Assembly: GCA_021159335.1 (NCBI GenBank)
Contig: JAGGRZ010000133.1
Span: forward strand, 1 to 59,239
Length of the DNA: 59,239 bases
Source: a bacterium
GTDB lineage: Bacteria > UBP14 > UBA6098 > B30-G16
Direction: 5' to 3'
Shown here: in pieces, positions 1 to 59,239 of the stretch
Numbering within the stretch: the first letter of the stretch is position 1
How the letters are laid out: each line of letters opens with the position of its first letter
Program-made: the position numbers and the translations under genes
The notes under the pieces: model-generated
Seen by the model: only the letters and a program-made list of their open reading frames with translations
Databases searched by the model: none
Told to the model about the DNA's origin: nothing

Positions 1-1133
1 TAGCAGCTTACCCCCTCGGGGTGAAGATGAGTGGGCTCGCCGAACGCTATCACGGGCGCATTGGTGACATCCATAAGGCATACCTCGACCACTCCTGTGT
101 AGCCTCTTGACGGTATATCGGTGTGCATTGTCATAACGCCGAATCTTCGCCAGCCTATGTGTTTTCCTGGTGGCACTATCCAGAATGTTCCGGGGTCGCC
201 GTAGCGGACTGTGTCGATGAATGTGTCGCCTGTGATGGTTTCGAAGCGGATTATGAACCAGGCTGAAGTGGAGTCAAGAGCAAGATAAAATTTATACGCG
301 CTTTCTCCAAACAATGCTATATCTACAGATATTCTGGATGTTAACCCATCTCGGAGAATAGAGTCAGTTGACGGGAAATAATCCAATTTGTATCTCGGTG
401 CTCTCGACCACTGGAAAAGATACAATGAACTATCTATCACAGGCTCTGAGCATAATCCACTATCGTTGCAGAATGGTGAAACAACAAAATTCAAGCATCC
501 ATAGCCATCTCTCGGAAAAAGAAAAAATGTATCCATATAATAAGCTCCAAAATATAAATCCCATATTCCTGATGATATATTGACCAAATGAACATTGGTG
601 CTTAAATCACAATACGGTTCATCATATGTTTTAAGCGATTCACAGATAATCGATGTGTCGGATGGGAATATAAGTGTATCGCAGGATAAAAGAACAGTAT
701 CCCAAATACAATCTGTTAATGAATAAATCAGATGTGGGCTATCAATATATCCAGAATAAACATAATAATGATATATAGGGTTTTTATTTAAGCTTATCAC
801 AGGATTACATGGGCAGAAATACGGTGTATCCGTTGTATCGCACAATAATATTGTGTCTATTATAGACCCAGTTATGAGCCCAAATCTTAATGGTAAATTG
901 TATATTGAATCGGCTAATGTATCAGTTATCCTTACTCTCCCTATTTCGACGAGTGGGTTCAGAGGCTGGGAAAGAAACTTTATATTTGCATAATAAGATG
1001 TATCTCCCCCTTCAACTATCATTGTTGCATGTAATAAAACTGTGTCCAGTGATTTCGGATATAATATTTCTACTTTTGGTTGAGCGAAAGAAATAACAAA
1101 CAACAAATACAAAATTAATTTCTTATATATCAT
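1..1133 (-). CDS. Secreted protein, 3' end outside the window (partial)
   Basis: An open minus-strand frame runs from an ATG at 1133 to the window edge, giving 377 codons without a stop. The product starts with a short signal peptide ([18 protein letters not shown]) and continues as a Ser/Thr/Asp-rich sequence poor in Lys, typical of exported beta-rich proteins here. A Cys-rich stretch with several paired Cys lies roughly at residues 85-160. The start overlaps the prfA stop as ATGA, so it is probably translated by coupling as the last gene of the prfA operon. I do not recognise a family, and any C-terminal sorting tail would lie off the left edge. The codon pattern and signal peptide make this a real gene; the function is unknown. 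Confidence 0.75.
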
Positions 1134-2218
1134 AAATTTCCTCCTTTACTCTCCAAAACCCTCTCCGCCCATGCTGCTTGAAGCGCTTCAAAAAGCTCGT
1201 CCAGCTCGCCCTCCATAACCGCATCAAGATTATACGCAGTATATCCTATTCGATGGTCGGTTATACGATTTTGAGGAAAATTATATGTTCTTATTTTCTC
1301 CGAACGGTCACCCGTCCCTATCTGAAGTTTTCTCTTTTGATCAATCTCCTGCTCAACTTCCTTCCTCTTTAATTCAGCAAGTTTTGATGCCAGAATTCGC
1401 ATGGCAAGCGAGCGATTTTTATGCTGAGAGCGTTCTGCCTGGCATGTCACAACAATCCCTGTCGGTATATGTGTTATCCTGACAGCTGTCTCAACTTTAT
1501 TCACATGTTGACCACCTGCACCAGATGCTCTAAAAGTATCAATTTTTATATCGTCGGGATTTATCTCTATCTCTTCGACCGACATTTCCGGCAGAACGGC
1601 CACGGACGCAGCCGAGGTATGTATTCGACCACCCGATTCGGTTATTGGAATCCTTTGAACTCTATGTACTCCCGATTCAAAACGCAATAATCTATATGCA
1701 TCATCTCCGCGAACTATATATATTATTTCTTTATATCCTCCAAGGTCAGTTTCATTTTTATCTATAACTTCAATCTCCCACCCTTTTTTCTCCGCATATT
1801 TTGAATACATTTTAAATAGGTCAGCAGCGAAAAGAGCAGCTTCCTCGCCACCCGTTCCCGCTCTTATCTCCATTATTACCGCCCTTCCAAAATTGGGGTC
1901 AGGCGGTGAAAGTAACGCAAGTATCTTGGATTTAAGCGTTTCTGCCTCTTTCCTGAGTTCAGCTAACTCATCACTGGCTAATTTTGCTAACTCATCGTCA
2001 GAGGAATTTATGATTTTTTCGTCCTCATCAATCTGCTGCAACACCTCTTTGTAGTTCTCTCGCAACTTCAAAAGCTCGCTAAGACGTTTATATTCACGAT
2101 TAAGCTTTCTATATTTTTCTATATCAGATATAATTTCCCGCTTGGAAAGTAGTTTTTCAAGTTCCCCAATTTTCTCCTCAAGGTTTGATAAAATATTTAT
2201 CAAGTCATCGTTTCTCAT
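1130..2218 (-). CDS. prfA: Peptide chain release factor 1
   Basis: Class I release factor that reads UAA/UAG and triggers peptidyl-tRNA hydrolysis on the ribosome. The GGQ loop is present ([15 protein letters not shown]), and the codon-recognition tripeptide is PIT within [15 protein letters not shown], which matches the P-x-T signature of RF1 and not the SPF of RF2. About 362 aa, normal for RF1. An in-frame TTG lies 12 nt upstream, but the ATG at 2218 forms an ATGA overlap with the preceding secreted-protein gene, as elsewhere in this operon, and I prefer it. No prmC methyltransferase gene follows, although prfA-prmC is a common pair elsewhere; a secreted-protein gene follows instead. Confidence 0.96.
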
Positions 2219-3162
2219 TTTATAACGCAAAACTTTATACTTTTGATCCCGCCAGCATACTTCAACCTTGCGATATACATACCAGATTTTCTAATGAAGT
2301 TTACTTTAACCTCACCACGACCAAAAACTGGGCATTCATAAATCATATTTCCGGAAACATCAAATATACCCAATTCACCCGTTCCGTTTATATTGTATAC
2401 AATCCTACTATTAGCGTTAAACGGATTAGGCGAACAATAAAACTCTATCCTATCAGGAATCTGCGTTTCCTCCACTCCAGGAATCCTTATCACAAATATA
2501 TTTATACTATCAGAGAACCGTCCACCACCACCTACGAATATAAACGGTCCCCATTCGCCCAGATATGTTCCCATAGGTTCCATCCTCGGGAATGAATCCG
2601 GTATATTGTTCCCATTAAGGTCGTCATAAGCGACAAGAATTTTTAACCCCGACTTCGATATGACATCATATTCAGCACTTCGAATGTTATATACAGTCTC
2701 GACCACAAAAGTCCGCGCAGAAAAGTCAAAAGTATAAATATTTAATTTTAAACTATCATAAGATCCCATATATCTTATGTGTCCCCTTATATGACCAATC
2801 GTATCGAGCTCAACATCAATCCCCGTGGCAACACCGCCTGTAGTATATACATCATCAGGATACATACCCATAGGGTCGCCTGACCTAAGTATCAATCCCC
2901 GCCGTTTCGCGCCGAAAACTATATATCCTCTTCCATCTACTATAGAATCACTATTTAGCGTATAACTTCCGGGTAGCAAAAGCACCGTCATAGGTATGTC
3001 AGTTATCGATATAGAACCCGCTAACAACTGAAGAAGCATAGTACGAGTCATTGCAGCAACAAAATAACTTCCGACCCCGCCATGAGGATATATAAGTCTT
3101 CCAGAAATCGTGCCGCCAAGCGCTAAACTAAACAAAGCAAATATTATAATAAATCGTTTCAT
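2215..3162 (-). CDS. Secreted protein with C-terminal sorting-type domain
   Basis: 315 aa. It has an N-terminal signal peptide ([17 protein letters not shown]), a beta-rich middle, and a final ~75 residues that begin with [16 protein letters not shown] and end in the pattern 'sGmYiarl...ksikFcVIK'. This tail is the beta-sandwich type used as a T9SS type A signal or its FlgD-Ig-like relative in FCB bacteria. The middle (residues about 20-230) has repeated [17 protein letters not shown] elements suggestive of carboxypeptidase-regulatory-like folds, but I cannot name a family. The start has a G-rich ribosome-binding site (GGGGGTG) just upstream. The gene lies between a beta-barrel gene and prfA and overlaps prfA by 4 nt. 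Function unknown; export to the cell surface is inferred. Confidence 0.8.
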
Positions 3163-3197
3163 AGCTCACCCCCAAAATATAATTTCGCCGAAATCGT

Positions 3198-3740
3198 CTA
3201 AAAGCTCGTTTCCCAATTGCCCTGAACACCACCGCCAAAGCTGAATCCGCCCGATCGCGGATCAGTAATGTCCGAAAGTATATATTTTACGCTTAATGAC
3301 ATGGAAAATCCCGTCGTGGGTCTGAACTCAAAACCTCCCAACGCCTGAACACCCACAGTAGCCGATTGTTCATCGCCCCATTTCTTAAGATATGCCCCAA
3401 TACCACCGCCTACAAAGGGGTCGAAGACACCCTTGCCAAAAGGATGAAACTCGCCGTTAATCTGAATCGGGATTAATGTAGTAGTTCTGCCTTCTTCGTT
3501 GTATTGCGTCCATCCAGCCGAGAATTCGGCAGCAAACCTATCAGACACTCTGTATTTTGCTGTAACCTCGAAAAGCATGGTCGTAATAGATGTTCCTGGT
3601 GGATTGTAAAGCGAAACTCTGGCGCCAACCTTAAGATTCCTGTCTTTAGTCCGGCTCCTCCTGCTTGAGGCATAAGAAAAATCCATGCTAAATGTCACAA
3701 TCGCCACCAAAACAAAAGCTGTCAATGCGCTATTTCTCAT
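3198..3740 (-). CDS. Small outer-membrane beta-barrel protein
   Basis: About 180 aa from the ATG at 3740, which has a GAGGAGG site 5 nt upstream; a longer in-frame start exists but lacks such a site. A signal peptide (MRNSALTAFVLVAIVTFSMDFSYA) is followed by alternating polar/aromatic strands with Gly turns (FDPFVGGGIGAYLKKW, GGFEFRPTTGFSMSLSVKYIL), as in OmpW/OmpA-like eight-stranded barrels. The last residue is Phe (NWETSF), consistent with the C-terminal aromatic of BAM substrates. The start lies inside the end of pdxA (11-nt overlap), so the two are probably co-translated. Specific role unknown. Confidence 0.75.
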   Translation of the reverse strand: MRNSALTAFVLVAIVTFSMDFSYASSRRSRTKDRNLKVGARVSLYNPPGTSITTMLFEVTAKYRVSDRFAAEFSAGWTQYNEEGRTTTLIPIQINGEFHPFGKGVFDPFVGGGIGAYLKKWGDEQSATVGVQALGGFEFRPTTGFSMSLSVKYILSDITDPRSGGFSFGGGVQGNWETSF

Positions 3741-4707
3741 AATTCCTCCTCTCAATTAATTTCTTAGCGAAAAAAGCCGCGTAACGCAACGCATTAATGA
3801 AACTAAGCGGATTTGCTATACCTTTTCCCGCAATGTCCATAGCGGTGCCATGGTCAGGGCTCGTTCTCACGAACGGCAACCCAAGGGTAAGATTAACTCC
3901 ATAATAAAACCCCAATGTTTTTAGCGGAATCAACCCCTGGTCATGATACATAGCAAGATAAGCATCAAATCGCCGTCGCTGAACCGCAAGAAATGCTGTA
4001 TCCGGAACAAGAGGACCAACAACTCTTATCCCAATATTCGATGCGGCATCCAAAGCCTTCTTGATTGTCTCCTCCTCCTTGCCGAATTCACCAGCTTCTC
4101 CAGCGTGGGGATTAAGCCCAAGAACGCCTATTACAGGTTCCTTCACCCCGAAAAAACTAACTAAGCCATGATTAATCCTTATTATGTGCCCCAGTATTCT
4201 TTCTTCATCGATATATGAAACAACTTCAGAAAGCGGAACATGGGTTGAAACCAATCCAACTCTTATTCTTTGGTCAAAGAGCAACATCGTTACTCTCGAA
4301 TCAAAACTTTGTGCGAGCATTTCCGTGTGCCCGCTAAACTTCTCACCGCATAGCGTTATGGCTTTTTTCGACACAGGCGCAGTAACCAGCGCTTCACCGT
4401 GCCCATTCTTAATAAGTTCCATCGCCTTAAGTAGACTCATAAAAGACGCTTTTCCGCAAACATCATTGACAACACCCACCGGATACTCAACTTCTTCTGC
4501 AGCGGAAACAAAATCAATCTCACCGCGATCCAACTTTTCCAGAAATTTCTTTGCCCAATAAAACCTATCCGCAAGCTTGACGAAGGGGCTTATAGCACCG
4601 ACCAAAAATATCCTTGTGCCTGATGGGATGTATCTCGAAAGCGTTTTCGCAATAATTTCTGGACCTATACCCGCAGGGTCACCCATTGTAACAAGAATCT
4701 CTATCAT
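3730..4707 (-). CDS. pdxA: 4-hydroxythreonine-4-phosphate dehydrogenase (PdxA)
   Basis: NAD-dependent oxidation of 4-phosphohydroxy-L-threonine in the DXP-independent-of-PdxS route to pyridoxal phosphate. The protein begins TMGDPAGIGPEII, the PdxA signature, and keeps SGHTEMLA, the metal-ligand His in HDQGLIPLK, and RTSPDHGTAMDIAGKG near the C terminus. About 325 aa, the normal family length. The start is the ATG at 4707, with a GTG directly before it at 4710. PdxJ and the other B6 genes are not in the window. PdxA paralogues in some bacteria act on other 4-hydroxythreonine-type or tetronate phosphates, so the exact substrate is inferred. Downstream of the UPF0210 gene with a short gap, it is probably in the same operon. 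Confidence 0.92.
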   Translation of the reverse strand: MIEILVTMGDPAGIGPEIIAKTLSRYIPSGTRIFLVGAISPFVKLADRFYWAKKFLEKLDRGEIDFVSAAEEVEYPVGVVNDVCGKASFMSLLKAMELIKNGHGEALVTAPVSKKAITLCGEKFSGHTEMLAQSFDSRVTMLLFDQRIRVGLVSTHVPLSEVVSYIDEERILGHIIRINHGLVSFFGVKEPVIGVLGLNPHAGEAGEFGKEEETIKKALDAASNIGIRVVGPLVPDTAFLAVQRRRFDAYLAMYHDQGLIPLKTLGFYYGVNLTLGLPFVRTSPDHGTAMDIAGKGIANPLSFINALRYAAFFAKKLIERRNYEK

Positions 4708-4722
4708 CACACGATTTTTCTG

Positions 4723-6081
4723 CTAATTGTGGAAAGAAGTTATCGGAGGCGGGATTCTTCCACCCCTTTGCACAAAAACGGTGCTCTTGAATTCATGAAC
4801 TTCCTGGACTATAGCCTTGCCAAGCAGGCCTCCATAGTCAACTATATCACCTGGTTTCGCACCCTCAATAGGTATTATTCTTACAGCTTCTGTTTTATCG
4901 TTTATTATTCCTATCATAAGCTCATCCGCTATTATTGCTGCTATTGTTTCCTCCGGGGTATCGCCCGGTATTGCCACCATATCGAGCCCCACGGAGCACG
5001 CAGCGGTCATAGCTTCAAGTTTATCCAGCGACAAAGCGCCAGCGGCTACAGCGCGAACCATTCCAGAATCCTCGCTTACAGGTATAAAAGTGCCGGACAA
5101 CCCACCCACCATTGAAGTCGCCATGACTCCGCCTTTCTTTACGGCATCCGTGAGCATGGCTACTGCCGCTGTTGTGCCATGAGTTCCCGTTTTCTCAAGT
5201 CCCATAGCCTCAAGAATTTCGGCAACGCTATCGCCTATAGCTGGGGTCGGTGCTAACGAAACATCAACTATACCAAAACTAACGCCCAATTTCTCTGCAA
5301 CCATTTTACCTATAAGTGCACCTGCTCTCGTTATTTTGAAAGCGACTCTTTTTATGGTCTCATACAGGGTTTGAAGGTCAGCCTCAGGTCCAAGCGCCTT
5401 AACAGCCTCAAGAACCACCCCAGGACCGCTTATACCCACATTAAGCGCCGCTTCAGGCTCGCCAACACCATGAAATGCACCCGCAATAAATGGATTGTCC
5501 TCCGGAACATTAGCGAAAACGACCAGTCTCGCACATCCTATTCCACGGTCAGTGCGTCTTGCAACCTCTTTTATTATCCTCGCCATCTGACGAGTAGCAT
5601 CCATGTTAAGTCCTGCATGAGTCGAACCCAATGAAACACAACTGCAAACCCTTTGTGTGGTCGATATAGCCTCGGGAATGGTTTCAATAAAAGCTTCCTC
5701 AGCCTTTGTCGCCCCCTTGTGAACGAGCGCACCGTATCCGCCAATAAAATCTATTCCTATCTCTTCGCCAGCCTTGTCAAGCATGTGCGCCGCATAGGTG
5801 AAATCATTAGGGTTCCCACCAGCAAGAACGAGCGAGAGAGGCGTGGTTGCTATACGCTTATTTATTATAGGTATGCCGAACTTCATCTGGATATCATCAG
5901 TAACTTTAACGAAGTCGTGGGCAATGCGCATCACTTTATCGTAGATTTTCTGCGCGGTAGTCTTAACATCCCCCGTAGCACAATCCCAGAGCGAAATGCC
6001 AAGTGTAGTGGTCCTTATGTCGAAATGCGCTACTTCGGACGAATGAATAGTCTCAAGTATTTCCTCAAGCGTATAATTCAT
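4723..6081 (-). CDS. UPF0210 / DUF711 (PFL-like) family protein
   Basis: 452 aa from the ATG at 6081 ([13 protein letters not shown]), the usual family start; an in-frame TTG 33 nt further upstream would add an atypical N terminus. The sequence carries the family hallmarks: [14 protein letters not shown] near the N terminus, then [51 protein letters not shown] and [16 protein letters not shown]. Structures of this family show a pyruvate-formate-lyase-like barrel without a known reaction; the biochemical role is not established. In Firmicutes the gene commonly follows a small ACT-domain gene, which is absent here. It sits between a hexose-phosphate mutase and pdxA on the same strand. Confidence 0.88.
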
Positions 6082-6161
6082 AAGACATTTACACAAATTG
6101 AAATTAAAACCCAAAAAAGACTATGTCAACTGGTGTTCGCAATAGCTCGTCATTTTTAGTC

Positions 6162-7508
6162 TCAGCTCCTCGAATGTTTCTCAACAATTTTCTTAGCCTC
6201 AAAAACAATCCTCTTGGCTTCGCTTTCCTCAGTTGATTCTGCAATAATTCTCACCACAGGCTCCGTATTGGATTGCCTCACATGTAAAAAACCATGCTCT
6301 AATCCAAGCCATACGCCATCATCAAAATTTTCGGTTTTATGAGGGAATCGATTGACAATCTCGTCGCACACCCTTTTGAAATCTCCGCTAAAGGCTACTT
6401 TTGACTTTACCATAAACATTCTTGGCAGCGATGATACTATTTCGGAAAGTCTTTTGCCAGTTCTTGCAAGCAATGATAAAACTAATGCCACAGCTGTAAG
6501 GCTGTCACGCACCGGATGAACATCCAAAACTATAACTCCACCGTTTCCTTCGCCGCCTATCTTTGCTCCCAGCTCAAGCATTTTTTTCGACCCCCAGAAT
6601 TCACCTACAGGAGCCCTATGAACCCTTACGCCAAACTTGCCAGAAAGCCAGTCTATAAGCGTTGAAGTCGATAGATTAACCACGATATCCGACCGCTCGT
6701 TTTCCAAAAATTGCCACGCTGCAAGCACCAGAGTTAGCTCCTCGCTCAGCGGAACACCTTTTTCGTCCACTAAGGTTAGACGGTCACCATCAGGGTCGGT
6801 GGCAAATCCAATGTCCGCACCAACTGTTCTGACGAGCTCAGAAAGCTGCGAAAGATTTTCCGGTTTGGGCTCCGGATCGTGGAGAAAAACACCATCCATA
6901 GCAGTCCCCACTGCTACCACCTTGGCTCCGAACCTCGAAAGCAGCTCAAGCACCGCTTTCGGTGCAACACCACCAACACCATCATAAGCGACGAAAAACT
7001 CACGCGCCCGTATAGCATCCACATCTACATATGGCAATCCCAAGACCTTTTCAATGTGCTTCTCGACGCAATCCTCGCATCGAGCCAATTTTCCCACATG
7101 TTCATAATCCGCAAATTCTACTTTGCCACCATGCTCACTGATTCCGCTCCAGAATTCCATCGGCAGATATAAACCGTTTGAGTCAAAAAGTTTTAGAGCA
7201 TTCCATTCGGGTGGATTATGCGACGCCGTTATAGCAATCCCGCCACAAGCTTTGCTATGCTTTACGCATAACGCCAAAGTCGGAGTGGGAAGCAACCCAC
7301 AATCAACGACATCAAAGCCAGTAAGCATTAGATAACCAGCTACAAAATTTTTTATTGCTTCTCCCGATGGTCTCGTGTCGCGCCCCAAGAGGATTTTGCC
7401 TTTGGAAACAAAATTCGCGTAAGCACGAAGAACGCTTTCCAAAACATCAGGTGTTAGCGACTCGCCGACAATACCTCTTGCCCCCGATATCGATAGCTTG
7501 AGGGTCAA
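6162..7508 (-). CDS. Phosphohexomutase of the GlmM/phosphomannomutase type
   Basis: Alpha-D-phosphohexomutase superfamily. Four hallmarks are present in order: the phosphoserine loop AITASHNPPEWN (Ser near residue 96), the metal loop TDPDGDRL, the sugar loop GGEGNGGVI, and the phosphate-binding RQSNTEPVVRI near the C terminus. The start is judged to be TTG at 7508 because a GAGGAGG site lies 7 nt upstream; an in-frame TTG at 7514 overlaps the accA stop but is too close to that site. The protein then begins MTLKLSISGARGIVG. The sugar loop resembles archaeal-type glucosamine-phosphate mutases. A GlmU-type uridylyltransferase at 51805 and a PGI/PMI at 50696 would use or supply the same pool, so GlcN-6-P or Man-6-P are the likely substrates. 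Confidence 0.88.
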   Translation of the reverse strand: MTLKLSISGARGIVGESLTPDVLESVLRAYANFVSKGKILLGRDTRPSGEAIKNFVAGYLMLTGFDVVDCGLLPTPTLALCVKHSKACGGIAITASHNPPEWNALKLFDSNGLYLPMEFWSGISEHGGKVEFADYEHVGKLARCEDCVEKHIEKVLGLPYVDVDAIRAREFFVAYDGVGGVAPKAVLELLSRFGAKVVAVGTAMDGVFLHDPEPKPENLSQLSELVRTVGADIGFATDPDGDRLTLVDEKGVPLSEELTLVLAAWQFLENERSDIVVNLSTSTLIDWLSGKFGVRVHRAPVGEFWGSKKMLELGAKIGGEGNGGVIVLDVHPVRDSLTAVALVLSLLARTGKRLSEIVSSLPRMFMVKSKVAFSGDFKRVCDEIVNRFPHKTENFDDGVWLGLEHGFLHVRQSNTEPVVRIIAESTEESEAKRIVFEAKKIVEKHSRS

Positions 7509-7510
7509 TA

Positions 7511-8473
7511 TCAAACCTCCTCATAAACACCCATCTTGCGGTATTTCGCTATTCTCCTTTTGACGAGCTCCTCAGGTGGGATTTTGGTAAGTTTATCGAG
7601 CCATTTAAGTATTGCGGATTTAACCACCTGGGCGATAGCATCGTAATCAGAATGTGCGCCACCAGGTGGTTCAGGTATTATCTCGTCTATAACCCCGAGT
7701 TCAAGCAGGTCAGGTGCTGTGACTTTAAGCGTTTCAGCTGATTGGGGTGCTGCCTTGGCATCCCTGAAAAGAATCGCTGCACACCCCTCAGGAGAAATAA
7801 CCGAATACCAGGCGTTCTCAAGCATAAGAATAACATCACCAACACCTATCCCCAAAGCGCCACCAGAAGCGCCCTCCCCTATTATCACTATCACTATAGG
7901 GGTTCTAAGACGAGCCATCTCTCTTATATTGCGCGCTATAGCCTCAGCCTGTCCACGCTCCTCCGCACCTATACCAGGATATGCGCCAGGAGTATCTATA
8001 AATATTACAACCGGTAGACTGAATTTCTCCCCAAGTTTCATTATTCTTAGAGCTTTTCTATAGCCTTCTGGGTGCATCATTCCGAAGTTGCGCTTTATGT
8101 TCTCGCTGGCATCATGACCCTTTTGCTGTCCGATAACGACTACTTTGTAGCTTCCGATAGTGGCAAAACCAGTAACTACAGCTGGGTCATCGCGGAAATT
8201 CCTATCACCGTGAAGTTCTATAAAATTTACTGCTATACGCTCAAGATAATCGAGGGTGTACGGCCTTTTGGGGTGGCGAGCCACCATGACCCGCTGCCAG
8301 CGGGTAAGTTTGCTGTAAATTTCGGCTTTAAGTTTATTAAGCTTTAGCTCGAGGGACTTTATCTCATTATCAAGATTCACACCCTCCCTCGAGGATATCG
8401 ATTTCATCTCCTCAATTTTTTTCTGAAGCTCTATAATCGGTCGCTCAAAATCTAATGAGAATTCTCCTGCCAT
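7511..8473 (-). CDS. accA: Acetyl-CoA carboxylase carboxyltransferase subunit alpha
   Basis: Alpha subunit of the carboxyltransferase that moves CO2 from carboxybiotin to acetyl-CoA to make malonyl-CoA. 320 aa, full length. Conserved features: the N-terminal helical region, the RHPKRPYTLDYLE signature, GDRNFRDDPAVVTG, GQQKGHD, DTPGAYPGIGAEERGQ, and the oxyanion-type loop GEGASGGALGIG followed by ISPEGCA. The ATG at 8473 has a GGGGAGA site 3 nt upstream. accD is not adjacent. The final codons of accA contain the ribosome-binding site of the downstream mutase, so the two genes are probably co-expressed. Confidence 0.97.
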   Translation of the reverse strand: MAGEFSLDFERPIIELQKKIEEMKSISSREGVNLDNEIKSLELKLNKLKAEIYSKLTRWQRVMVARHPKRPYTLDYLERIAVNFIELHGDRNFRDDPAVVTGFATIGSYKVVVIGQQKGHDASENIKRNFGMMHPEGYRKALRIMKLGEKFSLPVVIFIDTPGAYPGIGAEERGQAEAIARNIREMARLRTPIVIVIIGEGASGGALGIGVGDVILMLENAWYSVISPEGCAAILFRDAKAAPQSAETLKVTAPDLLELGVIDEIIPEPPGGAHSDYDAIAQVVKSAILKWLDKLTKIPPEELVKRRIAKYRKMGVYEEV

Positions 8474-8499
8474 AGTTCTCCCCGAAATTTATTTCAGAT

Positions 8500-8528
8500 T
8501 AATAAACTAAAAAATTGGTATTGCGCAA
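8500..8528 (-). promoter_or_regulatory. Probable promoter of accA
   Basis: On the minus strand, TTGCGC (8528-8523) and TTATTA (8505-8500) are separated by 17 nt and end about 27 nt upstream of the accA start. The -35 box is part of a perfect palindrome, TTGCGCAA (8521-8528). The same 10-mer, ACTTGCGCAA, forms the -35 region of the small gene at 30850. Sequence-only prediction. Confidence 0.35.
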
Positions 8529-8581
8529 GTTTTTTTGCCCGAAACAAAGCCTGATGCCTGCCGATAAAACAAAAGAGGGCT

Positions 8582-10399
8582 TTACTGTGCTTGATTCTCA
8601 AACTTCCAGTAATGGAAGTAATAATCGAAAAACTCTCTTGCCAAGAATGCCCATGAACCCCCTGAACCACCGCTTTCAACGAAGACTACGACCAATATTT
8701 CCGGCTGCCTTGCATCAGCGAACGCCACGAACCACGCATGGTCGGCGCCATGAGGATTTTGCGCGGTTCCCGTTTTACCTGCAACAAGTATGTCATCCAT
8801 GTGAGCGCCATAACCAGTTGCCCACTCCTCGTTGCAAGTGCGTATCATGCCATCTATGACGGTGTTTATGGCATCCTGCGAAAATGGCAACCTGCCGCGG
8901 ATAACAGATGGTATCTCAATACGGTGGCGCAATTTAGGTTCTATGTACTTTACTATTTTTGGCTTCCAAACTATGCCCCTGTTGGCTATGGCAGCAAAAA
9001 ACTGAGCTACCTGAAGTGGTGTAGCCAAAAATTCCCCCTGCCCGATTATAAGATTTAAGAGGACTCCTCTTCCCCAGCCGCGACGTCCAAAGCGCCAGTT
9101 GTAATAGTCTCTGTTTGGCACAAGCCCTGAAGCTTCGAAGGGCAACTCTATGCCCGTTGGCTGTCCAAAGAAGCATTTTGTGGTATAATCGTACCACTTA
9201 TCAAGCCCAAGCTTTATCGCAATCTGATAGAAATAAATGTCACACGACTGGGCTATAGCCTCAAGCATATTGAGATAACCGTGTCCGAATGTGTTCCAGC
9301 AGAAAAAGTATCTATCGCCGTACCTCATAGCTCCCCTGCACGGTTGGGGCATTATTGAGCTCGCATTTGCTATTCCCTCGTCAACGGCGGCTGCTGCTGC
9401 AAGAATTTTCATGGGTGACGCGGGCGGGTAAAGTCCCTGATACCACCTGCAAAGCATTGGATGTGTCACGGGGTCGTTAAGTCGTGCCCATGTTGATTCA
9501 GCAATAGGTTTCGTGAAAATGGTCTGGTCAAAATCGGGTTTGGAGACTGCCGCTAAAATCTCGCCGTTATTAGGGTCCATAACGATAAATGCTCCCTCAG
9601 GCGCAACTGCAAAAATAGATTCTGCCGCCATCTGAAGCTTGGCATCTATGGTAAGCACGAGGTCGGCACCATTTTGAGGCGGTATGTCCCTGAAATCTTT
9701 TATCGGACCTATTATCTCACCAGTAGCGCTTACCTCAATAAACTTTGCTCCATCCCGTCCACGAAGCAGGTTGTCAAAATACCTTTCAACACCTTGCTTG
9801 CCAACCATATCACCCGCTTTAAGCCCCTCCTTGTACCTTTCCCTGAGCTCAGGAGCACTTATCTCCCCCACATAGCCAATAATGTGCGGTGCAAATTTCC
9901 CTAACGGATAATCTCTTACTGGTTCAACCTGGCTAATAACGCCGGGAAACTTATCTGGATGCTCAACAACCTGACTAACGATGGAAAAATCCACCCGACG
10001 CTTTATTGGAACCGGCAGATAGCCCGGAATCTTATTTTTTTCGTACTTTTGCCAGATAACCTCTTCAGGGACATCTATCAGACTTGACAACCTGCGCACA
10101 TACTCACTATCAGGAAGAAACTCGGCTGGGATTATTGAGATTGTGTATGTAGGCTTGTTTCTGACAATAAGAACACCGTTCCTATCGTATATCTTCCCTC
10201 GCGCCGAATGTGAAGGAACCACTCTAACACGGTTCTTCTCCGAAAGCGTGTAGTAGTAATTATGTTCTATTATCTGAAGTTTGATCAACCTCACCACGAT
10301 GATTAACGAGAAGGCAACCACAAAGGCAAAAAGGAGCTTTGCGTAATTCTCTTTTAAAACTGTGCTCGTTTTACTGACAGATTTCATACCAACTATCAT
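8582..10399 (-). CDS. mrdA: Penicillin-binding protein 2 (elongasome transpeptidase)
   Basis: Class B PBP that cross-links peptidoglycan during cell elongation with a RodA-type glycosyltransferase. One N-terminal membrane helix (LLFAFVVAFSLIIVVRLI) is followed by the PBP dimerisation domain with R-G-x-I-x-DRNG and then the transpeptidase domain. Active-site motifs are visible: SxxK as PPASPMKILAA, SxN-type as QSCDIYFY, and KTGTAQNPHG. About 605 aa, typical for MrdA. The start is uncertain: ATG at 10399 is taken, with TTG at 10423 and ATG at 10387 as alternatives. The usual partners mreBCD and rodA are not in the window. The gene is transcribed divergently from yidD. Confidence 0.95.
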   Translation of the reverse strand: MIVGMKSVSKTSTVLKENYAKLLFAFVVAFSLIIVVRLIKLQIIEHNYYYTLSEKNRVRVVPSHSARGKIYDRNGVLIVRNKPTYTISIIPAEFLPDSEYVRRLSSLIDVPEEVIWQKYEKNKIPGYLPVPIKRRVDFSIVSQVVEHPDKFPGVISQVEPVRDYPLGKFAPHIIGYVGEISAPELRERYKEGLKAGDMVGKQGVERYFDNLLRGRDGAKFIEVSATGEIIGPIKDFRDIPPQNGADLVLTIDAKLQMAAESIFAVAPEGAFIVMDPNNGEILAAVSKPDFDQTIFTKPIAESTWARLNDPVTHPMLCRWYQGLYPPASPMKILAAAAAVDEGIANASSIMPQPCRGAMRYGDRYFFCWNTFGHGYLNMLEAIAQSCDIYFYQIAIKLGLDKWYDYTTKCFFGQPTGIELPFEASGLVPNRDYYNWRFGRRGWGRGVLLNLIIGQGEFLATPLQVAQFFAAIANRGIVWKPKIVKYIEPKLRHRIEIPSVIRGRLPFSQDAINTVIDGMIRTCNEEWATGYGAHMDDILVAGKTGTAQNPHGADHAWFVAFADARQPEILVVVFVESGGSGGSWAFLAREFFDYYFHYWKFENQAQ

Positions 10400-10426
10400 A
10401 TCCTTGCATTCCTCTGCGGTCAAGAG

Positions 10427-10454
10427 TTGATTTTTCCTGATAACTTGCTATAAT
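10427..10454 (+). promoter_or_regulatory. Promoter of yidD
   Basis: TTGATT at 10427-10432 and a consensus TATAAT at 10449-10454 are separated by 16 nt. Transcription would begin around 10460-10462, essentially at the GTG start codon of yidD at 10461. This is the best -10 box seen in the window. Confidence 0.6.
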
Positions 10455-10460
10455 TCAAAT

Positions 10461-10739
10461 GTGAGAATTAAATTTTTAAATGAAATAGCGGTGCTCCTAA
10501 TAAAGCTTTACCGTGTCACCATTTCGCGTCTGTTCCCTTATACATGCAGGTTTGAACCCACATGTTCACATTACGCTGAAACCTCAATAAAAAGATTCGG
10601 GATCTTTTGGGGCAGCATAATAAGCATGTGGAGAATATTGCGATGCAATCCCTTTTCGCGAGGCGGGATTGACCCAGTCCCGCAAAATCTTGACGAGTGG
10701 CGTGAAAAATTTTTCGTCAAAAGAAAAAGCAGGTCTTAG
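10461..10739 (+). CDS. yidD: Membrane protein insertion efficiency factor YidD
   Basis: Small membrane-associated protein that assists YidC-dependent insertion. 92 aa with the family core: Tyr-x-x-x-Ile-Ser region, the three-Cys pattern CRFEPTCSHYA, an amphipathic segment (RFGIFWGSIISMWRILRC) and the terminal GGIDPVP. The start is GTG at 10461; no ribosome-binding site precedes it and the predicted +1 coincides with it, so the message may be leaderless. The gene stands alone on the plus strand between mrdA and the phoU-like gene, without rnpA, rpmH or yidC, with which it is usually clustered. Confidence 0.93.
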   Translation: MRIKFLNEIAVLLIKLYRVTISRLFPYTCRFEPTCSHYAETSIKRFGIFWGSIISMWRILRCNPFSRGGIDPVPQNLDEWREKFFVKRKSRS

Positions 10740-10766
10740 AAACCCCTCCCAAAATCCCCGAAAATA

Positions 10767-11450
10767 CTAATCGTTAACGGAATTAGGGGATTTATATCCT
10801 ATCCTATCAAATGGGTTAACAACCGAACTCGCAACATTTTTTATGTGTGCGCTCGTCCTCTTGAAATACCTTGCCGCCAGCGCGGATAATACGCTACCGC
10901 TTATGCCAAGTTCTTTGTAGGCTTGAGGGTTCTTTATGAGCCATGCGATTATCGATTCGCATTCATCGGAATTGCGCTTGTGTTGCTCCATAACTTTTTT
11001 TGCAAGCTCAATGTCAGCATTAGAGAATGAAGTTATCATGTCATCAAACATAGTGGACACTGCGGTCTTAAGCTCCCTTAATTTCGCTGATATGTCGCCC
11101 TCGCCGAGAGGTTTTCCATAAAGCCCGTAGAGTTCAAAGAAGTTCTTGGCGTAATCACCTATCCTCTCGAGGTCAACAGTTATCGTCGTCAAAACCAATG
11201 CTGCGGTAATATCCTGTCTTGGGGAAACTGAGAGGTGCTCGAGAACTTTTCTTCGTATTTCTATCTCGAACTTATTAATCTGCTTATCCATGTCGTATAC
11301 CTGCTGCCCATCTATGGAAGCTCCCGTAAAAAGAGGCTCTATAGCGTAATGGTAGATCTCCTTGGTGAGCTCCATCATGTTTTGTGTATCCCTTAAAGCT
11401 TGGTGTAGAAGGTCCTCTTTCCGCCAAAGTTCAAGAAATTTCCTGAACAT
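10767..11450 (-). CDS. PhoU-like protein paired with a Na/Pi transporter
   Basis: 227 aa from the ATG at 11450 (MFRKFLELWRKEDLL), chosen because GGAGT lies 8 nt upstream; the longer open frame extends into the preceding gene in a non-coding-like sequence. The sequence is all helical with Asp/Glu-rich metal-binding helices typical of PhoU repeats (EIEIRRKVLEHLSV, TTITVDLERIGDYAKNF). The gene directly follows the NptA-type transporter, the usual arrangement in which the PhoU domain controls phosphate flux. In many bacteria the two are fused; here they are separate proteins. No pst or phoBR genes are visible. Confidence 0.85.
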   Translation of the reverse strand: MFRKFLELWRKEDLLHQALRDTQNMMELTKEIYHYAIEPLFTGASIDGQQVYDMDKQINKFEIEIRRKVLEHLSVSPRQDITAALVLTTITVDLERIGDYAKNFFELYGLYGKPLGEGDISAKLRELKTAVSTMFDDMITSFSNADIELAKKVMEQHKRNSDECESIIAWLIKNPQAYKELGISGSVLSALAARYFKRTSAHIKNVASSVVNPFDRIGYKSPNSVND

Positions 11451-11464
11451 AGATTTACTCCTTT

Positions 11465-12580
11465 TTAAGTAATATAAATAAGAAAAATTGGTATCGCAAA
11501 AAATATTATCACCACATAAACTATGGCAACCCACCTCCGCCTGTACACTACCTCGCCAAGCCATTTGGCAGCGCTTATAGGAACTTTTCTTAGCGGATAC
11601 CAAAGAAGCGTTCCCGATATATTGAAAAGCAAGTGAACAAATGCTATAGTTATCGCTGCTGGACGCTGAGTAACCAAAGATGCCAGAATAGCAGTGAATG
11701 TTGTCCCGATGTTGGCTCCGAGCGTATATGGGAAAATTTGCTCAACGCTGAGAATACCTGCGCCCAAAAGAGGAATAGCTAATGATGTTACTACAGAGCT
11801 TGACTGGATTATGGCAGTTATAACCAAACCAAGTAAGAGGCTTCTTATAGGAGTAACGAAAAGATAATTGTGCAACATGACCTCGACCTTGCCTATTATG
11901 AGGCTTTTCATCAGATTAACAAGGCGGGCGAGCGAAAGGAATAGTATAATAAGCGCTACCACAAGAAGCACAATTCCCAGAACAACCCCGCTACCTATTA
12001 GTCCGTGGAAAAATTCGAAAATAATGTGAACCAAAGGTTTTACTACTATTTTAAGCGGGCTCGTTGCTTTGAAACCACCAACTCCTGAAAATATTTTTTG
12101 AAGGAAGGTCGCGGAATGCTCAAGATAATGCGTCCAAACTTCAAGAGGCAGGAAAACAGCAACTGACAGTAAATTAAAAATATCATGAACTACAGCGCCA
12201 GAAAATGCTCTTCTGAACTCTACAGGTCTTGTAAAATGCCCCAAGGAAACTATAGTATTTGTTACAGTAGTCCCAATGTTTGCTCCCATAACTATTGGGA
12301 TCGCGTGTCTCACGGTCAATGTTCCCGCAGCAACCATACCCACTACTATCGAAGTGGTAGCGGACGAGCTTTGAATTATACTCGTTGCAAGAATCCCTAT
12401 TAAAAGACCTGCTACAGGATTAGCAGTCGTCTGAAGCAATGTTTCGGCAAAGCCTCGCCCAAGAGATTTGAAGGAATGTCCCAGAAGCTCAATGCTAAGG
12501 AGAAACAAATAAAGAAATATCAGAAGAAGCAATATTCTTAGCCAAACAGGACGCTTATCCGAATCCGAGGAACTGTCCAT
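11465..12580 (-). CDS. Na+/phosphate cotransporter family protein (NptA/PNaS type)
   Basis: About 371 aa, polytopic. It contains the duplicated QSSS signature of the Na/Pi-II family: IIQSSSATTSIVVGMVAAG near residue 70 and IIQSSSVVTSLAIPLLGAG in the second half, each followed by GANIGTT. The inverted duplicate architecture and eight or more hydrophobic segments fit sodium-coupled phosphate transport across the inner membrane. The ATG at 12580 is preceded by GCAGAGG; a TTG at 12598 is an alternative. It is followed after 14 nt by a PhoU-like gene, which supports a phosphate-related role. Substrate direction (uptake or efflux) cannot be read from sequence. Confidence 0.9.
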   Translation of the reverse strand: MDSSSDSDKRPVWLRILLLLIFLYLFLLSIELLGHSFKSLGRGFAETLLQTTANPVAGLLIGILATSIIQSSSATTSIVVGMVAAGTLTVRHAIPIVMGANIGTTVTNTIVSLGHFTRPVEFRRAFSGAVVHDIFNLLSVAVFLPLEVWTHYLEHSATFLQKIFSGVGGFKATSPLKIVVKPLVHIIFEFFHGLIGSGVVLGIVLLVVALIILFLSLARLVNLMKSLIIGKVEVMLHNYLFVTPIRSLLLGLVITAIIQSSSVVTSLAIPLLGAGILSVEQIFPYTLGANIGTTFTAILASLVTQRPAAITIAFVHLLFNISGTLLWYPLRKVPISAAKWLGEVVYRRRWVAIVYVVIIFFAIPIFLIYIT

Positions 12581-12603
12581 TTCAGCCTCTGCTCCCAAAG
12601 TTG

Positions 12604-13161
12604 CTACTTACCCGTCTTAAGATACATTGAAACATACAATCCGAAAGAACTAACATCGGAAATGTTAACTTTAAATCTTGCCTCAAGATTCATTTTAGGA
12701 TTAAGGAAATAAGTAGTACCCGCATCGATGTGAAGTTCTGGTTTGGTGCTCTTTTCAGGTACCTTGTCTATATTCTCGGGATAGGTCTTTTTATACATAT
12801 TTATTCCAAAGCCACCACCAAGGAACGGCGTGAATTTCCCCATCTCAACGGCATATTTCAATGTGAAAAAGATAGCAAAATCTCTTTTCCTCTCCTTCTC
12901 CCATGCTTTTGCGCCCCGTTGAGCAAACCAGTACTCAAGACCGCCATCAACTATTATGTTTTGTCCAAGTTTCGCCCAATCGAACCACAATCCAAAACCC
13001 GGTGCAAGACCGTATTCACTCGTCAAATACAACAACCCCGCCTTGACACCAACCCCCGTTATCCCTACTTCAGCCTTTATCTCGTCTTCAAACTCTCCCT
13101 GAGCCCATATGAAACTAAAAAACAGCAATAATATCGAGATTAATATGTAAATCTTTTTCAC
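12604..13161 (-). CDS. Small outer-membrane beta-barrel protein
   Basis: 185 aa. Signal peptide MKKIYILISILLLFFSFIWAQ, then amphipathic strands with aromatic girdles (GVKAGLLYLTSEYGLAPGFG, FFTLKYAVEMGKFTPFLGGG, FKVNISDVSSFGLYVSMYL). It resembles the barrels at 3198 and 24597 in size and in the 'GGG(F/I)G' turn, suggesting a paralogous set. The start is GTG at 13161, overlapping the stop of the ApbE gene as GTGA, with GGAGGG upstream. Function unknown; possibly a structural or small porin-like protein. Confidence 0.75.
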   Translation of the reverse strand: MKKIYILISILLLFFSFIWAQGEFEDEIKAEVGITGVGVKAGLLYLTSEYGLAPGFGLWFDWAKLGQNIIVDGGLEYWFAQRGAKAWEKERKRDFAIFFTLKYAVEMGKFTPFLGGGFGINMYKKTYPENIDKVPEKSTKPELHIDAGTTYFLNPKMNLEARFKVNISDVSSFGLYVSMYLKTGK

Positions 13162-14177
13162 AGTTCACCCTCCCTGCTTGCGAACCTGACTATCCTCGTT
13201 CCATATAACGATGAAACGACCTTTTTCCCCACCTCCTCAAAAAGGATTACTTCGCAGCCTACTCTTTTTGCAACATCATCGCAATCGCTTCCTATTACCA
13301 CCGCCGCCGTTGAAAGAGCATCGGCATCAATCCCATCAACACATATAGCGGTAGCCGCTATAGCTCCAGAAGCTGGATATCCTGTCATCGGGTCAAATAT
13401 ATGGTGATACCTTTTCCCGTCAACAATAAAAAATTGCTCGTAATCGCCCGCTGATGCGCAACTCATTCCCGATGGCAACTCGAATACTTTTATTATGCCT
13501 TTACCTCTGGGATTGCTTATACCTATTTTGTATGTGCCACCATCCCGACGCCAAACTCTCAAATTTCTCCCAGCATCAATAATGAATCCCCTTATGTCCT
13601 TGCGCTCACGAACTATGGGCAAAAGTTCATGGTATATTCTGTCAACCACCCAACCCTTGGCATATGCCGAAAGGTCTATGACTGGACGACCATGAAGCAC
13701 CATCACTGTTTCCGATATGCACTTAACATAGCATGTTTCTATGTACGAAAGCGCGGAATCGATTTTGTATTTATCTGGTATGTATTTGCCTTTTTTCCCG
13801 ATACCCCACAACTTTACAAGTGGACCTATTAGCGGCGTGAGTTTCGAGTGAGTAAGCTTTTTCCATCGCAAAGCTTCGCAAATAAGCTTGGCAAGATTAC
13901 TATCGACCACAACAGTTTCCTCTATTTCGCGATTAAGTTTGTATAAAGCCGAATTCCTGTCGTAAAAGTCGGTGAGAGAATCCCAGTATGCATATGTCCT
14001 TTTTACTGTGTCGAAAAGCTTATCAGGGGGTCTTTGAGTAGCATAAAACTTTATTCCCACCACAGTTCCAAAATAAACCCACTCCCTCGAATAAACTTTC
14101 TCCCCCTTCGAACAACCTTGGGAAAGAAATGCTAACATTAATAATACAATAGCAATCGTTCGATAAAAATACCTCAT
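13158..14177 (-). CDS. apbE: FAD:protein FMN transferase (ApbE family), lipoprotein
   Basis: Transfers FMN from FAD to Thr/Ser of exported flavoproteins such as NqrB/C or RnfD/G. The protein from ATG 14177 (MRYFYRT...) has a signal peptide with lipobox LSQGC, so it is anchored in the envelope. Conserved motifs are FGTVVGIKFYA near the mature N terminus, IDLSAYAKGWVVDRI, DAGRNLRVW, the HHIFDPMTGYPASG substrate/Mg region and GIDADALSTAAVVIG. About 339 aa, normal length. The start overlaps the upstream SPOR gene as ATGA. No nqr or rnf genes are in the window, so its flavin acceptor is unknown. Confidence 0.92.
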   Translation of the reverse strand: MRYFYRTIAIVLLMLAFLSQGCSKGEKVYSREWVYFGTVVGIKFYATQRPPDKLFDTVKRTYAYWDSLTDFYDRNSALYKLNREIEETVVVDSNLAKLICEALRWKKLTHSKLTPLIGPLVKLWGIGKKGKYIPDKYKIDSALSYIETCYVKCISETVMVLHGRPVIDLSAYAKGWVVDRIYHELLPIVRERKDIRGFIIDAGRNLRVWRRDGGTYKIGISNPRGKGIIKVFELPSGMSCASAGDYEQFFIVDGKRYHHIFDPMTGYPASGAIAATAICVDGIDADALSTAAVVIGSDCDDVAKRVGCEVILFEEVGKKVVSSLYGTRIVRFASREGEL

Positions 14178-14941
14178 TGTTTTTCCCTGATTACTATTAT
14201 ACACTCAAAACTTGCGCAAATATTGCTTTTAGCGTTGACAGCTTCCTTTCTCGTATTGAAACTCCCGTGTCTTACAGCATACAACTTCCTTCCATCTCTT
14301 TTTATCTTTTCAATATAAGCTTTTATCCCCTGATTTCCAAGTTTTCTTAAAAACATTTCTGCACGCAGGCTGTCAGCGAACACTCCAAATTGAATAGCAA
14401 ATTTTTTGGTCGAATCAATGGTTTCTGAAAGTTCCGGGACAATCTTTCGCTCGTTCACTTTTAGAGCCATTGTTTGCTTTTTAACAGCAAAATTAGCCAG
14501 ATAAGGATATCTCATTAGCGCTTCGTCAAGTTTGAGCGTAGATTTAGCACCCAGAACTGCAGCTAAAGCAGTTAGTTTATCTTCGCTCTCAGAAGCAATA
14601 TCTTCAGATAATCTTTCGTGCAAAACGCTTGAAATAAGAAGCAAAAGTATTTTTGCATCATCGCTTACATTGGGGCACCTGGCTAAAGTCTTTTCCGCGA
14701 GAATATACTGTCCCCTTGCAAAGTAAAGTTTTGCAAGATTCAGGCAGGCGAATTTATCATCCTGCAATTTAAGTAAATCCTCGATTTTCTCCGCTGGCTC
14801 GACCCTGGACATTATTAGCGCCATTTCTTCACTGTACCCTTGCTGGCGCCAGAATCCCGAATAGGGCATTTGAGAACCTACCCTGACAGGTGCAGCAAAA
14901 ACAAAAAGTATCAGGGCAAAAATGATTCCCACGCGCCGCAT
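14174..14941 (-). CDS. Exported SPOR-domain protein
   Basis: About 255 aa from ATG 14941 (MRRVGIIFALILFVFAAPVRVGSQ), which gives a clean signal peptide; in-frame starts further upstream lie deeper inside lapB. The central part is helical and TPR-like (FACLNLAKLYFARGQYILAEKTLA). The last ~75 residues (IQFGVFADSLRAEMFLRKL...KLYAVRHGSFNTRKEAVNA) form a SPOR fold, which binds denuded septal glycan. The gene overlaps the end of lapB by about 31 nt and the apbE start by 4 nt. A division- or peptidoglycan-linked role is inferred from the SPOR domain; the exact function is unknown. Confidence 0.75.
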   Translation of the reverse strand: MRRVGIIFALILFVFAAPVRVGSQMPYSGFWRQQGYSEEMALIMSRVEPAEKIEDLLKLQDDKFACLNLAKLYFARGQYILAEKTLARCPNVSDDAKILLLLISSVLHERLSEDIASESEDKLTALAAVLGAKSTLKLDEALMRYPYLANFAVKKQTMALKVNERKIVPELSETIDSTKKFAIQFGVFADSLRAEMFLRKLGNQGIKAYIEKIKRDGRKLYAVRHGSFNTRKEAVNAKSNICASFECIIVIREKQ

Positions 14942-16026
14942 TTCGGGCAGCGCCATAGAAGCTTTTGCGTTTTGAAACCACAGTTCTGACATTGGTATGT
15001 CGGGTTTAATCTTGATTTTATTATAGGTAAAAGTTCGTTTGCTATTTCGGCACAGCCTTTGTTTATGGCGCTGAAATATGCTTTGAATATGGCTATGTTC
15101 TCACTTTGTTTCGGAGCAGAACTTACAACTTTGAAAGCCTCGTCAACATCACCACGTTTCTCATCAATAAGTGCAAGTTTAATCCTTATTGGCTCAAGCT
15201 CAGGATTTTTATCGATGAGCTTTTGATAATGCTCACGAACTTTGTCGAACTCGCCCATCTCGTAAAAAGCGGTCTCAACACGCTCAGCCACAGGCAATGC
15301 CTTGCTAGGATTGTTTTTAATAAACTCAGTCCAGTAATCTATCGCGCTCTTATAATCGCCATCCTGAAAATGAAGCTCACCCATAATAAGAAGCGCAGGC
15401 GGACATTTATCCCAAAAACTAAGCGCCAATTTGGTATACTCCTTCGCTTTTTCAATATCCCCATTCTCTAAATATGAGCCCGCCAGTTCAGCATAATAAA
15501 AGGAAATCATTCGTTCTTTATCCTTTGCGCCCGCTTTGCGAAGTATTTCTGCTGCTTTCTCCCATTCACCAAGTTTCTCATAAATGTCAATGAGCATGTC
15601 ATAGGACCACTTCTCAGGTTTTATCTCCAGCGCATTAAGCAGGTATTCAGCGGCTTTTCTGAGATCGCCTTTTTTCTGAGAATCGAGTGCGAGCGACTTA
15701 TAAACTCGGACCTTTGTGTTTCGGCCAAGATCAGTTCTCCCAAGTAATGAAAGGTGAATTTGCATGGCTTTAGCAACCTGACCTGTATAACGCAATATGT
15801 CGCCAAGTAAAATGTAAGCCATAACATTCTGGGTGTTAACCATAGCTGCTTGCTTAAGATTCTTTATCGCTTCGTCGAAATCGCCCTCGATGGATGCGAG
15901 AAGTCCTTTGGTAAAAGCGTCCTCCCCTGCCCTGCGACGAATTTTAAGCCTATAGTAGGTGAATAGCGCTATGACCACTATTATCGCAAAAATGATGATA
16001 GCCATCCAAAAACTGCCGCTAATCAT
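14911..16026 (-). CDS. lapB: LapB-like TPR protein (lipid A biosynthesis control)
   Basis: 371 aa with the three parts of E. coli LapB/YciM in order: an N-terminal membrane anchor (FWMAIIIFAIIVVIALFTYY), about nine TPR units, and a C-terminal rubredoxin-like knuckle with two CxxC pairs (CQNCG and CPKCG), ending WESF. LapB in E. coli works with FtsH to degrade LpxC and so sets LPS output. Start ATG 16026 overlaps the lapA stop (ATGA) and is preceded by GAGGAGGAGGA. The lapA-lapB order is the same as in E. coli, which strengthens the assignment. lpxC and ftsH are not in the window, but LpxL- and LpxK-type genes are. Confidence 0.85.
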   Translation of the reverse strand: MISGSFWMAIIIFAIIVVIALFTYYRLKIRRRAGEDAFTKGLLASIEGDFDEAIKNLKQAAMVNTQNVMAYILLGDILRYTGQVAKAMQIHLSLLGRTDLGRNTKVRVYKSLALDSQKKGDLRKAAEYLLNALEIKPEKWSYDMLIDIYEKLGEWEKAAEILRKAGAKDKERMISFYYAELAGSYLENGDIEKAKEYTKLALSFWDKCPPALLIMGELHFQDGDYKSAIDYWTEFIKNNPSKALPVAERVETAFYEMGEFDKVREHYQKLIDKNPELEPIRIKLALIDEKRGDVDEAFKVVSSAPKQSENIAIFKAYFSAINKGCAEIANELLPIIKSRLNPTYQCQNCGFKTQKLLWRCPKCGAWESFLP

Positions 16027-16340
16027 TCCTCCTCCTCTGTGGTCTGGATGTCTTTAAGGGGCATAGTTCGCAATGAGTCTATCTCCTCTCGAAGCCTTTT
16101 GATGGTGTTTTTGAGTCGGGACATTTTTACTCTTAGTCTTATCTCCTGAACAATGAATATAACCAGCGCCCACAATACTCCGCAAAAGAACGCTATGAAT
16201 ACGACAACATAAAGCGGAACATCCCGCTGCGCCCCCCACCAATATGACACCGACTGAACAGAAACATCTGTATTAAGGGTATAAAACACAACCCCATATA
16301 CGATCACAAGAAGAAGCATTACTAAAACAAACAGTCGCAT
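16023..16340 (-). CDS. lapA: LapA-domain membrane protein
   Basis: 105 aa from ATG 16340, which has GGAGG 5 nt upstream; a GTG at 16352 overlaps that site and is unlikely. Two transmembrane helices (LFVLVMLLLVIVYGVVFY and VPLYVVVFIAFFCGVLWAL) are followed by a charged coiled coil (KNTIKRLREEIDSL), the layout of DUF1049/LapA. In E. coli LapA acts with LapB as the scaffold for LPS assembly and LpxC turnover. Here it is directly upstream of lapB with a 4-nt overlap, and downstream of def. Confidence 0.82.
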   Translation of the reverse strand: MRLFVLVMLLLVIVYGVVFYTLNTDVSVQSVSYWWGAQRDVPLYVVVFIAFFCGVLWALVIFIVQEIRLRVKMSRLKNTIKRLREEIDSLRTMPLKDIQTTEEEE

Positions 16341-16355
16341 TATTTCCTCCACGAT

Positions 16356-16907
16356 TTATGCGATTTCCATCTCACCTTTTTTATAATAAGTCTTTGCTAT
16401 ATGTTTTAATTCGGCTTTTACTCGCTGCCGCGTAATATCGTCAACTCTATCAATGTAAAGAATCCCATTTATGTGGTCGGTTTCGTGCATGAAAATTCGC
16501 GCGTTAATCATCCTTAGTTCTCTTCTCTCAAATTTTTCAATATCGTCAAACCATCCCTCGGCAACGATTTCGATGGGTCTTTCAATAGGTATGTATAGTC
16601 CAGGAAAAGACAAACACCCTTCCTCGTAAACATAGGTTTCCTCGCTCACTTCCACCACCTTTGGATTTACCACGCCGACGAGTTTATACCTTCCATCAGC
16701 CTGCTTTTCGCCAGCCACTATTATCGGCAACACGAGACCAACCTGCTGTGCAGCAAGACCAACGCCGTCGTACTCACGGCAGGCCTCTTTAAGCTTTGCG
16801 AGCATCCGCAGAATTGATTGGTCCGGTTTGCCATTTCGAAGCAATAAGGGTTTTGCCTTCTTACGAAGTATAGGGTCTGGATAATATTTCAATTTAAGCT
16901 CTTCCAT
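16356..16907 (-). CDS. def: Peptide deformylase
   Basis: Removes the formyl group from nascent N-termini. 183 aa with all three deformylase motifs: GVGLAAQQVG, EEGCLSFPG (metal-binding Cys) and HETDHINGILY (HExxH-type, metal-binding His pair and catalytic Glu). It starts 1 nt after the yajC stop and lies upstream of lapA on the same strand. Its usual partner fmt is absent from the window. Confidence 0.97.
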   Translation of the reverse strand: MEELKLKYYPDPILRKKAKPLLLRNGKPDQSILRMLAKLKEACREYDGVGLAAQQVGLVLPIIVAGEKQADGRYKLVGVVNPKVVEVSEETYVYEEGCLSFPGLYIPIERPIEIVAEGWFDDIEKFERRELRMINARIFMHETDHINGILYIDRVDDITRQRVKAELKHIAKTYYKKGEMEIA

Positions 16908-16908
16908 T

Positions 16909-17214
16909 TCAACTTAGCTTCTGCACTATGTACGACTTCACGACCTCAAGCTTTGTACCCTCGCCCACCTTTATGGTCACCTTATCCTCGCTAACACCGA
17001 CTATAGTACCTATAATTCCTCCTGATGTCACGACTTTGTCACCCTTTTTCAGTGATTGAATCATCGCTTGAAGTTCCTTCTGCCGCTTTATTTGGGGTCG
17101 CATGAATATAAAATAGAAAACCAAAAAAAGCAGAATGAGCGGCAAAAGCATCGCAATAGGATTTCCTTCCTGTTGCTGCTGCGCTTGAAGTATTGCGCTA
17201 CCTAAGTTAATCAT
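16909..17214 (-). CDS. yajC: Preprotein translocase subunit YajC
   Basis: Accessory subunit of the SecDF-YajC complex. 101 aa; a single membrane helix (IAMLLPLILLFLVFYFIFMRP) is followed by RPQ-x-KR and the cytoplasmic domain with GDKVVTSGGIIGTIVGV and a C-terminal VVKSYIVQKL. The size and motif set are typical. secD, secF and tgt, its usual neighbours, are not present; the gene sits between the large metalloprotease gene and def. Confidence 0.95.
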   Translation of the reverse strand: MINLGSAILQAQQQQEGNPIAMLLPLILLFLVFYFIFMRPQIKRQKELQAMIQSLKKGDKVVTSGGIIGTIVGVSEDKVTIKVGEGTKLEVVKSYIVQKLS

Positions 17215-17230
17215 ACTCTCTCCTTTTTAT

Positions 17231-20200
17231 TTACCTTCCAAACCACAAAATACAACTATCCCGAACAAGAATCCAGTAACCTTTTCCAACGAAAAGCGTA
17301 TCTGGTCTCGAATATATCCCCGTTATGGGGTCATAGCTCCAAATTTCAAGCGACCTTACCGCAGCCGGAATGAACTCCATACTGTCAATCTCCCAGAATA
17401 AACTATCACGCCACTGCACACCGAAAAGATTCCAACCACGATAAAGCCTCGTTTTCAGCGAATCAATATAATAGCCACACACATCAATATCAAGTGAATC
17501 GGAGAAAAGAACGAAATAGCCATTTCCTGGGCGGAGCGTTTCTGCTGCAAAAAATGTTGCAGCCCGCCCGTCATAGCCGTAGGCTCCAAGGTTTACGGGG
17601 AAAAGAGAATCAACAAGAGAATCGAACGGAGCAAAAGGAACCGAAATAAGATTATAACCTGGCAGAATGTGATAGGTCATGCAAAGTGTTTCAACTGTCT
17701 CCACCACATCGATGGCGAAGTAATCGTATAAAATTCTCCGCAAAAATGTTACCGTCGAGGAATCGCGCTCGGAAAGCGAAAGTGGCGAAACAGTAACAAA
17801 CGCTGACTTGAATGCTCCTCCTCGATAAGTTATTCCAACATTAAAGCGCACAGTATCGAGGTCAAGCACGAGCAGAGTATCGCCGAGAGTTCCAACTATG
17901 TCATCCGGGTACAATGCCCAACGCCTTCCAAATGGATTTCTTACGCCGTATCGAAGACCTGAAGCAACTCCATAACCTACGAATCTTCCGCCTGTATCGC
18001 TTACGGTAGCCACATCCTGCATAACACGACTTACACCCAAATAGTCATGCGGGAAACTCCCACTATGGAAAGCCACACTATCACGATATCTATCCCACAG
18101 GTAATCCTGTGCGAAAAGCAAAAATTTACCGCCTGCATCAAGATAGCGTGCAATGTTTGCCTCCTCGCTATCGGAAAGCGTCCAATTCCTTGCATAAGAT
18201 ATTCCACAGTTCCAGATAACCGCCCTGTAGTGAGAAAGCGTATCCATCGGGACGAACTCGCTGCTGTCGAGGTCAACGCCATTTAAGGGCACTCCAAGCT
18301 CGAACAACAAATTTGCTATTTCAGCCCCCTCATCTGGGCAAACTGCACTGTGCGAACTCATATCATCATCAACAAGAAGCACCCAGGCTGAATCATTACG
18401 CGACAGCGCCATAGCCTTTACGGTATCCGTAGTCGTTGAAAAGCCATGCTCGTAGGACGCATAAACGAAATATTTGTAAATCGCACTGTCGGAAACTGTC
18501 GTATCAACGAAAGCTGTCGAATCAAGCCTTGCAATCTCGATGAAGGAGTCAGAAGAGTCAGCTCTCATAACGATGTAACCCTCAAAGCGAGTCGGGTTAC
18601 CTGGGAAACCAGTAATGTGAGTAAAATATGCTACATCCATGTACATCAAATGCTCACCCGAGGGGTTCCATGTGCCCAGAACTGCGTTATATTCCCAGCA
18701 TCTTGGTGGGTCTCCATCTGGAATCGTGTCGCTCGAAAGCACTGAAGAATGATGCCCAAGTACTCTTACACCAAGATGAACCGCCTGCCCCGGCAACAAC
18801 ACCACCCCAAGCGTCGAAACATCAACCACAGTCCATTGTATCGTAGTAGTATATGGAACTGGCGTAACCACCACAGAATCCATCAACTCCCAGTCAAGAC
18901 TGGGATAACCATTACCGTCATCAAGCCAAAGGTGAATCGAAACATCCTCGTAAACACTATCCCTATCATAGAATGAAACGCCGATTTTCCTTAGAGAACA
19001 TGGGAACATTATTTCGTAACGGGTTGTGTAAAGGTCGCCCGGATTTTGAATAGTATCGTAAAACCAGAGAGTAGTTAAAGGATTATAAAACATTAATCTT
19101 CCAGAAGTTCCGTCCTGTCCTCGGGGTGGTGCCCAAGTAAGCGAAATCCGCGATGGCTGAAAATTTTTCGCCAGAAGGTTTTGCGGTGGATTTAATGGCG
19201 TAAATAAAGGAACGAGCGAAAAATCCTGAACCGCATTGTTATCAACCAGAACCACCTCTGCACGCTGTCGTTCATATCCCGGATGAAACGCCTCAATGGT
19301 GTACACACCAGGCGAAATACCCGTGAATTCGTAGTTTCCCAGACTGTCTGTCGTATCCACATCATCAGTTTCAAGGATTCTTATCATGGTTCCCGAAAGG
19401 TCCGTTGGCAACGGTGCGCCACCTGTGCCTGCCCCAAGATATGCCGTGCCGGTTATCGTGTATGTTTCGGTCCCGCCAAGATAACGCACCACAGCTCGAA
19501 TAAAATAGCGCGCATCGGCTATGTACCAATTTCCCCACCTGCTTATATATGTCCAAGAATTGCCATCATTCAGGCTATCTGCGCCAAGATAAACTGCCGT
19601 GTCCATTATCACGAAGCTTACAGCGAAATCGCTTGAGCAGTAAACTTCAAAGCTCGATATGTCCACTCTTGTCCATCCGTCAGCATCTGGCGCCGTCGGA
19701 TACGAAAGCGGTGGCATCAAATCTCTGCCAAAATGACCATGTGAAAATGAATAAAGCTCAATCCCAAAGTAACCTGGACCCGAACCCATGTTCTGAGCTC
19801 TGTACTCAAGTGTCAATATCTGGCACGATGCTCTTGGCGAGAATACAACAGCGAACCTATCGTTATAATTAGCCCCATAATACATTGCAGGGTCACCATC
19901 ATCATGGGAAAGTGTTTCCACCTCGACCGGCGGGACAGACTCAGCAACTGCAACAACCTCGTTTGAGTAGGCGCTTTCGTGAATCGAATCGTAGATAGCG
20001 GTCACCACATAATAATACATAGAATCAGCTAACACTGTCGTATCGGTGAACTCATTGGTAGTAACACTATCAAGCAGAGTATATGGCCCACCAGGTGTTT
20101 TCGAACGATATACCCTGTATAAACTGAATGCTTCCGATTCCACAGGATAAAGAACATAAAACCTTGCGCCCGCCTTAACCAAAGCCCTTATCATGAAGTT

Positions 20201-22117
20201 AGCAGGTACTGAATACCAGATCCCAGAAATCCGTATGTTAGAACGACCAGCAACTGCACCAGTCGTGTCAACCATTATGGCAGGCATATCGGTAGCTCGC
20301 TCAAGGCCAATGTGAAAGTCACCTGCGGGAACATATGCTCCACCAGGAATACTTATTGTTGTCCAGCTAAGATTAGCCGGGGTATCGTTAATCGCAGGGC
20401 AAAGCTCAGTCCCAAGTCTTGGCAGTCCGGCTGAATCACCCCAGACATGAAATCTGCCCGAAGAACCATCGTTTCGAGCGAAAACTTTCAAGGCTATCAA
20501 TGAGCATGCTCTGGAGACACTGAATTTTACTGCCTCGTACTCGACTGTGCCGTATGGTGGTACACTTCTTGGCCAAAATACCTCACCGCTCGAATCATCA
20601 TATGCTATCTCAACAGGTCCCACACCAGGGGGTGGTTCCCATCCCAGGCAGATAGAATCAGGCGAAGTAAACTCAACTCTAAGATTTTCAGGTGGCGGGT
20701 ATGTCGAACTGGTTGTAACGAAATCGGCAAAGTAAGTGTATTCTCCTGTGTCAGGGGAAGTGCTAACATTAGATACTACCATGATTATTTCCCCTACTGA
20801 CGAGTAGTCCGCGTGCGGAATCGTTATATTCCCATAAGCATGCTCATCAAGAGTAATATTTCTGACAAGTGCTGCACCAGCCTTTGGAACAACAACAGAA
20901 ACAACCCAATTAACATCGTCGTCACCATCAAAGGTAAGGTTAAAGTCCCTCGTTTCTCCCGTAGGAATTTCGAATTTTACATAGTTTGCCCCGAAATTCG
21001 CTGGTGGATGTGAAGTCCCACCGCTTGCAGGATAAGTTGTATGCACAGTCTCGAGCCTTACGAGAGGATACGCACCACCTTCGGGATAAAAGTGATAAAT
21101 ATCTCTCGTCCCCGTAAAGTAATTTTGCACGAAAAAATCAGCGAATGCACTCGAGCGACTGGTTCCATAACGAGCAAGAACAGTTTGAAATGACGATATG
21201 CATGTCGCAAACCGATTGCGTTCCCATATAACACGGACAATAGTATCACCATAATTTAACGAGAGATATGTATTCCAGATATATGAACCATACTCATGAG
21301 CACCGTCGTAGGTCGTTATTGACATCTGCGGATTCCTGAAAAAAGTATCCAAAAACATGTGCTCCATATCCGCAGCGGGATATCTGATATCGCTAATCCA
21401 CACCGATGATACCTCCATATACCATGGCTGCTCGGAATAATCATACGCAAACTGGACAGCGTGGAAAAACTCATGAACAGCGGTTATTCGCATATAATCA
21501 AGCGGCGAACTGAATCCTGAAAAGCTATTTCTCATTTTTATGTAGCTCGTTGCATCGTTCCACGGAGCAGGCCCAGCCGCTTCAGGAACGGTATAGCCAA
21601 GGATATTTGGTGGAAGACTAACTATATAAACATCGTATCTCGAGTCGCCACCCGCCGTGCCGTCAGAGGGCGGGGTTATGTAACCCTTGGTCACAGTAAT
21701 GAAATTGTATGCATCCTCGAACGCGCTGGCCATCTGCATGACATACGAAAGTCCAGATACCGCATCTGGACCAGTAAGCGTGTAATGAAATACGAAGTGA
21801 GTGGTGGAATAGGTTAATGGAAGACTCGGTCTCGCCATTATCCCCATTATCTCCGCTCTGACTTCCTCCGAAAGTTTATCAAGATTACTGTAAACTGAAG
21901 CCAAGGTAGGCGTTGGGCAAATAGGAGTGGGCAAACCTTGGAATTGCTGTGGCAGCATTTCAGGAGCAAACACAGCGTAAACTTTGTAAAGCATTGCCTG
22001 GTCAAAAGTTATCTCCGAGGCATTGTAGGCTTCATCAATAGCGGTGAAAACGGACTTTTGAGCAATGCACGAGAACGAAAAAATAATTATTAACAAAAAA
22101 GTAATGCCAAATCTCAT
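17231..22117 (-). CDS. Giant secreted multidomain metalloprotease
   Basis: 1628 aa from ATG 22117 (MRFGITFLLIIIFSFSCIAQ), preceded by AAGGTGG; a longer frame from 22273 is non-coding in character. After the signal peptide comes a catalytic part with HEFFHAVQFAYD (HExxH at residues 215-219), resembling the MXAN_6640-type putative metalloproteases. Accessory segments follow: fibronectin-III-like modules beginning near residues 470 and 975, a carboxypeptidase-regulatory-like module near 885-970 (DSLGNYEFTGISPGVYTIEA), and a segment near 1245 that starts LLVDDDMSSHS. The C terminus (from about 1480) has two 'GxNLxxVxF' units and ends KGYWILVRDSCILWFGR; it is not the PNPFN-type tail of the other exported proteins. 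Surface or extracellular proteolysis is inferred. Confidence 0.82.
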   Translation of the reverse strand: MRFGITFLLIIIFSFSCIAQKSVFTAIDEAYNASEITFDQAMLYKVYAVFAPEMLPQQFQGLPTPICPTPTLASVYSNLDKLSEEVRAEIMGIMARPSLPLTYSTTHFVFHYTLTGPDAVSGLSYVMQMASAFEDAYNFITVTKGYITPPSDGTAGGDSRYDVYIVSLPPNILGYTVPEAAGPAPWNDATSYIKMRNSFSGFSSPLDYMRITAVHEFFHAVQFAYDYSEQPWYMEVSSVWISDIRYPAADMEHMFLDTFFRNPQMSITTYDGAHEYGSYIWNTYLSLNYGDTIVRVIWERNRFATCISSFQTVLARYGTSRSSAFADFFVQNYFTGTRDIYHFYPEGGAYPLVRLETVHTTYPASGGTSHPPANFGANYVKFEIPTGETRDFNLTFDGDDDVNWVVSVVVPKAGAALVRNITLDEHAYGNITIPHADYSSVGEIIMVVSNVSTSPDTGEYTYFADFVTTSSTYPPPENLRVEFTSPDSICLGWEPPPGVGPVEIAYDDSSGEVFWPRSVPPYGTVEYEAVKFSVSRACSLIALKVFARNDGSSGRFHVWGDSAGLPRLGTELCPAINDTPANLSWTTISIPGGAYVPAGDFHIGLERATDMPAIMVDTTGAVAGRSNIRISGIWYSVPANFMIRALVKAGARFYVLYPVESEAFSLYRVYRSKTPGGPYTLLDSVTTNEFTDTTVLADSMYYYVVTAIYDSIHESAYSNEVVAVAESVPPVEVETLSHDDGDPAMYYGANYNDRFAVVFSPRASCQILTLEYRAQNMGSGPGYFGIELYSFSHGHFGRDLMPPLSYPTAPDADGWTRVDISSFEVYCSSDFAVSFVIMDTAVYLGADSLNDGNSWTYISRWGNWYIADARYFIRAVVRYLGGTETYTITGTAYLGAGTGGAPLPTDLSGTMIRILETDDVDTTDSLGNYEFTGISPGVYTIEAFHPGYERQRAEVVLVDNNAVQDFSLVPLFTPLNPPQNLLAKNFQPSRISLTWAPPRGQDGTSGRLMFYNPLTTLWFYDTIQNPGDLYTTRYEIMFPCSLRKIGVSFYDRDSVYEDVSIHLWLDDGNGYPSLDWELMDSVVVTPVPYTTTIQWTVVDVSTLGVVLLPGQAVHLGVRVLGHHSSVLSSDTIPDGDPPRCWEYNAVLGTWNPSGEHLMYMDVAYFTHITGFPGNPTRFEGYIVMRADSSDSFIEIARLDSTAFVDTTVSDSAIYKYFVYASYEHGFSTTTDTVKAMALSRNDSAWVLLVDDDMSSHSAVCPDEGAEIANLLFELGVPLNGVDLDSSEFVPMDTLSHYRAVIWNCGISYARNWTLSDSEEANIARYLDAGGKFLLFAQDYLWDRYRDSVAFHSGSFPHDYLGVSRVMQDVATVSDTGGRFVGYGVASGLRYGVRNPFGRRWALYPDDIVGTLGDTLLVLDLDTVRFNVGITYRGGAFKSAFVTVSPLSLSERDSSTVTFLRRILYDYFAIDVVETVETLCMTYHILPGYNLISVPFAPFDSLVDSLFPVNLGAYGYDGRAATFFAAETLRPGNGYFVLFSDSLDIDVCGYYIDSLKTRLYRGWNLFGVQWRDSLFWEIDSMEFIPAAVRSLEIWSYDPITGIYSRPDTLFVGKGYWILVRDSCILWFGR

Positions 22118-22145
22118 TATGCACCACCTTATTAGAACACAATTG

Positions 22146-22174
22146 AATATGATTTTCTCAAACCACTTTTTCAA
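22146..22174 (-). promoter_or_regulatory. Probable promoter of the giant metalloprotease gene
   Basis: On the minus strand TTGAAA (22174-22169) and CATATT (22151-22146) are 17 nt apart, placing the start of transcription near 22139, about 20 nt before the start codon. The preceding lpxL-like gene ends 23 nt upstream of the -35 box, so the metalloprotease may have its own transcript. Confidence 0.35.
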
Positions 22175-22196
22175 GGGAAATATGGACACAAAACCG

Positions 22197-23081
22197 CTAA
22201 TATCCAAGTGTGCTTTTAAATCGTCTATGCATCCAGAAATATTGTTCGGGTTCCTTCTCGACAGCGTTCTCAAGCATTTTAGTTATCCTTGCGGTAAGCT
22301 GGTAAACGGTATCATCAATACTTTTGGTGTTTTTTGGCGGATATATCGGCTCAAAGATTTTTGCAATGTGGTTCATCCCATCCGATTCTCGTGTTATCAC
22401 ACCAAAAACTATCGGAACTCCCGTTTTTAAAGCTATGAGGGCAGGACCTTTCGGTGTTGAGGCTTCTTTGCCGAAAAACTTCACCACAACACCCCTCTCA
22501 CGCGCATCCTGGTCGGAAAGCAGCGCTACCTGTCTCCCCGATTTAAGAGCCTTTATTATCCCGAATGCCGATTCACTTTGATATATAACCTCAATGCCGC
22601 ACTTCTTCCTTATGGAATTAATAAGTTTGTCCACCATCCTATTCGCCTGCCTTGCTACGACAGCTCCTATCGGGATTCCCTCATGGGCAAGGGCTGCTCC
22701 AAAAAGCTCCCAATTACCAAAATGCCCCGTGACAAGTATAGCTCCGCTTCTTTTGTTAGCAAGCTCCTTAAGATACTCTATTCCATCAAATCTCACTGTC
22801 CTCTTTCGCAGGATTTTTGGCATAATCACGAACTCGACAGCCGAGCGCACAAAGTTTTCGTAGGATCTTACAAGTATTTTATTCCTTTCACTTTTGGTGA
22901 ACCTTTCTCCAAAGCATAGGCTGAAATTTCTTTCAGCGACTCGCCTGCGGACCCCAATAATCCAGAAAAGCCGTCCTAAAAACGCGCCGAACGCAAGCCC
23001 CAACCGAACGGGCAAAATCTTTATGAAACCCACAAGAATAAGCGTTATAACATACTCTAATATGTGTCTCAGCTTTTTCAT
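22197..23081 (-). CDS. LpxL/HtrB-family lipid A acyltransferase
   Basis: 294 aa. Acyltransferase of the late lipid A (Kdo-dependent) family, acting at the inner membrane. An N-terminal membrane segment (YVITLILVGFIKILPVRLGL) is followed by the catalytic HX4E motif in TGHFGNWELFG, then ARQANRMVDK, LLSDQDARERG and the C-terminal FWMHRRFKS, all diagnostic. The ATG at 23081 is used (TTG at 23084 precedes it). It lies in an operon with the M14 peptidase gene upstream. Which secondary acyl position it fills cannot be told from sequence; phosphatidylinositol-mannoside acyltransferases are distant relatives, but the lpxK gene nearby argues for lipid A. Confidence 0.88.
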   Translation of the reverse strand: MKKLRHILEYVITLILVGFIKILPVRLGLAFGAFLGRLFWIIGVRRRVAERNFSLCFGERFTKSERNKILVRSYENFVRSAVEFVIMPKILRKRTVRFDGIEYLKELANKRSGAILVTGHFGNWELFGAALAHEGIPIGAVVARQANRMVDKLINSIRKKCGIEVIYQSESAFGIIKALKSGRQVALLSDQDARERGVVVKFFGKEASTPKGPALIALKTGVPIVFGVITRESDGMNHIAKIFEPIYPPKNTKSIDDTVYQLTARITKMLENAVEKEPEQYFWMHRRFKSTLGY

Positions 23082-23096
23082 CAAAAAATGGCAGGA

Positions 23097-24590
23097 TTAT
23101 TTGACGATGACGAACTTTTTCGCGAACACCTTATTATTCAAGAAAACGAAGGCGATGTAAACGCCGCTTTTAACAGGAGGAATACTAACCTGCCCGTAGC
23201 CGCTTACTCGCTTCCTTAGGATTTCCCTTCCAGAAATGTCGATAATTTTTAATACCGCAGGCTCCGGCACAAAGAAATGAATCTTGCCAGACCTCACACC
23301 TATAGTGGCAGCATGAGTTTCTTCAGCAGATTCGGCTACATACGCGCCTGGAAAGTCAACCGAAAGATATGTGTTCATGGTTGAGGCTATGGGCACGCCC
23401 GGAAAAATTCTCTGACGATAATTATAACGCACCGTTATGTCGTATGTGCCAACCGCCAAAAATCTATGATATCTGCCATGTCGGTCACATAGTCTCGGTG
23501 GGAATGTGGTATCGGTAACCCCATCAATTATAACCTGCGCACGCAAAGGCACGCCAGCCCAACTATCAAAAGCATGCACTACCAATCCCTGCACTAGCAT
23601 CCTATCAAAAATGTAGAAAAGTCCTCGTCCCACACGAGCGGCAATGGTATCAACTGTATCGCCATGCCAAAAACATTTGTTCGTTATTTCCATTAATATT
23701 GCGCAAGCTCCTGTTTTCCAGTAGACCCATGTTTGCAGTTTGGGCTTTGTGTTGTACGATGCAGCACATGTATAATATGTTCCGGTAATCTCAGTCATCG
23801 TATTGCGCGCCAATCCGCTTCCCACCTGCTGGTAATGAGGGTATCCTTCCATGTGGTACCGACCAACATCGGGGTCCCACCAGCAGAACCAAAGTTTATT
23901 TCCACCTATTGAATCCGGAGAATGAAGGTCTATCACAGCTGTTGGGAGAAACCTCTCGACAAGTTCTTTAACAACCCGACTTTCAGGTTCAGAGAATGGA
24001 TGCGGACCTTTATAATACTCCGAAGAAATGTTGGTATCCGTGAATTCGCTCCACCTGTAAGGATAATTCCTGTTAGGGTCAACACCATCGAAAAGCGTAT
24101 CGAAAACACCGTTTAAATCGTTATCTCGCTTGTTCTTTCTCCAATGCAAAGTATGCATGGGCCCCGGTATCATAACAAGCTGTCGCCCCTCAGGGTTATC
24201 CACAGGGATGAACCATATCTGAAGTGAATCGAGCCACATTCGAACAATCGGATTGGCAGGGTAATTGGTCACAAGATATTTTATGAGCCACATTACTACC
24301 TCTGTTCCAGCGGGTTCACGCGCATGCTGGCCAGCGACGATAAGCACAGCACTCTCATCCTCGTCAAGCGAAGCGTTATCGGAAATTTTTATGGCTATTA
24401 TGGGCAACGAATCAACACCCGTTACCCCAACAGTTTCAACATAACATATGGATGGATTTGCCGCAGCAATACTGTCGATCTCTGATAGCACCTCATCATA
24501 GGTGTGATAGCGCGGGTCTATCTCCGGCACCTGCGACAGTGCCGCCACGCTGAATAGAATAATTAGCAAAAGAGAAATTGAATTTTTCAT
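23097..24590 (-). CDS. Secreted M14 zinc carboxypeptidase with sorting-type tail
   Basis: 497 aa. A signal peptide (MKNSISLLLIILFSVAALSQ) is followed by an M14 catalytic domain: zinc ligands in GQHAREPAG (His89, Glu92) and DLHSPD (His223), substrate-binding VDPNRNYPYRW, and a likely general base Glu301 in ILMEITNKCFW. A carboxypeptidase-regulatory-like module follows at about 330-410, and then a C-terminal ~75-residue beta tail ending VYIAFVFLNNKVFAKKFVIVK, the same type as in the proteins at 2215, 34442 and 57975. The entry motif of the tail is less clear than PNPFN. Cell-surface or extracellular peptide trimming is inferred. Confidence 0.88.
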   Translation of the reverse strand: MKNSISLLLIILFSVAALSQVPEIDPRYHTYDEVLSEIDSIAAANPSICYVETVGVTGVDSLPIIAIKISDNASLDEDESAVLIVAGQHAREPAGTEVVMWLIKYLVTNYPANPIVRMWLDSLQIWFIPVDNPEGRQLVMIPGPMHTLHWRKNKRDNDLNGVFDTLFDGVDPNRNYPYRWSEFTDTNISSEYYKGPHPFSEPESRVVKELVERFLPTAVIDLHSPDSIGGNKLWFCWWDPDVGRYHMEGYPHYQQVGSGLARNTMTEITGTYYTCAASYNTKPKLQTWVYWKTGACAILMEITNKCFWHGDTVDTIAARVGRGLFYIFDRMLVQGLVVHAFDSWAGVPLRAQVIIDGVTDTTFPPRLCDRHGRYHRFLAVGTYDITVRYNYRQRIFPGVPIASTMNTYLSVDFPGAYVAESAEETHAATIGVRSGKIHFFVPEPAVLKIIDISGREILRKRVSGYGQVSIPPVKSGVYIAFVFLNNKVFAKKFVIVK

Positions 24591-24596
24591 ACTTTA

Positions 24597-25085
24597 TTAG
24601 AACTCTACTCTTGCGCCAAAAAACATGTTAAACAAAACATCCGTATTGCTGTAACTGTCATACGATACAGACTGGAAACCAAAACCTATCTCCCCGAAAG
24701 GTAATACTGGAATTCCTCTCAAACGCATTTGGGCGCCGCCACCAAACACAATCCCAAATGATGTGTAATTGCTCATAGTATTTAAACTCATCGATAACAA
24801 ACCGTAAGGGCTAAACTTTTTCATAGGAACATAATAAGCCAATCCAACTCCTGCGCCTGTCCCAAGATAGAAAGATGTGTTCTCGCCAGCCTGAAGATTC
24901 ATAACACAGAATCTCGCGCAAAGTCCACTTTTTATAGGTATTACTCCACCCAGACCAAGGTTAAAATATGCATTATCCCCCATCAGGCTAATCCCCATCG
25001 AACCGCTTGCCATGGGACGAAGTCCACCCGCCTGCGAGGATGCCATGATAACGAGTAAAAAACCAATAACCAAAAATCGCCTCAT
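24597..25085 (-). CDS. Small outer-membrane beta-barrel protein
   Basis: 162 aa with a signal peptide (MRRFLVIGFLLVIMASSQAGG) and alternating strands rich in Gly and aromatics (YFNLGLGGVIPIKSGLCARF, FGIVFGGGAQMRLRGIPVLP); it ends in Phe (GARVEF), as BAM substrates do. The start has AAGGAGG 6 nt upstream. First gene of a minus-strand operon with the M14 carboxypeptidase (6-nt gap), divergent from the PLD gene. Role unknown. Confidence 0.75.
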   Translation of the reverse strand: MRRFLVIGFLLVIMASSQAGGLRPMASGSMGISLMGDNAYFNLGLGGVIPIKSGLCARFCVMNLQAGENTSFYLGTGAGVGLAYYVPMKKFSPYGLLSMSLNTMSNYTSFGIVFGGGAQMRLRGIPVLPFGEIGFGFQSVSYDSYSNTDVLFNMFFGARVEF

Positions 25086-25178
25086 TTGAACCTCCTTAAT
25101 AAATTATAGTCTATTCTAAATAAATATTTTGATAAAATAAGGCAACACATAAATTATAAAAGAAAGAAGGAGGCTTAA

Positions 25179-25751
25179 TTGGCAAGGCGCAGAAAAAAGC
25201 TATCATCCACTATATTTTGGTTTTTGCTTCTTTTGGCACTGGCAACACTCATATGGCAGAAAAGTGACATTATAACGGCATCAACGCTGAACAGGTCCAT
25301 CAAGCTTACACCAAACTCTGTGCAAGTGTATTTCTCTCCAGAGGGCGGTTGCGAGCAAGCTGTGATAAGAACAATAAATTCCGCCAAAAAAACTATTGAT
25401 GTAGCCATATATTCATTCACGAGCAGAAAAATAGCCCAATCACTTGTGGCAGCCAAGAAAAGAGGGGTGAGAATCCGAATAATAATGGACAAAGACCAGA
25501 ATCGAAGCAAGTATAGCAAAAAAAGATACTTGCAAAAATATCGAATCCCTATAGCGACCAACCGCGGCGAAGGTTTAATGCACCACAAATTCGCCGTGAT
25601 AGACACGCAAATAGTCATAACGGGCTCCTACAACTGGACAGTATCAGCAAATATTTATAACCATGAAAATCTCCTAATAATAAAATCGCCCGAACTCGCG
25701 AAAATTTACGAGAAAGAATTTACCAAGATGTGGCGTCACTACTATCACTGA
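25179..25751 (+). CDS. Membrane-anchored phospholipase D-family nuclease
   Basis: 190 aa. An N-terminal membrane anchor or uncleaved signal (IFWFLLLLALATLIW) precedes one HKD motif, HHKFAVID at residues 135-142, followed by GSYNWT, the pattern of small Nuc/NucT-type phosphodiesterases that dimerise to form one active site. VYFSPEGGCEQAVIRTINSAKKTIDVAIYSFTS at the start of the domain is also typical (first part shown only as key residues F52, P54, C58). The start is TTG with GAAGGAGG upstream. It precedes lpxK by 4 nt, suggesting one operon. Substrate could be DNA, RNA or phospholipid; DNA is most usual for this size. Confidence 0.82.
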   Translation: MARRRKKLSSTIFWFLLLLALATLIWQKSDIITASTLNRSIKLTPNSVQVYFSPEGGCEQAVIRTINSAKKTIDVAIYSFTSRKIAQSLVAAKKRGVRIRIIMDKDQNRSKYSKKRYLQKYRIPIATNRGEGLMHHKFAVIDTQIVITGSYNWTVSANIYNHENLLIIKSPELAKIYEKEFTKMWRHYYH

Positions 25752-25755
25752 TCCC

Positions 25756-26739
25756 ATGAAAGTATTAACCGAACTGTTAGATTTTCCTTTTTGGGTTCGA
25801 TTCAAACTCTACACAATCGGATTTCTGCCAAAAAGAAATCTCCCCAAACCGACTATAAGCATAGGTTCCCTCATCATTGGTGGTGCAGGGAAAACACCCA
25901 TGACAGAATTTCTGGCCAAAACACTTATCAAAATGGGACTTAGACCCGGCATCATAACAATCGGCTACGGAAGAAAGTCTAGAGGTTTAGTAGTTCTTCA
26001 TGGCCCACCGGAAAACTGGCCGATATCGGGTGACGAACCAGCAATGCTCGCACAGAACCTGCCGAACACACCGATAGCAATACATAAAAACAGAGAGTTA
26101 GCGGCCGAAGCGATAAAAGATGAAGTGGATGTGTACATACTCGACGACGCTTTCCAGAATCTTTGCACGAAACGCGATCTGGACATCCTGATGCTAACCT
26201 GCAAAGAAGCAAAAACTGCGATCTTTCCCTTTGGGCTGAGGCGTGACACAATTTGGCGACTGAGAGAAATTGATAAAAACAAAGCGATAGCGATCGCGAA
26301 AAAAGGCAGGGATTGCCAATACACGAAAAAATTCTTTCGACATGTCTTCACATTCCAGACAATGCCTGAACTTATTTTCAACCTAAAAAATCCCGAGACA
26401 AACTTTGACATAAACTGGATTAACGGGAAGAAAGTATATTTAACTGCTGGAATCGCGAATCCAGAAAGGTTTACAGAGAGTATGCTAAAGTGCGGAGCCA
26501 GCATAGTCGGACACAAATGGTTCCTCGACCATAGACTGTATCGTCCGGCTCAGGTGAAGCGTGTGGTTCGCGATGCTAAAAAACTTGGCGCAGAAATAAT
26601 ACTTACGACTCAAAAGGACGCTGTGAGAATAAAAGCATTCGCCCCTGAAAACATGTTCGCAGTAAAAATAGCATTAAAAATAGAACCTCACGACGATTTC
26701 ATCCGATTAATAAAAGAATTTATATCAAAACTTTTGTGA
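25756..26739 (+). CDS. lpxK: Tetraacyldisaccharide 4'-kinase (LpxK)
   Basis: Phosphorylates the 4' position of the lipid A disaccharide at the inner membrane. 327 aa with the P-loop GGAGKTP at residues 42-48, SGDEPAMLA with the conserved catalytic-region Asp (D93), HKNRELAAEA and LDDAFQN at 129-135. The usual family motif in the last position is DDGFQH; here Gly is Ala and His is Asn, while both Asp are kept. FPFGLRR and TTQKDAVRIKAF near the end are also characteristic. The N-terminal hydrophobic segment is short. Overall length and motif order are normal, so it should be a genuine LpxK, perhaps with altered active-site detail. Confidence 0.9.
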   Translation: MKVLTELLDFPFWVRFKLYTIGFLPKRNLPKPTISIGSLIIGGAGKTPMTEFLAKTLIKMGLRPGIITIGYGRKSRGLVVLHGPPENWPISGDEPAMLAQNLPNTPIAIHKNRELAAEAIKDEVDVYILDDAFQNLCTKRDLDILMLTCKEAKTAIFPFGLRRDTIWRLREIDKNKAIAIAKKGRDCQYTKKFFRHVFTFQTMPELIFNLKNPETNFDINWINGKKVYLTAGIANPERFTESMLKCGASIVGHKWFLDHRLYRPAQVKRVVRDAKKLGAEIILTTQKDAVRIKAFAPENMFAVKIALKIEPHDDFIRLIKEFISKLL

Positions 26740-26750
26740 ATTAGCATTTC

Positions 26751-26779
26751 TTGACATACCTAAATTAATTTAGTAACTT
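26751..26779 (+). promoter_or_regulatory. Promoter with palindromic spacer before the TPR/DUF3857 operon
   Basis: A consensus TTGACA at 26751-26756 is followed after 17 nt by a weak TAACTT (26774-26779). The spacer contains a perfect 14-bp palindrome, CTAAATTAATTTAG (26760-26773), where a dimeric regulator bound between -35 and -10 would block or remodel the promoter. Transcription would start near 26786, just before the gene at 26799. Confidence 0.45.
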
Positions 26780-26798
26780 AATTTTCCAGAGGTTAGGA

Positions 26799-27548
26799 AT
26801 GAAGACTGTGGTGATAAATATATTTTTGGCGTTAACGATTATAATCGCATCAGCGTCAGACATAAATTACTACATTCGGGCTGGAGACCATTTCATGAAA
26901 CGCGGCGAATACGACGATGCGCTGAAAAACTATCGTATAGCTGAAAAACTTTCCCCTAACAATCCCGATGTAATGTGGCGAATTGGCGCAGCTCTTAACA
27001 GAATAGCCGAATCAATAAACAGCGGGATTATCGACACACTGCGCAAGGCGAACGACTATCTTACGAAGGCGATATCAACCGACAAAAAAATACCAATAGC
27101 ACACACAGAACTCACGAGAAATTTGCTTTTAATAATCGCTAAGGCGGGAAAAACCAACGACATGGCTATGTGGAGTAGGGCGAAAGAGGAACTTAATTTT
27201 GCACAATCAATGGACAGCAATAATGCAGAAAACTTGCTTGTTATGGGACTTTGGAATCGCTATGTCTCGAAAATCTCGCTTTTGAAAAGGATGCCCTATG
27301 ACCTCGGGGATGCCTCTCAGGATAATGCCCTGAAATACATAATCGCTGCAAATAAACTTGACCCCAAAAACCCGGAATACAAGTACGAACTAATCAAACA
27401 ATACATTATCGCTGAAAAAGTGCACAAAGCACAAAAAGTATTGGAAGAATTGAAAAGTTTACCGCCTTCACCAAAGAAAAACTTTTATCTAAAAAAAGCC
27501 CAAGAACTTATAGGTAGTCTCAAGAACAAAAAAATGGAGGAACCATGA
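26799..27548 (+). CDS. Exported TPR protein
   Basis: 249 aa with a signal peptide (MKTVVINIFLALTIIIASAS) and TPR-like helices: YYIRAGDHFMKRGEYDDALKN near the N terminus and a C-terminal pair around KYELIKQYIIAEKVHKAQK. A periplasmic scaffold is inferred. It is preceded by GAGGTTAGG and the promoter described at 26751. Its stop overlaps the start of the DUF3857 gene as ATGA, so the two are translationally coupled and probably act together. No specific family recognised. Confidence 0.75.
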   Translation: MKTVVINIFLALTIIIASASDINYYIRAGDHFMKRGEYDDALKNYRIAEKLSPNNPDVMWRIGAALNRIAESINSGIIDTLRKANDYLTKAISTDKKIPIAHTELTRNLLLIIAKAGKTNDMAMWSRAKEELNFAQSMDSNNAENLLVMGLWNRYVSKISLLKRMPYDLGDASQDNALKYIIAANKLDPKNPEYKYELIKQYIIAEKVHKAQKVLEELKSLPPSPKKNFYLKKAQELIGSLKNKKMEEP

Positions 27549-29665
27549 GAAGATATGCCTTACTGGTTCTAATTATTGTATCCTTGGCGCTGGGCGCAGC
27601 ATATAGGGATGTGCTTTTCCTGAAAAATGGCGAGGAGATAAGGGGTAATGTAATCAAAATAACAAAAAAAGAGGTCGTTATAGAAACGAAAGAAGGGAAG
27701 CAAAAGTATAAGATCGATGAGGTCGTGAGATTAAGCCTTACTCATCCTCGCCCGGGAGACGAATGGGAAACGGTCGACGACATAACTGATTCTGTGCTTA
27801 TCAGCGCATTAGCCATAAAGGATAGCGCCAAAGCCAAATACCCGAAAGCTTCGTACATAACTCTTTACAGGTCAGTAAGAGTAGAATTTACTCGTGACGG
27901 GAACTGCGAATATACCTTAAGGCACATAGGAGTGGTGCTTAATGAGCGTGGAAAAGCAGACAACGCCGTAAAAGCAATCATATACATCAAACCATGGCAA
28001 TACGGTGACATAGACTTTTGCAGGACAATCTCGCCCGATGGCAAGGTGCACCATCTCGACGACGCAGCGATAGAGTTCGGCGAACCTTTGGGAACTTATC
28101 CACAGTATAATTTTTCTCGCACAATAAGATTCGCATTGCCTCAGCTCAAAGTAGGCTCCGTATTTGACTACCAATTCCACATACGATACGAGGGGTTAAG
28201 CCAGCTAAAACCTTATTGGTCGCACCATGTCTTTGGCGACAACGAACCTATAATCAACATAGAAGTTACTGTGAAAGTTCCCAGTGAAGCTTTTGGAAAT
28301 GTTTTCCGGTATGTCATGGATGACCCTGCAAATTCTGGCATTCTAAAAGACCTTCCCGACATATCAGAGAAGGATGATTATCTTATTCTCAGATGGCACG
28401 CAAAAGACATACCACCCTACATCCCTGAAACCAACACCGCACCACCGGAAAAGTTCAACCCCACAATCTGGATTGGCTACGGTATCGGTCCTAATGAGGT
28501 TTTCAATGCTCTTAGCGACTCACTGAGAGCTTCACTCGATGGTTCCCAGAAACTCGATAAATTCGTGGATTCACTGCTTAGTGGAGTAAAATCTGTCGAG
28601 GAAAAAGTCGCAAAAATCTACGAGTATCTGAACATAGAATTTAGAAAAGCATATGCCGAGCCTGAATTAACGAGATTCTTTCCCCGTAAGGTTTCGGAAA
28701 TATTTGATGACGGTGTAGCGAGTCATCTTGACCTTTGCGCACTCGCTGTATACATGCTCAAACGCGCGGGCGTTAATAGCGGAATAATCTATGTTTCTGA
28801 CGAAATCGACAAGCCAGCTATTTTCAAGATGCCGATTCTGAGAATGTTTCGTCGCGTCGCCCTCTTCGTTGACATGCCAGATGGTAGAACACTTTTAGGA
28901 CTGCCGTATAGAAAATATCTTCCTCTTGGAACCATACCACCGTCATTCGAGGGACAACTTGGAATTTGGGTCTCGCCTCAGAAAACACTTATAGACACCA
29001 TACCTCACTGCAAACTTTCAACATATGGCACAGTGGACACTATCGTTGTGGAAATAGATGAAAACGGGAATGGAAAAATAGAAATAAAAAAGACTTATGG
29101 CAACTATCAGTCAGTTGATATGAGATACTATCGTGAAGAACGCAAAGAAGAAATTGATAAAGACTACGAAACCAGGTCGGGCAATATACATCCGGGAGCA
29201 AAATTAATAAGTTACAAGATCGAGGGTATAGGTTCACTCGATTCGACAGTAAGGCTTTTCTGGAGCGTAACAGCGCCAAAACTTGCGCAGAAAGCCGGTG
29301 CGAAAATGCTTGCATTCCAGATACCGCTTCTCAGATATTCAACCTACACTGTTGGTTTGCCGGAAAGGAAAACGCCAATGTGGCTTCCTGATCCCCTCGT
29401 CCACGAGAGGGTATGGATAATAACAATTCCGAAAAAATTTAAACCATACCACATTCCACAAAACATCGAAGCAAAACTCGATTCGGCACTATACGAGCTT
29501 AAATTTGAGTACGAAAAGAGCGGCAACAAAATAGTCGTGCGCGAGAAAGACATAAGAACTGACAAACTTATTCCGCCCGATGAATACGAATCATATCGTA
29601 ACCTGATTTTCACAAAGGCCTCTGCCGCGAAACACTGGCTTATACTTGAAAGGAAAAGAAAGTAA
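27545..29665 (+). CDS. Exported DUF3857 / transglutaminase-like protein with altered catalytic residues
   Basis: 706 aa. Signal peptide (MRRYALLVLIIVSLALGAAY), then an SH3-like segment (LFLKNGEEIRGNVIKIT), a DUF3857 domain (about residues 85-310) and a transglutaminase-like domain (about 330-460). In active members the helix start reads like GDCKDKALLL, with a later FNH. Here the aligned positions read SHLDLCALAV (residues 393-402), with His in place of the catalytic Cys and a Cys four residues later, and FRRVALFV (from residue 435) with Arg in place of His. It therefore looks catalytically inactive, a binding rather than cross-linking or protease role. Coupled to the upstream TPR gene and followed by a cyclophilin lipoprotein gene. 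Confidence 0.82.
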   Translation: MRRYALLVLIIVSLALGAAYRDVLFLKNGEEIRGNVIKITKKEVVIETKEGKQKYKIDEVVRLSLTHPRPGDEWETVDDITDSVLISALAIKDSAKAKYPKASYITLYRSVRVEFTRDGNCEYTLRHIGVVLNERGKADNAVKAIIYIKPWQYGDIDFCRTISPDGKVHHLDDAAIEFGEPLGTYPQYNFSRTIRFALPQLKVGSVFDYQFHIRYEGLSQLKPYWSHHVFGDNEPIINIEVTVKVPSEAFGNVFRYVMDDPANSGILKDLPDISEKDDYLILRWHAKDIPPYIPETNTAPPEKFNPTIWIGYGIGPNEVFNALSDSLRASLDGSQKLDKFVDSLLSGVKSVEEKVAKIYEYLNIEFRKAYAEPELTRFFPRKVSEIFDDGVASHLDLCALAVYMLKRAGVNSGIIYVSDEIDKPAIFKMPILRMFRRVALFVDMPDGRTLLGLPYRKYLPLGTIPPSFEGQLGIWVSPQKTLIDTIPHCKLSTYGTVDTIVVEIDENGNGKIEIKKTYGNYQSVDMRYYREERKEEIDKDYETRSGNIHPGAKLISYKIEGIGSLDSTVRLFWSVTAPKLAQKAGAKMLAFQIPLLRYSTYTVGLPERKTPMWLPDPLVHERVWIITIPKKFKPYHIPQNIEAKLDSALYELKFEYEKSGNKIVVREKDIRTDKLIPPDEYESYRNLIFTKASAAKHWLILERKRK

Positions 29666-29677
29666 AAAGGAGGAAAA

Positions 29678-30244
29678 ATGAGGTATCTCACAATTATTCT
29701 CTCAGCAATGCTGCTTTTCGTCGCAGGTTGCAAGGAGAAAGAGGCGAAATCGGAAGAAAAGAAAACGGAACATCCCGTGGTAGTCCTTGAGACCGATTTC
29801 GGTAACATCGAAATAGAACTTCGCCCCGATGCAGCCCCCAAAACTGTCGAAAACTTTATAAAGCTGGTAAAACAGGGCTTTTACAATGGTCTGACATTTC
29901 ATAGGGTTATTCCGGGTTTCGTGATTCAGGGTGGCGACCCCAAGGGCGACGGTACAGGCGGACCTGGGTACACAATCCCCGCGGAAATAAATTTAAAGCA
30001 CACCAAGGGCGCAGTAGCAATGGCAAGACTTCCTGACCAGGTTAATCCACGCAGAGAATCCTCAGGAAGCCAATTCTACATAGCACTTGATGACCTTCCC
30101 CAGCTTGACGGCGCATACACCGTTTTCGGTTATGTTATAAAAGGCATGGATGTAGCGCAGAAGATAGCCTCAGTACCAAGAGACCAAAGAGACAAACCCT
30201 TGAAACCAGTGTATATAAAGAAAGCTTATCTAAAGAAGAAATGA
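29678..30244 (+). CDS. Cyclophilin-type peptidyl-prolyl isomerase, lipoprotein
   Basis: 188 aa. Signal peptide with lipobox FVAGC, a Lys/Glu-rich linker, then a cyclophilin domain: [31 protein letters not shown] (Arg and Phe of the active site), [20 protein letters not shown] and [13 protein letters not shown]. Catalyses cis-trans isomerisation of Xaa-Pro bonds during folding of exported proteins, anchored to an envelope membrane. AAGGAGG lies upstream of the ATG. It closes a three-gene operon with the TPR and DUF3857 genes. Confidence 0.93.
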
Positions 30245-30274
30245 AGAATTTTATATAACCAAAAGGACCGAGAT

Positions 30275-30730
30275 ATGATTGATGGGGTTAAGATAAAAAA
30301 ACTTCGCGTAATCCCGGACGAGCGTGGAAGGCTTATGGAAATCCTGCGCTCAGACGACGAAATATTTGAGAAATTTGGGCAAGTGTACATAACAACCGTG
30401 TATCCGGGCGTCGTTAAAGCATGGCATTACCACAAAATTCAATCGGACAATTTCGCCTGCGTTAGCGGTATGATTCGCGTGGCACTCTTCGACGCGAGAA
30501 AGGAATCGCCAACATACGGCGAGATAAACGAGTTCTTTATAGGTGAGCATAATCCCACACTAATCCATGTTCCACCGGGCGTTTATCACGGCTGGAAAGG
30601 TGTGGGTACAAAAGAGGCTATAGTAGTTAATGTGCCCACCCATCCTTACAACTACGAAAAACCCGACGAATATCGGCTCGACCCTTACGACAACAATATT
30701 CCATATGATTGGCGGTTAAAGGAAGGCTAA
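30275..30730 (+). CDS. dTDP-4-dehydrorhamnose 3,5-epimerase-family cupin
   Basis: 151 aa RmlC-like cupin. The sequence shows DERGRLMEILRSDD, FGQVYITTVYPGVVKAWHYH (catalytic His region), VSGMIRVALFDARKESPTYG and HVPPGVYHGWKGVG, all conserved in the short members of the family. It is shorter than classical RmlC (about 180 aa). No rmlA, rmlB or rmlD is in the window, so the product may be dTDP-rhamnose or another deoxysugar for surface glycans. It follows the cyclophilin gene by about 30 nt. Confidence 0.85.
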   Translation: MIDGVKIKKLRVIPDERGRLMEILRSDDEIFEKFGQVYITTVYPGVVKAWHYHKIQSDNFACVSGMIRVALFDARKESPTYGEINEFFIGEHNPTLIHVPPGVYHGWKGVGTKEAIVVNVPTHPYNYEKPDEYRLDPYDNNIPYDWRLKEG

Positions 30731-30798
30731 GATGAAAATGTAAAGCCATATAGCCCTGCCCAAAAAGAATAAAAAAATCAAAATTTTTCAAAAAATAC

Positions 30799-30826
30799 TT
30801 GCGCAAAAAATTTTTTTGCTTATAAG
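30799..30826 (+). promoter_or_regulatory. Promoter of the 54-aa gene
   Basis: TTGCGC at 30799-30804 and TATAAG at 30821-30826 are separated by 16 nt made of an A-run then a T-run. The expected start, near 30833, lies a short distance before a GGGAGGA ribosome-binding site. The -35 box is inside the palindrome TTGCGCAA, shared with the accA promoter. Confidence 0.4.
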
Positions 30827-30849
30827 TTATTGTAGGCAGGGAGGATAGG

Positions 30850-31014
30850 TTGCAAAGGTTGATGGATAGAGAGGTGATATTGGAGCAATTACTCTGCTAT
30901 AGGGCTTTGATTTTAGCCATCATGGGCAAGGATGAGCAGGCTGATGTTATAAGATGGTTTCTGAGACGGAAAAAGGATGAACCTACGATTCTGAACTCGC
31001 CTACTAAAGGTTGA
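30850..31014 (+). CDS. Small conserved-looking protein, 54 aa, unknown
   Basis: A short frame starting at TTG 30850 (GGGAGGA ends 4 nt upstream) or ATG 30862 and ending TGA 31012-31014. The product is 54 or 50 aa: an amphipathic helix with a Cys-Tyr-Arg (REVILEQLLCYRALILAIM), then GKDEQADVIRWFLRRKKDE and a polar tail. It has a promoter-like sequence, a good ribosome-binding site and sensible amino-acid composition, which argues for a real gene. I know no family for it. The surrounding 30731-31197 gap has no other gene: before it is an AT-rich stretch, after it about 125 nt of AT-rich DNA holding the mvhD promoter. Confidence 0.55.
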   Translation: MQRLMDREVILEQLLCYRALILAIMGKDEQADVIRWFLRRKKDEPTILNSPTKG

Positions 31015-31139
31015 TTCTAAGTGTTGACTTTCAAGCCTGCTCCGAGTAGTTTGTGATGCCGCCTTTAAATGTTTTTATCTTATTTTCCTACCTATATTTT
31101 TATGAAATTTGCCATAAAACATTGCTCACAATAAAAAGT

Positions 31140-31167
31140 TTGCGTTAGCTTGATTGATTTTTATATT
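31140..31167 (+). promoter_or_regulatory. Probable promoter of the mvhD-frhB pair
   Basis: TTGCGT at 31140-31145 and TATATT at 31162-31167, 16 nt apart, about 30 nt upstream of the GTG start at 31198; an ACAGGAGG site lies between. The -35 resembles the TTGCGC of the accA and small-gene promoters. Confidence 0.35.
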
Positions 31168-31197
31168 TGATAACCCAGAAATGACAGGAGGTAAAAG

Positions 31198-31617
31198 GTG
31201 CCTTTTGAGCCAAAGATAGTAGGGTTTTTCTGCCATTGGTGCACATCCATGGCGGCAGACCTCGCCGGCACATCACGGCTTGAATACCCGCCCAATGTAA
31301 GACCCATAAGAGTAATGTGCTCAGGTTCCGTGGACCCGAGCTATGTCATAAAAGCACTACTGCTTGGCGCAGACGGTGTTATTGTTGGTGGATGTCATCC
31401 GGGCGACTGTCACTACCTTACCGGCAATTACAAAGCGAGACGAAGAATAGCCATAATAAAAAAGATATTCGAAACCCTTGGACTCGAACACGAGCGTATA
31501 CACCTCGAGTGGATTAGCGCGAGCGAGGGCAAAAAATTCGCCGACACAATGGCATCCTTCACGGAAAAAATAAGAAAATCGGGTCCCAACAAGCTGGGAG
31601 AAATGTGGGAACTTTGA
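31198..31617 (+). CDS. mvhD: MvhD-type hydrogenase/heterodisulfide reductase Fe-S subunit
   Basis: 139 aa, a [2Fe-2S] electron-transfer subunit that normally links a hydrogenase or formate dehydrogenase to HdrA. Cysteines lie in the usual places: FFCHWCTSMAADLAG, VMCSGSVDP and GGCHPGDCHY, and the C-terminal half (RIHLEWISASEGKKFAD) is typical. Start GTG 31198 with AGGAGG. The partner gene downstream is an FrhB-type Fe-S flavoprotein, but neither hdrA nor a catalytic hydrogenase or formate dehydrogenase subunit is in the window. The role is therefore electron transfer in an unassigned complex. Confidence 0.9.
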   Translation: MPFEPKIVGFFCHWCTSMAADLAGTSRLEYPPNVRPIRVMCSGSVDPSYVIKALLLGADGVIVGGCHPGDCHYLTGNYKARRRIAIIKKIFETLGLEHERIHLEWISASEGKKFADTMASFTEKIRKSGPNKLGEMWEL

Positions 31618-31647
31618 AATCCCAAACGAAAAAATGGGGGCTTTGAA

Positions 31648-32697
31648 ATGACACCAACCGAATTCTTAGAAAAAATCCTAAGCGAATCGCTAAAGAGAGA
31701 CTTGGTTGGCGGCGTTATAACGCTGAAGAGGACTTCAAACGATGCCGCAGCCCATGCATTAATAACGAAGGTCGAGCTTCTTGAGGGCTGTGACCCACTG
31801 ATGCCATATTTCCCGGGCAACGGTGCAGACTTTATAAAAACGCTAACATTCGTGCGACCACCAAAAAAACCAATCCTCGCAATACTACGACCGTGCGAAA
31901 TGAGAGCAGTAGTGGAACTAACCAAACTTTCCCAAATCCAGAACGAGAACATAATATACCTCGTTCACGACTGCTATGGCACTATTCCCAGAAAAGAAAT
32001 AAGGGGCAATGAGATTCCGAACACGGAAAAATTCATCTCTGAAGCGCGAAAGGACGGCAGCATGCTACGCCCATTGTGCCGTAGCTGCGATTACCCGCGA
32101 GCAGATACTGCCGACATAGGATGGCTTGTTTTCGAGGACGGCGAACCGCTTATCGCATATACGGAAAAAGGGAAAGCATTCCTTAATGAAATCGGGGTCG
32201 AATTCATAGAATCAGCACCGGATAAAGGTTATAAGGAAATCCTGTCGAAAAGAATTGAGGAGAAAGAAAAACTATACGCAGAGCTTGAGAAAAGTGTTAA
32301 AGGAATAGAGAATTTAGCCAAAAATTTTGCCAATTGCATAAATTGTCACAATTGCATGAGCAACTGTCCCATATGTTTCTGCAGGGAATGTTTCTTCGAG
32401 TCGGAGGCGATGGAATTTGAGGGGGATGTTTTCGTGGAGTTAGCTTCGCGTAAGGGTGGATTAAGAGCACCTACGGATGTTATGCTATTCCATCTCGGAC
32501 GAATGTCACACATGTCCACAAGCTGCGTCGCCTGTGGCGCTTGCGAGGAAGCATGTCCGGAGGATATAAACATCGGTCAAATATTCAAGTGGGTTGGAGA
32601 GAACACGCAAAGTATTTTCGAATACAAAGCTGGCAGAAGCTGGGACGAGGAAATCCCATTAAAGGAATTTCGCGAGGAGGAGCTCGAACCCAGATAG
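31648..32697 (+). CDS. FrhB/FdhB-type Fe-S flavoprotein subunit
   Basis: 349 aa related to the beta subunits of F420 hydrogenase and of formate dehydrogenase. Two 4Fe-4S motifs are visible: CINCHNCMSNCP (Cys 230, 233, 236, 240) and CVACGACEEACP (Cys 293, 296, 299, 303), with further Cys at 243, 245 and 248. The N-terminal part with AILRPCEMRAVVEL and a Cys pair (PLCRSCDYP) matches the FrhB N- and C-terminal folds that bind FAD. It follows mvhD by 30 nt and should form a complex with it. The electron acceptor and donor cannot be told from this window. Confidence 0.85.
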   Translation: MTPTEFLEKILSESLKRDLVGGVITLKRTSNDAAAHALITKVELLEGCDPLMPYFPGNGADFIKTLTFVRPPKKPILAILRPCEMRAVVELTKLSQIQNENIIYLVHDCYGTIPRKEIRGNEIPNTEKFISEARKDGSMLRPLCRSCDYPRADTADIGWLVFEDGEPLIAYTEKGKAFLNEIGVEFIESAPDKGYKEILSKRIEEKEKLYAELEKSVKGIENLAKNFANCINCHNCMSNCPICFCRECFFESEAMEFEGDVFVELASRKGGLRAPTDVMLFHLGRMSHMSTSCVACGACEEACPEDINIGQIFKWVGENTQSIFEYKAGRSWDEEIPLKEFREEELEPR

Positions 32698-32728
32698 TTT
32701 TTTTGGTAAACAAATTCGGAGGTAAATT

Positions 32729-33997
32729 ATGAAAAAAATATTCTTTCTATCACTCATAATTTTTGCACTTTCCTTTGGAGGAGAATTCGATAAATATCGA
32801 GACCTTTTCAAACCCGTTGAGAAAATTAGTTTTGTTGCGGGTAAGTCCCTCGAGGAGTTCGAAAGAGTTTACGAAGACAGCATGAATAATCCCGCCTACC
32901 TTTACAGATACGCGTGGACAGCCTACCTTGCGGGAAGAATAGATGTTGCCAAGGAGAAAATCGAAAGAGCTGTTCAACTTCACCCAAACGACCCGTTCTT
33001 AAGATATGCTGCGGGAAAAATTTACCTTAGAGCTGGCGAGAAGGAAAAAGCTATAGCTAACTTCGAAAAGGCAATAGAAAACCAGTACGAGTACCTCGAT
33101 GCGTGGGAAGAACTTGTAAAACTCTCACCTAAATACTACTTCAACATAGCCCAGCTTTTCGCGGAGAAAGCACACCTTAAAATGCGCTCGGACCTTGCTG
33201 ACGAGGCTATCATGCTTTTCAACCGATACATAAATCAGGTTCCCGATGGTGAGTTCGTCGATAAAGCCCGCGCAAAAATACACGATATGGAGCTTCTTAA
33301 ACAGGAAATAGCCGCTCACGAGAGAAAGCTTAAGGAACGGGAAATGAGGAAACAACGCGCGCAGCAGTTCAAGCAGGCTATAGTGGCGGAAAAAGAACGA
33401 TTTTTCACCTATAATCCAGTTTTGGTAGGAATTTTTTACGGCTCTATAACCCCATCCAAAAACTTTGCTTTCACCATAAAAGACGACGCTCCCAAACGCC
33501 CGGGAAGAAATTATGCATCACTTACTGATACGATATACTTTAAAAACTTACTCGGAACGCTGAACGAATTCATCATTGGTGGCGGTTACATATGGAACAG
33601 ATTTATTTTTAGAGCTCACATTCATTTCGCGGACGCAAATGTCAAATATGTGTATCTTCTCGACACAATTATTACACCTTCCCACGATGTTAAGGAAATA
33701 AAGGACGAGATAGCAAGAATAAGCGAAAAAAGAATAAGCACAAATATTCTTTACAATGTTTACTTCATAGACCCACTGCTTATATTTGTTGAAGGAACAG
33801 CGGATGCTGGTTATATTAAGCTGATAGAGTCAAATCCGAAATTCAAGTCCTGTTACATGGCTGGGCTCGGTCTCGGAGCGGCAGCGATGATTAAATACCA
33901 CAACTTCATACTCGAACTGAACTTTCAAAAAGGTCTCTTGGGTTCCAGCCGAGGTACATACATCGGCATAGGAGTAATGTACAAATTCAAAATCTAA
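32729..33997 (+). CDS. TPR protein with C-terminal beta-barrel
   Basis: 422 aa. After a signal peptide (MKKIFFLSLIIFALSFGGEF) come TPR repeats (YLYRYAWTAYLAGRIDVAKEK, FLRYAAGKIYLRAGEKEKA), a charged coiled coil near 195-225 (AAHERKLKEREMRKQRAQQ), and a C-terminal 190-residue beta-rich part with alternating strands and 'GGGYIWNRFIFRAHIHF', ending in MYKFKI. A periplasmic TPR arm joined to an outer-membrane barrel is the likely layout, as in several Bacteroidetes assembly proteins. AGGTAAATT and a GGAGG site precede the ATG. No specific function is recognised; the neighbouring Fe-S genes are not obviously related. Confidence 0.7.
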   Translation: MKKIFFLSLIIFALSFGGEFDKYRDLFKPVEKISFVAGKSLEEFERVYEDSMNNPAYLYRYAWTAYLAGRIDVAKEKIERAVQLHPNDPFLRYAAGKIYLRAGEKEKAIANFEKAIENQYEYLDAWEELVKLSPKYYFNIAQLFAEKAHLKMRSDLADEAIMLFNRYINQVPDGEFVDKARAKIHDMELLKQEIAAHERKLKEREMRKQRAQQFKQAIVAEKERFFTYNPVLVGIFYGSITPSKNFAFTIKDDAPKRPGRNYASLTDTIYFKNLLGTLNEFIIGGGYIWNRFIFRAHIHFADANVKYVYLLDTIITPSHDVKEIKDEIARISEKRISTNILYNVYFIDPLLIFVEGTADAGYIKLIESNPKFKSCYMAGLGLGAAAMIKYHNFILELNFQKGLLGSSRGTYIGIGVMYKFKI

Positions 33998-34008
33998 GTA
34001 AAAAGGAA

Positions 34009-34404
34009 ATGAAGCACTATTACCTCGAAATAGTTTGTCCTAACTGTGGCCAACTGCTTAACGACCCTGAGGTAAAGATCAAAGAAAGACCAGCGCTCAA
34101 ATTTCTCGTCGAAAACAAGGGCAGGCAGGGGATAATATGGATATCAGCCATCTACGGTGACCATGAGACGATAGAACCACCGGAGCTCAACATTCTGCCC
34201 GGGGACCTTGTGAAATTCTACTGCCCACACTGCAAAAAACCTTTGCCAAAAATTGACAAGTGCTACTGTAAAGGCGACCTTTTAAGATTAAAGTTAAAAA
34301 GCGGCGGCGACCTCCAATTCTGCAACAGGAAAGGATGCTATTATAGTACCATAGGATTCACAAATCCCGATGAACTGGATAAATTCTTCAAAAGCATCGA
34401 ATAA
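34009..34404 (+). CDS. Cys-rich zinc-ribbon-like protein, unknown
   Basis: 131 aa, no signal peptide. Cysteines occur in pairs: CPNC at residues 10-13, CPHC and CYC in the middle, and CNRKGC near the C terminus, which fits two zinc ribbons. The segment between is 'ILPGDLVKFYCPHC', like stand-alone metal-binding ribbon proteins. It starts 12 nt after the TPR-barrel gene with AAAAGGAAATG. I do not recognise a family; a regulatory or metallochaperone role would be guesswork. Confidence 0.6.
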   Translation: MKHYYLEIVCPNCGQLLNDPEVKIKERPALKFLVENKGRQGIIWISAIYGDHETIEPPELNILPGDLVKFYCPHCKKPLPKIDKCYCKGDLLRLKLKSGGDLQFCNRKGCYYSTIGFTNPDELDKFFKSIE

Positions 34405-34441
34405 ACCATTTTACTCACAAAGTCAGGGGGCGTGATGAGAA

Positions 34442-37441
34442 ATGCTGCGAAGAGTTAGCATTTTGATTCTGATTGTTTTATCTTCTAATCAGATCTTATC
34501 CCAAAGATACATAGCTTTCGATAGCAGAAGGACCGGCATAACATTTGACTGGATCGATACCACAGGTGGGACACTACTTTCCGGAGCCATGGTCCGTGAT
34601 GACGATACTACGGTTGTTCATCTTCCCTTCACATTCAGATTTTATTCCATTGGTTACGACAGCATGTGGGTTTCAAGCAACGGTCTTATAACATTTTTTC
34701 CTGATAGTGCAGCCATATGGCGCAATCATCCCATTCCCAATACAGCGAGCCCCAACGCCTACATAGCGCCTTATTGGGACGACTTAAGACCTATTCCAGC
34801 AGGAACAACGCTGCCAAGACCAGTCATATACTTTAAGACTGGCGGTTCACCACCAAATAGATGGGTCGCAATAATATGGGCAAACATATTCAGATACTCC
34901 TATAGACGGGACGGAATAACTTTTGAAGCAATACTTTACGAGAACCCAACTGGAAACGGAAAAATAGCATTTCAATACCTCGATGTTGAGTGGGCCGGTT
35001 CGACAGCCATAAGTTTCGGCGCAAGCGCGACCGTCGGAATAGAAAATCGCACGGGAACAGAAGGAGTGCAATACTTGTATAACTCGCCAATACTAAGGGA
35101 TAGCATGCGGATAGAGTTTATAGACCTAAGCTCAACTCATGACATAGCAGCGTTGGGCGTAGAACTTTTCCCCGTAACACCTATCCCCTCACTCATAACG
35201 ATAACCCCGAAAGCCATTATAACCGACCTTGGCGGATACGACGAGGACCTTGCGAAAGCAAAAATAACCATAACTGGTGACACCGCAGGCATAATATACC
35301 AGGAATCGGTTACTTTCAATATAGATACGGCAGAAACGAATCTCGTGCCCTTCCCTACTCTTAGTTTTTCAGTTCCCGATTCCTATACAGCTGTGGTCGC
35401 AATACACCATCCGGCAGACTCGTTCCCATTTGACGATACCTCGGAAACGAGGTTTTTTGTCGCAGAGCACTTTGCGAGCGGTGGCCCAGACGCAAGCGGA
35501 TTCAGATGGTATGACAATTTTTACCCCGATACAGAAGCAGCCAGATTCCTTGGCATTGACCTTGCTGGCGCAACACAACTAACATTATCAGGCGACGATG
35601 TAACAACGACATTTGACTTACCGTTCCCATTTCCATACTACGATAGATTCGTGAGGAGAATCTGGATTTCGAGCAATGGATTTATTTCCGTGAGTTCAGT
35701 AAGCAGCGCACTGCCAACCAACGACACATTGCCCACAGGCAGCATACGAGGCGCGATAGCACCATTCTGGGATGACCACTACATAAGGACTTCTGCCTCG
35801 CCACCATCGTCAGTTTATGTAAAAAGCGGGCTAACGCCTGACAGCATAAGATACTTTTCGGTAATATGGCGACAATCGTATCTACCGTACTCCTCAACCA
35901 CGGACTACTGCACATACGAAGCAAGACTATTTGAGAACGGTGAGATACTATTCCAGTATGGTCCATCACATAGCGGGTCTGGCGTTTGGAACAATCTTTA
36001 CGGAAAGTCAGCTACAATTGGGATATCCTCACCCGACGGAAGAACATCGCTTATCTACGAGTTCAATGGCAATCCACCCGGCAACCCCATCTTCCCTGGG
36101 CTCGCGATAAGATTCGTCCCATCAACCATACCTCGTGACACTATAGGACCTGTAATAGTTCACTACAGCCAGCCTGTGATATACTTCTGCGACGATGCTG
36201 GCGGCTACAGGTTTACTGTCTCGGCAAACGACCCGATGGGGATAAGTGCTGATACAATGTATGTCTGGGTTAATGGACATCCACGCGTACTCGTCTCCTA
36301 CATGCATGTTGACGAGAACTTCTACTATTGGCTTGACAGCATCTTTTTCGGCGACACGATAGAATACTATTTTGTTTTCTGGGATGATTTTGTCATACCT
36401 AATCGTTCCATATTTCCGGCTGGTGCGCCCGCAGTAAAAATAACCACCATCGTTGGTAACCCTCACATCGGCGGAGATACGACCATAGCAGCATTCATCG
36501 ACAGCCGGTATGACAGCACATTCGCACCAGAGTTCGATTGGGTCGAAATAGACCCTGCCGCGGGCGGCTCTGGAACGATAATAGACTCCACTCACGACGA
36601 CCTTCTATCAAATCCGATAAACATAGGCGGGCTGGTGTGGTTTTTCGAGCCTATCTACAGCCACCATGTCAAAATAAGCACCAACGGTTGGCTTACTTTC
36701 GACCTATCTTACAGCAGCGGAAGACCATCTACTGGCTACATGCCGAGCGCACTTTTGCCAAATTTCGTTATAGCTCCTCTTTGGGTCGATTTAATACCAC
36801 GACCGCCACATCCAGCGACCATGCCCTATGGAAAAGTAATAGCATACGACGATACAGCTAATAACAGGTTCATCGTCGAGTGGAAACATGTCTATCCGTA
36901 TGGCGATTCATCGGGGGTCAACGCCACATTCGAAGTGATGATACCGTATTTCGACGATATAGATGAAATACCGCATGTAGTTAGCATAATAGCGCAATAC
37001 CTTCATGTTCCCAGTGTGCTCCGCCGAAGACCGACAATAGGCATAGAAAACATGGACGGTGACGGTGTGGCATATGTTAACGCAGGATACCCACCGGCGT
37101 GCCTGCCCTACGATAGCTCAGCGGTAAAATTCTACATTTTAACGCCATATTCAATTTCAAGCCCAAAAAAGCCGGATGAGGTTATCGTCAGCGATGTCGT
37201 GCCAAATCCCTTTAATTCAAGCGCAAAGATAACCCTTGAGCTTCCGAAAAGCTCCATTGTGAGGGCAGAAATATATGATACCAAAGGTAGACTTGTCCAA
37301 AAACTTTGCGAGACAAAACTTCCACGGGGGAAATATACATTGTGCTGGACACCCTACGACAATATATGTTCAGGCATCTATATCATGCGCATATCTGTGG
37401 GCGAAAAAATCTTCACAAGGAAATTCGTTTTCACAAAATAA
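34442..37441 (+). CDS. Large secreted repeat protein with sorting-type tail
   Basis: 999 aa. Signal peptide (MLRRVSILILIVLSSNQILS), then three diverged copies of a ~200-residue beta module, at about residues 20-225, 345-560 and 680-905. Each has a 'W(V/I)SSNG'-like strand (MWVSSNGLITF, IWISSNGFISV, VKISTNGWLTF), an 'IAP(Y/F/L)W(D/V)D' strand and a closing 'GIEN/GISS' loop. An intervening Ig-like region near 590-670 separates copies two and three. The C-terminal ~75 residues start with VVPNPFNSSAKITLEL and end VGEKIFTRKFVFTK, a T9SS type A-like signal. Surface adhesin or structural protein inferred. Confidence 0.85.
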   Translation: MLRRVSILILIVLSSNQILSQRYIAFDSRRTGITFDWIDTTGGTLLSGAMVRDDDTTVVHLPFTFRFYSIGYDSMWVSSNGLITFFPDSAAIWRNHPIPNTASPNAYIAPYWDDLRPIPAGTTLPRPVIYFKTGGSPPNRWVAIIWANIFRYSYRRDGITFEAILYENPTGNGKIAFQYLDVEWAGSTAISFGASATVGIENRTGTEGVQYLYNSPILRDSMRIEFIDLSSTHDIAALGVELFPVTPIPSLITITPKAIITDLGGYDEDLAKAKITITGDTAGIIYQESVTFNIDTAETNLVPFPTLSFSVPDSYTAVVAIHHPADSFPFDDTSETRFFVAEHFASGGPDASGFRWYDNFYPDTEAARFLGIDLAGATQLTLSGDDVTTTFDLPFPFPYYDRFVRRIWISSNGFISVSSVSSALPTNDTLPTGSIRGAIAPFWDDHYIRTSASPPSSVYVKSGLTPDSIRYFSVIWRQSYLPYSSTTDYCTYEARLFENGEILFQYGPSHSGSGVWNNLYGKSATIGISSPDGRTSLIYEFNGNPPGNPIFPGLAIRFVPSTIPRDTIGPVIVHYSQPVIYFCDDAGGYRFTVSANDPMGISADTMYVWVNGHPRVLVSYMHVDENFYYWLDSIFFGDTIEYYFVFWDDFVIPNRSIFPAGAPAVKITTIVGNPHIGGDTTIAAFIDSRYDSTFAPEFDWVEIDPAAGGSGTIIDSTHDDLLSNPINIGGLVWFFEPIYSHHVKISTNGWLTFDLSYSSGRPSTGYMPSALLPNFVIAPLWVDLIPRPPHPATMPYGKVIAYDDTANNRFIVEWKHVYPYGDSSGVNATFEVMIPYFDDIDEIPHVVSIIAQYLHVPSVLRRRPTIGIENMDGDGVAYVNAGYPPACLPYDSSAVKFYILTPYSISSPKKPDEVIVSDVVPNPFNSSAKITLELPKSSIVRAEIYDTKGRLVQKLCETKLPRGKYTLCWTPYDNICSGIYIMRISVGEKIFTRKFVFTK

Positions 37442-37511
37442 AATAATTTAACAAAATTTGGTTGAGATTCTCATCATAACATATATTTTTTAATAAACAA
37501 GGAAGGTGACT

Positions 37512-38633
37512 ATGAAAGGGTATAAAGTTATTATTGGTTTGGTGGTTTGGGTGCTGCTTATTTTAAGCCTGTCAGGCTGTGCACCAAAAATAACCATTCC
37601 ACAAATGGAAATGGAAGGTTCGCAGTGGTGCTATCCTCGCTCAGACCCTCAGAATACAGGCTACATTGACGGCATGCTTTCTGACTCACTAAAAAAGATT
37701 TGGTACACGCAACTTAACGGCATGGACCCATCCTGCCCAACCACTTTTGACAAACTCGTTTTCACAGGGCTTCCGAACAGCAGAATAATAGCTCTCGATA
37801 AGGAGAATGGCGCAATAAAACTAAACTTCTGGGCTGATGCGCCGATAATAATGCCGCCAGTATTCTCCCCGCCGTATATGGCATACATAGGCTCGGGCAT
37901 GTACAATGTTACCGCCTGCTTTGATGTCAGAAGCGGACAGCGGATTTTCGCTAACAGGTCTGGAGACTCGAAAACAGCGCCTATAATTTGTGGAGACACA
38001 ATAATAGTCTTTACCATGTCGGGTGGAGTTTACGCGCTTAATGCCTTAAATGGGCTTCTTTTATGGCAGGTCAAGCTTGCTAATCCTATTCATGTTCAAC
38101 CTGCGGAGCGAAACGATACGCTGTTCATCGCTGCTAATGATGTTCTGGTTGAGATCTATCGCGGCGAGGTTACTCTTCAAACAACTCTTCCTTTTGTCCC
38201 CATAGGTTTCGTCGTGCTCAGTGATGACAAAATAGCTATTTCATCTGAATCGGGGGACATCGCAGTAATATCAAGCGCTAATGGTCAGCCGGTTTGGCAG
38301 GCTAAGCTTAACGCTGAGGCATTACCGCCTATGGTTCACGCTGGAAAGGCGATATTCGCCGATAAAGCAGGCAATATTAAAGCTTTCGACTTGGCTTCCG
38401 GGAAAGAACTCTGGAAAGTTAATGTCGGAAAAAATGTCCTTTCTCCACCGATAGGTGTTGGCGAAAAGGTTGTAGTGTCAACAGATGACGGAGATATCTA
38501 TCTTATCGCCAGTGCGGACGGTAAGGTTATCTCAAAAACAGCTATTCACGAGGATGTTAAGCGCGGATTAGCGAGCGATGGTAAGAGCCTATTTGTGCCG
38601 TCGGTTTACGGCCGGATAACATGTTTGAGATAG
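37512..38633 (+). CDS. PQQ-like beta-propeller lipoprotein (BamB-like)
   Basis: 374 aa from ATG 37512 with GGAAGG five nt upstream; a GTG at 37506 overlaps that site. Signal peptide with lipobox LSGC. The rest is a PQQ-type propeller with repeated 'vyALnalnGlLlWqvkl' and 'ikAFDLASGKELWKV' blades, seven to eight blades expected from the length. It is similar in organisation to BamB, the BAM-complex lipoprotein, but BamB-like propellers occur in other roles, so the name is tentative. It lies between the secreted repeat protein and a GT4 gene. Confidence 0.75.
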   Translation: MKGYKVIIGLVVWVLLILSLSGCAPKITIPQMEMEGSQWCYPRSDPQNTGYIDGMLSDSLKKIWYTQLNGMDPSCPTTFDKLVFTGLPNSRIIALDKENGAIKLNFWADAPIIMPPVFSPPYMAYIGSGMYNVTACFDVRSGQRIFANRSGDSKTAPIICGDTIIVFTMSGGVYALNALNGLLLWQVKLANPIHVQPAERNDTLFIAANDVLVEIYRGEVTLQTTLPFVPIGFVVLSDDKIAISSESGDIAVISSANGQPVWQAKLNAEALPPMVHAGKAIFADKAGNIKAFDLASGKELWKVNVGKNVLSPPIGVGEKVVVSTDDGDIYLIASADGKVISKTAIHEDVKRGLASDGKSLFVPSVYGRITCLR

Positions 38634-38654
38634 AATACACGACAGGTTAAGGAA

Positions 38655-39821
38655 TTGAAAATAGGCGACTCCAAAAACCTAAGGGTAGCGCTGGTTCACG
38701 ACTACCTGAACCAATATGGTGGCGCAGAGGTAGTTTTGAGATGGTTGCATCATCTGTTTCCACACGCGCCAGTTTTTACGCTTATTTATGAGCCCGACCT
38801 CGTCCCGCCTGACTTTCGCGGTTGGGACATAAGACCGGTTGGCTGGAGCAGATACTTCCCATTCAGAAAGAAGCTTTATAAATACTACATTTTCCTCTAT
38901 CCCGCTATGATAGAGCAGGTCGATGTCCGCAATTTCGACCTTGTGATAAGCTCATCCTACCTTTGGGCCAAAGGAGTGATAACACGCAGCGACACACTTC
39001 ACATATGCTACTGTCACACTCCAATGCGGCAGGCGTGGGAACTTTATTTCGAGTACAAGGAAAGTTATTCCAAATTTATAAGCAAATTCATATATCCGTT
39101 CGTTTTCAATTATTTGCGTCTGTGGGACAGAGTATCCGCCGACCGTGTCGACAAATTTATCGCCAACTCCGAGGTTGTTCGCAGAAGGATTCTTAAGTAT
39201 TATCATCGCGACTCCATCGTGGTTCATCCTCCCGTTGAACTTCACAACATAAGGCCCTCGCCAGAGATAGGCGACTATTACCTCGTTCTATCGCGCCTGG
39301 TGCCGTACAAACGCATCGACCTCGCGGTAAAAGCCTTCAACAGACTCGGTAAAAAGCTGATAATAGCAGGAACCGGACCTCAGCTGAAGAAACTTCGCAG
39401 GATGGCAAAAGATAACATAACATTTTTGGGCTTCGTGGACGAACCAAAAAAGAACGAGCTTCTATCCCACGCTAAAGCTCTTATTTTCCCCGGCGAGGAG
39501 GATTTCGGCATAGTCCCCATAGAGGCTCAAGCTGCCGGGAGACCAGTTATAGCTTACGGTCGCGGCGGAGCCACGACAACAATAATAGACGGCGTTACAG
39601 GAATTTTCTTCGACGAGCCCACAGTAGAATCCCTTATCGATGCGGTCGTGAAATTCGAACAATTCGACTTTAACCCGCAGGATGCTATCGAAAACGCCAA
39701 GCGATTCGGCGTTAAAACTTTCCTCGAAAGGATGAAGGATGTCATCTCGGCTTTCGTAGCAGAATTTTTTGGCGAGGAGTACGCAAGAAAGCTGTTCGTT
39801 GAAATCGAGGAACGGGTGTGA
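38655..39821 (+). CDS. Group 1 (GT4) glycosyltransferase
   Basis: 388 aa. GT-B fold: N-terminal domain begins LRVALVHDYLNQYGGAEVVL, and the C-terminal nucleotide-sugar part contains LSRLVPYKRIDLAVKAF, IIAGTGPQ, and the donor-binding EDFGIVPIEAQAAGRPVIAYG with the E-x7-E pattern. The N-terminal pattern 'HICYCHTPMRQAWELY' is typical of the WbaZ-type mannosyl/rhamnosyl transferases of O-antigen clusters. The start is TTG 38655 with TAAGGA upstream. Sugar and acceptor are unknown. The RmlC-type gene at 30275 is the only other deoxysugar gene nearby. Confidence 0.9.
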   Translation: MKIGDSKNLRVALVHDYLNQYGGAEVVLRWLHHLFPHAPVFTLIYEPDLVPPDFRGWDIRPVGWSRYFPFRKKLYKYYIFLYPAMIEQVDVRNFDLVISSSYLWAKGVITRSDTLHICYCHTPMRQAWELYFEYKESYSKFISKFIYPFVFNYLRLWDRVSADRVDKFIANSEVVRRRILKYYHRDSIVVHPPVELHNIRPSPEIGDYYLVLSRLVPYKRIDLAVKAFNRLGKKLIIAGTGPQLKKLRRMAKDNITFLGFVDEPKKNELLSHAKALIFPGEEDFGIVPIEAQAAGRPVIAYGRGGATTTIIDGVTGIFFDEPTVESLIDAVVKFEQFDFNPQDAIENAKRFGVKTFLERMKDVISAFVAEFFGEEYARKLFVEIEERV

Positions 39822-39869
39822 TTTATATAATAATTCCGTGATAGCAAAAATCCCGATTTTTACCTTAAA

Positions 39870-39960
39870 CTCTGCGGTTTCCGTTTCCCCGCAGTATCAG
39901 CGATTATGATTTTTTACTTCAGCCTCCGCGGTTCCCGAGTATCCGCGGTATCCGCGATTT
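39870..39960 (-). repeat. Extragenic repeat, copy A
   Basis: Lies between the ends of the GT4 gene and the beta-barrel gene. On the minus strand it reads AAATCGCGGATACCGCGG followed by ATACTCGG and a second ACCGCGGAGG, ending in ACCGCAGAG at 39870. The copy at 59120-59192 is in the opposite orientation, with the first 45 positions matching at 42. It includes two CCGCGG palindromes 11 nt apart, able to pair as a short hairpin. Copy A is longer than copy B through about 18 extra bases in its 3' half. Confidence 0.7.
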
Positions 39961-39966
39961 AACCTT

Positions 39967-41529
39967 TCACTCTCGCCAGTAATCCGTTACCTTGCGCCAG
40001 TCCATAGGCACGAAGAATGAAACAATTTGCCCTGCATCGAGAGTAAAGCTTATTGTCCCAAGCTTTGGGGAATAGGATAGATCAAACCTGTTTACTGTTT
40101 TTCGTGTCGAGCGCGTTGAACCGAGTCGCAATCCAATCCCTATGTCAAGCAGATAATCGCTTGGTAATTTCCCGATTTCCTCATCAACGCCGCCGAAGTC
40201 GGCAAACAGTGCCAATGCGGGTCTTATGGTCAGAATTTCTATGTTGGGGTACGAGCGCAATTCGAATGTAACTCTCAAAAAACTCTTCTTTTCTCCCTCT
40301 GAAACGCGATAAAAAGCCTCGTAACCGCGAAAACCCGTGGAACCATCCGCTATGAACATCAAATCTTCTGGTGCCGATGCCCACATGTAATCTATGCCCA
40401 CTCCCATCCTGAATTTCGAGTTAGTATACGTTGGTGCAAAGGTTCTGGTTGATAAACTGAAGCCTTTTATGTCAAACTTTCTATACGCGTTGATGGAAGC
40501 ACCAAAATAAAGTGCTTTGCTGTAGAAGCTGGAAAATACAACTCGTGCGTTGTAGGTTGGTGTGAAATTGTTCGCGTTTTCATAGTCTCTTATATCGAGC
40601 TGGGCGCCGAAGGCTAAATCGGCGAATATACCTGTAGTTATGTCCTCAGGACGACCGGAAATGTCAACATTGTAAAGAGTCGCAAATTTTCGCCTCACGA
40701 AACTTAGTCTTGGCATTAGCAGCAAAAACTGACCTGTTTTCTTATTTGCCCACCCTCGAGCATTTCTCCTGACAAGGAAATGAGACGCAGCTATACCAAG
40801 GAACAAGTTTTTTCCGCAGGGTATAGTATTAAGCTCTACCGATTGCTGCGTGATAAACCTGAATACTGTGTCATTAGGTGTAGCATTGCCTGACCTGTAA
40901 ATCGGCACATCGAGACTTTCGGCGACAACGCCTACATAAAAAGGAGAACCTTCAAAGAAATTTCTTCTTGAGATTGCGACTTCTGCGTGCCATCTGCCGC
41001 CATGATACTTGTAAAGCGCTGAAAGGTCGATTTTGCTTTTTGATATGCCGTATACCCTGCTGCCCACATGCCACCAATCTCTTTCGATATTATGGCTGTA
41101 CCCAGCCGTAAAGTAAACACCATAGCCCAATAAGTTTTCCTCCTCAAAAGCAATGCTCCAAATAGGTTTTCGTGCTACACACCTGAATTCGGCTGCTATC
41201 TTGGTCGTCCACAAATCCTGAACGACTATGGATTTTATCGTGCCATTTTTGTCGGTTTCTATTTTTGCATCACCCCAAAAAGGATACGACCGCATCGCAA
41301 CCTCAGCCGATTTAATCTGAGCACTATCGTAGTGCCCACAAAGTTTTAAAGGGCAAAGTCGCAGAACAGTTCCCCGCCTGGTTTTAATGTGGACTTTATT
41401 GCCAATTTTATATACTATGCCTTCAAATCCCTTTCTTTCAGGGAATGGCTTAAAAACGCCGATATATATGCTGTCACTCTCGGCTGTGCAGGACGCAAAT
41501 AAGGTAAGTATTATGGCAAACGACCTCAT
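39967..41529 (-). CDS. Outer-membrane beta-barrel protein, BamA/surface-antigen-like
   Basis: 520 aa from ATG 41529 (MRSFAIILTLFASCTAESD). After the signal peptide, an N-terminal ~100-residue region (IYIGVFKPFPERKGFEGIVY) is followed by a large barrel: repeated amphipathic strands with turns, e.g. EENLLGYGVYFTAGYSH, HAEVAISRRNFFEGSPFYVGVV, RVVFSSFYSKALYFGASINAY. The pattern 'DLSYSPKLGTISFTLDAGQIV' and size recall surface-antigen (D15/Omp85-type) barrels, but POTRA domains are not evident. It diverges from the zinc-ribbon membrane-protein gene; the intergenic region carries the inverted repeat listed at 41568. Function unknown. Confidence 0.75.
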   Translation of the reverse strand: MRSFAIILTLFASCTAESDSIYIGVFKPFPERKGFEGIVYKIGNKVHIKTRRGTVLRLCPLKLCGHYDSAQIKSAEVAMRSYPFWGDAKIETDKNGTIKSIVVQDLWTTKIAAEFRCVARKPIWSIAFEEENLLGYGVYFTAGYSHNIERDWWHVGSRVYGISKSKIDLSALYKYHGGRWHAEVAISRRNFFEGSPFYVGVVAESLDVPIYRSGNATPNDTVFRFITQQSVELNTIPCGKNLFLGIAASHFLVRRNARGWANKKTGQFLLLMPRLSFVRRKFATLYNVDISGRPEDITTGIFADLAFGAQLDIRDYENANNFTPTYNARVVFSSFYSKALYFGASINAYRKFDIKGFSLSTRTFAPTYTNSKFRMGVGIDYMWASAPEDLMFIADGSTGFRGYEAFYRVSEGEKKSFLRVTFELRSYPNIEILTIRPALALFADFGGVDEEIGKLPSDYLLDIGIGLRLGSTRSTRKTVNRFDLSYSPKLGTISFTLDAGQIVSFFVPMDWRKVTDYWRE

Positions 41530-41567
41530 AATAGTCCAATCCGAAAAAATCAAGTCATTGCCGTTTA

Positions 41568-41639
41568 TTAGTTAATTAAATAATGATAAAAAATATTCAT
41601 GTGTTGACACTATCTAAAATACTCATAATAATTAACTAA
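41568..41639 (+). promoter_or_regulatory. Divergent regulatory region with a strong promoter and an 11-bp inverted repeat
   Basis: Plus-strand promoter: TTGACA 41604-41609, 17 nt, AATAAT 41627-41632, start near 41639, upstream of the gene at 41654. The arms TTAGTTAATTA (41568-41578) and TAATTAACTAA (41629-41639) are perfect reverse complements 61 bp apart; the right arm covers the -10 box and start site of the plus promoter. This would suit a dimeric repressor or a looped divergent operator serving the barrel gene as well. Confidence 0.5.
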
Positions 41640-41653
41640 ACTAAAAAATATTT

Positions 41654-42838
41654 ATGCATATAAAATGCCCAAATTGCGGAACGACGCAGGAGATCGATAT
41701 AAGTCATTATGACCCCGGTCAACTGCTCGTTATGTGTAAGAACTGTAACGCCAAGTTTGTCGTGCCTCTAACGAATTCTGATTACGATGAGGCTGAAACT
41801 AAGGCTCTCGGTCACGGTATAGTAAGCGTTACCTGCCCCTATTGCGGACGCGAGATTATCGCAACGATAGAGCGCATAAAAGGTTCAGAGCTATGGCGCT
41901 GTCCTGCATGCCGCGGAATATTCAGAGCATCAATACCCGAGCACATCCTCAAAATTGAGAAGGAAGCCGAAGGCTATGAGCCTGTCGAAAAGGACGAGAT
42001 AGCGGTTATCGAAACTGTAACATCCGAAAAACTATCCGGGGCTGGCGATGTTGAATTCATCCCCGGGATATCTGATGTAGATCTTCACGATGAGGAGCAA
42101 CCGCAGGAATCCGTAACACAGACAACTTCTGAGGTGGGTGCGGGAGTTTCTTTTCAATCACCTGATGAGGAAATAATGCCTCCTCTCACCGAAAAAGAGA
42201 AGTTTACCGAACGATTCCTTGTGAAGATGGGCGACAAAATAGCTGGTCCGATGTCTTTCGCATTGCTTGAGAACTGGGCGAGAAGCGGGATAATGGGACC
42301 GAATGCGCTTATCGCACGAATGAGCAAAAACCCGAACAAATTCTTCCCCGCGAAACTAATGCCAGAGCTAAAACCCTACTTCTTCCCGCAGGAACCCAAA
42401 GTTGGCGCCGCAATGAAAGAAATATTGATGGAAACAAGTCCTGCTGAGTTGATGATGCAGGCTATAAACTCAGGTGCGCTTGGGGGTCTTGTAGCTGGGC
42501 TTATTTTTTCTCCGTTAATTCTCACCAAGCTCTGGCAACCAGTTCCTATTTTCTCGCCTATCCTTCAGGTTATTGTGCTTCTCGGCTTTTCAACAGTGGT
42601 CGGGCTTGGTATAGGCGCTATAAATTCGATTCTTGAACGCTGGATAATAAGCTACCCATGGACAACTCTAGTTCAGTCGCTTATAGCATTGCTTTTCGCA
42701 ATTTTCGTTTTCGTTATATATGCTCTTCGATTCAAAGTTGGAACCGCTGTATTCGCAGCAATATTGGCTTTTGCCATCTTCTTCCTTATTGGTTTATTCA
42801 CCTGCCAATTCCACAGAAAGTATGAGACACCAGAATGA
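41654..42838 (+). CDS. Zinc-ribbon / GYF-like membrane protein
   Basis: 394 aa. Two cytoplasmic zinc ribbons: CPNCGTTQEID...CKNC near residues 5-31 and CPYCGREI...CPACR near 62-86. A charged linker follows, then a segment GDKIAGPMSFALLENWARSG (about 195-215), which fits a GYF_2-type domain, and finally four membrane helices from about residue 275 (GALGGLVAGLIFSPLIL, FSPILQVIVLLGFSTVVGLG). Such MJ0042-type ribbon plus GYF proteins are common in Myxococcota and related phyla but have no assigned function. It overlaps ecfT by 4 nt (ATGA), so the pair is co-translated. Confidence 0.7.
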   Translation: MHIKCPNCGTTQEIDISHYDPGQLLVMCKNCNAKFVVPLTNSDYDEAETKALGHGIVSVTCPYCGREIIATIERIKGSELWRCPACRGIFRASIPEHILKIEKEAEGYEPVEKDEIAVIETVTSEKLSGAGDVEFIPGISDVDLHDEEQPQESVTQTTSEVGAGVSFQSPDEEIMPPLTEKEKFTERFLVKMGDKIAGPMSFALLENWARSGIMGPNALIARMSKNPNKFFPAKLMPELKPYFFPQEPKVGAAMKEILMETSPAELMMQAINSGALGGLVAGLIFSPLILTKLWQPVPIFSPILQVIVLLGFSTVVGLGIGAINSILERWIISYPWTTLVQSLIALLFAIFVFVIYALRFKVGTAVFAAILAFAIFFLIGLFTCQFHRKYETPE

Positions 42839-43617
42839 ATATCCCATTAGGACAATACATAAAGGGCAAATCCACGATTCATCTCCTCGACCCAAGAACC
42901 AAACTACTCGGTCTCGTTAGCTTGGCGGTTTTGATAATATCAAAATCACATTTATGGAACCATTTGCTGGCATTCGCTCTTCTCGTCCTTCTGACCAAAG
43001 CAGCCAGAATCTCTCTCAAACGCGTAGTAAAGCTCATTTGGGGTTTCAAGTATTTTATATTGATAACATTCGTTATAAACCTTCTTTTTACCCCATCAAA
43101 AGACGGCCTGAGTTTTTTATTTCTGCACTTAAGTATTCGCGGCGCTGTATATGGCATTCTTTTCAGCGCGAGGATGGTTCTACTTTTGTGGGCAGCATCT
43201 CTTTTCAGCTGGGTTACTTCGCCTGTGTCGCTTGCTGATTCTTTTGAGGAATTGTTCGGTTTTCTTAGAGTCTTTGGTGTTCACCCAAGGGACATATCAA
43301 CCGTTATTCTCCTTTCGATGCGGTATATTCCCACAATAATTGATGATGCCGTAAAGATTCGCTGGGCACAGCTTGCTCGAGGTGCTAAGGTAAGCGGCGG
43401 GATAATAAAGCGTGCCAGACAACTCGTGCCGTTAATTATCCCTGTCTTCGCAACATCTTTTCGAAGGGCAGACAAGCTTGCTATAGCGCTCGAACTACGA
43501 TGCTACGACCCTTTGATGCCGCGAACCAGACTTACCCCGCTTAGGCTAACCACAACAGACAAAATAACAATTTTGGCCATGTTGGCGTTGCTTGTGGTGA
43601 TGTTAGTTATTATCTAA
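42835..43617 (+). CDS. EcfT/CbiQ-type transporter transmembrane subunit
   Basis: 260 aa. About five to six membrane helices followed by the coupling-helix region of energy-coupling factor transporters. The first conserved motif is intact in RWAQLARGAKVS. The second, normally with A-R-G, reads ALELRCYDP, i.e. the Gly is Cys. N-terminal HLLDPRTKLLGLVSL is typical. EcfT joins two ATPases (EcfA) to a substrate-specific S component for vitamin or metal uptake. None of those genes is in the window; the gene is coupled to a zinc-ribbon membrane protein instead. Confidence 0.85.
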   Translation: MNIPLGQYIKGKSTIHLLDPRTKLLGLVSLAVLIISKSHLWNHLLAFALLVLLTKAARISLKRVVKLIWGFKYFILITFVINLLFTPSKDGLSFLFLHLSIRGAVYGILFSARMVLLLWAASLFSWVTSPVSLADSFEELFGFLRVFGVHPRDISTVILLSMRYIPTIIDDAVKIRWAQLARGAKVSGGIIKRARQLVPLIIPVFATSFRRADKLAIALELRCYDPLMPRTRLTPLRLTTTDKITILAMLALLVVMLVII

Positions 43618-43695
43618 ACATCTTGTGCGCAAAAAAGTAAAGCTTGACCTGCAATCCTTAGGCAACTTTCTTAATGAAAAACGACGGAGGCTCTG

Positions 43696-44226
43696 ATGGA
43701 AAAAGTAATTAAAGGAAGAGTTTTTGTAATAAGAGACCAAAATGGGGAGCCTATAAACGACATCGATACCGACATGATATTTCACAACAAGTATCTTGCT
43801 ATAACTGAGCTTTCCCAGATGGGGCAGTATGCGTTCAGCAATTTGACTGGCTGGGAGGATTTTCCAAAGAAAGCACGACCTGGAGACATACTCATAGTTG
43901 GCGAGAACTTCGGAGCTGGTTCGTCGCGGCAGCAGGCTGTGGACTGTTTCATAGCGCTGGGAATAGCAGCCATAGTCGGAGAAAGCTTCGGTGCGATTTA
44001 TTTCAGGAATGCCGTTAACGCAGGACTACCAATTTTTGTGGCGCCGGGTATAGCACGCTCTGAGGTTCAAACAGGCGATATAATATCCATAAACACTGAA
44101 ACTGGCGAGATCTTCGACGAAACCAAGGGTATAAAGCTCCCCAGTGCGAGACCGCTAACAACTGTCCAGCGCCAGATAATCGAGGCGGGAGGTTTATTAG
44201 AACTCGCAAGGAAAATCAGGGAATAG
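43696..44226 (+). CDS. leuD: Aconitase-family small subunit (LeuD/HacB type)
   Basis: 176 aa swivel domain. It contains IDTDMIFHNKYL, GENFGAGSSRQQAVDC (substrate-binding Ser-Arg loop), YFRNAVNAGLP and a C-terminal 'PLTTVQRQIIEAGGLLELAR'. Half of an isopropylmalate isomerase, homoaconitase or related dehydratase; the [4Fe-4S] large subunit (LeuC) is not next to it. The substrate loop does not allow a firm choice between isopropylmalate and homocitrate-type substrates. GGAGG precedes the ATG. Confidence 0.85.
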   Translation: MEKVIKGRVFVIRDQNGEPINDIDTDMIFHNKYLAITELSQMGQYAFSNLTGWEDFPKKARPGDILIVGENFGAGSSRQQAVDCFIALGIAAIVGESFGAIYFRNAVNAGLPIFVAPGIARSEVQTGDIISINTETGEIFDETKGIKLPSARPLTTVQRQIIEAGGLLELARKIRE

Positions 44227-44295
44227 GGAATCGACTGTTAAGTTACCGAAGCGATTTTAGTTTAAACCCCTCTCCTGCCAGCCCAAGGGATAAAT

Positions 44296-45129
44296 TTAGC
44301 CAACAGCAATAAGAATTTCCCTCACGATTTTCGCAGCCACAACAGCAGATGCTCCCGACGGGTCGAGCATAGGATTAAGCTCCACAATGTCAACGCCAAC
44401 TATATTAAGCTGACTTGAAAGCCAAAGAATAGCATCCAGTAGTTCGCTAAACGCGAGTCCACCAGGTTCGGGGTTGCCAGTACCTGGAAAGACGGACGGA
44501 TCCAGTATGTCGAGGTCAAGGGTAATGTAAACGGGGTCATTGCCGATTATGGAAACCGCGTCACCGATTTTTGATATTCCGAACGGTTCGAATGTCAGGC
44601 AAAGCCTTTTAACATCGACAAATTCATTTCGTGACCCTGAGCGTGGTCCGAATAAGTGAAGTTTGCTCATCTCAGCTATTCTTCGCAGAACTGTGGCATG
44701 TGAAAGCTTGCCCTTAAGGTATTCGTCTCTGAAATCACAGTGTGCATCGAAGGCGATGACCTGAAGGTTAGCATACCTTTTCTTGTAGGATTTAACAGTG
44801 GCAATAGTTATTGAATGCTCACCACCGAGCGCTATAAGGAACTTCCCATCAGCTATAACTCCATCAGCAACTTTTTCTATCTCAGCCAATGCTTTCTCCA
44901 CAGTTCCCAGCGGCATCTCTATGTCCCCAATGTCGGCGAAAGTCGGTAGAGTTTTTCCCTGATAAGGTGAGTAGTCCTCAAGACTTATGGATGCCTGCCT
45001 TATAGCCTGTGGACCGAATCTGCTGCCCGGCTTAAACGAGGAAGTGCCATCATAGGGAACGCCAAATAAAACCCAGCTTGAATGTGAATAATCGGATGCT
45101 CTCAAATATCTCCCGTCAAAAGTTTCCAT
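44296..45129 (-). CDS. speB: Agmatinase / ureohydrolase family protein
   Basis: 277 aa. All Mn-binding motifs of the arginase/agmatinase fold: GGEHS, DAHCDFRD (the usual DAHxD) with the preceding IAFDAH, and LDLDILDPSVFPGTGNPEPGG. SHATVLRR lies at the expected position. Agmatinase, making putrescine and urea, is the most common function for this subfamily in bacteria, but guanidino substrates vary. No speA is in the window. The gene diverges from porX across a 196-nt AT-rich region. Confidence 0.88.
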   Translation of the reverse strand: METFDGRYLRASDYSHSSWVLFGVPYDGTSSFKPGSRFGPQAIRQASISLEDYSPYQGKTLPTFADIGDIEMPLGTVEKALAEIEKVADGVIADGKFLIALGGEHSITIATVKSYKKRYANLQVIAFDAHCDFRDEYLKGKLSHATVLRRIAEMSKLHLFGPRSGSRNEFVDVKRLCLTFEPFGISKIGDAVSIIGNDPVYITLDLDILDPSVFPGTGNPEPGGLAFSELLDAILWLSSQLNIVGVDIVELNPMLDPSGASAVVAAKIVREILIAVG

Positions 45130-45325
45130 ACCTTGAAATTAACGGTTTAACATGTTCGTTCAAGAAAAATTTTAATTATGAGTGTAATTTTTTAATTTTG
45201 TTTACATTTGAGCAACATTTTTATTGCAAAAAGTGTGATTTTGTATATTTTAATAGTTGTGAAAATTTGCTAATCGTTGTTCCGCATCTTTTTAATTTTT
45301 ACCGTAAAACTATTGGGAGGTTGAG

Positions 45326-46888
45326 ATGTTGAGCAAAAAAGTTTTATGGGTAGACGATGAGGTCGACCAGCTAAGGTCGCACATAAAGTTTTTAGAAAAG
45401 AGGGGCTACAATGTTTTAGTGGCGCTTACCGCTTTGGACGCGATAGAGATGATCAAGACTTCTCCGCCGGATATTATCCTTCTCGACGAGATGATGCCGG
45501 GAATGGATGGCCTAAGCGCTATAGAGGAAATCCGGAAAATAAACAAGCACATTCCTATAGTTATGGTTACCAAGTCCGAGGAAGAGAACATTATGGAGGA
45601 AGCTATAGGTCAGCAGATAACCGATTACATCGTGAAGCCGGTAAACCCGATACAAATTCTTACTGTTCTAAAGAAGATTTTGGAGGCTGAGGAGATAGTT
45701 GGGCAGCGACTAACGAGGAATTACGCTCACGAGTATCGCGAAATATACGATAGGCTTTCGCCCAATGCAGCGCCTACAGAATGGCTTGAAATAGGCAAAT
45801 GGCTTGCTGAATGGGATGTCATACTCGACGAGCGCCCCGACCTTGAGCTAACGGACGCTCACAGAACATTCAGGAGAGAGGTTAACGCTGAGTTCTCACA
45901 GTACATAGTAAAAAATTATCCCAACTGGATTTGGCAGGACCCACCCAAGCGCCCAACTATGTCGGTGGACATTTTTGAGAAGTATGTTGCGCCACATCTT
46001 CGCTATGGAAACAGAGTAATGTATGTTGTTATAGATTGCATGCGCTATGACCAGTGGCTTATGGTCGAGCCGCTTCTTGCCGAGCATTTCAATGTGAAAA
46101 CGGACCTTTACTTTTCGATATTGCCTTCGGCAACACCATACGCACGAAACGCACTTTTCTCAGGGCTTTTCCCATACGACCTTCAGAGAGCATATCCGAA
46201 AATATGGGAGCATGGTCAAACTGACCCTGGCTCGCACAACAGATACGAGCACGAACTTATGGACCACCTTCTCGACAGGCTTGGGATAGAACTTCGCGGT
46301 GATACAAAATACATAAAAATCCTCGACCCTGAGGAAGGTGAAAGCTTACTCAGACGCATATCGTCTTACACCTCAGCGCCGCTTTCGGCTGTGGTTGTGA
46401 ACTTCCTCGACATACTTGCGCACTCGCGTGCAGCCTCGAACCTCCTGAAAGAAATATCGCCCGATGAAAGTGGTTATCGCGCAGTAATGAAGACATGGTT
46501 CGCTCAATCATCGCTCTTTGAGGCGCTCAAGCGTGCCAAGGAGAAAGACGACATGGTTATAGTGGTTACGACCGACCATGGAAGCACTATAGGAAAACGG
46601 GGCACGAAAACCTATGGCAAAAAGGACACATCGACAAATCTTCGTTATAAAGTGGGCGACAACCTTAATGTGGACAAGCGCGGGGCGATACTAATAAAAG
46701 ATCCCAAGAAATGGCGACTCCCGAGTTTCGGCGTAACGACCAACTACATAATAGCGTTCGAGGATTACTACCTCGTTTACCCAACCAATTTCAGCGAATA
46801 CGAGCGCCAGTACAGGAACTCATTCCTTCACGGTGGCATTTCTGTAGAGGAGATGATAATACCCGTTGCGACACTAACACCGAAGTAA
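45326..46888 (+). CDS. porX: PorX-type response regulator with PglZ domain
   Basis: 520 aa, the size of PorX of Bacteroidota. Receiver domain: VDDE (D10, D11), phosphoacceptor D54 in LLDEMMPGMDG, T82 and K104 in VKPVNP. A helical linker is followed by the PglZ alkaline-phosphatase-like domain with IDCMRYDQ (D237, R240, D242), nucleophile T270 in ILPSATPYARNALFSG, TTDHGS (D417, H418) and HGG (H502). In Porphyromonas PorX, with PorY and SigP, controls and contacts the T9SS. Other T9SS genes are not here, but several secreted proteins in this window carry type-A-like tails. GGGAGG precedes the ATG. Confidence 0.93.
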   Translation: MLSKKVLWVDDEVDQLRSHIKFLEKRGYNVLVALTALDAIEMIKTSPPDIILLDEMMPGMDGLSAIEEIRKINKHIPIVMVTKSEEENIMEEAIGQQITDYIVKPVNPIQILTVLKKILEAEEIVGQRLTRNYAHEYREIYDRLSPNAAPTEWLEIGKWLAEWDVILDERPDLELTDAHRTFRREVNAEFSQYIVKNYPNWIWQDPPKRPTMSVDIFEKYVAPHLRYGNRVMYVVIDCMRYDQWLMVEPLLAEHFNVKTDLYFSILPSATPYARNALFSGLFPYDLQRAYPKIWEHGQTDPGSHNRYEHELMDHLLDRLGIELRGDTKYIKILDPEEGESLLRRISSYTSAPLSAVVVNFLDILAHSRAASNLLKEISPDESGYRAVMKTWFAQSSLFEALKRAKEKDDMVIVVTTDHGSTIGKRGTKTYGKKDTSTNLRYKVGDNLNVDKRGAILIKDPKKWRLPSFGVTTNYIIAFEDYYLVYPTNFSEYERQYRNSFLHGGISVEEMIIPVATLTPK

Positions 46889-46928
46889 TCTTGCCTTTAT
46901 GAAGCTATTAGAGTTCCTTTGAATGATT

Positions 46929-46952
46929 AAAAAAGCCCCCAATACAGGGGGC
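46929..46952 (-). terminator. Rho-independent terminator of dnaK
   Basis: On the minus strand: GCCCCC (46952-46947), loop TGTATT, GGGGGC (46940-46935), then six T (46934-46929). Six G-C pairs followed by a U-run 29 nt after the dnaK stop make a classic terminator. In the plus direction (after porX) the hairpin is followed by a weaker T-rich stretch, so it may also serve porX. Confidence 0.8.
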
Positions 46953-46980
46953 ATTACATATTTTTATTTTTTGATGATAA

Positions 46981-48927
46981 TTACTCAACCTCATAATCCG
47001 CGTCCATAACCTCACCTCCACCTTCACCGCCCTCTTTGGGGCCCTCGCCAGGAGGAGGTGTGGTAGGACCACTACCAGGAGGAGGTGTAGGTCCAGCACC
47101 CGGAGGTGGAGTAGGACCACCGCCGCTTTTATAAAGTTTTGCTGCTATCTCGTGCCACTTGTTCTCAAGCTCATTTAGCTTTATTCGCACTGCCGGTATA
47201 TCGTCTCGTTTTATAGCATCCCTTAGGTCTTTGATTAGGTTTTCAAGCACATTCCTATCTGCAGGGTCGAGTTTCTCACCGAGTTCTTTCATTTCCTTCT
47301 CAGTGGCATATGCGAATTGGTCAGCACGATTTTTGAGCTCTATTTCCTCTTTCCTTCGGCGGTCCTCTTCTGCGAACTTTTGCGCTTCCTCGACCATACG
47401 CTTTATCTCGTCCTCCGTAAGCCCGGATGATGGTTCAATCCTTATCGATTGCTCTTTGCCTGTGGCTTTGTCCCTTGCGGTAACATGAAGAATCCCGTTG
47501 GCGTCGATGTCAAATGTTACCTCTATTTGCGGTACACCTCGTGGAGCTGGTGGGATACCCTCAAGATAGAACTTTCCGAGTGATTTGTTGTCCTTTGCGA
47601 GTGGGCGCTCACCTTGAAGAACATGTATTTCCACTGTCGTTTGATTGTCCTCTGCGGTGGTGAATATTTCGGTTTTGCGTGTTGGTATCGTCGTGTTCCT
47701 CGGTATTAGAACGGTCATAACGCCACCAAGTGTTTCCACCCCAAGTGAAAGTGGTGTAACATCGAGAAGCAGAATGTCCTTAACCTCACCAGAAAGGACA
47801 CCAGCCTGAATAGCCGCACCAACTGCAACAACCTCATCAGGATTTATTCCGCGATGAGGGTCTTTTCCGAAAATTTCCTTAGCTTTTTTCTGAACAGCAG
47901 GCATTCTGGTCATTCCACCGACCAGTATTACCTCGTCTATGTCAGCAGCAGTCAGTTTTGCATCTTCGAGAGCTTTTTTGCATGGTTCCACTGTCCGCTC
48001 GAGCAGGTCTGCAGTCATTTGCTCAAGCTTTGAGCGGGTAAGAGTCATTGAAAGGTGCTTTGGGCCGGAAGCATCAGCAGTAATGAATGGAAGGTTTATC
48101 TGTGTTTCCATAACTGATGAAAGCTCTATTTTGGCACGCTCTGCTGCTTCTTTGAGACGCTGCATCGCCATGGGGTCCTTAGAGAGGTCTATACCCTGCT
48201 CCTTACGAAACTCGTCTATAAGCCAGTTTATTATCCTCTGGTCCCAGTCGTCACCGCCAAGATGAGTATCGCCGTTAGTGGACAGAACCTCGAAAACGCC
48301 CTCACCTATTTCGAGTATGGAAATGTCGAATGTTCCACCACCGAGGTCGAAAACAGCTACCTTAAGGGTTTTGCCTTTTTTGTCCAATCCATATGCAAGC
48401 GATGCGGCTGTTGGCTCGTTAAGAATGCGCTTAACCTCGAAACCGGCTATTCTTCCCGCATCTTTCGTAGCCTGCCGCTGGGAATCATTAAAGTATGCTG
48501 GAACGGTTATCACAGCTTCTTTTACAGTTTCTCCGAGGTAGGCTTCAGCATCCTGTTTCAGTTTCTGCAAAATCATTGCGGATATTTCTGGCGGGGAGAA
48601 TTCCTTGTTCACAGCAGGGATGTAAACTCTTGCGTCGCCACGGGGTCCCTTTACAACTTTGTATGGAACCTGAGTTATCTCGGTCTGAACCTCATCGTAA
48701 CTTCTCCCCATAAACCTCTTTATGGAAAAGACGGTATTTTCCGGGTTTGTTATTGCCTGTCTTTTGGCGGTTACGCCAACGAGCCTCTGCCCTTCTTTTG
48801 TGAAAGCGACTACAGATGGCGTTATTCTTCCACCTTCAGCGTTTGGGATTACCGTGGGCTTGCCGCCTTCCATTACAGCCATGCAGCTGTTTGTGGTTCC
48901 GAGATCTATTCCCAGAATTTTCGGCAT
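46981..48927 (-). CDS. dnaK: Chaperone DnaK (Hsp70)
   Basis: 648 aa from ATG 48927 ([20 protein letters not shown]), which has GGAGG 8 nt upstream; two in-frame starts closer to the site are less likely. ATPase domain with [22 protein letters not shown] and [13 protein letters not shown]; substrate-binding domain with [10 protein letters not shown] and [12 protein letters not shown]. The C-terminal tail ends in VMDADYEVE but contains three 8-9-residue Gly-Pro-rich units ([25 protein letters not shown]) in place of the usual Gly-rich linker. grpE and dnaJ are absent; hsp20 is upstream on the same strand, with a strong hairpin between. Confidence 0.98.
47048..47122 (-). repeat. Tandem repeat in the dnaK tail
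   Basis: Three imperfect tandem copies of 24, 24 and 27 nt (minus strand order), encoding [16 protein letters not shown] and GPTTPPPGE just before the conserved C-terminal end of DnaK. Such units can vary in number by slippage. Confidence 0.7.
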
Positions 48928-49004
48928 TGCCATCACCTCCTTTTAGTTTTTTGATCTAAAAAGCTATCTAAAACCTTTTCTCAAAATCAGCCTGAAAACT
49001 TTTT

Positions 49005-49029
49005 TGGCGGGGGCGTGACACCCCCGCCA
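49005..49029. promoter_or_regulatory. Strong hairpin between hsp20 and dnaK
   Basis: TGGCGGGGG (49005-49013) and CCCCCGCCA (49021-49029) pair over 9 bp with a 7-nt loop. Transcribed in the hsp20-dnaK direction it is followed by A-run, not T-run, so it is not a normal terminator. It could protect or process the hsp20 transcript, or partly limit readthrough into dnaK. Confidence 0.6.
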
Positions 49030-49040
49030 CGAACTTTTTG

Positions 49041-49493
49041 TTACTCGACCTCAACGGGTATCTCTTTGGGCTTTGCGGACTCCTTCTTGGGCAGAACCAC
49101 CTCAAGAACACCGTTTTTGTAAGATGCCTTTATCTTGTCCGCCTCCACATTGGTCGGGATGTAGAAGCTCCTTGAGAACGAGCCGAACACACGCTCCACA
49201 CGATGGTAGTTCTCGCGCTTCTCGTCCCGCTCGATTTTCTTCTCGCCGGAAATAGTCAGAATGTTATCCGAGAGGGTAACCTTTATCTCATCCTTCTCCA
49301 TTCCCGGGATGTCAGCGCGAACTATTATCTCGTCGTCGGTCTCGGCAATATCCACTCGAGGAATCCACGCTGGAGCCTCTTCTGAGCTTCTCCTTATCGG
49401 CAGCCTTTCTCCGAAAAAGTCCTCGAAGAACCTGTGAAGTTCATCGGTTATATTCATCAAGTCCTCAAATGGTCTCCATCTTACCAGTGCCAT
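49041..49493 (-). CDS. Small heat shock protein, Hsp20/alpha-crystallin
   Basis: 150 aa holdase that keeps unfolded proteins soluble for DnaK. The alpha-crystallin domain spans about residues 45-140, with the conserved PRVDIAETDDEIIVRADIPG, FYIPTNVEADKIKASYKNGVLEVVLPK (the G-V-L motif) and a short C-terminal extension with IPVEVE in place of a clear I-x-I. The ATG at 49493 is preceded by AAAGGAGGTG. Upstream is a sigma-54-type promoter with paired palindromes, which suggests stress control through an enhancer-binding protein. dnaK follows on the same strand after the hairpin at 49005. Confidence 0.95.
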   Translation of the reverse strand: MALVRWRPFEDLMNITDELHRFFEDFFGERLPIRRSSEEAPAWIPRVDIAETDDEIIVRADIPGMEKDEIKVTLSDNILTISGEKKIERDEKRENYHRVERVFGSFSRSFYIPTNVEADKIKASYKNGVLEVVLPKKESAKPKEIPVEVE

Positions 49494-49544
49494 TTTATCA
49501 CCTCCTTTCTAAAGGTGTTTTTTTATTTTCTCACCTGAATTGAA

Positions 49545-49560
49545 GCAACAATCGTGCCAA
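49545..49560 (-). promoter_or_regulatory. Sigma-54 (RpoN) promoter of hsp20
   Basis: On the minus strand the sequence reads TTGGCACGATTGTTGC. The -24 GG (49558-49557) and -12 GC (49546-49545) are exactly 10 nt apart, and the flanking TTGGCACG and TTGC match the RpoN consensus. Transcription should start near 49534, leaving a ~40-nt leader before the hsp20 ATG at 49493. No CIRCE element or obvious -35/-10 pair is visible. Confidence 0.8.
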
Positions 49561-49612
49561 TTGGATAAAGCCCTATTTGTGAGGTTTAGGTAAGGATGAG
49601 AAAGGAGTTGGG

Positions 49613-49648
49613 GTGACAATTTTGTCACTATTTGTCACTAATGAGACA
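49613..49648. promoter_or_regulatory. Candidate enhancer (UAS): two palindromes upstream of the sigma-54 promoter
   Basis: A perfect palindrome GTGACAATTTTGTCAC (49613-49628; arms GTGACAA/TTGTCAC) and a second, imperfect site TGTCACTAATGAGACA (49633-49648; 5 of 6 pairs). Their centres are 20 bp apart, two helix turns, at about -87 and -107 relative to the predicted start. This is the usual location and geometry for a dimeric sigma-54 activator. The rest of the 49494-49803 gap is AT-rich without a clear gene. Confidence 0.6.
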
Positions 49649-49803
49649 GATTTTGTGCAAGGAATGGCATAATTTAACATACATAATTTTCAGCTATTTT
49701 GAAATTTGACAAGGACAGATATTGAGCTGGCGGGCAATTGGACTTAGTTTGTTGAACTTGTCGTAGGACATTCATTAATGATTCGGACAATTTTGGGTTC
49801 TAC

Positions 49804-50193
49804 TCACCTTTCCTCCAGCCAATTTTCAAGATAATTTTTTAGGTTTTCAACAAAGTTTTCGGCTGCTTTTAATGTCTCTCGAGCTTCTTTTTCAGTAATG
49901 GTAAAGCCTATTCCGTAGTCTCCGATTAGCCTTTTGTCATAAGCTTCATTGAGTACTTTTCCTGCTTCTCTATTGAAAATTCCAGTTTTTACAAAGTGTT
50001 CGCCAAATAAAGTTATTACTCCTTTATGAGAAGAAGCGGTTAAATTTTTTGTGAGAAGTATTGCCTCTGTCATGAAAAACATTGCATAATAGCATCTTGA
50101 AACACAGGAATCATAATCCCCAATATCCAATGAATGTTTGGCAGTAATCAGAAATTTTTCCGCTTTTTCCACAAAATCTTTTATCTCCTTCAT
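49804..50193 (-). CDS. HEPN-domain protein (HepT-like partner of MNT)
   Basis: 129 aa all-helical HEPN protein. The typical 'SCVSRCYYAMFFMTEAILL' helix of the COG1895 group is near residue 30, and KRLIGDYG with the later helix is conserved. Proteins of this group pair with minimal nucleotidyltransferases; many pairs act as toxin-antitoxin modules in which HEPN is an RNase, others have unknown roles. A clear R-x4-6-H RNase motif is not evident. Its start overlaps the MNT gene stop (ATGA), so translation is coupled. Confidence 0.85.
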   Translation of the reverse strand: MKEIKDFVEKAEKFLITAKHSLDIGDYDSCVSRCYYAMFFMTEAILLTKNLTASSHKGVITLFGEHFVKTGIFNREAGKVLNEAYDKRLIGDYGIGFTITEKEARETLKAAENFVENLKNYLENWLEER

Positions 50194-50510
50194 ACATTGA
50201 CTCCATCTTTTTTCACATTTCGCATAAACGGGTAGTTATAATTCTCAAAAAAGCTTTTTGGAAGGACAACAACTGATATGAATTCTTTATCCTCGAGCAG
50301 GATATCGAACAAAAGATTACTTAGACTTCTCCTCACATCGAAAGGATCTATTGAGTCATCAACTAATACGACTACATCGATGTCTGAGTGTTTTGTAGCA
50401 CTTCCTCGTGCTTGAGAACCGTACAAAATGACATTTTTGACTTTATCTCCATATTCTTGTAATAAATAATTTTTTATACGATTTACCAATTTGGTTATCT
50501 TTTTATCCAT
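50190..50510 (-). CDS. Minimal nucleotidyltransferase (MntA-like)
   Basis: 106 aa. Minimal nucleotidyltransferase core: VILYGSQARGSATKHSDID with the GS (residues 31-32) and two metal-binding Asp (43 and 45), followed by a third acidic strand. Such proteins modify the paired HEPN protein by AMPylation in the MntA/HepT type VII toxin-antitoxin. The ATG at 50510 is the first gene of the pair. The 185-nt region upstream, before pgi, shows no other feature. Confidence 0.85.
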   Translation of the reverse strand: MDKKITKLVNRIKNYLLQEYGDKVKNVILYGSQARGSATKHSDIDVVVLVDDSIDPFDVRRSLSNLLFDILLEDKEFISVVVLPKSFFENYNYPFMRNVKKDGVNV

Positions 50511-50695
50511 ATTTTTAGCTTCTTTTTCTTTATAAAATTTTGTATTAGCTGATGTCCTTTACAAATAATTTATTTATAGATAGTCTAAAAATCAAACTCA
50601 TCTTTAAAAATTTCTCTATAACATGAGCTTATCAAGGATTACTGCTTTTTCTATAATAATCGATTATCTTCCTTAAGCAGCTTATTTAGTCAGTA

Positions 50696-51766
50696 TTATT
50701 CTCTAAATTCTTTCAACGCAGCTTTTAGCTTATCTATCACCCGAACAGGCTTGGGGTCTTCCTTGTTGAGCATTGCGAGGTAATAACTCGTGAAGTCGCC
50801 CAGTTGAATAAGCAAGAACATTCTTGCCAAAAATGGTGCATCCTTTATCGGCGGTTCAAGGAATATTGGTTCAACGCCAAGCGAGCGCATCACATCAGCA
50901 ACGAAATTAGCTCTGAATCGGTTGCGAGGATGGTCCTCAGGGTCGAGTAAGATGATGGGCTTTAACTCGTCGCCAAGTTTGAATAGGTATCGCCACCCGA
51001 CGAGTTCGTTGTGGTTCATCTCTGGGATGACTGCAGAATAAGCAAGCATTTTCGCGTTTTCATTGATTTGACCGCGGAACCTTGTGGCAACCGCTTCCAG
51101 CCGCAGCGTTGAGTAAATAAGCGGAAGTTTCCCGTGAAGCTTTCTCGCAAGTTTTTTGGCATCATTCATATCCTCTGGGATATCGCGAAAAAGGCGTTTG
51201 GCACCCTCGTGGAGAAGCGAAGTAGTCTTGTTTAGCTCTTCCTCGTGAGATGGCAGGAAACCCCACAGCTCAAAAAGGGTTAGAAGCGGTGCAAAAGAAT
51301 ATCCAAGCGCAGCCCGCGGCGGTAAACCTTGTGGAATCCTTACTATCCCAAAACCCCATTCAGAGGCCTTTCTTTCAAGTTCGCCATCGCTTGATATGGC
51401 GAACAACATCGCACCAACAGACCGTGCTTCATCAAGTGCGGCAAGCGTTTCCTCTGTGTTGCCAGAATAGGACGACAAAATCACAAGCGTTTTTTCGTCA
51501 ACGAATGCGGGCAATTTGTAATCGCGGTTAACATACATGGGGACGCGAAGACGATAAAGCGCATAGCATCTGAGAAGGTCAGCCCCTATAGCTGAGCCAC
51601 CCATGCCCGCAACGACTATCCTCTCCACAGATGATGGGTCGATAAGGTTGTAATCGCTCGTTTCGGCAAGTTCACGCCCTTTGGGAAGCTGCTCGAAAAA
51701 GTTGAAAATAAGCTCGTGCATGTTCTCAGGGTCGTATTTTGAGTATGTTTTTGGGTCGTCAAGCAT
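50696..51766 (-). CDS. Bifunctional phosphoglucose/phosphomannose isomerase (SIS type)
   Basis: 356 aa of the archaeal-type SIS family that interconverts fructose-6-P with glucose-6-P and mannose-6-P. Two SIS domains: GMGGSAIGADLL near residue 55, SSYSGNTEETLAAL near 97, the conserved 'PRAALGYSFAP', and the C-terminal NENAKMLAYSAVIPEMNHNE that carries the catalytic Glu/His region. Length and motif set fit. The GlmU-type gene lies just upstream on the same strand, so the enzyme probably feeds nucleotide-sugar synthesis. Confidence 0.9.
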   Translation of the reverse strand: MLDDPKTYSKYDPENMHELIFNFFEQLPKGRELAETSDYNLIDPSSVERIVVAGMGGSAIGADLLRCYALYRLRVPMYVNRDYKLPAFVDEKTLVILSSYSGNTEETLAALDEARSVGAMLFAISSDGELERKASEWGFGIVRIPQGLPPRAALGYSFAPLLTLFELWGFLPSHEEELNKTTSLLHEGAKRLFRDIPEDMNDAKKLARKLHGKLPLIYSTLRLEAVATRFRGQINENAKMLAYSAVIPEMNHNELVGWRYLFKLGDELKPIILLDPEDHPRNRFRANFVADVMRSLGVEPIFLEPPIKDAPFLARMFLLIQLGDFTSYYLAMLNKEDPKPVRVIDKLKAALKEFRE

Positions 51767-51804
51767 ATTGCCTCCCTTTACTTATTTTAAGCTATCCGTT
51801 TTTT

Positions 51805-52548
51805 CTACTCCTTAACTTTTGCTCTTACATGCTTCTCAAGCCTTTCGAGTTGCTCCTTTGAGTTGACGCCAGCTACCTCCCAAACATCTTCCGCAGGTAA
51901 TGCAGAAATTTTATAACCCCGACCACGCAGAAGATGTATAACATCGGTCAGGTAGTATTCCCGTTGCGCATTGTCAGCAGAAACGAGATTGATAACCTCG
52001 CGAAGTGGCTTGAGGTTGAACACATAAGTTCCCGTATTTATCTCCTTTATTTTTCGCTGGGCATCGGTGGCATCTTTAAACTCTACTATTTTCTCAACAT
52101 CTCCGTCTTTTGTGCGAACTATCCTACCGTATTGCGCGGGGTCTTCGAGAACTGCGGTAAGAATTGTTGCGGCAGCATTTGTATTTTCGTGATGGTCGAC
52201 AAGTTTCTTAATTGTCTTTGCAGTAAGAAGCGGCACATCACCGCAGAGGACAATTAAAAGCCCATCATCGGGAAGCTTCGGAAGTGCACGCTTAACCGCA
52301 TCCGCGGTCCCCAGAAGTTCGGTTTGGATTACAGTTGTTATTTTAGTGCTGTCTTTGCGAGATTTGATGTATTTTTCGACCAGCTCTCGTTTGAATCCAA
52401 TCACAACTATTGTTTTTTCGGGTGAGAGCGATGAAGCTGTGTCCAAAACCCAGCCGAGAAGCGGCTTTCCCGCGAGTTCGTGCAATACCTTCGGAATGTC
52501 TGACTTCATCCTTTTCCCTTTGCCTGCTGCAAGAATAACCACATTCAT
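51805..52548 (-). CDS. GlmU-type N-acetylglucosamine-1-phosphate uridylyltransferase domain
   Basis: 247 aa from ATG 52548 (MNVVILAAGKGKRMKSDIPKVL) with GTGGAGG 5 nt upstream. Sugar nucleotidyltransferase fold with the L-A-A-G-x-G-K-R-M signature, LLGTADAVKRALP, VLCGDVPLL, YGRIVR and NTGTYVF, all as in the GlmU N-terminal domain. The left-handed beta-helix acetyltransferase half of GlmU is missing; the next gene downstream begins 39 nt later in its own right. So the acetylation step would need another enzyme. Substrate UTP plus GlcNAc-1-P is inferred. Confidence 0.85.
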   Translation of the reverse strand: MNVVILAAGKGKRMKSDIPKVLHELAGKPLLGWVLDTASSLSPEKTIVVIGFKRELVEKYIKSRKDSTKITTVIQTELLGTADAVKRALPKLPDDGLLIVLCGDVPLLTAKTIKKLVDHHENTNAAATILTAVLEDPAQYGRIVRTKDGDVEKIVEFKDATDAQRKIKEINTGTYVFNLKPLREVINLVSADNAQREYYLTDVIHLLRGRGYKISALPAEDVWEVAGVNSKEQLERLEKHVRAKVKE

Positions 52549-52578
52549 TTGTGCCTCCACTAAACTTTGATTATAGCG

Positions 52579-54102
52579 CTATTCAAGTTTCCCCACCACT
52601 TTTTCAACCTCTTCGAGTATTTCGCAAGATTTAACGAGCTGCTTCATCTTATTATGGTCAATGTAAAGCGGTCTATCCTCCTCAAGAAATGGCACATGGC
52701 GTCGTATCACCTCTTTAGCTTTGGCAACGCCTTTTCCGGGCTTAAAGTCGCGGAGGTCAAGCGCCTGGGCTGCTGCCATAAATTCAATACCAAGAACTCC
52801 ATATGCATTATCGAGAATTGTTTCGTTCTTAAGTGCTGTATTAAGTCCCATTGACACGAAATCTTCCTGGTCGGCTGCTGCTGGTATTGATTGTATCGAG
52901 GCGGGCATCGACAGTATCCGTTGCTCGACTATTTGCATGTCTGCAGTGTACTGGCTAAGCATCATTCCGCTCATCATTCCCGGGTGCTTGGTTAAAAATG
53001 GCGGAAGCCCTGCGCTGAGAGCTGGATTGAGAAGCCTGTTAAGCCGCCTTTCGGACATAACACATACCATAGTCACAGCCGCGCCAACCATGTCCATAGG
53101 CAGACTAACGGGAGTTCCCTGAAAGTTGGCTCCCGTGAGCGTGAGCTCGTATTCCGGGAAGAATACTGGATTGTCGCCGACCCCATTAAGCTCTATCTCA
53201 ACTTGTTCCTTTGCCCAACGCAAGGCATCATGAGCGGCTCCCAGAACCTGAGGACTTGAACGCATGGAGTACGCATCCTGAACCCTCGTCTTGAACTTAC
53301 CAGTAAGAAGTTCCGAACCCTCGATGCACTTCATAATAGCTCTTGCAGCTCTCACAGCGCCTGGAAAACCTCTCGCCTCGTGCAGCCTGACATCGTAAGG
53401 TTTGAGGTTTGCGTATAAAGCCTCAAGCGACATAGCACAGGCTATTTCAGCTTGCTTGAGCCAGCGGTCTATATCGTAAATTTGAAGTGCGCTTATTGCG
53501 GTTATGAAGTTTGAACCATTTATGGATGCGAGTCCATCACGGGCTTTTAAGCCTGGGATAGGGATGCCAGCTCTTTCCATTGCCACCCGTCCAGGTAGTC
53601 TTTCGCCTTTGTAAAACGCTTCGCCTTCGCCCATAAGCAAAAGCGCTATTTGCGACATTGGTGCAAGATCCCCGCACGCTCCCACAGACCCTTTCCGACA
53701 AACTACAGGTGTAACGCCTTTGTTAAGCATTTCTACGAATGTTTGGACTATCTCGAGCCTGCACCCGGACATTCCGTGGGCAAGAACATTAACTCTACTC
53801 GCCATGGCACCACGAACATATTCTATAGGCATAGGTTCGCCTATTCCCGCAGCGTGGTTAAATATCAACCATTTTTGAAACTGTTCGATTTGCTCATCGG
53901 TAAGTATTATTTCCGAAAATTCGCCAATGCCTGTATTTATGCCATACATTATTTCTCGCGCAGCTATTTTCCGCTCAACCATTTCTCGACATACTTTTAT
54001 CCGGTCAATAGCTTCTGGTGAAAGTTCCACCTTCTCCCCATATCGCGCTATTCTTACGAGTTTCTCCACCGTTAGGTTTGAGCCATCCAAAATTATAGCC
54101 AT
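52579..54102 (-). CDS. Histidine/aromatic amino acid ammonia-lyase family, Cys in the MIO triad
   Basis: 507 aa of the MIO-enzyme fold (HAL/PAL/TAL and aminomutases). Conserved residues lie at the same numbers as in Pseudomonas HAL: Tyr53 (MYGINTGIG), His83 (FNHAAGIGEP), Asn195 (INGSN), the YSMRSSPQ loop near 280 and Glu413 (QED). The MIO triad Ala142-Ser143-Gly144 is Ala-Cys-Gly here (codons GCG TGC GGG). His of the HAL motif QEDH is Phe (QEDF). These changes leave the substrate open: histidine, tyrosine or phenylalanine, or an aminomutase. hutU, hutI and hutG are absent. It diverges from the transketolase operon. Confidence 0.88.
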   Translation of the reverse strand: MAIILDGSNLTVEKLVRIARYGEKVELSPEAIDRIKVCREMVERKIAAREIMYGINTGIGEFSEIILTDEQIEQFQKWLIFNHAAGIGEPMPIEYVRGAMASRVNVLAHGMSGCRLEIVQTFVEMLNKGVTPVVCRKGSVGACGDLAPMSQIALLLMGEGEAFYKGERLPGRVAMERAGIPIPGLKARDGLASINGSNFITAISALQIYDIDRWLKQAEIACAMSLEALYANLKPYDVRLHEARGFPGAVRAARAIMKCIEGSELLTGKFKTRVQDAYSMRSSPQVLGAAHDALRWAKEQVEIELNGVGDNPVFFPEYELTLTGANFQGTPVSLPMDMVGAAVTMVCVMSERRLNRLLNPALSAGLPPFLTKHPGMMSGMMLSQYTADMQIVEQRILSMPASIQSIPAAADQEDFVSMGLNTALKNETILDNAYGVLGIEFMAAAQALDLRDFKPGKGVAKAKEVIRRHVPFLEEDRPLYIDHNKMKQLVKSCEILEEVEKVVGKLE

Positions 54103-54130
54103 AGCAATCTCCTTTTTGAGTTGTCCTTTA

Positions 54131-54229
54131 AATAAATTCTATCGCGCTTTTTGAGCAAGAAATTATCTTATAAGAATATTTTGTATTCACAATCAATTTT
54201 CTTGCTCGGGTTCATATATGCTCTAAATT
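54131..54229. promoter_or_regulatory. Divergent promoters sharing a mirrored TTTCTTGCTC box
   Basis: GAGCAAGAAA at 54153-54162 and TTTCTTGCTC at 54198-54207 are perfect reverse complements. On the plus strand TTGCTC (54202-54207) is followed after 16 nt by TAAATT (54224-54229), leading to the transketolase genes. On the minus strand TTGCTC (54158-54153) is followed after 16 nt by TTTATT (54136-54131), leading to hutH. Each strand thus has the same box at its -35 position. Confidence 0.5.
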
Positions 54230-54253
54230 GTTCTTTTGAGGAGGTAAGGGGAA

Positions 54254-55114
54254 ATGTTGACAGAGCATGAGGTTCGTTATTTTGAGGAGATAGCCCGCAG
54301 GATAAGATTTGACATTGTAAAAATGACCTACCATGCGGGTTCGGGGCATCCCGGTGGTTCATTGTCAATAGCTGACATGTTGGCAGTTTTGTACTTCAAA
54401 CATCTTCGTCACCGTCCCAAAGAGCCTGACTGGGAAGGACGAGATAGAGTGGTGTTGTCTAAGGGTCATGCGTGTCCAGCACTTTATGCAGTACTGGCAG
54501 AGAGCGGTTATTTCCCTCGCGAGGAGCTCTGGACGCTTCGCAAGCTTGGCTCACGGCTTCAGGGACATCCCGCGCGGGATAAGGGCTTGCCCGGAATCGA
54601 GGCTTCGACTGGCTCACTGGGGCAGGGATTGTCTATAGCGGTGGGAATGGCAATATCAGGGAAATATCTCGATAAAGCTGACTGGCGCGTATACGCGATT
54701 CTTGGCGATGGCGAAATTCAGGAAGGACAAATATGGGAAGCGTTCATGGCTGGTGCCCATTATAAACTCGACAACCTCACGGCGATAATAGACAATAACG
54801 ACCTCCAGATCGATGGTAGAGTGAGGGATGTGATGTCAATCTATCCGCTGGTTGAGAAACTTGAGGCGTTCGGCTGGCATGTTATAGATATAAACGGGCA
54901 TTCGATTCGTGAGCTCGATGAGGCATTTGAGCAGGCGAAATCAATGTCTGGGAAGCCCACAGCCATCATAATGCACACAACGAAGGGCAAGGGGGTTTCA
55001 TTCATGGAGGACCATGCCGAGTGGCACGGGAAAGCTCCCAATCGCGAACAGGCACTAATAGCCATGAAAGACCTTGGATTCCCACCCGAGGCACTGGATA
55101 GTGATATAAGATGA
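54254..55114 (+). CDS. tktN: Transketolase, N-terminal (TPP-binding) subunit
   Basis: 286 aa. Two-subunit type transketolase (TktN/TktC), pentose phosphate pathway. Present are YHAGSGHPGGSLSIADMLAV, LSKGHACPALYAVLAESG, STGSLGQGLSIAVGMA and the TPP/Mg motif GDGEIQEGQIWEA...DNNDLQIDG, ending near AEWHGKAPN. Its length is normal for split N subunits. GGAGGT precedes the ATG. A 27-aa open frame overlaps its stop, followed by tktC. Confidence 0.95.
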   Translation: MLTEHEVRYFEEIARRIRFDIVKMTYHAGSGHPGGSLSIADMLAVLYFKHLRHRPKEPDWEGRDRVVLSKGHACPALYAVLAESGYFPREELWTLRKLGSRLQGHPARDKGLPGIEASTGSLGQGLSIAVGMAISGKYLDKADWRVYAILGDGEIQEGQIWEAFMAGAHYKLDNLTAIIDNNDLQIDGRVRDVMSIYPLVEKLEAFGWHVIDINGHSIRELDEAFEQAKSMSGKPTAIIMHTTKGKGVSFMEDHAEWHGKAPNREQALIAMKDLGFPPEALDSDIR

Positions 55115-55194
55115 GAGAACTTTTTGAACATTACGAGACATTCGCCCAGATGTATTCGATTTCGACTGAGATTGTGGTCCTCAACGAAAAGTGA
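55111..55194 (+). CDS. Possible 27-aa micro-ORF between the transketolase subunits
   Basis: ATG overlaps the tktN stop in an ATGA arrangement identical to that used by many true gene pairs in this window, and the frame ends at TGA 55192. The peptide MRELFEHYETFAQMYSISTE plus seven residues shows no recognisable motif. It may be a short coupled peptide, a remnant, or chance. The tktC ribosome-binding site lies further downstream (GGAGGGCAGGCG). Confidence 0.25.
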   Translation: MRELFEHYETFAQMYSISTEIVVLNEK

Positions 55195-55231
55195 TTATTG
55201 CCAAAAAAAGATTTAATTCGGAGGGCAGGCG

Positions 55232-56197
55232 ATGAACATATACGAGGAGCATGGATGGAAGATGATACCCTCAAGAAACGGTTTTGGGCAGGCCTTAGCT
55301 GAGCTTGCCGAGCGTCATCCTGAACTTGTTGTTATAGGAGCGGACCTTACTGAATCAACGAGAGCGAGTTACTTTGCCGAGAAATTTCCAGATAGGTTTT
55401 TCAACGCGGGGATCGCTGAACAAAATGCTGCGGGGATGGCAACAGGACTGGCTTTAGCGGGTAAAATAGCCGTTTTCTCGACATATGGGGTTTTCGCTGC
55501 TGGGAGAGCGTGCGACCAGATAAGAACATCGGTTTGTTATAACAATGCTAATGTGAAGATAGGCGGTGCACACGGTGGGGTATCGGTTGGTCCGGATGGC
55601 GCGACACATCAGGCTCTTGAGGAAATAGCCATAATGAGGGTAATGCCTCGAATGACGCTTTTCGTTCCCGCCGACGCCGAGGAAACAAGAAAAGCCACCA
55701 TAGCAGCAGTAGAACAGATAGATGGACCTGTTTACATAAGATTTGGTAGAGCGCCCGTTCCGCTCATTACGGACGAGGAAACTCCGTTTGAGCCCGGCAA
55801 AGCAAGAATAGTCCGTGACGGTGAAGACCTAACCATAATAGCATGTGGGGCAATGGTTGCCGAGTCGATACTGGCGGCTGAGTTGCTTGAGAAAAAAGGT
55901 ATAAGCGCGCGGATCATTGATTTACACACTATAAAGCCTATAGATGTTGCTGCGATAGAGAAAGCCGCGAAGGAAACGGGAGCTATATTAACTGCGGAGG
56001 AACACCAGATTCACGGTGGATTGGGAGGTGCGGTGGCCGAGGTGGTTGTCAGAACCCATCCCGTTCCTATGGATTTCGTGGCGGTAAACGATAGGTTTGG
56101 AGAGTCGGGGCAGCCAATGGAACTTTTAAGGGAGTTCGGACTTGATTACGAAAGCATAGCAAGGAAAGCAGAGAATTTACTTAAGCGCAAACATTAG
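55232..56197 (+). CDS. tktC: Transketolase, C-terminal subunit
   Basis: 321 aa, pyrimidine-binding and C-terminal domains of the split transketolase. It shows VVIGADLTESTRASYFAEKFPDRF-like opening (key residues D101-less: GADLTESTR), NAGIAEQNAAGMATGLALAG with the conserved Glu that activates TPP, GGVSVGPDGATHQALEEIA, and a C-terminal part with TAEEHQIHGGLGGAVAE. It forms the holoenzyme with tktN. GGAGGGCAGGCG precedes the ATG. It abuts the M23 peptidase gene (0-nt gap). Confidence 0.95.
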   Translation: MNIYEEHGWKMIPSRNGFGQALAELAERHPELVVIGADLTESTRASYFAEKFPDRFFNAGIAEQNAAGMATGLALAGKIAVFSTYGVFAAGRACDQIRTSVCYNNANVKIGGAHGGVSVGPDGATHQALEEIAIMRVMPRMTLFVPADAEETRKATIAAVEQIDGPVYIRFGRAPVPLITDEETPFEPGKARIVRDGEDLTIIACGAMVAESILAAELLEKKGISARIIDLHTIKPIDVAAIEKAAKETGAILTAEEHQIHGGLGGAVAEVVVRTHPVPMDFVAVNDRFGESGQPMELLREFGLDYESIARKAENLLKRKH

Positions 56198-57001
56198 ATG
56201 CCCAAAAAGCGAAAAATAACCGTTATAATTTCGCCCAGTGAAGGTGAAAGAAAGTATGGATTCGTTATGCCTCGCTGGGCATTCGTTCTTCTTGTTGGGC
56301 TCGTCATAGCGGGCTGGGCGATGGTGTGCTACAATATATTATCTGCGGCGCTGTGGCGCGGGTCCAAGATAAGAATGCTTAAGGCAGAAAATATACGGCT
56401 ACGGAAAGCACTCGTGAAACTCGATTCGCTGGAATTTGAGATAAGGCGGCTTTCGGCTATGAAGCGAATTCTCGAGCAAGCATTGCTGGTCTCAGGGGAG
56501 AGAACCAAAAAGACCTCAACGAAGAAGCAAAAATTAGAAGTAGCTTTCAGGCAAAAACCATCACCGTTCAGGAATGTTGGGTTACCTGAGCTTGCGGACT
56601 TTCTTGATAGCAAAGATAGGCTTGTCGCGCACATACCATCGGGATTGCCAGTTAAGGGACCTGTTACTGCCAAGTTTGGTGAGGTGGGCGGAATTTTCAA
56701 ATCTCCTCATACAGGGGTTGACATCTACGCCAAGGACGGCACTCCTGTTTCGGCTACAGCTGACGGGGTTGTCATCGAGGCGGGCGAGAACAGGGAACTC
56801 GGGAAATTCGTCGTTGTGGACCATCTTAATGGATACGAGACTGTTTACGGTCACCTTTCCGAGATAGTCGTGGATGCGGGGGATATTGTTGGCAAAGGGG
56901 ATATCATAGGTTATAGCGGTCACACGGGCATGGTTAGGGGTCCACATGTGCACTATGAGGTCAGATACAAAGGCAAACCTATTGATCCTCTTAAATTATG
57001 A
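56198..57001 (+). CDS. Membrane-anchored M23 peptidase (LytM/lysostaphin type)
   Basis: 267 aa. One N-terminal membrane helix (WAFVLLVGLVIAGWAMVCY), a coiled coil (LKAENIRLRKALVKLDSLEFEIRR), then the M23 domain with HTGVDIYAKDGTPVSA (zinc ligands His and Asp) and the C-terminal HVHYEVRYKGKPIDPL. Cuts peptide cross-links in peptidoglycan or, with the coiled coil, activates another amidase like EnvC. All zinc-binding residues look present, so it is probably active. The start codon directly follows the tktC stop, which suggests co-transcription, although a functional link to transketolase is not evident. Confidence 0.9.
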   Translation: MPKKRKITVIISPSEGERKYGFVMPRWAFVLLVGLVIAGWAMVCYNILSAALWRGSKIRMLKAENIRLRKALVKLDSLEFEIRRLSAMKRILEQALLVSGERTKKTSTKKQKLEVAFRQKPSPFRNVGLPELADFLDSKDRLVAHIPSGLPVKGPVTAKFGEVGGIFKSPHTGVDIYAKDGTPVSATADGVVIEAGENRELGKFVVVDHLNGYETVYGHLSEIVVDAGDIVGKGDIIGYSGHTGMVRGPHVHYEVRYKGKPIDPLKL

Positions 57002-57043
57002 TATGACGGCTTGTTATGAGCTTTTCGTGGGTTCAAAAAAGTA

Positions 57044-57071
57044 TTGACAAACCGCCCATCAAAAATAATTT
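57044..57071 (+). promoter_or_regulatory. Promoter of the tRNA pair
   Basis: Consensus TTGACA at 57044-57049 and a weaker TAATTT at 57066-57071, 16 nt apart. The start would be near 57078, a few bases upstream of tRNA-Ala at 57085. Confidence 0.5.
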
Positions 57072-57084
57072 GAAAATTGCTTGT

Positions 57085-57157
57085 GGGGGATTAGCTCAGC
57101 TGGGAGAGCACAGGCTTTGCAAGCCTGGGGTCACCGGTTCGAATCCGGTATCCTCCA
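57085..57157 (+). tRNA. tRNA-Ala(TGC)
   Basis: Acceptor GGGGGAT pairs with ATCCTCC (one G-U), D-arm GCTC/GAGC, anticodon stem CAGGC/GCCTG with loop TTTGCAA (anticodon TGC), and T-arm ACCGG/CCGGT with TTCGAAT. 73 nt with discriminator A; the CCA end is not encoded. Confidence 0.95.
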
Positions 57158-57172
57158 AAGAAAATTGGACAT

Positions 57173-57246
57173 GGCCCAGTAGCTCAGTTGGTTAGAGCGC
57201 GCGCCTGATAAGCGCGAGGTCCGTGGTTCAATTCCACGCTGGGCCA
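57173..57246 (+). tRNA. tRNA-Ile(GAT)
   Basis: Acceptor GGCCCAG with CTGGGCC, D-arm GCTC/GAGC, anticodon stem CGCGC/GCGCG and loop CTGATAA (anticodon GAT), T-arm CGTGG/CCACG with TTCAATT. 74 nt with discriminator A, CCA not encoded. It is 15 nt after tRNA-Ala and followed by TTTT. Confidence 0.95.
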
Positions 57247-57274
57247 TTTTGTTTAAGCTCGAAACGAGGAAATA

Positions 57275-57934
57275 ATGAAAAAGCTAATCCTACTCCTCCT
57301 CATAGTCCAGGTAGTTTTCAGTCAGAGAATTTTTGAGGGCAACATATTTTATGAGCAAGCCGAGCAAGATAAGCAAAAAAGCCTTTTTAAAGCCATTGTT
57401 TTATCAGCTCTGCTACCGGGTGCCGGCGAAATTTATCTTGGGGAGAAGAACTGGGGATATGGTTTTATCGCAGTCGATGGCGCTATATGGGCGTCCGCCA
57501 TCGCGTTCAGGATAAAAGGAGATTGGACATTCGAGGAATGCAGATGGTTTTCTGCACGGTATGCCGGGGCATCCCCCGAAATTGAGGACAAAGATTTCTA
57601 CAGAATAGTTGGTTTGTATCCGAGCAGGGAGATTTACAATCTCTTGCTTTTGCAAAGCGGTTATGGACTTGAAGACCTACTACCCGACTCACTCGATTGG
57701 ACATGGCGAAACGAATCCGATCAGCTTCGATACTACGACCTGTGGACCTCGTCGCAGCGTGCGCTAAGAAATTTCAGAATAGCATTGGGGGTAGCAGCAT
57801 TAAACAGAGTTCTTAGCGTGATAAATGTGGTGAGAATCAAAAGGATAGGGACATCGAGGACGGAATTAAGGGCGAGACTTAATAGCTTTGATGGAGAGGT
57901 TGGTCTAAATCTATCCTTGACTTTCAGGTTCTGA
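57275..57934 (+). CDS. Exported DUF5683-like membrane protein
   Basis: 219 aa. Signal peptide (MKKLILLLLIVQVVFSQRIF) and then the motif AIVLSALLPGAGEIYLGEKNWGYGFIAVDGAIW, the 'LPGxGxxY' membrane hairpin of DUF5683-type proteins widespread in FCB phyla. A soluble Tyr/Trp-rich middle follows, and a last ~60 residues with amphipathic strands (EVGLNLSLTFRF) ending in Phe. Probably an envelope protein of unknown role. GAGGAAATA precedes the ATG. Confidence 0.7.
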   Translation: MKKLILLLLIVQVVFSQRIFEGNIFYEQAEQDKQKSLFKAIVLSALLPGAGEIYLGEKNWGYGFIAVDGAIWASAIAFRIKGDWTFEECRWFSARYAGASPEIEDKDFYRIVGLYPSREIYNLLLLQSGYGLEDLLPDSLDWTWRNESDQLRYYDLWTSSQRALRNFRIALGVAALNRVLSVINVVRIKRIGTSRTELRARLNSFDGEVGLNLSLTFRF

Positions 57935-57974
57935 GCGATTAATGTTTGATATAGTGGGTCAAAAAGGATGTGCA

Positions 57975-59087
57975 ATGAATAAAAAGCTATTAATTATTAC
58001 TGGATTAGTCGTTTTTTTAACCGTAATAAGCGGACAAAGCACAGTATCATTATCCAATGACAAGGTGGCCGTTGTAGTCAACCGTGCCACTGGACAATTC
58101 ACTATAGGGCGTGTTGAGGGTGTGCCTCTCGCTCTTGTTGAGGGTTATCCATCGGAACCAAGGCACACATATTTCTGCATTAAAGTTGGGGTTGAATATT
58201 ATTGCAACATCAGCATACCCGGCACAATGCCAATGCGACTGGCGGATAGCGCAAATATCTATTCGAACACTATATCGCTTCGCTGGTTTGCCGGCACGGG
58301 AATTATCTGGGAAAAATTTTATCTCCTAAACGAGATAGACTCACTTCGTGGGTTCGTCTACATAGAATATATGTATTACAACGACCAGGATGATAGTGCT
58401 TATGTTGGAATATTTTCCTACAACGATGTTCGTGTAGGTCCACGGGATAATCCTCTTATAGAAATTCCCGGAGACACATTCACCACCGAGCGTGAATACA
58501 CGGGCACCGATGTTCCCGCTTACTTCACATTGTTCCGCAATTACGGTGACTATATCTGCGATGTCGCCCAGGGTGTTCCTATAGGGCGCGATATGCTTTA
58601 CGCTGACATGATAGTTTTCACTGACACTGCATACGCAAAGGATTCTATATGGAGCGTTACCACATCCGGCAGACCCATAAATGATTTGGCGGTGGTAATC
58701 CGCTGGGACCAAACGGCTATAGGTGGCTATGAAGCTTATCTTACCGGGTTCTATTATGGGGTTGGATACCCTACCGCAGAGGTTGAAGATAAAAAATTGC
58801 TGCCCACGAGGTTAGTGGTTGGCAATCCATATCCAAACCCCACAAACGGAGCGGTAAGTTTGAGCATACGAGTCGTTGACTATACTCAAGATGTAATTAT
58901 TCGCGTGCACGACCTTTCAGGGAATCTTGTAAAAACTATTTTTAGCGGCAGGCTCACCCCGGGACGACATAACTTCACCTGGGACCTTGCCGACCAATTC
59001 GGAAAACCTGTTAGCTCTGGAATTTATTTGCTCGATATTGTTTCAGGTCTCACCAAAGCAAGCAGGAGAATAGCTGTGGTGAGGTGA
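57975..59087 (+). CDS. Secreted protein with sorting-type C-terminal domain
   Basis: 370 aa from ATG 57975 (MNKKLLIITGLVVFLTVISGQ) with AAAGGA upstream; an ATG at 57942 is a less likely alternative. Exported; the main part is a beta-rich region of unknown family with DSLRGFVYIEYMYYNDQDDS. The last ~85 residues start with NPYPNPTNGAVSLSIRV, continue through HDLSGNLVKTIFSGRLTPG and end SRRIAVVR, the FlgD-Ig-like/T9SS type A tail. The repeat copy at 59120 follows its stop. Probably surface-located. Confidence 0.82.
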   Translation: MNKKLLIITGLVVFLTVISGQSTVSLSNDKVAVVVNRATGQFTIGRVEGVPLALVEGYPSEPRHTYFCIKVGVEYYCNISIPGTMPMRLADSANIYSNTISLRWFAGTGIIWEKFYLLNEIDSLRGFVYIEYMYYNDQDDSAYVGIFSYNDVRVGPRDNPLIEIPGDTFTTEREYTGTDVPAYFTLFRNYGDYICDVAQGVPIGRDMLYADMIVFTDTAYAKDSIWSVTTSGRPINDLAVVIRWDQTAIGGYEAYLTGFYYGVGYPTAEVEDKKLLPTRLVVGNPYPNPTNGAVSLSIRVVDYTQDVIIRVHDLSGNLVKTIFSGRLTPGRHNFTWDLADQFGKPVSSGIYLLDIVSGLTKASRRIAVVR

Positions 59088-59119
59088 GGTTGGCTATTGT
59101 TTCGATGAATTGTGGGGGG

Positions 59120-59192
59120 AAATCGCGGATACCGCGGATACTCGGATACCGCGGAGGTTGAAGTGAAGATTTCGATTTTGGAGACCGCAGAG
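59120..59192 (+). repeat. Extragenic repeat, copy B
   Basis: Reads AAATCGCGGATACCGCGG, ATACTCGG, then ATACCGCGGAGG and TTGAAGT, ending ACCGCAGAG at 59192. It matches copy A (39870-39960) in opposite orientation at 42 of the first 45 positions and again in the last nine, with a shorter middle. It lies just downstream of a secreted-protein gene. Confidence 0.7.
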
Positions 59193-59239
59193 AAGGTGTC
59201 TTAACAAGTGGTTTCTGACATTAATTCATGCTGGTCTGC

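Follow-up and report, generated by a model that had tools for sequence, protein, structure and literature searches.

The hsp20–dnaK locus

The window, a stretch of 59,239 nucleotides of DNA from an uncultured bacterium, carries on its minus strand an hsp20 gene (49041–49493) that encodes a small heat-shock protein of 150 aa (Pfam HSP20 PF00011, 2.6e-27). It is followed, 113 nt after its stop codon, by dnaK (46981–48927, minus strand; Pfam HSP70), and preceded by a strong Shine-Dalgarno sequence, AGAAAGGAGGTG (49499–49510, minus strand), which is an invariant block in the family alignment. An MNT-HEPN type pair, made up of a HEPN-domain gene and a nucleotidyltransferase gene (49804–50510), lies close upstream of hsp20 in the same orientation. 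The gap between hsp20 and dnaK holds no promoter-like site in the window, and the GC-rich hairpin found there (49005–49029) has no U tract in the hsp20–dnaK direction, so it is probably not a full terminator of an hsp20–dnaK transcript. Our collection contains 17 genomes of the class, 13 of which, the window's genome included, have this hsp20. dnaK lies downstream of it in 12 of the 13 and was not found behind it in G004; the gap is 50–282 nt in 11 genomes and 717 nt in G014. From this recurrent order we infer that the unit is probably hsp20–dnaK, with dnaK as the second gene of a single transcription unit.

A sigma-54 promoter element upstream of hsp20

The sequence TTGGCACGATTGTTGCT (49544–49560, minus strand), located 51 bp upstream of the hsp20 start, matches the sigma-54 -24/-12 consensus YTGGCACN5TTGCW with 0 mismatches and places the predicted transcription start at ~49533. 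The first-pass annotation had called this a textbook -24/-12 element standing in front of hsp20 without CIRCE or a clear -35/-10 site, and both parts of that description hold. The full-consensus match is at 49544–49560, and the element is kept in 13/13 class orthologues. CIRCE (TTAGCACTC-N9-GAGTGCTAA) is absent in front of hsp20–dnaK, and a search of the minus strand over 49494–49682 revealed no -35/-10 site, the closest candidate being a 9/12 match at 49712–49683. Sites of this type number 6 in the wider region versus 3.0 ± 1.7 in shuffles, which is near background.

Sites with 0 mismatches to YTGGCACN5TTGCW are rare: the assembly of 2,057,941 bases has three in total, that of hsp20 included. 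All three are intergenic and located 31–67 bp 5′ of an ORF start, and the ORFs behind them, called from simple ORF lists and not from an annotation, are a pilin-like gene, a response-regulator gene, and hsp20. One-mismatch sites are no commoner in the window's genome than in a reversed control (20+16 versus 17+16), which leaves full matches at a suitable position as the only informative ones. The -24/-12 pattern alone is therefore weak evidence, and the weight is carried by its context. Overall, sigma-54 control of hsp20 is very likely. The type IV pilin-like ORF, with its full-consensus element 60 bp upstream (G000:C23:1269-1285, L003; G000 is the window's genome), was considered as a member of the same regulon and rejected, as no TGNCA site occurs in the 200 bp upstream. 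A one-mismatch element was also seen 38 bp before an ORF resembling a ribosome hibernation-promoting factor (G000:C119:423-439, L029).

A phased array of TGNCA half-sites

Further upstream, two palindromes had been described with centers 20 bp apart, and both are there: a perfect palindrome, GTGACAATTTTGTCAC, at 49613–49628 and a 5/6 palindrome, TGTCAC-N4-GAGACA, at 49633–49648, centered at ~-87 and ~-107. Their reading as an enhancer with a single palindrome pair survives in part. The sites do lie upstream, but what they form is really an array of TGNCA half-sites at ~10 bp phase, and the notion of two self-contained palindromes was rejected because the row of half-sites is longer and variable. 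In the window, half-site 1 (TGACA, 49614–49618, center ~-83) and half-site 2 (TGTCA, 49623–49627, center ~-92) together make the perfect palindrome. Half-site 3 (TGTCA, 49633–49637, center ~-102) and a degenerate half-site 4 assigned from phase only (AGACA, minus strand TGTCT, 49644–49648, center ~-113) make the imperfect one. The steps between the four (49614, 49623, 49633, and 49644) are 9, 10, and 11 bp, and the TGNCA unit is itself a 5-bp palindrome. The copy of the perfect palindrome at hsp20 is the sole one in the window's genome at 0 or 1 mismatch.

Conservation across the class

The earlier proposal implied conservation in relatives, and each of the 13 class genomes with this hsp20 has both the -24/-12 element and the sites upstream of it. 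First: the relaxed pattern TGGCAYN5YTGY is present 57–78 bp before the start codon in 13/13 class hsp20 loci, as compared to a mean of 0.03 loci, and never more than one, in shuffles. Six of the 13 loci have the full consensus. The -12 part reads TGT instead of TGC in family f4 (G010, G014, and G015; L064, L061, and L059) and also in G002 (L056) and G011 (L070), with the -24 part kept. Second: TGNCA half-sites at 9–11 bp phase are found upstream of hsp20 in 13/13 class loci. Between -300 and -50, the 13 loci contain 81 half-sites, 13 of which are the -24s, against 15.4 ± 3.8 expected from dinucleotide shuffles. Pairs at spacers N4, N5, and N6 number 11, 15, and 7, versus ~0.1 each expected, and there are none at N0–N2 or N8. 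The distances peak at 9–11, 19–20, and 40–41 bp, which is the signature expected if the sites share one helix face. Third: six family members were aligned (mean column identity 48%), and the columns that do not vary are mostly those of the array (TG-CA...TG-C), TGGCA...TTG, and the Shine-Dalgarno sequence.

The array is nearly exclusive to hsp20. The 17 genomes were searched with a strict pattern of three sites, one end being TGACA, and every intergenic match lies at hsp20; the other matches (in G000, G001, G003, G004, G005, and G006) are inside or overlap ORFs. A few weaker arrays may exist at other places, since this pattern misses those without the right-end TGACA or TGTCA. A divergent hsp20 paralogue has neither the -24/-12 element nor the array in 7/7 genomes. 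Outside the class, TGGCAYN5YTGY occurs within 250 bp upstream in 5 of the 22 hsp20 loci versus 0.04 expected, not counting as matches the -12 elements ending in TGA (L066 and L091), and the three-site array in none of the 22. Sigma-54 elements at hsp20 are thus more widespread, while the array is so far class-specific. The suggested stress circuit is supported as a class-wide trait.

rpoN and candidate activators

A sigma-54 circuit presupposes rpoN and an enhancer-binding protein (EBP), and the first-pass annotation had anticipated both. The window's genome contains rpoN with its activator-interacting (AID), core-binding (CBD), and DNA-binding (DBD) domains, scoring above the TIGR02395 cut-off. 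The gene reaches the end of contig C100; a further short DBD match, at the start of C62, is presumably its end. The same genome encodes four full EBPs, which we compared with the others of the class, 72 in all, by a tree and by their recognition helices.

Two groups emerge as candidates. Group A (P0002 in the window's genome) has receiver, AAA, and HTH_8 domains. In G002, a group A gene whose product is 68% identical to P0002 is divergent from hsp20 with the array between them. This adjacency is seen in that one genome, and in several others the group A gene is beside a histidine-kinase gene. Group A was found in 11 genomes and not in family f2 (G008 and G011), where the array persists. Group E, an EBP in which no receiver domain was detected, was found in every array-bearing genome but G004 (83% complete), and in G009 only as a divergent form. 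Its gene comes right after rseP, which encodes the site-2 protease (TIGR00054, above cut-off), in G000, G003, G008, G010, G011, G013, and G015, which represent three families; the locus in the window's genome is G000:C90 (L226, 2497-4919), and those of the relatives are L216, L217, L219, L224, L225, and L229. The recognition helix of both A and E reads xRTLYRK or nearly so, and the two occupy neighboring groups of the tree with weak support. The remaining two EBPs in the window's genome, with helices HRNTLRNK (group C) and STLYRK (group D), were set aside on the recognition helix alone, an argument that is soft because motif similarity does not always track DNA-binding-domain similarity (PMC4641369). 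The likely activator is A or E, at about equal weight: A is favored by its adjacency to hsp20 and E by its distribution.

Other heat-shock control in these genomes

In the relatives examined, groES has a perfect or near-perfect CIRCE upstream; HrcA is encoded in 11/17 class genomes, and most relatives keep both. In the window's genome (98% complete), HrcA was not found, and the CIRCE of the groES–groEL locus is degenerate (TTAGCACTCCCAAGAAAGTGTTGCTAA, 3 mismatches; G000:C155; L208 and L232) and overlaps a sigma-70-like promoter, TTGACA / TATATT. The HrcA circuit in this genome looks like one in decay. Four proteins with sigma-70 region 2 are present. The one of RpoH size matches the RpoD/RpoS models best and scores 173.7 versus an RpoH cut-off of 323.1, and RpoH is likely absent, the remaining three frames (181, 197, and 556 aa) having been judged by length only. 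Against the PspF model, with its cut-off of 443.55, EBP A scores 296 and EBP E 299.5.

A model for sigma-54 control of hsp20–dnaK

Using all of these observations, we propose, with a probability of roughly 0.88, that hsp20 has a genuine sigma-54 promoter activated by an EBP on the TGNCA array and that this promoter very probably also serves dnaK by read-through. Activators of sigma-54 require ATP and a specific signal. In the proposed mechanism, sigma-54 RNA polymerase would wait at the -24/-12 element, and an NtrC-type AAA+ EBP, either candidate A (receiver-AAA-Fis, P0002) or candidate E, would bind the TGNCA row ~80–115 bp upstream of the transcription start. Each half-site would provide one major-groove contact per helical turn, and the phasing would allow at least two dimers to bind next to each other and assemble into an active ring, which would reach the promoter by DNA looping and open it under protein-folding or envelope stress. 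Transcription through hsp20 would then continue into dnaK. Within this model, the dependence on sigma-54 in the cell, the operon, the acting EBP, and its signal are all predicted from sequence.

The model can be extended to the source of the signal, at a level that we regard as speculative and rather unlikely to be right in full: in this class, sigma-54, and not sigma-32 or HrcA, would command the Hsp20–DnaK branch of the heat-shock response through an RseP-coupled EBP with a degenerate receiver region, such that envelope or proteolytic stress is relayed directly to cytoplasmic DnaK by way of the TGNCA row.

Among the alternatives, the best survivor retains the sigma-54-dependent promoter and assigns the array to some other factor, a repressor or an architectural protein, with the activator bound elsewhere or acting from solution. 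As a motif, TGNCA is short and symmetric, and neither A nor E was found in every array-bearing genome, as this alternative would allow. However, the array occupies the usual place of EBP sites, is helix-phased, and accompanies the -24/-12 element in 13/13 genomes, and in G002 an EBP gene faces hsp20 across it; we consider this explanation improbable. Less probable again is that the main promoter of hsp20 is of the ordinary sigma-70 type or a repressor-controlled heat-shock type, with the -24/-12 element decorative or secondary. The presence of HrcA in relatives and of CIRCE at groES speaks for it, but at hsp20 CIRCE is absent and no sigma-70 site rises above background, whereas the -24/-12 element stays at a nearly fixed distance in the 13 class genomes while the flanking sequence has diverged. 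Chance matches in AT-rich intergenic DNA, an idea in keeping with the control-level frequency of one-mismatch -24/-12 sites genome-wide, are already refuted by the 13/13 conservation, the shuffle controls, and the negative paralogue, and their likelihood is negligible.

Comparison with known systems

The usual regulators of DnaK and small heat-shock proteins are sigma-32, HrcA/CIRCE, HspR, and CtsR. By comparison, a whole class here appears to put hsp20–dnaK under sigma-54, with groES keeping CIRCE. The Psp response of E. coli is a stress circuit driven by PspF, a sigma-54 activator that lacks a receiver domain, and EBP E appears to lack one too. Psp had been put forward as a precedent for the present locus, and it does stand as one for sigma-54 control of stress genes, although the nearest is E. 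coli ibpB. For this gene, a sigma-54 promoter has been reported (Kuczynska-Wisnik et al. 2001, as cited in PMC4316790 and PMC4370416), so that, as those citing passages present it, the two loci share an Hsp20-family small heat-shock gene with a sigma-54 promoter. They differ in that ibpB comes second in the sigma-32-controlled ibpAB operon, while the hsp20 of the window comes first, with dnaK next. Unlike at the ibpB locus as described in those passages, the -24/-12 element here is the only recognizable promoter and is preceded by a conserved phased array.

A genome-wide motif prediction published in 2025 (PMC12316311) describes, in the passages concerned, predicted sigma-54 promoters for IbpA, DnaK, DnaJ, GrpE, and GroEL/ES, enriched in Bacteroidota and Planctomycetota, and assigns the COG0071 and COG0443 chaperones to sigma-54 regulons across whole phyla. 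In contrast to those predictions, the class studied here has the sigma-54 element at hsp20–dnaK and keeps CIRCE at groES in relatives. The same passages of PMC12316311 deal with promoters and contain no activator-site array, which is a feature of the present locus. Given ibpB and the Bacteroidota and Planctomycetota precedents, the idea of a sigma-54-controlled small heat-shock gene is not new.

Repeated TGTC sites are a feature of Pseudomonas PilR. In D. vulgaris, the NtrC-family regulator DVU2956 has three half-sites (PMC4641369). The array of hsp20 resembles these systems, whose regulons often comprise 1–4 operons, in having several short half-sites ahead of a sigma-54 promoter, and differs from them in its unit, a TGNCA every 9–11 bp in rows of several. 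As far as we have found, what is new is the conservation throughout the class, as well as the phased array, the hsp20–dnaK arrangement, and the candidate activators. Together they offer a concrete DNA code, TGNCA every 9–11 bp plus a -24/-12 element, and two named candidate activators, one of them tied to rseP.
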